Below, piece by piece: positions 1 through 32,622 of a DNA stretch of 32,622 bases (positions within the stretch are counted from its first letter, which is position 1; every line of letters starts with the position of its first letter). The stretch lies in the NCBI GenBank assembly GCA_029098125.1, contig JAQXNS010000121.1, positions 1 to 32,622 on the forward strand. Direction: 5' to 3'. The stretch comes from a bacterium (lineage in GTDB: Bacteria; Bacillota_I; Bacilli_A; RFN20; CAG-826). The translations under genes were made by a program, and so were the position numbers. The notes below the pieces were generated by a model. That model made no database searches and was not told the origin of the DNA. It worked only from the letters and a program-made list of their open reading frames with translations.

Positions 1-50
1 TTAGATAATTTTTATTTCTTATTAATGAATTTTTGTTAAATATATATTAG

Positions 51-56
51 TATAAT
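51..56 (+). promoter_or_regulatory. Perfect TATAAT -10 element 5 bp upstream of the LacI-family ATG
   Basis: TATAAT at 51-56, ATG at 62; no convincing Shine-Dalgarno between them. Confidence 0.45.
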
Positions 57-61
57 TTTAA

Positions 62-1087
62 ATGGAAAAGAAAAAAGTCAGTATTTATACAATTGCTAAA
101 TCATTAAATGTCTCTCCAGCTACAGTTAGTTATGTCGTAACTGGAAGATATAATAAGATGTCTTTAGAAACAAGACAGAAAATTTTGGATGAAATTGAAA
201 GAACTGGGTATGTTCCTGACGTTAATGCTCGTGGTCTTTCTTGTGGTAAAAGTCGCTTAATTGGATTGTTTTTACCTATTTCGCAAGATAATAAGTCATC
301 AAATTTACTATTAAATCCTTTTTACATGGAGTTTATAGCTGCGATTGAAAAACATAATCGCGATTCTGGCTACGATCTTGTTTTAGGATATAAAAATCAA
401 GACGATTTTATTTCTTGGGCTTTAAGCAGAAATTTTGATGCTGTAATTATGTTAGGAAAATTTCCAACTGAAGAAGCTTTTAAAGTCGAATCTTTAAGGA
501 TGCCTATTATTTTTATTGATGTTTATGCTGATGAATTTTCAAAATATACAAATATTAGAAGTGATGATAAAGGCGGAATGTATAGTGCTACAAAATACTT
601 GCTTGAACTAGGACATAGAAAAATTGGATATGTTGGAACCGCATCTCGTTCTGAATTAGATAAAAGAAGATATGAAGGATATTCAATTGCTCTTAAGGAA
701 TATGGACTTGAAGTTGATAGTAATCTTTTATATATATCTTATCCAGATTTTGAAGGTGGTTTACAGATTGCTGATAAAATTATGGAAGATAATAAAGTCA
801 GCGCTATTGTTTGTAGCGCAGATGTAATTGCAATTGGTATTTCACATAAATATGAATTAAAAGGTAAAAAAATACCTGATGATTTAAGCATTATAGGTTT
901 TGATGATATTAAAGAGGTCACTTATGTTTTTCCTGCTCTAACTACTGTAAGACAAAATATAGAAGAAAAAGGTCGTATAGTAATGGAAACATTAAAAGAA
1001 GCGATTGAAAATGAGAATTTTGAACGAAAAATAATTGAAGTAAAAACAGAACTAATCGTTAGAAATTCAACAAAAAAATATGAATAA
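62..1087 (+). CDS. LacI/GalR-family transcriptional regulator
   Basis: N-terminal HTH 'VSIYTIAKSLNVSPATVSYVVTGRYNKMSLETRQKILDEIERTGYVPD' and periplasmic-binding-like effector domain ('HRKIGYVGTA', 'DDLSIIGFDDI', 'LTTVRQ'). Confidence 0.95.
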   Translation: MEKKKVSIYTIAKSLNVSPATVSYVVTGRYNKMSLETRQKILDEIERTGYVPDVNARGLSCGKSRLIGLFLPISQDNKSSNLLLNPFYMEFIAAIEKHNRDSGYDLVLGYKNQDDFISWALSRNFDAVIMLGKFPTEEAFKVESLRMPIIFIDVYADEFSKYTNIRSDDKGGMYSATKYLLELGHRKIGYVGTASRSELDKRRYEGYSIALKEYGLEVDSNLLYISYPDFEGGLQIADKIMEDNKVSAIVCSADVIAIGISHKYELKGKKIPDDLSIIGFDDIKEVTYVFPALTTVRQNIEEKGRIVMETLKEAIENENFERKIIEVKTELIVRNSTKKYE

Positions 1088-1118
1088 TTATTTATTTTTG
1101 CAAAAAGAGATTTTTTTC

Positions 1119-1154
1119 TTTGTTAACCTTTGTTAACCGATAAACTTACTCTTT
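1119..1154. promoter_or_regulatory. Candidate operator: tandem TTTGTTAACC TTTGTTAACC with partial dyad GTTAACCGATAAAC
   Basis: Direct 10-bp repeat at 1119-1128 and 1129-1138; GTTAAC-N4-GTTAAC is also a dyad. It lies between the LacI gene and the beta-helix gene, upstream of TATAAT at 1175-1180. Confidence 0.4.
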
Positions 1155-1174
1155 TTTTTCAATTTTTTTGTTGT

Positions 1175-1180
1175 TATAAT
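1175..1180 (+). promoter_or_regulatory. Probable -10 element (TATAAT) of the locus 1 operon
   Basis: TATAAT 31 bp upstream of the ATG at 1211, which has SD TTGGAGGAA; -35 is not clear. Confidence 0.4.
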
Positions 1181-1210
1181 TGGTCTATAGATATTTTTGG
1201 AGGAACTATA

Positions 1211-3838
1211 ATGATTAAAAATAAGTTTTTTAGTTTTTTCATTTCATGTTCGTTTGCCTTACCTTTATTACTAACAGGTTGTAAAAATAATAATGATTCA
1301 ATTGCTACTAAACCTGTCGATTATGAAGCTACTTTTATTGAGAGTGATAAAACAGTAAGTGAAACAAAAATCAAGGTTTATGAAGGGCCAAAGACATTTA
1401 CAAGTAGCGATAAATGCAAAGTATCTGTTGAAGGTCAAGAATTATTTGTTTATGAGACATTAGTTAATTACAATAGACAATTTACTTGGAGTACTGAAGA
1501 TACAAAAGCTCCTGTTGTACTTTTTGATTTTGAAGGTAAAGTACATATGGAGGTTGAAATCAATACTGATGAAACTATTACAACAGCATCATTATCTCCT
1601 CTTGCTTATCAAATTCCTATAGCAATTGATGGCAATAAGCTTAGTTTTGACCTTGAATATCAATCTAATTATGTTTTGACATTTAACGATGACTATAAAA
1701 CTGCTATTCATATTTTCACAAATGAGATTGAAGAAGACGAAATCACTGAAGAAATGGCTAAAAATGATGATAGCATTGTTTACATTGGTCCAGGTTTATA
1801 TAAAGCAGATACTATTCCTGTTAAAGATAATTCGACAATTTATATTGCTGGTGGAGCCTTTGTTTATGGCGATATTCATGGCGAAGTTGTTGAAAATTTA
1901 ACTATTAAAGGTCATGGAATCATTTCTGGGGACATTTATACAAGAACAAGTGATACAGATTACACAGTTCCTGTAGTTTTAAGAAATGCAAAACATATTG
2001 TCCTTGAAGATATCACATTTTTAAATCCAGCTGGTTGGGTAATAAATCTTTATAAATGTGAAGATGTAAAAATTAATAACATCAAAATTATTTCAGCTAG
2101 ACAAAACGGTGATGGAATCTCTGTTCAAAGTTCAAAAGATGTTACTGTTAAAGGTGGATTTGTTAGAACTTGGGATGATTCTTTAGTTGTCAAAAATAAT
2201 GATTTAGGAACAACTGAAAATGTAACTTTTGATGGAGTTACAGTTTGGACAGATCTTGCTCAATCCATGGAAGTTGGTTATGAAACTCATGGTGCTTATA
2301 TGAAAAATATTACTTTTAAGAATATTACTGTCTTAAATAATTTTCATAAAGCTGTAATTAGCATGCACAATTGTGATGAAGCAGAAATTAGTAATGTAAC
2401 ATATGAAAATATTACAGTTGAAAACGCTGCAATGTTTGGGGATGATCAAACTGATGGCGAAAATGACTTTTTCATTGATTTTACAATAGCTTACAACGTT
2501 GAATGGACTGAATCTGGTGGAGATAGAGGCTCAATTGATGGTGTAAACATTCATAATGTTAAGGTTTATAACGAAGAAGAATTAGAAGGTGGAGTGTCAT
2601 CAATTTCTTCTCGTATGCTTGGTGAAAGTGATACTTCAATGATCAAAAATGTAACTATTAAAGGCATTGAAATTGAAGGTAGAAATATTAGTAATGCTCA
2701 AGATTTAAAGCTAACAACAAATAATTACGTTTCTAATGTAAATTTTGAAGCTGAAGAAGTTCATGGCGCTGAAATTTATCTTCCTTATAAATTAGATTTA
2801 AAAAATACTGAAGCAAAAATTGATGTAGTAGAAAGTCCAACTCAAGATGGAATTCTCACTCCTTCATTCTCGTGGAAAGAATCTGATCGTTCATTCCTTG
2901 GTTCAAAAGCTTCAACTGAAGGTTTCACATTTGCAAATACTCATGGAAAAGGTACAACAAATAAGAGCGAAGCAGATGATGGAAGTGGTGATTTTGCTTT
3001 AACTGGCCATAGCGCAAATAATGTTTATGATAATGATTTAACAACTTATTATCAAAATGCTGAATGGAAAAACGAAAATGATGAATTTGCAGCAATAACT
3101 GTTAATTTCAATCGAGCAATTACTGTTGGAACACTTCGAATTATTGGTTTAGATGATAATAAATATTATTCAACATATACAATTTCTGTTTGGGTTTTAA
3201 AAGATCCTGCAAAATCTTACGTTAGAAGTGTTGGTTTAAGAACTTATGAAATGTCACCAATTGTCAATAATTGCATTGATATTAATATAACTGCACAAGA
3301 ATATTATGGAATTCAACTTAGATTATTTAAGGTGAATGGTCCAACAAATGCAATAAATTATCAAATTAGTGAAGTTGAATTTTATCAACCATCGCTTACT
3401 TTCAATAAAGCAATTGTTGATTCAACAGAACATAATGATGTTTACACAATCAATCGTGTAAATGATGGTGATCCAACTGGTACATCATATTATGAAAGTA
3501 AAACATTACCAGCTTATTTTGTTATTGATTTAGGCGATATCTATGATTTAAAAACTTTTGGTTTATTCTTGTCTCCATCTCTAGCTTGGTCAGCAAGAAC
3601 TCAAGAAATTGAAATTCTTGTTTCTCCTTATAATTCAAGCTATGACAAAAATAAAGCAGAATTTGTTACTGCAAGTCAAAAAACAGCATATTTATTCGAT
3701 CCATCAACTGGTAATAACAATATTGTTTCCCTTGAAAATAAAATTCAAGGTAGATTTATCAAAGTGATTATATACTCAAATACTGATAAAGGCGGCTATG
3801 GTGGCCAATTAGCCGAATTTACTGCTTATTCTGAGTAA
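1211..3838 (+). CDS. Secreted lipoprotein: GH28/GH49-like right-handed beta-helix hydrolase with two C-terminal F5/8-type C (discoidin/CBM32-like) domains
   Basis: Start corrected from 1130 to ATG 1211 (SD GGAGGA; lipobox 'LLLTGC'). Beta-helix repeats with 'ARQNGDGISVQSS' and 'RTWDDSLVVKN'; two discoidin-like modules from about residue 610 to the end. Confidence 0.8.
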   Translation: MIKNKFFSFFISCSFALPLLLTGCKNNNDSIATKPVDYEATFIESDKTVSETKIKVYEGPKTFTSSDKCKVSVEGQELFVYETLVNYNRQFTWSTEDTKAPVVLFDFEGKVHMEVEINTDETITTASLSPLAYQIPIAIDGNKLSFDLEYQSNYVLTFNDDYKTAIHIFTNEIEEDEITEEMAKNDDSIVYIGPGLYKADTIPVKDNSTIYIAGGAFVYGDIHGEVVENLTIKGHGIISGDIYTRTSDTDYTVPVVLRNAKHIVLEDITFLNPAGWVINLYKCEDVKINNIKIISARQNGDGISVQSSKDVTVKGGFVRTWDDSLVVKNNDLGTTENVTFDGVTVWTDLAQSMEVGYETHGAYMKNITFKNITVLNNFHKAVISMHNCDEAEISNVTYENITVENAAMFGDDQTDGENDFFIDFTIAYNVEWTESGGDRGSIDGVNIHNVKVYNEEELEGGVSSISSRMLGESDTSMIKNVTIKGIEIEGRNISNAQDLKLTTNNYVSNVNFEAEEVHGAEIYLPYKLDLKNTEAKIDVVESPTQDGILTPSFSWKESDRSFLGSKASTEGFTFANTHGKGTTNKSEADDGSGDFALTGHSANNVYDNDLTTYYQNAEWKNENDEFAAITVNFNRAITVGTLRIIGLDDNKYYSTYTISVWVLKDPAKSYVRSVGLRTYEMSPIVNNCIDINITAQEYYGIQLRLFKVNGPTNAINYQISEVEFYQPSLTFNKAIVDSTEHNDVYTINRVNDGDPTGTSYYESKTLPAYFVIDLGDIYDLKTFGLFLSPSLAWSARTQEIEILVSPYNSSYDKNKAEFVTASQKTAYLFDPSTGNNNIVSLENKIQGRFIKVIIYSNTDKGGYGGQLAEFTAYSE

Positions 3839-3880
3839 ATATAAATTAATTTATAATAATATAAAGGAAAGGATTCATTT

Positions 3881-6346
3881 ATGAAAAACAAAAAATTTCT
3901 AGCCGTAATGCTCCTTGCTACTCTTGGTTTAGCTGCATGTAATTCCAGAGTTCCTACACCAGATGATAATAATGGTGGCAACAATGGTGATAATAGTGGC
4001 GATAACAATGGCGATAACAATGGAGGAAACAATGGTGATAATAGTGGAGATAACACTCCAGAAGTAACTCACCAAAATCCATTTACAAAAGACGTTGCAG
4101 AAGGAACACTTTTAAGAAATTACAATTCTCAATTCGATTTAATGGTTGATGATTTTTCTTCAGAAACTTTAAAAGGCACATTATCAGGTAAAGAAAATCA
4201 AAATTTACTTCGTGTTTTAGTTGATTCAGAAGATCCATCATACCCATGTTCTGGTGATGCATCTATCTATAAAACAGCTTCAGCTACTTTTGCTGCTTCG
4301 CATCCTGATGCAATCTCATTTAGAGTTAGAAAAGTTGGCGAAGGCACATTATCAATTAATGATTTGGTTTTAGGTTTACGTGGTGATGACTCTGTTCAAC
4401 TTCACGAAATTAGTTTAAAAGATGCATATAATTCAGATAATGAAAAGTTAGCTGAATTATCTAATGAATGGCAAGATGTTGAAATCGATTTAGGAAATAC
4501 AATCGAAGACGATACAACAGAATATTTACTCCCAGATGGTAAAAAGAGCGGAATAAAAGTTCTTGAAACAATGGTTGGTTTCCATTTATACGCTAAAAAA
4601 GATGCAAATGTTTCACAAGTTATTGAAATTAGTGAAGTTTCAGTTACTAAAGGAACAACTAAAACAGTTGTTGATGTATTTGATCATCCAAAAACAAACG
4701 CAAATCCAACATTTGGCCCATGGTGGGTTGATTCAACTGGTTTTATTGTCCGTAAAGGTATAAATATCAATAAAGGAAGTTACACAATTTCTTTACCAGC
4801 AGGATATGAAGAATATCAATATCTCGTTGTTGAAGCAAATGGCGATTCAAAAGGATTAAGTATTAACTCAACAGCTGCTGACATTGGCGCAGTTAATGGT
4901 GCATATTTTGATTTTGTTGTTGAAACTACACTAACAAGTTCATTAAAAATAGAAAGTACAACTGATTTAAATATTTCTGCAATTTTCTTAACAAATCTTA
5001 AAGATAAAGAAGCTTTATCAGAATATCCTCTAATTGATATTGAAAATAGAGTCGTATTTGATGACTTCAATAGAACACAAACAACATTCACTGGTGATTG
5101 GGATGCTGCAAGTTCAGCTGATTATGCTCCTGATGGAATCCAAGTTGCTTTATCTTATAGCAATCCTCAACTTGTCTCAGTTAGTGAAGGCACTTTAAAA
5201 ATTGCACAACCTGCTGAAGGACAATATGTAAATCTTAAAGAAGCTAATGCAAATGCAGTTCATAGTGGTTCACGCTACATGGTTATCGTTGCAAAAGGTA
5301 ACATGGAAGGATTTAGATTAGCAAGTGCAGCAAGCAATGTAATGTGGTCACATGATTGGTTAGCAGGTACTGGATTAAAATCAATTCCAACTGATTTAGA
5401 TAATTATCCATATCAAAAAGACGGATTTGTTCACTATATTATTGATTTGAAAGAAATGAATAGTGATATTGGCACTGATGATTTCATCGATATGTATTTC
5501 AATAACGCAGTCGAAATCGATAGTATTTACTTTACAAATACAGTTGGAGTTAAAACTGAAACAAATTCACTCAATGCTAGTCCAGATCTTAGCGCTTACA
5601 ACTATGGCGGATATGTCTATTTAGGTGGAGCATATAGAACTGACATCACAATTAAAGGAACAGGTAACTTATCATCTTTAAGATTCACTTCAGATGCAGG
5701 AGAATTCTGGTTTAAAGACAATAAAGTTATCGGAATTGATGGAAATCCAATTTCTAAAGACTTAACATTTAGCGAAGATCAACCATTAACTATTTCAATT
5801 GATGTTGAAGCAACAAATTTTGGAGCAGAAGGAATCCATTTACATACTGGTGGCTTTGATGGTTCAACTGGTTCAATCACTGAAATTAGTTACACAAGAT
5901 ACTATATAAGTGAATGGAGTAGAATTGATACACTTTCACTCAATAATTCTGAAAAAGCTGCAGGTTATTCATATATTGGTGCTTATAATCAAAAAGAAAC
6001 TGGCGCTAAAATATTAGAACTTTCACTTACAGCAGATGAAACTGGTGCAACAATTGCATCTTTACGTCTTGAAGGTTCAGAAATTAGAGCTGTAAATGCT
6101 TCAAAAGTTTATGATGTTGATGGAAACGTTATCGATCAAAATACTGTAATTTCAAATGATGCTGAAAATCCAACTGTTTTAAAGATTGATCTTGCAAAAA
6201 CTTTTGAAGGTGCTACACCTTATAAAGATGATGGATGGGCACATATTCACTTCGGTGATGGAACAACAAATACTGCAAATATTACATTTAGTGGTAAAAT
6301 TTATGTTCCATTTACAGCAGAAGGACAAATTGCTGCTTATAAATAA
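3881..6346 (+). CDS. Large surface lipoprotein with low-complexity Asn/Gly/Asp linker; probable carbohydrate-binding modules
   Basis: SD AAGGAAAGG; lipobox 'ATLGLAAC'; NG/GDN-rich linker followed by beta-rich modules. Specific family not recognised. Confidence 0.7.
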   Translation: MKNKKFLAVMLLATLGLAACNSRVPTPDDNNGGNNGDNSGDNNGDNNGGNNGDNSGDNTPEVTHQNPFTKDVAEGTLLRNYNSQFDLMVDDFSSETLKGTLSGKENQNLLRVLVDSEDPSYPCSGDASIYKTASATFAASHPDAISFRVRKVGEGTLSINDLVLGLRGDDSVQLHEISLKDAYNSDNEKLAELSNEWQDVEIDLGNTIEDDTTEYLLPDGKKSGIKVLETMVGFHLYAKKDANVSQVIEISEVSVTKGTTKTVVDVFDHPKTNANPTFGPWWVDSTGFIVRKGININKGSYTISLPAGYEEYQYLVVEANGDSKGLSINSTAADIGAVNGAYFDFVVETTLTSSLKIESTTDLNISAIFLTNLKDKEALSEYPLIDIENRVVFDDFNRTQTTFTGDWDAASSADYAPDGIQVALSYSNPQLVSVSEGTLKIAQPAEGQYVNLKEANANAVHSGSRYMVIVAKGNMEGFRLASAASNVMWSHDWLAGTGLKSIPTDLDNYPYQKDGFVHYIIDLKEMNSDIGTDDFIDMYFNNAVEIDSIYFTNTVGVKTETNSLNASPDLSAYNYGGYVYLGGAYRTDITIKGTGNLSSLRFTSDAGEFWFKDNKVIGIDGNPISKDLTFSEDQPLTISIDVEATNFGAEGIHLHTGGFDGSTGSITEISYTRYYISEWSRIDTLSLNNSEKAAGYSYIGAYNQKETGAKILELSLTADETGATIASLRLEGSEIRAVNASKVYDVDGNVIDQNTVISNDAENPTVLKIDLAKTFEGATPYKDDGWAHIHFGDGTTNTANITFSGKIYVPFTAEGQIAAYK
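3964..4054 (+). repeat. Degenerate 12-bp in-frame tandem repeat (GGTGATAATAGT / GGCGATAACAAT type) encoding a GDNN/GDNS linker
   Basis: Translated as NNGGNNGDNSGDNNGDNNGGNNGDNSGDN. Confidence 0.85.
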
Positions 6347-6357
6347 TCATATATAAT

Positions 6358-6389
6358 TAAATTGTAGGGGAATTTTCCCCTACAATTTA
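6358..6389. terminator. Strong intercistronic hairpin (perfect 15-bp arms, no T tract)
   Basis: TAAATTGTAGGGGAA tt TTCCCCTACAATTTA between the 821-aa lipoprotein and the SBP gene. Confidence 0.65.
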
Positions 6390-6411
6390 TGGGAATCTTG
6401 AGGAAAATCTT

Positions 6412-7809
6412 ATGAAAAATAAATTTTTATTATGTTGTTCAGTCTTATTTAGTCTTTCATTTCTCGTTGGATGTGGGGGAAATTCAAAAATTCAGTTAAA
6501 AATTGGCTTTTGGCCTCTTTCAACTGATAAAGAAGATGTAAGCATGTACACTTCATGGAAAACAAATTTTGAAAAAGATTTTCCTCAATATGAAATTGTT
6601 GCTGATCATTACGAATATTCAAAGGATACAATTATAGCAAGAGCTAGAAGTGGAACACTTCCAACTGTTTTCCAAACTTGGTTTACTGAACCTGAATCGT
6701 TAGTTAAATCAGGCTTTATTAGACCAATCACAACGCAAATTAATAGTTTAGGTTGGTTAGATAAAATGGAAAGCGGGATGAAAAATGCCCTTACTTTTGA
6801 TGATCAAGTTTATGGTATCCCTCGTGATGGTTACGGTCTTGGTTTATTGATTAACCTTGCAACTTTTTATGATAATGGACTTATTGATAAAGATGAAAGT
6901 GGTAAATATGTCCTTTATGATGAAAGTAATAAACCATTATATCCAACTACTTTTGAAGAAATAACTGAAGCTGGCAGAACAATTAGTGAATCTAGTGATA
7001 CAAAAGCGATTTATATTTGTTCTACAAATAAAAATGGTGGTTGGCAATTATCAAATTATGCTTGGAATTTTGGCGCAACCTTAGTTAAAGAAGAAGGCGG
7101 AAAAATTAAAGCAAATCTAGATTCTAAAGAGGTAGTTGCTGCTTTAGACTGGATAAAAGAATTAAAAAATGAAGATTTATTATTGAATCAAAAATCTGTT
7201 GAATATGAAGGATGGTACAACAAAATTGGCAATCAAGTTGCGATGGCTGTTGTTGGAAATGATGTTATTAAACTTGCTGCAACCCAAGCTCACTTGAATA
7301 TGGATGATTTTGCTTTTGTACCAATGCCAAGTGATGGAATAAATAAACGCTATTCTTTATATGGTGGTACACCTTATGTCTTTGCAAAAAATGCAAGTGA
7401 TGAACAAGTTGAAGGTGTTTTAAAGTTTTTTGATTATATAGGTCGTTCTCCAAATATTACAGAAATTTCAAAAGATGCAATGAGATATGGCTTTGAAGTT
7501 GCAAAAAGAAAGAATCAACCTATTATGCCAGAAATTTCACCTTGGATTAATGAAGAATATGTCAATTACAAAGATGAATTATTAAATGAATTTATTAATG
7601 TCAATATGGGTTATTACAATGAATTCTTTGATAATATTGATGAAAATAAACATCCTGAAGTAGAGTATTTACCTCAAGAAATGTATGAGATTTTAGATAA
7701 TGCAATTTCCCAAGTTTTTGAAAATCCATCAACTTGTAATACTCAAACAATTCTTACAACCTGCAATGCAAAATATCAAGAAAAGTTAGATGCAGAATAT
7801 AATAAATAA
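6412..7809 (+). CDS. ABC transporter extracellular solute-binding lipoprotein (family 1 sugar-binding type)
   Basis: Lipobox 'LSFLVGC'; 'YGIPRDGYGLGLLINLATFYDNGLID', 'YSLYGGTPYVFAKNASDEQ'; followed by two MalF/MalG-type permeases. Confidence 0.9.
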   Translation: MKNKFLLCCSVLFSLSFLVGCGGNSKIQLKIGFWPLSTDKEDVSMYTSWKTNFEKDFPQYEIVADHYEYSKDTIIARARSGTLPTVFQTWFTEPESLVKSGFIRPITTQINSLGWLDKMESGMKNALTFDDQVYGIPRDGYGLGLLINLATFYDNGLIDKDESGKYVLYDESNKPLYPTTFEEITEAGRTISESSDTKAIYICSTNKNGGWQLSNYAWNFGATLVKEEGGKIKANLDSKEVVAALDWIKELKNEDLLLNQKSVEYEGWYNKIGNQVAMAVVGNDVIKLAATQAHLNMDDFAFVPMPSDGINKRYSLYGGTPYVFAKNASDEQVEGVLKFFDYIGRSPNITEISKDAMRYGFEVAKRKNQPIMPEISPWINEEYVNYKDELLNEFINVNMGYYNEFFDNIDENKHPEVEYLPQEMYEILDNAISQVFENPSTCNTQTILTTCNAKYQEKLDAEYNK

Positions 7810-7811
7810 AT

Positions 7812-8714
7812 ATGGAAGATAAAAAGAAGAAAAAACTAAAATCCAAAATAAAAAGAAATGTAGTTGGATGGCTTATTATGCTTCCAACTTTAATTCTTTT
7901 TACTTTTTTTGTGTGGTATCCGCTTGTAAAGAACATAATTATTTCTTTTTTTGATACCTATGATATGAATAATTTTGTTTTTCTTCAAAATTATCAAGAT
8001 GTTTTTAAGGATGATTATTTTATTAGTGCTTTTGTAAACACTTTTAAATATATTTTGTGGTCGATAATTATCGGATTTTTCATTCCAATGATTGTTGGCT
8101 TATTTTTAAGTGAAATTATTCACTTTAAAGGTTTCTTTAGAGTTGCTATTTATATTCCATGTATGCTTAGCGGAATTGCTGTTGTATTTTTGTTTCAAAA
8201 TATTTATGGCGATGAAGCTTATTCTATTCTAAATGTAATTCGATCATTATTTGGTATGGAAAGAATGGATTTTAGAAGTAACGCTGATATTGTCATACCT
8301 TTAATTGTTGTTGCAATGACTTGGAAAGGATTTGGTGGAACTTCTTTGATTTATATGTCAAATTTTCAAGATATTGACACAAATTTATATGAAGCAAGCA
8401 GGATTGATGGAGCAAGTCCAATGCAAAGATTCTTTAAAATTACACTTCCTTTGATGAAACCAACAATTCTTACACTTTTGATTCTACAAATAATTTCAGT
8501 TTTCCAAGTTTTTTATGAACCAATGATTATCGCTGGTCAAACTGCAACAAGTGCAATGTCTTTAATGCAACTTTCATACTATTATTTTACAAAAATGGAA
8601 GATACAAAAAGTGCTGCAACAAGTGTTATTTTGGCTTTAATCATCATAATTATTACAATTATTTATTTTACAATTGTTAATAAACTAAATAATTCTAAGG
8701 AGAAAAGCAAATGA
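7812..8714 (+). CDS. ABC sugar permease, MalF/UgpA type
   Basis: Six predicted TM segments; EAA-like loop 'YEASRIDGASPMQRFFKITLPLMKPT'. Confidence 0.92.
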   Translation: MEDKKKKKLKSKIKRNVVGWLIMLPTLILFTFFVWYPLVKNIIISFFDTYDMNNFVFLQNYQDVFKDDYFISAFVNTFKYILWSIIIGFFIPMIVGLFLSEIIHFKGFFRVAIYIPCMLSGIAVVFLFQNIYGDEAYSILNVIRSLFGMERMDFRSNADIVIPLIVVAMTWKGFGGTSLIYMSNFQDIDTNLYEASRIDGASPMQRFFKITLPLMKPTILTLLILQIISVFQVFYEPMIIAGQTATSAMSLMQLSYYYFTKMEDTKSAATSVILALIIIIITIIYFTIVNKLNNSKEKSK

Positions 8715-9631
8715 AGCATAAAGATAAAAAAACCTTAGAATTTAAACCAAAAAGATTAAAAGATAAATTGAGTGGAATTATGAATTTTTCGGATTATCGA
8801 AAAATTCATAATAGAATTATTTATTCTCTTTTTATAATTTTGCTTGTTTTCTTTGTTTTAGTTGCACTTGTACCTATTATTTGGCTTTTTATTACATCTT
8901 TTAAAACAATACAAGAAATAAATTCAACAAAATATCAATTGTTCCCTGAGGTTTTTGATATTACGAAGATCTTTAAAGTCTGGGAAAAGATGAATTTATT
9001 GAGATATTATGGAAATACTTTGATTGTCGTTATTGGATCAATTATTTGTTCTGTAATTTTTAATGGCTTACTAGCTTATGTAATTGGTGTTATAAAACCA
9101 GTTGGTCATAAAATAATTCATGTAATGGTTTTACTTGGATACATGATTCCATCTGCTTTATCGATTGTTCCTCTTTTTATGGAAATCACAAAAGTTGGAA
9201 TGATTAATTCCTATTTACCACTATGTTTAACTTTTGGTGCAAATGCTTATTATTACATGCTTCTTAAAAATTCTTTTGAAAAAACTCCAAAAAGTTTCAT
9301 TGAAGCAGCTAGAATTGATGGACTTGGAGATATAAAAATATTTTTTAAAGTTGTAATTCCACTAAATAAATCAATTATTGGCGTCGTTGCAATTTTTACA
9401 ATGACTGCCTCATATTGTGATTTTTTATTACCAAAATTAGTTCTTCAAAATGAAGATCTAGCAACAATCATGGTCTATATCTACAATCTTGGAACAATGA
9501 CAACACCAACTTTTGACACAAGTGACTTTTTATTGCTACTTGTTATTTCAATGATTCCTCAAATTATCTTATTTATTATATTCCAAAAACAAATTCTTGG
9601 CGGTGCAACTGCAGGTGGGGTTAAAGAATAA
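8711..9631 (+). CDS. ABC sugar permease, MalG/UgpE type
   Basis: EAA-like loop 'IEAARIDGLGDIKIFFKVVIPLNKS'; ATGA overlap with the upstream permease. Confidence 0.92.
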   Translation: MKHKDKKTLEFKPKRLKDKLSGIMNFSDYRKIHNRIIYSLFIILLVFFVLVALVPIIWLFITSFKTIQEINSTKYQLFPEVFDITKIFKVWEKMNLLRYYGNTLIVVIGSIICSVIFNGLLAYVIGVIKPVGHKIIHVMVLLGYMIPSALSIVPLFMEITKVGMINSYLPLCLTFGANAYYYMLLKNSFEKTPKSFIEAARIDGLGDIKIFFKVVIPLNKSIIGVVAIFTMTASYCDFLLPKLVLQNEDLATIMVYIYNLGTMTTPTFDTSDFLLLLVISMIPQIILFIIFQKQILGGATAGGVKE

Positions 9632-9633
9632 TT

Positions 9634-11880
9634 ATGGCAAAAATTAAAAAACAATATTTAAAAATTCATCCATATAAATTAATTGAAGAAGGATTTCATA
9701 AAGACAGAGCGATGGTAAGTGAATCTTTGTTCTCTTTAGCGAATGAATATTCTGGAATTCGAGCTTTTTTTGATGAAGATTATTCAGGAGATCAATTAAT
9801 TGGAACATATTATAATGGAATAATCGAATACGGTGATGAAATTCCAAATGCCTATAAAGGTATTGCAAAAAGAACTCACTTTACCATTAACTCAACAAAC
9901 TGGGTTAAAATTAGAGTCAAATATAAAAATGAAATATTAGATTTAAATAAATCTGAATTTGAAAATTTTCGTCGAGAACTAGATTTTAGAGATGGAAAAT
10001 ATATTCGTGAATTTACTTGGATTGTAGATAATAATCGCATCAATATTCGCTTTGAGCGTTTATTAAATATGGTTAATGTTCACGAAGGAGCAGTTAGGTT
10101 AATACTTTCAAGTGATCATGAAGTTGAACTTAACGTTGATTTTATCCTTGATGCACATATTAAACATTGGGGAACTAAATGTTATTGGAACGTTATTGAT
10201 AAAGATTTAGAAAATCAAATTTTAGTTTTAAAAACATTAACTACAAATCAATATTTAGCAACTGGAATGTACATCACAAACCTTGAAAATAAAGAGGTAA
10301 AGTTTGCTGACAATGAGTTAATTGTATCAAGTAAAATTATTGTAAATAGCGAAAAGAAAATTATTGATAGACTTGTAATTAACGATGCTTCAAAAACTCC
10401 GGTCGATGTTGAAAATTTCAAAAAAGCCTGCAGAACTCAACTATTTTTGTTAAAAACTAAAGGATTTGATGGAATTTATGAGGAAAATAAGCGTTACTTT
10501 AATAGAGTTTTTTCTAAAAATGATATTGTAATTGAAGGAGATAAAGCTAACCAACAAGGCATTAGATTTTGTCTTTTTGAACTCGAACAAACATATCATG
10601 GATTTGAAAAAGACAACAATATCGGAGCAAAAGGCTTGACGGGTGAAGCATATTCTGGTCATGCTTTTTGGGATAGCGAAACATATTGTTTACCTTATTA
10701 TCTATTTAATAATAAGGAAGCTAGTAAAGATTTATTACTTTTTAGATATAACACTTTGAATGAAGCTAAAAAAAGAGCAAAAGATTTAGACTGCGATGGT
10801 GCTTGTTTTCCAATTGCAACAAGAACTGGAGAAGAAGCCTGCACACTCTGGCAACATGCTTCATGTCAATTTCAACCAACAACAGCAGTAAGTTATGCCA
10901 TTGAACATTATATGAATGTGTTTAATGATAGAGAATTTATGCAAAATTATGGTATTGAAATGCTCATTGAAATTGCAAAATTCTTAATTACAAGAGGTGA
11001 ATATTCAAAAGATGGTAAATATTTTGGTTATTATGGTGTAATGGGTCCTGATGAATTCCAAATCATGGTAAATCAAAACACATACACTAATTTTATGGCT
11101 AAAAAAAGTTTTGAATATTTATTAAAAATTAAAAACGATAAAAACTATAAATTTGATGAAATTGAAAAAAAGTGTGGTGTAGATAATAAATTTTATTCAA
11201 AAATTAAACGAGCAATGAATAAAATGTTGATTCTATACGATGAAAAAACAAAATTATTCGAACAACATGATGGATTTTTTAAGTTACCACATGTTGATGC
11301 TTCAAAAATTCCAGATAAAGATTTTCCATTATATGCTCATTGGTCATATGATCGAATTTTTAGGAACGATTTAATTAAGCAACCAGATGTTTTGATGTTC
11401 ATGCTTTTGTATAATCAAGATTTTACAATTGATCAGATCAAAGCAAATTATGAATATTATGAGCCATTATGCATTCATGAATCATCACTTTCTCCATCAG
11501 TACATAGTGTTTTAGCATCACAAATTAATAAAGAAAAAGAAGCTTATGACTTTTTTAGATTCGCTACAAGACTAGATTTAGATGATTACAACAACAATAC
11601 AAAAGAAGGAATTCACATGACTTCAATTGCAGCTGCTTGGTTAAATATTGTTTATGGTTTTGGTGGATTAAGAAGTGATAGAAAAATCCTATCAATTGCA
11701 CCAACTTTACCAAAAAAATGGAAATCTTATACATTTAATTTAACAATTAACGATAATTTCATGAAATTTAAGGTAGATAAAGAACAAATTTCTATTTTGA
11801 ATGAAGGCGGCGATACAAAAATTAAAGTTTATGGACATTTAAAAAATATTAAGAGAGGGGTAAATATTTTTAAAAGATGA
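9634..11880 (+). CDS. GH65-family disaccharide phosphorylase/hydrolase (paralog 1)
   Basis: 'IGAKGLTGEAYSGHAFWDSETYCLPYY', 'YYGVMGPDEFQIMVNQNTYTNFMAKK' (GPDE motif with the proposed catalytic Glu), 'ESSLSPSVHSVLAS'. Confidence 0.88.
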   Translation: MAKIKKQYLKIHPYKLIEEGFHKDRAMVSESLFSLANEYSGIRAFFDEDYSGDQLIGTYYNGIIEYGDEIPNAYKGIAKRTHFTINSTNWVKIRVKYKNEILDLNKSEFENFRRELDFRDGKYIREFTWIVDNNRINIRFERLLNMVNVHEGAVRLILSSDHEVELNVDFILDAHIKHWGTKCYWNVIDKDLENQILVLKTLTTNQYLATGMYITNLENKEVKFADNELIVSSKIIVNSEKKIIDRLVINDASKTPVDVENFKKACRTQLFLLKTKGFDGIYEENKRYFNRVFSKNDIVIEGDKANQQGIRFCLFELEQTYHGFEKDNNIGAKGLTGEAYSGHAFWDSETYCLPYYLFNNKEASKDLLLFRYNTLNEAKKRAKDLDCDGACFPIATRTGEEACTLWQHASCQFQPTTAVSYAIEHYMNVFNDREFMQNYGIEMLIEIAKFLITRGEYSKDGKYFGYYGVMGPDEFQIMVNQNTYTNFMAKKSFEYLLKIKNDKNYKFDEIEKKCGVDNKFYSKIKRAMNKMLILYDEKTKLFEQHDGFFKLPHVDASKIPDKDFPLYAHWSYDRIFRNDLIKQPDVLMFMLLYNQDFTIDQIKANYEYYEPLCIHESSLSPSVHSVLASQINKEKEAYDFFRFATRLDLDDYNNNTKEGIHMTSIAAAWLNIVYGFGGLRSDRKILSIAPTLPKKWKSYTFNLTINDNFMKFKVDKEQISILNEGGDTKIKVYGHLKNIKRGVNIFKR

Positions 11881-13946
11881 AAACATTAGTTAAAAAAGGA
11901 TATTCAAAAAATGATATTACCTCTTTTGGTAATATGTTTTTAATCGGAAATGGAAAATTTGGATATCGTGGAACATTAGAAGAATATAAAAGTGACAATT
12001 TAGTAGCTTTAAATGTCGCTGGTTTTTATGATCGCTATAAAAATTTATGGCGTGAAACGATAAATTTACCTAATCCTTTTTATATATATGTAAAAAATAA
12101 TATTGAATCATGTTCTGTTTTAGAAAATGAACCTTGTTCTCATATTATTTCGCTTTCAATTGAAAAGGCAATATTTTCTCGAAACACAGAGTTTAAATCT
12201 TTAATTATTAAAAGTGAAAGATTTGTCTCTCAATCTGATGATACTTCTCTTTTACTTCATTATCAAATAAGGGCATTAAAAGATCAAAATGTTGAAATTG
12301 ATGTTGGCTTAGATAAAAATATTTGGGATATTAATGGACCTCATTTTAAAAAAACTAATTATAAAGTATTCAATAACAAAATAACTTTTAATGGAAAAAC
12401 AAATGAAAATAAAGTTATTTCATTAGTTGCAACTTATAAATTTTCTAATTTCGATGTTAAAAAAGGTGAAACAATGTATCATTTATCATCTTTTTTGAAA
12501 GAAAATGAAGTGAGAAATATTTATGTTTTAGTGAAAATCTTCCCAAATGAAATAAATAGAGACAGTATTAAAGTTAATAAACAAATTTATAATGATTATA
12601 AAAATAGGCACATTAAAGCTTTTAAAGATAAGTTTTTAAATGCCAAAATTACGATAAAAGGTGATAAAAATGCTCAAGATGAGCTCGATTATAGCATTTA
12701 TCAACTTTTGATTTTATCTAATAAAGATAATAAAAATAGCATCGCAGCAAGAGGTGTAAGTGGCCAAACTTATAAAGGTGCAATTTTCTGGGATACTGAA
12801 ATTTTCTTAAATCCATTTTTTATCTTCACAGATCCAATAATTGCAAGAAATAACTTACTTTATCGAATAAATACATTAAAAGAAGCAAAAGAAAATGCAA
12901 AATTGCATCACTATGAAGGTGCTTTCTATCCTTGGGAATCTCAAGAAGGAAAAGAAATGTGTTCAAAATACAATGTTACTGATGTTTTTACAAACGAACC
13001 TATCAGAACATATTTTAATGAAAAACAAATACATACTTCAGCTGATATGGTTAATTCCTTGGAAGAATATATAAAATTTACAAAAGATTATTCATTGCTT
13101 GAACTTGGTGGTTTAGAAATGATGAAAGAATGTATTAAATTTTATATGAGCTACAAAAAAGTAATAAATAATGAGTATCATTTTTTTGATGTAATTGGAC
13201 CTGATGAGTATCACGAAAGGGTTAATGATAATTTTTTCACGAACTATTCCATAAAAAAAGCAAGTGAAGTTTTACTAAAATATTTACCAAAAAATGATGT
13301 ATTTAGAGATGAAGTTGTTGATTTTATCGATAAAATTTACATTCCAAAACAAGATAAAAATGGGATTTTTGAACAATTTGATGGTTATTTTGATTTAGAA
13401 GACGTTAAAGTTGAAGATGTGAGGAAAAGGATTCGCCATAAAAATGAATATTGGGGTGGAAAATTAGGGGTTGCAACAAAAACAAGAGTAATAAAACAAG
13501 CTGATGTTGTTGCAACGCTTATGATGTTTAAGGATGATTTTTCTCTTAAAGACATCAAAAATAATTATAATTTCTATCTTCCTTATACAGAACATGGTAG
13601 TTCTTTATCTAGTTCAATATATTCTTTATGCGCACTATTAGCAAAAGATTATAAAACTTCATATAAAATGTTTCGTCAGTCATCATCAATTGATTTAGGA
13701 ACGAATCAAAAGATGTATGCTGGAGGAATCTATATTGGAGGAACTCATCCAGCAAGTAATGCCGGAGCTTATCTTGGCGTGATTAGAGGATTTGCTGGAA
13801 TTTATATTGATGAAAACAATCAACTTAATTTCAAACCTAACTTGATTCATGGTTGGAAAATGTTATCTTTTAAGATAAATTTTAGAAATAAAAAGTATCA
13901 AATAACTATAAATAGAAAAGATGTAAAGATTGAGGAAATATTATGA
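11877..13946 (+). CDS. GH65-family disaccharide phosphorylase (paralog 2; kojibiose/trehalose/nigerose phosphorylase-like)
   Basis: 'IAARGVSGQTYKGAIFWDTEIFLNPFFIF', 'FFDVIGPDEYHERVNDNFFTNYSIKKA', 'EHGSSLSSSIYSL'; ATGA overlaps at both ends. Confidence 0.9.
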   Translation: MKTLVKKGYSKNDITSFGNMFLIGNGKFGYRGTLEEYKSDNLVALNVAGFYDRYKNLWRETINLPNPFYIYVKNNIESCSVLENEPCSHIISLSIEKAIFSRNTEFKSLIIKSERFVSQSDDTSLLLHYQIRALKDQNVEIDVGLDKNIWDINGPHFKKTNYKVFNNKITFNGKTNENKVISLVATYKFSNFDVKKGETMYHLSSFLKENEVRNIYVLVKIFPNEINRDSIKVNKQIYNDYKNRHIKAFKDKFLNAKITIKGDKNAQDELDYSIYQLLILSNKDNKNSIAARGVSGQTYKGAIFWDTEIFLNPFFIFTDPIIARNNLLYRINTLKEAKENAKLHHYEGAFYPWESQEGKEMCSKYNVTDVFTNEPIRTYFNEKQIHTSADMVNSLEEYIKFTKDYSLLELGGLEMMKECIKFYMSYKKVINNEYHFFDVIGPDEYHERVNDNFFTNYSIKKASEVLLKYLPKNDVFRDEVVDFIDKIYIPKQDKNGIFEQFDGYFDLEDVKVEDVRKRIRHKNEYWGGKLGVATKTRVIKQADVVATLMMFKDDFSLKDIKNNYNFYLPYTEHGSSLSSSIYSLCALLAKDYKTSYKMFRQSSSIDLGTNQKMYAGGIYIGGTHPASNAGAYLGVIRGFAGIYIDENNQLNFKPNLIHGWKMLSFKINFRNKKYQITINRKDVKIEEIL

Positions 13947-15718
13947 TTAAAGGTGTAATTTTTGATCTAGATGGTGTAATTGTCAGTACAGATAAGTTGC
14001 ATTATGAAGCATGGAATCAAATCGCAAAAGAAGAAAATATTTATTTTGATGAAGAAATAAATAATAGATTAAGAGGTGTTTCTAGAATGGAATCTTTAGA
14101 AATTATTTTAGAAAAAGCCTCAAAAGTCTACTCAAATGATGAAAAAGTGGCTTTAGCTACAAAAAAGAACAATCTTTATGTTGCATCTTTAACCTCTTTA
14201 AGTAGGGCTGATTTATTAGATGGTGTTTATGAAACTTTAAAATCTTTAAAAGAAAACAAAATAAAAATAGCAATCGGTTCATCAAGTAAAAATACAGTTA
14301 AAATTCTTGAACAATTAGAAATTAAAGATATGTTTGATGTTATCGTAGATGGAAATATGATTAAACATTCAAAACCTCATCCAGAAGTTTTCACTAAAGC
14401 TAGAAGAAAAATGTTTCTTGAAAAAGATGAAGTTTTAGTTGTTGAAGATGCAAAAGCTGGTATTGAAGCTGCAAAAAAAGCAAAAATTAAAGCTGTCGGC
14501 ATTAATGGTGCTGATCTTTTTGAAGAATCAGACTACAAAATTAAAAATATTAAGGAATTATTACCTATTGTTCTCAACAATCAAACACATATTAAAATTG
14601 AAAATGTCAAAAAAATATATCCAAATGGTAAAGAAGCAGTTCACAATTTTAATTTAGAAATAAAAGATAATGAGTTTGTGATTTTTGTTGGACCATCAGG
14701 TTGTGGAAAATCGACAATGCTTAGAATGATTGCTGGTCTTGAAGAAATTTCTAGTGGTGATCTTTATATTGATGGAGAAATAATGAACGAAGTTGATCCA
14801 AAAGATAGAAATATAGCCATGGTTTTCCAAAATTATGCATTATACCCACACTTAACTGTTAGGAAAAATATTGCCTTTCCTTTAACTAATAAAAAAATAC
14901 CTTTAGAATACTTTTTCAATATAAATTATAGGAAAAATCGTAAAAAAGAGATTAATGAAATTGTTGAAGAGGCAGCAGAAATAATAGGTTTAAAGGATAG
15001 ATTAGATGATTATCCAAAAAATTTATCAGGTGGACAACGTCAACGTGTTGCACTTGGAAGAGCAATTGTAAGAAAACCTAAAGTATTTCTTTTAGATGAA
15101 CCTTTATCAAATTTAGATGCAAAAATGCGTGGACAAATGAGAAGTGAAATCACAAATTTGCATAAAAAGTTGAATACTATTTTTATTTATGTCACGCATG
15201 ACCAAGTTGAAGCTATGACAATGGGTGATAAAATTGTAGTTATGGATGTTGGAAACATACAACAAGTTAGTAGTCCTGATGAATTATTTTTACATCCTGT
15301 GAATAAATTTGTTGCTGAATTTATTGGCACCCCACCTATGAATTTTATTTCAACAACTGTAAATGAAAATAAAAACCTTGTTTTTAACGATATTGAATAT
15401 ATTACTTCTGAATCTTTAAAAAATAAAATTAATGACAATAATATAAATAAGGATTTTTATTTAGGTATTAGACCTAAATCAATTTATTTAAATTCTGATC
15501 CAACGTATGTTGAACAAAATATTAAAGCAAAAGTGAATCTATGCGAACATCTTGGCGAAGATTGCTTAATTTATTGCTCTTTAGTCAATTCTAATGAAAA
15601 AATTATTGTCTCAACATCACTTAAAAATAAAGTTAAAGAAGGAGATATTATTTCTTTGTCTTTTGATGAACCTTCAATTTATTTATTTTCAAAAGAGGAT
15701 GAGGGAGCACTATTTTAA
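13943..15718 (+). CDS. Fusion protein: N-terminal beta-phosphoglucomutase (HAD family) and C-terminal MsmK/UgpC-type sugar ABC transporter ATPase
   Basis: HAD motifs 'FDLDGVIVSTDKLHYEAW', 'IGSSSKN', 'VVEDAKAGIEAAKKA'. ATPase has Walker A 'GPSGCGKST', signature 'LSGGQRQRVALGRAIVR', Walker B 'VFLLDEPLSNLDAKMR', TOBE-like tail. One frame with no internal stop. Confidence 0.93.
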   Translation: MIKGVIFDLDGVIVSTDKLHYEAWNQIAKEENIYFDEEINNRLRGVSRMESLEIILEKASKVYSNDEKVALATKKNNLYVASLTSLSRADLLDGVYETLKSLKENKIKIAIGSSSKNTVKILEQLEIKDMFDVIVDGNMIKHSKPHPEVFTKARRKMFLEKDEVLVVEDAKAGIEAAKKAKIKAVGINGADLFEESDYKIKNIKELLPIVLNNQTHIKIENVKKIYPNGKEAVHNFNLEIKDNEFVIFVGPSGCGKSTMLRMIAGLEEISSGDLYIDGEIMNEVDPKDRNIAMVFQNYALYPHLTVRKNIAFPLTNKKIPLEYFFNINYRKNRKKEINEIVEEAAEIIGLKDRLDDYPKNLSGGQRQRVALGRAIVRKPKVFLLDEPLSNLDAKMRGQMRSEITNLHKKLNTIFIYVTHDQVEAMTMGDKIVVMDVGNIQQVSSPDELFLHPVNKFVAEFIGTPPMNFISTTVNENKNLVFNDIEYITSESLKNKINDNNINKDFYLGIRPKSIYLNSDPTYVEQNIKAKVNLCEHLGEDCLIYCSLVNSNEKIIVSTSLKNKVKEGDIISLSFDEPSIYLFSKEDEGALF

Positions 15719-15720
15719 TA

Positions 15721-17385
15721 ATGTTTAAGTTTTTTTCTCTAATTTGTACAATTGTTTTATTATTTTTGTCATCTTGTTCATCGGCGCCTATTACTAATAA
15801 TCAAGATAATAATACAGAAAGTCCAGACGATAGTGAGGTTAAAACATATCAAAAGGATGAAAATGGGTTTTTTATATTAGAAGATGACTATTTTTTACCA
15901 TATGAAGGTGATAATTTTTCAATAGACTATGCAAATAAACTCGATGAAGATATTTATGCTTCTTCTTTTAGGTTATTTTGTGGAGATAAAAGCATTCCTG
16001 TTTTTCATTGCGATACAAACCCAAATAGAGTTTGGACACCAAATCCAACAAATTTTGTTGAGGCTGGCGTTGCTATTATTTCTTTAAAAGGCGAAGTTGA
16101 ACTAACTTTACAAACAAATTTTGCTTTTAAAGAAATGACAACAAGAGTAATGCCAAGTGATAGAAATATAGAAAATGTTAAAGATTTTAATCGTAGAACT
16201 ATAAAATTTAAAGTAAAAGAAGCAGGACAATACACCATTTCTTTTTTAAAAAATCTATCTTTTCACTTATTTGTTAATCCTCTTGATGGTTATAAATCAG
16301 AAATGAACAATAAAAATGTAATAATTTTTAAAAAAGGAATATATGATAAAAATAATTCTAATTATATTAATGGTTCTAATTTCATACATTTATCAAGCAA
16401 TACAACTGTTATTTTAGAAAAAGGTGCTGTAATTAAAGCTGGTTTTATTGCAAATAATGCATCCAACATAGAAATTATAGGAGATGGAATTATATATGGT
16501 GCTGATTTTGAACGAAATGCTGAAACTGGAAGTAAATTAATTCCATTTGAATTTAATTATTGTTCAAATATTCTTTTTAAAGGAATTACAACTTTAAATC
16601 CTGCTGGATGGTGCTATAATCTATATTTTTCTAATCAAGTTTTGCTTGAAGACATAAAAATTATTTCTTCTAGAAGTAATGGTGATGGTGTTTCGGTTCA
16701 ATCATGTCAGAATGTGATATGCAAAAACTCATTCATTAGAACTTGGGATGATTCTTTGGTTGTAAAAAATTATCCAAAACGGTCAAATAGAAATGAACAT
16801 GGTGGAACAAAAAACATTAGATTTGAAAAATGCCAAGTTTGGACAGACTTGGCCCAATCCATGGAACTTGGTTATGAAACTGTTGGTGTAACATTTGAAG
16901 AAGTTTATTTTAAAGACATTACAGTTCTTTTTAATTATCACAAAGCAGTGATTTCAATTCATAATTCGAATAATGCACGTATTAAAAATATTCATTTTGA
17001 TAATATCACGATAGAAAATGCCAGAATGGGAAGTGGTGATGGATCACCTTATTTGATTGATATACAAAATTTATATTCCTCAAATTGGTCAAGTATTCAC
17101 ACAACTACATCATTAGGTTTTATTGAAGATGTATATATAAATAATATTTTAGTTTTGTCGAACGCTTCACAATCTCTAGTTAAAATTAGTGGCTGTCGTG
17201 ATATTAGAAATGGATTTGACAATCAAGAAGAACATTATGTTAAAAACATAAATATTAATAATGTTTATATCGATAATGAGTTTTTAAGTTCAAATAGTGA
17301 TAGACTTGAAATTGGAAATTTTGTTTATAATTTAAACATCAAAAATGATTTAACAACTCCTCTTGGCGCAAGTAGTATATTTTAG
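15721..17385 (+). CDS. Second beta-helix lipoprotein, paralog of the 1211-3838 catalytic region without discoidin domains
   Basis: Lipobox 'LLFLSSC'; 'SRSNGDGVSVQSC', 'FIRTWDDSLVVKN', 'VWTDLAQSMELGYET' match the first protein closely; SD GAGGGAG. Confidence 0.82.
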   Translation: MFKFFSLICTIVLLFLSSCSSAPITNNQDNNTESPDDSEVKTYQKDENGFFILEDDYFLPYEGDNFSIDYANKLDEDIYASSFRLFCGDKSIPVFHCDTNPNRVWTPNPTNFVEAGVAIISLKGEVELTLQTNFAFKEMTTRVMPSDRNIENVKDFNRRTIKFKVKEAGQYTISFLKNLSFHLFVNPLDGYKSEMNNKNVIIFKKGIYDKNNSNYINGSNFIHLSSNTTVILEKGAVIKAGFIANNASNIEIIGDGIIYGADFERNAETGSKLIPFEFNYCSNILFKGITTLNPAGWCYNLYFSNQVLLEDIKIISSRSNGDGVSVQSCQNVICKNSFIRTWDDSLVVKNYPKRSNRNEHGGTKNIRFEKCQVWTDLAQSMELGYETVGVTFEEVYFKDITVLFNYHKAVISIHNSNNARIKNIHFDNITIENARMGSGDGSPYLIDIQNLYSSNWSSIHTTTSLGFIEDVYINNILVLSNASQSLVKISGCRDIRNGFDNQEEHYVKNININNVYIDNEFLSSNSDRLEIGNFVYNLNIKNDLTTPLGASSIF

Positions 17386-17406
17386 TATTTTTTTAGTTTT
17401 TTATAA

Positions 17407-17432
17407 AAATAGTGGAGTTCTGCAGGGTTTTT
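17407..17432 (+). repeat. 26-bp repeat, copy 1: AAATAGTGGAGTTCTGCAGGGTTTTT
   Basis: Identical 26-mer at 20519-20544; diverged inverted copy at 22738-22763. Confidence 0.9.
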
Positions 17433-17586
17433 GAGATTTTTTCAAGTTATTTATTCCTAACAATTATTGAATAATTATATCAATTTTTGATATTTATAAA
17501 AATAAAACAAGTCAAATTATTGAAAATACTTTATAATGTTTACGGGATTAGATTTTAAAAATTTTCGGCTGAAGAGGGATTTTTTT

Positions 17587-18882
17587 ATGGAATTAAATTA
17601 TAAAGATATGGATATGAAAAAAGCACCGCAAGTCCACGTTACACCGCTTTATGTGGTTGCAAATGTGTTGTCTAGAATCTTAGCTTTTACAAGTCGCATG
17701 GACATACATGTTGATGATGAAGTTAAAAAGTTAAAAGGACCTTATATCGTACTTGCTAATCATGCTTCATTTACAGATTTTATTGGACAAATTGTTGCTT
17801 TTAAAAATAGAAAACTTTGCCGGGTTGTTTCAATTGAAGAGTTTTACAATATTGGTGAGTGGGTTATGAGAACTTTAGGGTGCTATCCAAAAAGAAAATT
17901 CGTACCTGATATAACAAATGTTAGGCATATGCTTAATATTATTAAAAAAGGAAAAATTCTTTGCATTTATCCTGAAGTCAGATTTTCACTTGCTGGTATC
18001 AATGAGAGATTAGATAAAGCTTTAGGAAAGTTAGTAAAAATGACTGGAGTCCCTTTAGTTTTTCAAAAGAATTATGGAAATTTTATTCAATCTCCTCAAT
18101 GGTGTAAACATCCAAAAAGAAAGACAAAACTTATTTCTGAAGTCAAACTTTTAGCATCAAAGGAAGATGTTGAGAGAATGAGTGCCGATGAAATTCAAAA
18201 ATTAATCGAAGAAAACTTTGATTACAATGATTATGAATTTCAAAAAAACGAAAAATTCAAGGTTACTTCTAAAGATAGAATGACAAATTCGCACAAGATT
18301 TTATATAAATGTCCACATTGTGGAAAAGAATACTCAACAATTGGTGAAGGTACAAAGATTACTTGCACGAATTGCCATGCAACTTATGAAATGGATGAAT
18401 ATGGTGAACTTCACAATTTAAATGGTGAAACCATTTTTAAATCTATTCCTGAATGGTATTTATGGGAAAAAGAAGAAGTAATTAAAGAAGTAAAAGAAGG
18501 AAAATATCATTTTGAAGATGATGTTATTTTAAAAAGATTATTTAAACCATCGGTTGGATATATTCCAATTGGAAAAATGAGATTTGTCCATGATTATAAA
18601 GGAATGCATTTAAGAGGGAATTATAGTGATGGAACGCCATTTGCTTTTGATCGCCCTGTTGAATTATCTAGAAGCGTCCATATTGAATACAATATTAAAG
18701 ATAAAAAAGATAAGAAAAATGTTGGTCCGGCAATTGATTTTGCTTCACCAACAGAAACCTATTTTGGTTGGTTACAAACGCAAAAACTTGCTCTAACAAA
18801 AATTCATTTTGCTACAGAAGCACTTTATGATGAATTTATGGAAAAAAGAGCAGAATCTTCCTCATTAAATAAAGCAAATTAG
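17587..18882 (+). CDS. PlsC-like 1-acylglycerol-3-phosphate acyltransferase with C-terminal zinc ribbon
   Basis: 'YIVLANHASFTDFIG' (NHxSxxD variant of HX4D), 'ILCIYPEVRFS' (EGxR-like), 'CPHCGKEYSTIGEGTKITCTNC'. Start revised to ATG 17587 (SD AGAGGGA) from the listed 17536. Confidence 0.8.
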   Translation: MELNYKDMDMKKAPQVHVTPLYVVANVLSRILAFTSRMDIHVDDEVKKLKGPYIVLANHASFTDFIGQIVAFKNRKLCRVVSIEEFYNIGEWVMRTLGCYPKRKFVPDITNVRHMLNIIKKGKILCIYPEVRFSLAGINERLDKALGKLVKMTGVPLVFQKNYGNFIQSPQWCKHPKRKTKLISEVKLLASKEDVERMSADEIQKLIEENFDYNDYEFQKNEKFKVTSKDRMTNSHKILYKCPHCGKEYSTIGEGTKITCTNCHATYEMDEYGELHNLNGETIFKSIPEWYLWEKEEVIKEVKEGKYHFEDDVILKRLFKPSVGYIPIGKMRFVHDYKGMHLRGNYSDGTPFAFDRPVELSRSVHIEYNIKDKKDKKNVGPAIDFASPTETYFGWLQTQKLALTKIHFATEALYDEFMEKRAESSSLNKAN

Positions 18883-18898
18883 TATATTTTACATTTAA
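18824..18898 (+). repeat. Partial duplication copy A (tail of the acyltransferase gene plus stop region)
   Basis: About 75 bp aligning with 19376-19449 with few mismatches and one gap. Confidence 0.8.
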
Positions 18899-18941
18899 CT
18901 ACCTGTCTTTAGGATTCATCCTCCTAAATGGGTAGTTAAAT
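18893..18941. terminator. Hairpin downstream of the acyltransferase (possible terminator or structured element)
   Basis: ATTTAACTACC (18893-18903) pairs with GGTAGTTAAAT (18931-18941); inner TTTAGGA/TCCTAAA (18908-18914/18922-18928). No proper T run. Confidence 0.55.
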
Positions 18942-19124
18942 CTTATTAGTTTGCCAGCATTTAAGTAGTTTCGCTTTAGGGTGAAAGTAAAAAAAGAAAC
19001 GTGTTAGGAAACATATTTCAGGCACTTGTTGCACTAAAACCTTATTTAATCGAGACAAGGATATTGTGTTTTTAACATATCCATTAATGAAATACCAAAT
19101 TATTATTTATAGTTAAAAATATAA

Positions 19125-19179
19125 TATTCTCCTAATTAATTGACTAATCTCCTAAAATTGATGTGAAAATAGGAGAATA
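19125..19179. repeat. Inverted repeat TATTCTCCTA ... TAGGAGAATA
   Basis: 10-bp perfect arms at 19125-19134 and 19170-19179 within a non-coding gap. Confidence 0.6.
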
Positions 19180-19284
19180 AATAACAGATGTTTCTAAATT
19201 TTGTGCTTGAAATTAAAGCTTCAAAATTGTATTTGGTTATAGTATTTTGGAAATAATTACTAAAAATGAATGGAATGAGTTGTA

Positions 19285-19449
19285 ATGAAAAATGGAATAT
19301 TACCTATTATATTTGCATTATTTGTAGCTTGTTTCTATGCTAAAGATTATAGTAATTCAACTATAATGGCTGGATTTTATGATGAATTTATGAAAAAAAG
19401 AGAAGAATATTCCTCATCAAAAAAGCATATTAGTATATTTTACATTTAA
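19285..19449 (+). CDS. Small chimeric ORF (54 aa) with hydrophobic N-terminus and acyltransferase-derived tail; may not be expressed
   Basis: MKNGILPIIFALFVACFYAKDYSNSTIMAGFYDEFMKKREEYSSSKKHISIFYI. The tail resembles 'LYDEFMEKRAESSSLNKAN' of the upstream gene. Below the ORF-track length cutoff. Confidence 0.35.
   Translation: MKNGILPIIFALFVACFYAKDYSNSTIMAGFYDEFMKKREEYSSSKKHISIFYI
19376..19449 (+). repeat. Partial duplication copy B
   Basis: TTTATGATGAATTTATG...TTAGTATATTTTACATTTAA shared with 18824-18898. Confidence 0.8.
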
Positions 19450-19480
19450 AATATTCTAATATGATCTTGGAGGTAAAAAT

Positions 19481-19954
19481 ATGAACATTTACGATTTTAC
19501 TGTAAAAGATTATAAAGGAAATGATGTAAAACTTGATGCATATAAAGGAAAAGTCCTTTTAATTGTTAATACCGCAACAAAATGTGGTCATACAAAACAA
19601 TACGATGCACTTGAGAAATTTTATGAAGAACATAAAGATGAAGGATTTGTAATTTTAGATTTTCCTTGCAATCAATTTTTCAAACAAGCGCCAGGAACTG
19701 AAGAGGAAATTCATAATTTCTGTGTTATGAAATTCAATGTCGCTTTTCCACAATTTAAAAAAGTTGACGTTAATGGTGAAAATGCTGAACCATTATTTAC
19801 TTTCTTAAAAAATGAATGCCCAGTTAACCAAGGTAAAAGAATTAAATGGAATTTTAATAAATTTTTAGTTGATAGAGATGGAAATATTGTGAATAGATTT
19901 GAACCAGCTGAAACAATTTCATCTTTTGAAGACAAAATTATTGAGCTACTTTAG
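19481..19954 (+). CDS. Glutathione peroxidase-like thiol peroxidase (Cys type)
   Basis: 'NTATKCGHTKQYDALEKFYEEHKDEGFVILDFPCNQF', 'IKWNFNKFLVDRDG'; SD TTGGAGGT. Confidence 0.95.
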   Translation: MNIYDFTVKDYKGNDVKLDAYKGKVLLIVNTATKCGHTKQYDALEKFYEEHKDEGFVILDFPCNQFFKQAPGTEEEIHNFCVMKFNVAFPQFKKVDVNGENAEPLFTFLKNECPVNQGKRIKWNFNKFLVDRDGNIVNRFEPAETISSFEDKIIELL

Positions 19955-20462
19955 CTTTTAACTCTTTCTCTATTTCTTTTAAGATCAATATCTCTTTTCT
20001 AGCAACAAGAAAAGAGATATTTTTATTATCTAAATATTTTGAATATTCATTAATTAATTCATCAATTGGTAGAAAACGAACTCCCTTAATATCTTGATCG
20101 CCTAAAGAGACGAAGTGTTTTCCAACATATTCACCTTTTTTAAGCAAATAATAATATTGAATATTTTTGCGATTAATTAAGTTGTAATAATCAGTGACAA
20201 CACCAATTTTTTTGATGATCGAAACTTTATAACCTGTTTCTTCTTCGATCTCTCTGATTATAGCTTGGTCTTCGTTTTCACCTTCATCAATTCCTCCGCC
20301 AGAACTTTCTATGTAAGATAATTTCCCAAAAATATCATCTCTAGAAACGGATAAAATTGATAATCTATTTTCTTCATCAAGTATAAAACCACGAGAAATA
20401 TATCTTATATTATCGATTCCATTAAAAGGATAGATTTCATCTTTAAATTCAATTTCTAACAT
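19938..20462 (-). CDS. NUDIX hydrolase
   Basis: Nudix box 'GGGIDEGENEDQAIIREIEEETGY'; converges on and overlaps the gpx gene by 17 bp. Confidence 0.93.
   Translation of the reverse strand: MLEIEFKDEIYPFNGIDNIRYISRGFILDEENRLSILSVSRDDIFGKLSYIESSGGGIDEGENEDQAIIREIEEETGYKVSIIKKIGVVTDYYNLINRKNIQYYYLLKKGEYVGKHFVSLGDQDIKGVRFLPIDELINEYSKYLDNKNISFLVARKEILILKEIEKELKAKVAQ
19988..20024 (+). terminator. Intrinsic terminator of the gpx gene, located inside the opposite-strand NUDIX CDS
   Basis: ATATCTCTTTTCT agcaaca AGAAAAGAGATAT followed by TTTT; perfect 13-bp arms. No T run on the minus strand. Confidence 0.75.
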
Positions 20463-20518
20463 GCAAAAATTCTAGCAAATTAAAATAACTATGTGAATTA
20501 AAAAATTAATTTTTACAG

Positions 20519-20544
20519 AAATAGTGGAGTTCTGCAGGGTTTTT
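20519..20544 (+). repeat. 26-bp repeat, copy 2
   Basis: Exact 26-bp match to 17407-17432. Confidence 0.9.
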
Positions 20545-20643
20545 AAGAAATTTTTACAAAAAAGAGGTACATAAAATCTAGTTTATCAATATTTATTTGA
20601 TTATCTTTTTTATAAAAAATAGAATATTAATAGGAGTTTAAAA

Positions 20644-21642
20644 ATGGAAGAAACAATCTATATAATTACCGGTATAACAGGCTATGTTGGAAATGTTTTT
20701 GCTAAAACCTTAATGGATAAAGGTTTAAATGTTGTTGGTTTAGCTAGGGATGAAAATAAGGTTAATCGAGTATTTAAGGATAAAAAACCAACTATTATTT
20801 ATGGTGATATTAAAAATATTGATGATATAGAAAAACTCTTTATTGACGATACTAAAGAATATGTGATTATTCATACAGTCGCTTACGTAACAATTGGTGA
20901 AGGCGATAAAAAAGAACTTTTTGATGTCACAGTTGGTGGAACTAAAAACATGTTAGATGCTTCTTTAAGTCATAAAGTTAAAAAGTTTTTGCACATTTCT
21001 TCAACTGAAGCGATTCCACATGGAATAAAACTAGATAAAGATCTAAAAAATTACAATCCAAGTGTCACAAACAAAAAAGGATATAGTTTAGCTAAAGCTC
21101 AAGCCGATGAAATAGTACTAAAATATGTTAAAAATCATAATTTAGATGCTTCTTTAATTATGCTTGCTGGAGTTTTAGGACCAGGTGATTATTCAAATAC
21201 TCACATGTCGCAAGTAATGCTAGATTATTTAGATGGAAATCTACCTGCTTCGATAGATGGAGGATATAATGACTTTGATATACGTGATGTTTGTGATGTT
21301 TTAATGAATATAATTAATAAGGCTAGAAAAGGTGAATGTTATTTATTTGCTAATAAACCTGATAAGATTAATGAAATTTTAGAAGTTCTAAGTCAAAAAT
21401 ATAATAAAAAAATGCCAGCTACTTTGCCAATCTGGGTTGCATACCTTGGTTTACCATTTTTGTTTGTATGGTCAAAAATAACAAGAACTAGACCTTTATA
21501 TACTCGTGCAGCTCTTGCATCATTACAAGAGGATGTTGATTTTCCACTATCTAAAGTAGAGGAAGAATTCTCTTATAAACCAAGACCACTCAAAGAAACT
21601 GTTCTTGATCATATCGAATTCTTATTATCGTTAAGAAAATAG
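20644..21642 (+). CDS. NAD-dependent epimerase/dehydratase (extended SDR)
   Basis: 'ITGITGYVGNVFAKTLMDKGLNVVGLARDENKV' Rossmann motif; 'HISSTEAIPHG', 'YSLAKAQADEIVLKY' (YxxxK); SD TAGGAG. Confidence 0.9.
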   Translation: MEETIYIITGITGYVGNVFAKTLMDKGLNVVGLARDENKVNRVFKDKKPTIIYGDIKNIDDIEKLFIDDTKEYVIIHTVAYVTIGEGDKKELFDVTVGGTKNMLDASLSHKVKKFLHISSTEAIPHGIKLDKDLKNYNPSVTNKKGYSLAKAQADEIVLKYVKNHNLDASLIMLAGVLGPGDYSNTHMSQVMLDYLDGNLPASIDGGYNDFDIRDVCDVLMNIINKARKGECYLFANKPDKINEILEVLSQKYNKKMPATLPIWVAYLGLPFLFVWSKITRTRPLYTRAALASLQEDVDFPLSKVEEEFSYKPRPLKETVLDHIEFLLSLRK

Positions 21643-21686
21643 AAAATTTTTTACCTCATTTGGTTTTTCGATAAATAAAACCAATA

Positions 21687-21734
21687 AATTGCTTCAAAAT
21701 ATGTGGAAAACTACATAATTTGAAGCAATTTTTT
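21687..21734 (+). terminator. Rho-independent terminator of the epimerase gene
   Basis: AATTGCTTCAAAATATGT / ACATAATTTGAAGCAATT, near-perfect 18-bp arms, followed by TTTT. Confidence 0.85.
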
Positions 21735-21871
21735 AATATTTTTGTGAATATCTCATAATATTTTCTGGTTTTTACAATGAACAAATATTGTATCAATTTA
21801 CTTATTTGGTAAGAGAATATTTAAAAGCCCATTAAAGCAAGATTAAAACTAATTTTTGATTAAGATTTCTT

Positions 21872-21901
21872 TTGTATTTACCTTGTTTTTATGGCTAAAA
21901 T
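21872..21901 (+). promoter_or_regulatory. Putative promoter of the small RNA upstream of DUF3800
   Basis: TTGTAT (21872-21877), 18-bp spacer, TAAAAT (21896-21901). Confidence 0.4.
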
Positions 21902-21907
21902 ATTGGT

Positions 21908-22006
21908 GCAGGTAAATAGTACGCTGTATACACATGCAATCGAATTAACGTTTAAGCGATATGTAATATCGTCGACCATGTGGCCATCTTCGGATGGTTT
22001 TTCTTT
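21908..22006 (+). ncRNA. Candidate structured ncRNA/leader upstream of the DUF3800 gene, ending in a UUCG-capped terminator-like hairpin
   Basis: CGATAT gta ATATCG hairpin (21957-21971), then GCCATC ttcg GATGGT TTTTC. Locally less AT-biased than its surroundings, with no supported ORF. 3' boundary from the terminator; 5' boundary inferred from the promoter. Confidence 0.55.
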
Positions 22007-22022
22007 ATAAGGAGTGTATTTT

Positions 22023-22730
22023 ATCAATATTTTTATCTATTCAGATGAATCAGGTGTTTTTGATAAAATACACAACGATTATTTTGTTTTTGGTGGTTTA
22101 ATTTGCATTGGTAAAGAATCGAAAGATATTATGAGCAGAAAATATTCTCATGCTGAAAATGTTGTTCGAGAAACTGTTCGTAACAAGAATCAAGAAATCA
22201 AAGCCTCAACTATTTCAAATAAGAATAAGGGTAAGTTGTTTAGATCTTTAAATGAATGTCACAAATTTGGAGTAATTATTAAAGAAAAACAAATTTTAGA
22301 ATCAATTTATGGTGATAAGAAGAGCAAACAAAGATATCTTGATTTTGCTTACAAAATCGCTGTAAAAAAAGCATTGGAAAATTTAATAAAAAACAAAATT
22401 ATTGTTCCTGATGATGTTGAAAATATTTATTTTTATGTCGATGAACACGCAACAGCAACGAATGGACTTTATGAATTAAACCAATGCCTCGAACAGGAAT
22501 TAATTTTTGGTACTTTCAATTTTAATTACGATGCATATTATCCCCCTTTATTTCCAAAAGCAAAATCTGTTGTGGTTCAATTTTGTAATTCAAGCAAAAC
22601 CTTGTTAGTTAGAGCGGCAGACATTATTGCGAATAGACTTTATAATTTGATGATTAGAGATATGAAATCATCAATCGAGACTATTTCTAATATGTATATT
22701 CTTGAACTTCCGCCTTCACATCTTTGCTAA
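22023..22730 (+). CDS. DUF3800-family protein (apparent non-AUG start; ORF track begins at GTG 22014)
   Basis: 'FIYSDESGVFD...DYFVFGGLICIG', 'YFYVDEHATA', 'RAADIIANRLYNL' are DUF3800-like. AAGGAG (22009-22014) is 8 nt upstream of the ATC codon at 22023. Confidence 0.8.
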   Translation: MNIFIYSDESGVFDKIHNDYFVFGGLICIGKESKDIMSRKYSHAENVVRETVRNKNQEIKASTISNKNKGKLFRSLNECHKFGVIIKEKQILESIYGDKKSKQRYLDFAYKIAVKKALENLIKNKIIVPDDVENIYFYVDEHATATNGLYELNQCLEQELIFGTFNFNYDAYYPPLFPKAKSVVVQFCNSSKTLLVRAADIIANRLYNLMIRDMKSSIETISNMYILELPPSHLC

Positions 22731-22737
22731 ATTTGTC

Positions 22738-22763
22738 AAAAACCCTGCAAAACTCAACTATTT
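22738..22763 (-). repeat. 26-bp repeat, copy 3 (inverted, diverged)
   Basis: Reverse complement AAATAGTTGAGTTTTGCAGGGTTTTT: 2 differences from copies 1 and 2. Confidence 0.88.
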
Positions 22764-22853
22764 TTCGAGAAATATATTAAAATTATATTTCTCTTTTCTT
22801 TATATAAAGTCTCATAATAAAAATAATTTTCTTTAAAAAGTTAACCAATTTAA

Positions 22854-22859
22854 TATAAT
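22854..22859 (+). promoter_or_regulatory. TATAAT -10 element just upstream of the sensor kinase ATG
   Basis: TATAAT 22854-22859, ATG 22869, no SD. Confidence 0.4.
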
Positions 22860-22868
22860 TAAAAATAT

Positions 22869-24542
22869 ATGAAACGTCGATTTAAAGTCACCTCGATAAT
22901 AAATCTAACGAATATTATCCTTGTTTTGAGTTCAACAATTGTCTCATCAATTTTTTATATTTCTGCAAGTGAAGGTATAAAAAACAAGTTAATTAAATCG
23001 TTGAATACACAAAATGAACAATACTCTTCGAGTTTAGAATCTTTATTTGTTCAACTGCTTGAAATTTCTTCGAAAATATCTAATCACAATGACGTGAAAT
23101 TACTTAAATCATATTATTTTGATAAAAAAGGTGATAATTTTGGAAAAGTTGAAGCACTCAATACTTTAGATGATAATCTTGATACTTTTAATTTTTTGTC
23201 ATCGTATGTATATACTGTAGCGGCATACTTTAAACCAGAAGGCGATTTAAGTTATGGAATTCGACATGCTTCCTCATCATCTAATCCATTAACTGAAATT
23301 GATGAGGTATTAACAAATTACACTTTTTCTGAGTATCCGGATCATGTTCTAATACATAAAAATAATCTTTATTATTTATTTTCCGACGATGCGGTTGACA
23401 CATTTAAGATTTGTGTACAACTAAACATTAACGATTTATCATCTTTCTTTAATATTGAAACAAATACAATTACTCAATATGGTTCATATTATTTTATAGG
23501 TGATAAATTTGTTTATTCTTTTTCTAATTACATCAATACAGTTGAAGAAATTGAAAAAGAAAATTTCTCTGGATATAGAAATCCTTCGTATTATGTTTAT
23601 TACTCAAAATTTAACGAGACAATTTTTTTGAGACATTCACTCGATTTGAATAGTTTGGCAGATAATTATAATCTTCCAATTTTATATTTCATTATTGGCA
23701 TCGCTCTTCTTTTAATTCTTTCAATGGCTTCAATTTTGTTACAACAATATTTAATGAAAAGGCCAATTAAAGAAATTCAAAAAGCCTTAGTTGCTATTTC
23801 TAATGGTGATTTTTCTTATAGAATTCCTTATACAACGAAAAGCGACCTTCAAGAACTTTTTGATGGTATTAACCATACAGCTGAGATGCTTAATGAATAC
23901 ATTAATGAACATTACATTCAAGAAATTCAAGTTAAAGATGCTAATTTTAAGGTTCTTCAGTCACAAATTCATCCACATTTCTTATACAATTGTTTTGCAA
24001 CAATCCAAAGTTTAATAAAACTTGGAGAATATGAAAAAGCTGGAATATTAACCAAAGAACTTTCTCTTTACTACAGCTACATCACAAAAAATAAAAAGAT
24101 GCTTGTTTCTTTAAAAGAAGAGTGGGATCACATGATTCGATATTTAAAGATTCAAAAAATTCGATTTGAAGATAATGTCACTTATGAAATTGATGAAATT
24201 AATGAAAAAATCGAAAATTATACTGTTCCAAAAGTAATCTTCCAACCAATAGTTGAGAATTGTTTCAAATATGCTTTTAAAAATATCGATGATGGTAAAT
24301 TAAAAATTAGTTATATTGAAGACGATGAATATTTTTATATTACTTTTGAAGATAATGGAAAAATAGAAGATGAAGAAATTATTCGTCTAAACAATAAAAT
24401 TTTTGATCAAAACATAGAAATAAGCGGATTAATTAATGTTGCTCAAAGAGTTTTGAATTATTCACAAGGTAAAAATTCGGTTATAATCAAAAGGAGTAAA
24501 GGTCTTAAAGGTTTGAATATCACTTTTAAGTTTAGGAAGTAG
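22869..24542 (+). CDS. YesM-type sensor histidine kinase
   Basis: Two TM segments, HAMP ('RPIKEIQKALVAISNGDFSYRI'), His_kinase 'LQSQIHPHFLYNCFATIQSLI', HATPase 'FQPIVENCFKYAFKN'. Confidence 0.93.
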   Translation: MKRRFKVTSIINLTNIILVLSSTIVSSIFYISASEGIKNKLIKSLNTQNEQYSSSLESLFVQLLEISSKISNHNDVKLLKSYYFDKKGDNFGKVEALNTLDDNLDTFNFLSSYVYTVAAYFKPEGDLSYGIRHASSSSNPLTEIDEVLTNYTFSEYPDHVLIHKNNLYYLFSDDAVDTFKICVQLNINDLSSFFNIETNTITQYGSYYFIGDKFVYSFSNYINTVEEIEKENFSGYRNPSYYVYYSKFNETIFLRHSLDLNSLADNYNLPILYFIIGIALLLILSMASILLQQYLMKRPIKEIQKALVAISNGDFSYRIPYTTKSDLQELFDGINHTAEMLNEYINEHYIQEIQVKDANFKVLQSQIHPHFLYNCFATIQSLIKLGEYEKAGILTKELSLYYSYITKNKKMLVSLKEEWDHMIRYLKIQKIRFEDNVTYEIDEINEKIENYTVPKVIFQPIVENCFKYAFKNIDDGKLKISYIEDDEYFYITFEDNGKIEDEEIIRLNNKIFDQNIEISGLINVAQRVLNYSQGKNSVIIKRSKGLKGLNITFKFRK

Positions 24543-24543
24543 T

Positions 24544-25731
24544 ATGAATATTGTTGTTATTGATGATGAAAAAATTATTGCAAACGGGTTTTACTCTTTA
24601 ATTAGCCAAAATTTTAAAGAGCATAACGTTTTTGTCTTTTACAAAAGTCTTGATTTACTTGAATATTCAAAAAATAATCAAATCGATCTTTTAATTTGTG
24701 ATATTGATATGCCAATTAAAAATGGAATTGATCTTGCAAAGGAATTAAAAGAGTTCCTTCCAAATCTTGAAATCATTTTCTTAACTGGAATGGATACTTT
24801 TGACTATATTTACAAAGCAAATAAGGTTAAAGATTCAAAATATTTATTGAAAATCGAAGAAGATGAAACAATAATTTCAACAATTAAAGATACAATTCAA
24901 AAAATTGAAGAAATTTCAATGAACGATAAGAATACTCTTGCTCTTAGAAACGAAAACGAGCAATTACATAAAGAATCGAAACTTCACCATTTAAATGAAT
25001 TGCTAAATAAAGGAATTGTAAGCGAAAAACTCGACATTAAAAATTTATATTTGAATGTTCTATTTTTATCTAAAAAAATTAATCATGATGAATATAAAAA
25101 ACTTGAGAATTTACTTTCAAATGCTTTTTCCATAAAAATTCAAAATATTTTTCTTATTGATGAGACAAAAATTATATTATTTTCGAAAACAATTATCGAT
25201 GAAACGATCTTTGATGAGGTTAAAAATGCTTATTTCCTTGAAAACGCAATCACTTTAAATATTTGCGTATCATCAAAATTAGTAGAAGAAACAAAAATTA
25301 ACATTATTTATTCTCGTATGTGTGATTTGGCTAAAATTAGCGATCTTTCTAAAGGCTTTTTCTACATGTATGAAAACGAAGTGTCTCAAGATTTAGACGA
25401 TAATCAAAAATTAATGGCAGCGATAAAAGATTATATTTATAAAAACACAGATGGTGATTTGTCCTTAAAAAAGATTGGGCTTGTAATGCATTATAATGAA
25501 TCCTACCTTTCTAGACTCTTTAAAAAACAAACAGGTACTAATTTTAAAAACTTCGTAACTGAAATTAAACTCGAAAAAGCAGTTCACTTATTATCAGAAA
25601 CTGATATTCTTGTAAAAGATATTGCTAAGAATCTTGGCTTTGAATCAACTTCTCATTTTCAATATTTCTTCAAAAAGAATCTTGGTATGACACCTCAAGA
25701 ATATCGCCATGAACACATAAAAACTGAATAG
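24544..25731 (+). CDS. YesN-type response regulator with AraC-type HTH
   Basis: REC 'VIDDEKIIANGF...LLICDIDMPIKNGIDLAKEL...FLTG...KYLLK'; AraC HTH 'YNESYLSRLFKKQTGTNFKNF...LGFESTSHFQYFFKKNLGMTPQEYR'. Confidence 0.95.
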   Translation: MNIVVIDDEKIIANGFYSLISQNFKEHNVFVFYKSLDLLEYSKNNQIDLLICDIDMPIKNGIDLAKELKEFLPNLEIIFLTGMDTFDYIYKANKVKDSKYLLKIEEDETIISTIKDTIQKIEEISMNDKNTLALRNENEQLHKESKLHHLNELLNKGIVSEKLDIKNLYLNVLFLSKKINHDEYKKLENLLSNAFSIKIQNIFLIDETKIILFSKTIIDETIFDEVKNAYFLENAITLNICVSSKLVEETKINIIYSRMCDLAKISDLSKGFFYMYENEVSQDLDDNQKLMAAIKDYIYKNTDGDLSLKKIGLVMHYNESYLSRLFKKQTGTNFKNFVTEIKLEKAVHLLSETDILVKDIAKNLGFESTSHFQYFFKKNLGMTPQEYRHEHIKTE

Positions 25732-25827
25732 GTAAAAAAATCGATATTTTGTAAATTATACTGAATTGAATACTCATTCTTTAATTTTTTAGAATTACTA
25801 TGAAAACTAATATAGGAAGGAGTTATT

Positions 25828-27471
25828 ATGAAAGCCTACTTAAAAACAATAATTTTTACAGCGATTGGTGCAGCTTGTTTTTCTTTAGCAAGTTGTAATA
25901 ACACAACGGTTGAAGAGCCAGATTATTATGATCCTACTCACAATCCTTTTGGAAAATATGATGAACCAGTAAGAGTCAAAGGTGTTATGGAATACGTTGC
26001 TCATAACGATAGCAGAGTTCCAACAAATATCACACCTGAAACTAATAAATTCATCACAAAAATCAAAGATGAAATGAATATTCAATGGGAATATTTATGG
26101 AAAGTTCCGTCAACTCAATATGAAAATAAGTTAACTGCACAACTATTATCAAAAACACATCCTGACATTTTAAAATTAAATGCAACTCAATATGAACAAT
26201 TATTGAAAAAGGGAATGTTAAAAGATTTAACAGAAACTTATAAATATGCTTCACCAAAAGCAAGAGAGTTTTTGTTTAGAAATCCTGAAGTTATTGAACG
26301 TTTAAAAACGGAAGATGGGAAAATTTATGCTATTCCTCAATACGATGATATTAACCGTGAAGTTCCTGTAATGTATTATCGTAAAGATTGGTTAAAGGAT
26401 AATAAATTAAATGTTCCAACAACACCAGCTGAATTAAAGAATGTATTAAAAACTTTTAAAGAAAAAGAAGGTGCAACAAGTGGTATTGGTCTTTCAAAGT
26501 CATTCGTTGGTTCATACCTTACACTTGATAGATACCTACAATCATTTGGTGCTAATCCTTTTTCATGGATTGATGATGGAAATGGACATTTAGTATCTAG
26601 TGAAACTACTGATGATACTAAAAATGCGCTTAAATATTATGCAGATTTATATAAAGAAGGCTTAATTTCTGTTGATTTTGCTGCTACAGATGTTGCTGGT
26701 GCAGAAACAGCAATTAAATCTGGTAAAACTGGAATTATTTTTGGGCCTTGGTGGCAATATGAATACCCACTTGCTGATATTTTACCATCACAAGATTGGG
26801 GTTGTGCACCAATTCCTCTTGCAGAAGGCGCATCAATTATCATTCCAAAGCAACAAATCAGCTATTATTATGTTTGCACAAAGGACTTTAAACATCCTGA
26901 AATCTTAATGAAAATGATTAACGCATACATTGAATGGGATGGAACTGAAGGTTGTAAACCAGAAGATGGATATGTTTGGAGCTGGGTACCAACTCAATTC
27001 TACGATCCAAATGAAGTTGACACACAATATCATTTATTCCAAGAACAAATCAAAATTGATCCAAAAGCAGAAAAACCTGCACCAGAAGAATGGACAAATC
27101 ACTTAAAGAATTTATGGAGCGTTTATCCTGAATACTTAAAATGGAAAGAAGACCATGGTAGTACAAAATTCCAAGCAAACTGGTTTGCAAATATTCTTGG
27201 CAGATTAACAGATGAAGGAGCTTGGAAAGTTATTCTTGATACAAGAGCATCAAATAGAGTTGTTTATGAAGAATTTTATGATCTTCCAACAGCCTCACAA
27301 AAGAATTTTGGTGGTCAAATCTCAACTCATGTAAGTGAATATTTCATTAAAGCTATTATGGGACAAGTTGACATCGATTCAACATGGTCAAGTTATATTG
27401 CTGAATGGAAATCACTTGGTGGTGATGGTTGCGAACAAGAAGTCAATGAGTGGTATCAAACTCATAAATAA
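25828..27471 (+). CDS. ABC transporter solute-binding lipoprotein (LplA-like)
   Basis: Lipobox 'FSLASC'; 'YAIPQYDDINREVPVMYYRKDWLKDNKLNVPTTPAEL'; SD GGAAGGAG. Confidence 0.9.
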   Translation: MKAYLKTIIFTAIGAACFSLASCNNTTVEEPDYYDPTHNPFGKYDEPVRVKGVMEYVAHNDSRVPTNITPETNKFITKIKDEMNIQWEYLWKVPSTQYENKLTAQLLSKTHPDILKLNATQYEQLLKKGMLKDLTETYKYASPKAREFLFRNPEVIERLKTEDGKIYAIPQYDDINREVPVMYYRKDWLKDNKLNVPTTPAELKNVLKTFKEKEGATSGIGLSKSFVGSYLTLDRYLQSFGANPFSWIDDGNGHLVSSETTDDTKNALKYYADLYKEGLISVDFAATDVAGAETAIKSGKTGIIFGPWWQYEYPLADILPSQDWGCAPIPLAEGASIIIPKQQISYYYVCTKDFKHPEILMKMINAYIEWDGTEGCKPEDGYVWSWVPTQFYDPNEVDTQYHLFQEQIKIDPKAEKPAPEEWTNHLKNLWSVYPEYLKWKEDHGSTKFQANWFANILGRLTDEGAWKVILDTRASNRVVYEEFYDLPTASQKNFGGQISTHVSEYFIKAIMGQVDIDSTWSSYIAEWKSLGGDGCEQEVNEWYQTHK

Positions 27472-27476
27472 TTCTT

Positions 27477-28433
27477 ATGGAAGCATCATTTGTTGAGAAT
27501 AAAAACGATAAAAAGACTAAAAAACTAAGAAGCTTTGATAAGAAAAATGGGCAACTTGTTTGGTGGCTCATGTTATTACCTGGTCTAATATTTACACTTA
27601 TTTTTAAATATGGGCCAATGTTTGGTGTTATTATTTCTTTCCAAGAATTTGGTTTAGGTTCTACATCGTTTTTCGGAAATCCTTGGGTTGGCTTTGATAA
27701 CTTTACTTATGCATTTAGATTAAAGCAATTCGGTCAATCCATAGTTAATACATTATTTATTTGTTCTTTTAAAATTGTGCTTGGTATTGTTGTTCCATTG
27801 ATATTAGCACTTTTAATTAATGAAGTTGGTAAAAAATGGTTTGCAAAAATCGTTCAAACAGCATATTTCTTACCATTCTTCCTTTCTTGGGTCATTCTTG
27901 GTGGTATTTTTAACCAAATGTTCTCATACAATGGAATCATTAACACATTAATAAGTCTTTTTGGACAAGATAGAATATTATTTTTACTAGATAACTCTTG
28001 GTTTAGATTCATAATTATTTCCACTGATATTTGGAAAGGTATGGGTTATAACATGATTATCTTCTTAGCAGCAATTACAGGTGTTGACATGTCGTTACAT
28101 GAAGCAGCTGAAATTGACGGTGCTAATAGAATTCAAAGAGTTTGGCACATTACATTACCTGGAATTTTACCTCAAGTTGCATTAATTTCTACACTTTCAA
28201 TTTCTGGTATTTTGAATGGTAATTTCGATCAAGTTTATATTCTTTATAACCCAATGGTTTATAAAGGCGGCGATATTATTGACACATTTATTTTCCGTAT
28301 GATTAGCGAAAACTATGAACGTGGTATGGGTGTTAGTAGTGCAGTCGGTTTAATGAAATCAGTAATCGGTGGAATTTTAGTTGGTGGAACATATTATTTT
28401 GCCTATAAAAAATTCGGTTACCGTATTTTCTAG
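27477..28433 (+). CDS. lplB: ABC permease, LplB type
   Basis: 'WWLMLLPGLIFTLIFKYGPMFGVIISFQEF', EAA-like 'LHEAAEIDGANRIQRVWHITLPGILP'. Confidence 0.9.
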   Translation: MEASFVENKNDKKTKKLRSFDKKNGQLVWWLMLLPGLIFTLIFKYGPMFGVIISFQEFGLGSTSFFGNPWVGFDNFTYAFRLKQFGQSIVNTLFICSFKIVLGIVVPLILALLINEVGKKWFAKIVQTAYFLPFFLSWVILGGIFNQMFSYNGIINTLISLFGQDRILFLLDNSWFRFIIISTDIWKGMGYNMIIFLAAITGVDMSLHEAAEIDGANRIQRVWHITLPGILPQVALISTLSISGILNGNFDQVYILYNPMVYKGGDIIDTFIFRMISENYERGMGVSSAVGLMKSVIGGILVGGTYYFAYKKFGYRIF

Positions 28434-28442
28434 GAGGGAGTT

Positions 28443-29345
28443 ATGGCGATTAAAACTACTAAATCACGTAAAGTATTCGTTGCATGTAATTATTTCTTCC
28501 TAGCTTTACTTGCATTGATTTGCTTTTTCCCATTTATTCACTTATTAGCTTTATCTTTTTCAAGTGATGAATTCACCTCTCAAGGTTTAGTTTCAATTTT
28601 CCCAATGGGATTCACCATCGATGCATATACAATTCTTGCTGGTAAAGCAGATTTCTTCAAAGCTTTTGGAATTAGCGTTGCAAGAACAGTTCTTGGAACT
28701 GCACTTGCTTTACTTGTCATTATTTTAACGGCTTATCCATTATCAAAATCTAGTAAAGTTTTGAAAGGAAGAACTGCAATTGCCTGGATATTCGTTTTTA
28801 CAATGTTCTTTGGCGGCGGTCTTGCTTCAACTTACATTCTTTATCTAAATCTTGGTTTAATTGACAACTTCTTAGTTTACATTTTACCTGGAGCATGTGA
28901 TGTTTGGTTTTCTTTAATGCTTATGAATTTCTTTAGAGGAATTCCAAAGGAGATTGAAGAAGCAGCATTAATTGATGGATGTAATCATTTCCAAATTTTA
29001 TTTAGAATTTTCGTTCCAATTTCAGTTCCAGTTATTGTCACAATTATTCTTTTCACAGCGGTTGGACAATGGAACTCATGGTTTGATGGTATCTTCTTCA
29101 TGAGTGATACAACATCGTATCCTCTTCAATCATATCTTTACGTTATGCTTGAAAGTAGTGATCCTGCAAAACTTGCACAAAATGGAACATTAACTCCTCA
29201 ACAAATCGAACAATTGAAGAATTTAGGTAGTAAAAATTTACAAGCTGCTCAAATTTTCCTAGGCATGCTTCCAATTACATTAGTTTACCCATTCTTACAA
29301 AAATATTTTATTAAAGGAATCACTATTGGTAGTGTTAAAGGTTAA
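28443..29345 (+). CDS. ytcP: ABC permease, LplC/YtcP type
   Basis: EAA-like 'IEEAALIDGCNHFQILFRIFVPISVPV'; C-terminal 'LVYPFLQKYFIKGITIGSVKG' is typical of YtcP. Confidence 0.92.
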   Translation: MAIKTTKSRKVFVACNYFFLALLALICFFPFIHLLALSFSSDEFTSQGLVSIFPMGFTIDAYTILAGKADFFKAFGISVARTVLGTALALLVIILTAYPLSKSSKVLKGRTAIAWIFVFTMFFGGGLASTYILYLNLGLIDNFLVYILPGACDVWFSLMLMNFFRGIPKEIEEAALIDGCNHFQILFRIFVPISVPVIVTIILFTAVGQWNSWFDGIFFMSDTTSYPLQSYLYVMLESSDPAKLAQNGTLTPQQIEQLKNLGSKNLQAAQIFLGMLPITLVYPFLQKYFIKGITIGSVKG

Positions 29346-29346
29346 T

Positions 29347-31029
29347 ATGAAACATAAAAAGTTATTATTTCTTGGCTTAACATCCCTTCTTTTAACGGCT
29401 TGTTCACAAGAGAATTTATCTTCCTATCCTGAAAAAACAGTTCTTTGTGTCATGAGTGGATACGATGGAGAATCAGCGTATCAAAATGATATATATAGAG
29501 AACTCATTAATAATAATCAAAAGAAATATAATGTTAATTTAAATTTGTATGATTTAGGTAATACAAGAGAATTATTTCAAGATAAATTTTCAGCGGAAAT
29601 AAATAATAAAGCTTATGATTATGTAGTTGTTTTCGGTGATGATTTATCAATGTACACTGAAAAAACTATTAAAACTTATCAAGGTTATAAATTCATCTAT
29701 TTTGATAATGAAAGTGAAGAAAAATATGATAATACAACATCATTTAATTTTTCACCTGAAGAGTTTGGAGCTTTAGCAGCTAAAAAAGTTGAAGAAAAAG
29801 GCAAAAATAACATTGCTTATTTCTATAAATACCAAAATCATTTTAATAACAGAAAATTATATTCATTCTATAACAACTTAACTAATTCAAATATTAAAGT
29901 TGCTGAATATAATTTAGAAGAAAAAGATAATAAAGATAAAACTGAAACCTATATATCTAGAGCTAAAAGTAAATATTCATCTGAAGTATTTTTTGAAGAT
30001 ACAAAAACTAATTATGAATATGTTAAAACCTCTTTAACTGATGACGAAGTAGTATTTTCAACTTATTCTTCTGAAATAAAGAATCATTCTTCCTATATAT
30101 ATAAGGATTATAACAAAATGTTTGATTCTTTACTCAAAGGCATTGCAGAAGGATCAATAGATTTTTCATCAAATCATGAATTTGGGATTGAAGGTGAGTA
30201 TTTATCAACAACTGGCGTTGATTATACAACTATTAATAATTCAAAATTTGACGCGAATAAATATGATGAATTAGATGCATTAAAAGATAAATTCGCTCTT
30301 GATCTTGCTAAAGATTACGAAACTAAAGATTCTGTCTATGGAAAATTCCATGAAGCAGTTCCTCATTGTGACGATGTAAATGACTGGAAATATAATCCAA
30401 GACCTGGTGGTGATTGTTCAAAACCAAAAGATTGGAAAGCATTAGGAATTTGGTCAACAATTTATGCTCAAGATGGAATGAAAAGAACAAATAATACAGG
30501 AATTGAATTCCAAAACATGAGAATCTATGGATATTCATCTAGAAAAGGTTGGGTTTTCCTCGAACATGCTAACCCTGTTGGTTCATTTTATGATGAGAAC
30601 TTTGTAAATGATTACAACAAAAACTTTGAAGGTAAATATTTCAATAATAAAAATGACAAAAAGACAAGAATCTTACTAGATAAAGAAACATATGGTTTTA
30701 ATTACCATCCTTTTGGTCGACAAACTAATCTTGAAGAATTAGATATGCTTGATATTGAATATGTTTATTCAACTATGGATATTCGACTAATTACTTGGGA
30801 CAAGGAAAAACCAAGTGACATCAATGATGCAAAATATGTTGCAAACATTGGTGGTGACTGGTGGGTGTACGTTGGTGCAACATGGAAACCAGATTGGAGC
30901 GCAAATAAAGATGTTGCAGTAGGACAATTTAGAACTATCACAAAAGAATGGAAAACTTTAGAAATGTGTAGTGTCCCACTTGATAAAATTGATCAAATAT
31001 TAGGAAATAAAGAATTTTTGAATAAATAA
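29347..31029 (+). CDS. Lipoprotein with Bmp/periplasmic-binding-like N-terminal domain and unassigned C-terminal domain
   Basis: Start revised to ATG 29347 (lipobox 'SLLLTAC'). N-terminal 'YDYVVVFGDDLSMY...FIYFDN...FSPEEFGALAAKKVEEKGKNNIAYFYKY'; C-terminal Trp/Tyr/Gly-rich region. Confidence 0.7.
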   Translation: MKHKKLLFLGLTSLLLTACSQENLSSYPEKTVLCVMSGYDGESAYQNDIYRELINNNQKKYNVNLNLYDLGNTRELFQDKFSAEINNKAYDYVVVFGDDLSMYTEKTIKTYQGYKFIYFDNESEEKYDNTTSFNFSPEEFGALAAKKVEEKGKNNIAYFYKYQNHFNNRKLYSFYNNLTNSNIKVAEYNLEEKDNKDKTETYISRAKSKYSSEVFFEDTKTNYEYVKTSLTDDEVVFSTYSSEIKNHSSYIYKDYNKMFDSLLKGIAEGSIDFSSNHEFGIEGEYLSTTGVDYTTINNSKFDANKYDELDALKDKFALDLAKDYETKDSVYGKFHEAVPHCDDVNDWKYNPRPGGDCSKPKDWKALGIWSTIYAQDGMKRTNNTGIEFQNMRIYGYSSRKGWVFLEHANPVGSFYDENFVNDYNKNFEGKYFNNKNDKKTRILLDKETYGFNYHPFGRQTNLEELDMLDIEYVYSTMDIRLITWDKEKPSDINDAKYVANIGGDWWVYVGATWKPDWSANKDVAVGQFRTITKEWKTLEMCSVPLDKIDQILGNKEFLNK

Positions 31030-31041
31030 CAAGGAGGAAAT

Positions 31042-32622
31042 ATGAAAAAATTCGTACTTAAAACATTATTATGTTTATCAGCAATTGCTTTAGTTGGTTG
31101 TGGGCCAAATAATCAAAACGGTAACCCAGATGATCCAGGAATTACTGATAAAGAAAACGTTAAGGTTGCCGGACTTGAACTTGCAGAAAGCGCAACTGTC
31201 GATTGTGGTTTTACTAAACAATTAACAGCTAATGTTTTACCTGAAAATGCAACAAACAAGAACGTTACCTGGAGTAGTGCTAACCCAGAAATAGCTACAG
31301 TTGATCAAACTGGATTAGTTACAGGTGTAAACCATGGTACAACAACAATTACTTGTACTACAGAAGATGGTGGTATTAAGAGGGAATGTGAAGTTACTGT
31401 TGAGGGATATAGATTGTCCGATAAAATCTTCAATAACTTCGGAAAACTTGAATTAAATGATTATAATGTTGATTCAGAAGGCTTTGAACAATATAAAATT
31501 GATGATTCACATGAAGATTACATTGAATTCTCATTTAATAGAAAGACTACAAAAGAATGGTCAAGTGCAAGACTTTGGTATAATCCAAAAGATACAATTA
31601 CTTCACTTGATGTAGAAGTCGAACTTTTTAAAGGTACAGTTCCTGCAATTATGGTTGAGTTTGCTGGAGAAAGTGATTTCAAACAATTTAAACGTATTCC
31701 ATTAACTGCTGATCAAACTTCAAAGTTGCACGTCAATATGACAGATTATAATATTAAAACTGGTGATGAAGGAAATGGATCATGGGGCTTTATCTTCTTT
31801 GAATTAAATAATCCAAACGACAAATCTGACACAACTAGAGAATTAGATGATGAATGTGTACTTCGTTTCAAAAAAGTATCATTTACTGAAGGTGAAAAAG
31901 AAGTACCTGAAAAAATTAATAATTTCAGATATGAAGCAAAAGCAAAAAAATTAGTCTTTGAAAAGGATATTGCAGCTCAAAATTATGATCTTGAAGTTTA
32001 TAAAGTTGATGGAGAAAACGAAACTAAACTTGATCTTGAAACTCAAATGACACGTTTCACAACTTATGGTGAAAGTATTCCAAATATGGAAGTTGCATTT
32101 ACTCCAAAACATACTGATACTGTAAATCAAGATTTCTCTTCTGTTCCTGGAAATTACAAAGCAAGAATCAGAGGAAAAAATAGTGCTGGTGAAGGCGAAT
32201 GGACAGAATTCCATGAATTTACTGTCAAAGATAGTGGAAATCCAGATGTAACTAAAGGATATGTTCATAAAAATATGGCAAACGATGGTACTATTTATCC
32301 AAATCAATGGAATGGTAATAAAACATATGCAGCTGAATTAACAGATAATGGATATAAATTAACATTTACATCATCAGCAACAGCAGACAATCCAAGTTGG
32401 GATAGCTTCCTTGTTGATTTTGATAAAACACAAAAATTTGAAACATTAACTGTCAAATTTGAAGTTGTTAAATCAGATACTCCATTAAATGATTGCACAA
32501 TTCAATTCAATGACTGGGCTGAAAGTGAACCAGAAAATAGTGATGCGTTAATTCAACACCATTTCTCAATTGGAGATAGAACTGGTGTTATTGAAGAAAC
32601 AGTAACTATTGATAAAGATTTA
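31042..32622 (+). CDS. Lipoprotein with Big_2-type Ig-like domain, truncated by the window end
   Basis: Open frame of 527 codons from ATG 31042 (SD AAGGAGG) with no stop; not in the ORF track. 'MKKFVLKTLLCLSAIALVGCGPNN...VLPENATNKNVTWSSANPEIATVDQTGLVTGVNHGTTTITCTTEDG' is a classic Big_2 signature. Confidence 0.88.
   Translation, partial: MKKFVLKTLLCLSAIALVGCGPNNQNGNPDDPGITDKENVKVAGLELAESATVDCGFTKQLTANVLPENATNKNVTWSSANPEIATVDQTGLVTGVNHGTTTITCTTEDGGIKRECEVTVEGYRLSDKIFNNFGKLELNDYNVDSEGFEQYKIDDSHEDYIEFSFNRKTTKEWSSARLWYNPKDTITSLDVEVELFKGTVPAIMVEFAGESDFKQFKRIPLTADQTSKLHVNMTDYNIKTGDEGNGSWGFIFFELNNPNDKSDTTRELDDECVLRFKKVSFTEGEKEVPEKINNFRYEAKAKKLVFEKDIAAQNYDLEVYKVDGENETKLDLETQMTRFTTYGESIPNMEVAFTPKHTDTVNQDFSSVPGNYKARIRGKNSAGEGEWTEFHEFTVKDSGNPDVTKGYVHKNMANDGTIYPNQWNGNKTYAAELTDNGYKLTFTSSATADNPSWDSFLVDFDKTQKFETLTVKFEVVKSDTPLNDCTIQFNDWAESEPENSDALIQHHFSIGDRTGVIEETVTIDKDL

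What the first reader, a model, noticed from the sequence alone, without database searches (positions are those of the whole stretch)
21872..22730. Structured RNA with its own promoter and terminator directly upstream of a DUF3800 gene
Seen: a promoter-like pair (TTGTAT-N18-TAAAAT), about 95 nt of non-coding sequence with a CGATAT/ATATCG hairpin, a UUCG-capped hairpin with a T tract, then AAGGAG and a DUF3800 ORF keeping SDESG, VDEH and late Asp motifs. Established, from memory: comparative RNA searches described several different DUF3800-associated RNA motifs of unknown function. DUF3800 proteins are suspected nuclease-like, mobile or defence-linked proteins. Inference: this is an RNA-protein module such as an RNA antitoxin, a guide, or a leader whose terminator gates expression, and it may be a new or diverged motif class.
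Basis: partly seen in the sequence, partly recalled or inferred. Interest (0 to 1): 0.78.

Follow-up and report, generated by a model that had tools for sequence, protein, structure and literature searches.

The report
DUF3800-I RNA and its nuclease partner
A short, strongly structured RNA of an already catalogued family sits beside the gene for a predicted RNase H-type nuclease; relatives carried by prophages show that the two travel together in any order, which fits an independent RNA partner of that protein, probably its antitoxin, better than a leader of its messenger.

Summary
In detail: window 21901-22008 is a structured RNA with a terminator, followed by an intact DUF3800 gene. It is not a new motif class. 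It matches Rfam RF02969 (DUF3800-I) at 95 bits, E 3.7e-14. What it does is unpublished as far as the library searched shows. Comparative work here narrows the mechanism. Among 77 loci with a full-length gene and a matched RNA, the RNA lies within 169 nt of the domain: upstream in 43, downstream on the same strand in 28, and convergent in 6. Position follows protein clade with only three changes on the tree. Nearly all carry their own sigma-70 -10 box and terminator. That excludes a general leader or attenuator role. Structure covaries strongly, no guide-length variable segment exists, and the RNA has no special complementarity to its own gene's start. Several genomes keep the RNA with a broken or absent gene; three mycoplasma-type genomes have a lone gene and unlinked RNAs. 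The protein is modelled as an RNase HII-like fold with invariant acidic residues. The pair often sits between lysis genes and integrase of prophages, the slot of the AbiF/RCd22 toxin-RNA antitoxin. Best reading: a trans-acting RNA partner, most likely an antitoxin, of a prophage-borne nuclease. Toxicity and binding are untested.

The parts
21872..21901 (+). sigma-70 type promoter of the RNA: -35 TTGTAT (21872-21877), 18 nt, -10 TAAAAT (21896-21901)
   Evidence: sequence; weak alone, but the -10 position is conserved in 94 related RNAs
21901..22008 (+). DUF3800-I RNA (RF02969); predicted 5' end near 21907
   Evidence: cmscan 95.1 bits, E 3.7e-14; custom model R1 93.3 bits
21907..21928 (+). helix P1 (UGCAGGUA...UAC-G-CUGUA)
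   Evidence: covariation: 7 of 8 pairs change on both sides
21931..21982 (+). helix P2 closing a multiloop (21931-21936 with 21977-21982; 21940-21942 with 21973-21975)
   Evidence: covariation
21943..21952 (+). small hairpin P3 (AAU UAAC GUU), followed by near-invariant unpaired UAA 21953-21955
   Evidence: covariation of 21944-21951; near-invariant UAA
   Evidence: 97% of cells paired, all pairs change on both sides
21982..22008 (+). intrinsic terminator: GGCCATC-TTCG-GATGGTT and T tract
   Evidence: 1 found, 0.0 expected
22009..22014 (+). Shine-Dalgarno sequence AAGGAG, directly after the RNA, leaving no room for a separate promoter between terminator and gene
   Evidence: sequence
22023..22730 (+). 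DUF3800 protein (235 aa), intact, probably starting at ATC 22023 (or GTG 22014 inside the SD); predicted RNase HII-like nuclease with invariant D8, S10, G11, E58, K60, D140, S190, D200
   Evidence: PF12686; invariant columns; AlphaFold2 pLDDT 91.5 and Foldseek best hit RNase HII

Best explanation
The locus is a two-component RNA-protein module. A sigma-70 promoter makes a ~95-100 nt structured RNA (DUF3800-I) that ends at its own terminator. The neighbouring gene makes an RNase HII-like nuclease. In the window's clade the gene is probably reached only by read-through of the RNA's terminator, so RNA should exceed protein. The RNA acts in trans, as a folded RNA bound by the protein and not by base pairing. 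Most likely it holds the nuclease inactive (RNA antitoxin, as RCd22 does for AbiF) until phage infection or loss of the RNA frees it. Shown here: family membership, structure, promoter and terminator, linkage, order-independence, predicted fold, prophage setting. Inferred: trans action, binding, inhibition, toxicity, trigger.
For: RNA placed upstream (43), downstream same strand (28) or convergent (6) of the gene, never more than 169 nt from the domain, following protein clade with 3 changes on the tree, shuffled mean 26.9. 47 of 51 viral loci have the RNA, and the other four are cut at a contig end. Own -10 box at a fixed place in 94 copies. Very strong covariation (score 0.570 against 0.06-0.09 for slid partners). 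Intact clade genes first without an Rfam hit (G290 C4, G271, G232) do have a weakly scoring RNA-like sequence next to them, judged in part by eye. Genes with no adjacent RNA (G412, G376, G364) sit in genomes with RNAs elsewhere. RNA kept beside broken genes (G147, G367, G351, G116, G286) or with no gene in the genome (G197, G256, G510, G398, G508, G496). No cognate complementarity to the gene start. RNase HII-like model. Prophage slot next to holin-endolysin or integrase in all three clades. Precedent: AbiF/RCd22 has the same layout and slot and acts in trans by RNA-protein contact (PMC12373285).
Against: No toxicity, binding or cleavage data exist. An RNA that is a required cofactor or activator of the nuclease would give the same linkage and order-independence. 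RNAs found without a gene were picked by a model that rewards intact structure, so their integrity is partly selection bias, and several score low (24-45 bits). Downstream and convergent layouts do not guarantee RNA in excess of toxin, as the classic type III operon does. No pseudoknot, as found in known type III antitoxins, was detected. The window copy is chromosomal with no phage genes among the ten neighbours scanned.
Confidence: 0.5

Rival explanations
1. The RNA is a required cofactor: protein and RNA form a ribonucleoprotein whose nuclease works only with the RNA bound, for example as an anti-phage effector.
For: Tight linkage and order-independence, as for known RNA-nuclease pairs; conserved unpaired UAA and UGUAA; DUF3800 proteins accompany some CRISPR effectors (PMC10910872, PMC12669027).
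Against: A cofactor should decay once its enzyme is lost, yet the RNA with promoter and terminator is kept beside broken genes and in genomes without the gene, and as a five-copy array. Detection bias weakens this point.
Confidence: 0.27
2. The RNA is a cis-acting leader (attenuator or riboswitch) of the DUF3800 gene, its terminator gating expression.
For: In the window clade the RNA ends at the Shine-Dalgarno sequence, so the gene needs read-through. Read-through control may still be a secondary feature there.
Against: 34 of 77 loci have the RNA downstream or on the other strand; many copies stand alone.
Confidence: 0.08
3. The RNA is a programmable guide for the nuclease (OMEGA- or CRISPR-like).
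For: RNase H-type nuclease next to a structured RNA; tandem array of five RNAs in G376.
Against: No unpaired variable stretch of guide length: variable bases lie in covarying helices or short loops.
Confidence: 0.04
4. Type I antitoxin: the RNA base-pairs with the gene's mRNA and blocks translation.
For: Convergent layout in one clade gives 3' overlap potential.
Against: Duplex energies of cognate RNA and gene-start pairs are no better than swapped pairs in the two large layouts (mean rank 0.54, 0.54; 0.43 in the six convergent ones).
Confidence: 0.03
5. The RNA and DUF3800 form a mobile element of their own (homing or transposon-like).
For: Patchy: 7 of 26 genomes of the genus; multiple dispersed copies in G472 and G410.
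Against: Placement is explained by carriage on prophages, satellites and plasmids. No empty site could be compared, because the upstream neighbour is not conserved in the genus.
Confidence: 0.05

Closest known systems
DUF3800-I RNA, Rfam RF02969
   Same: Full-length match at 95.1 bits over a cut-off of 44.2; same structure; next to a DUF3800 gene.
   Different: Nothing that would set it apart; the window RNA is an ordinary member.
AbiF/RCd22 of C. difficile prophage phi027 (abiF motif RF03085; PMC12373285)
   Same: ~100 nt RNA from a SigA promoter, terminator, read-through into the effector gene, prophage lysis-module slot; RNA active in cis and trans there.
   Different: Unrelated protein (Abi_2, Cas13-linked, against RNase HII-like) and a different Rfam RNA family; in DUF3800-I the RNA can also lie downstream or convergent; toxicity not shown.
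Type III toxin-antitoxin systems (ToxIN, CptIN, TenpIN; PMC5086642)
   Same: RNA, terminator, nuclease gene in one unit in the window clade.
   Different: Known antitoxins are tandem repeats with pseudoknots and act on ToxN-type toxins; here a single multibranched RNA, no pseudoknot detected, RNase HII-like fold, variable order.
CRISPR type V/VI loci with DUF3800 accessory proteins (PMC10910872, PMC12669027)
   Same: RNase H-fold DUF3800 protein.
   Different: There DUF3800 is an accessory of Cas12 or type VI loci; no Cas gene was seen among the annotated or scanned neighbours here (not searched systematically).

Membership tests
DUF3800-I RNA (RF02969) | covariance model score above the curated gathering score | tested here: met
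   95.1 bits against 44.2, positions 1-115 of 115
DUF3800-I RNA (RF02969) | near a DUF3800 gene | tested here: met
   PF12686 gene starts 15 nt after the RNA
DUF3800 protein (PF12686) | Pfam gathering score | tested here: met
   48.1 bits against 21
Type III toxin-antitoxin | RNA, terminator and toxin gene in a bicistronic unit from one promoter | tested here: met
   by sequence layout in the window and 42 other loci; not in the 34 downstream or convergent loci; transcripts not measured
Type III toxin-antitoxin | antitoxin made of tandem repeats | tested here: not met
   single RNA unit at the window; a five-copy array only in G376, away from any gene
Type III toxin-antitoxin | pseudoknotted antitoxin RNA | tested here: inconclusive
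   the 11 top covarying pairs all lie in the nested helices, no pseudoknot pair seen; invariant bases could still form one
Type III toxin-antitoxin | toxin of ToxN fold | tested here: not met
   RNase HII is the best structural match
Type III toxin-antitoxin | protein toxic, neutralised by direct RNA binding | not testable with these tools
   needs growth and binding assays
Type I toxin-antitoxin | antisense complementarity of RNA to toxin mRNA | tested here: not met
   cognate duplexes no better than swapped ones; only the gene start was tested
RNA-guided nuclease (OMEGA/CRISPR-like) | variable guide segment in the RNA | tested here: not met
RNase HII-like nuclease | RNase H fold with an acidic cluster | tested here: met
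   pLDDT 91.5, Foldseek E 2.4e-6 to 1eke, TM 0.56; invariant D8, E58, D140, D200; geometry of the site not inspected

The most novel reading that the evidence does not exclude
DUF3800-I is a new class of RNA-antitoxin system with an RNase HII-like toxin, in which the RNA gene need not precede the toxin gene; free-standing copies and arrays of the RNA in mycoplasma-type and other genomes act as guardian RNAs that neutralise the nuclease of incoming prophages or plasmids.
Probability: 0.2. Interest if true: 0.75.

Novelty: new member of a known kind. Interest (0 to 1): 0.5.

Why it matters
DUF3800-associated RNAs are catalogued without a known function. Order-independence, unlinked copies, the prophage slot and the RNase HII-like model turn 'unknown' into a small set of testable options. 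If the antitoxin reading holds, it adds a toxin fold and a free-order layout to RNA-controlled phage-borne systems.

Tried and rejected
Cis leader, programmable guide and antisense pairing were each tested and disfavoured. Empty-site comparison in the genus failed because the upstream epimerase is not conserved. No solved structure matches by sequence. PADLOC has no match for the window protein. Viral scans with the window protein alone or with the full alignment A2 gave nothing usable. Among more distant DUF3800 proteins, 15 of the 18 loci scanned have no DUF3800 RNA that Rfam detects within their flanks. The lower-scoring RNA candidates at L087 and L089 were judged partly by eye.

Full report
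What is there. Cmscan places the known family DUF3800-I (RF02969) at 21901-22008 on the + strand, full length, 95.1 bits against a gathering score of 44.2. It is the only Rfam match in the window above threshold and the only copy in the genome. The ORF that follows is an intact PF12686 protein. The terminator is well above chance. The promoter is not, if judged on this sequence alone, but the -10 box stands at the same place in 94 related RNAs.

Structure. Ninety-one related RNAs (86 distinct) aligned to a model built here give a covariation score of 0.570 against 0.06-0.09 when partners are slid; 26 of 27 pairs change on both sides. A ranking of all column pairs by covariation puts eleven pairs of the structure first and shows no pseudoknot. 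That alignment was fitted to the structure. In the plain MAFFT alignment P1 and P4 already show compensatory changes. The conserved unpaired bases are UAA before P4 and UGUAA in its loop.

Layout. The key result is that the RNA does not keep its place. Among 77 loci with a full-length gene and a matched RNA, the RNA is upstream on the same strand in 43, downstream on the same strand in 28, convergent in 6, and never more than 169 nt from the domain. The 77 were chosen for having an RNA match, so the linkage rate comes from other counts: of 51 viral loci found through the protein alone, 47 have the RNA and the four others stop at a contig end. On a protein tree the layouts need three changes against 26.9 for shuffled labels. 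The convergent clade also carries an inserted Cys4 cluster.

Linkage in genomes. In 296 genomes of the class, the strong relatives of the protein lie beside an RNA found by Rfam, except three genes (G290 C4, G271, G232), and these have a weaker RNA-like sequence in the expected place. Three mycoplasma-type genomes (G412, G376, G364) hold a gene with no RNA nearby but RNAs elsewhere; G376 has five in tandem, each with its own promoter and terminator. The reverse is common: RNA beside a broken gene or with no gene in the genome. Their promoters and terminators are mostly kept: -10 at least 4 of 6 in 22 of 28, against 16% at other offsets, and a T run in 28 of 28. Detection by a structure model biases this comparison.

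Protein. AlphaFold2 on 40 relatives gives pLDDT 91.5. The best solved match is RNase HII, 1eke, E 2.4e-6, TM 0.56. D8, S10, G11, E58, K60, D140, S190 and D200 are invariant across 30 and across 40 sequences. The resemblance of SDESG to the RNase HII DExG motif is recalled from memory and was not tested. An RNase H fold of DUF3800 was reported before (PMC10910872).

Setting. Annotated relatives follow holin and endolysin-type genes in prophages or prophage-like plasmid records of Enterococcus, Ligilactobacillus, Exiguobacterium and Fructilactobacillus, lie near Cro/CI and integrase in streptococcal phages, and near the end of a satellite phage. Unannotated viral contigs of all three clades show endolysin or integrase neighbours. 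The window copy lies among chromosomal genes.

Mechanism. Leader, guide and antisense models are disfavoured as stated under rivals. What remains is a folded RNA that works with the protein in trans, either as inhibitor or as cofactor. Retention of the RNA without the gene, read-through dependence of the gene in the window clade, and the similar layout of AbiF/RCd22, where toxicity and trans neutralisation were shown (PMC12373285), favour an inhibitor. This is inference; no experiment on DUF3800-I was found in the library.

Noticed in passing
L054 6425-7355 (G376:C1:718426-719346, - strand): Tandem array of five DUF3800-I-like RNAs, each with its own TATAAT-like box and terminator; no DUF3800 gene within about 7 kb.
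   Followed up: partly
L017, L019, L049 (G197, G256, G510): RNA copies in members of the window's family whose genomes hold no DUF3800 relative; the copies are G+C-rich.
   Followed up: partly
window 22009-22030: The DUF3800 gene lacks an ATG/GTG/TTG at normal spacing from AAGGAG; ATC 22023 aligns with the Met of relatives. 10 of 43 upstream-type loci use GTG or TTG.
   Followed up: partly
L031 3619-4681 and L032 2619-3681: In two streptococcal phages a Cro/CI-like gene overlaps the start of the DUF3800 gene by 8 bp, with the RNA downstream.
   Followed up: no
L013, L015, L018, L024, L026: The convergent-layout clade carries an inserted Cys4 cluster before the conserved EIK motif.
   Followed up: no
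L060, L061, L062 (G472) and L064, L065 (G410): Dispersed, equally scoring copies of the module within one genome.
   Followed up: no
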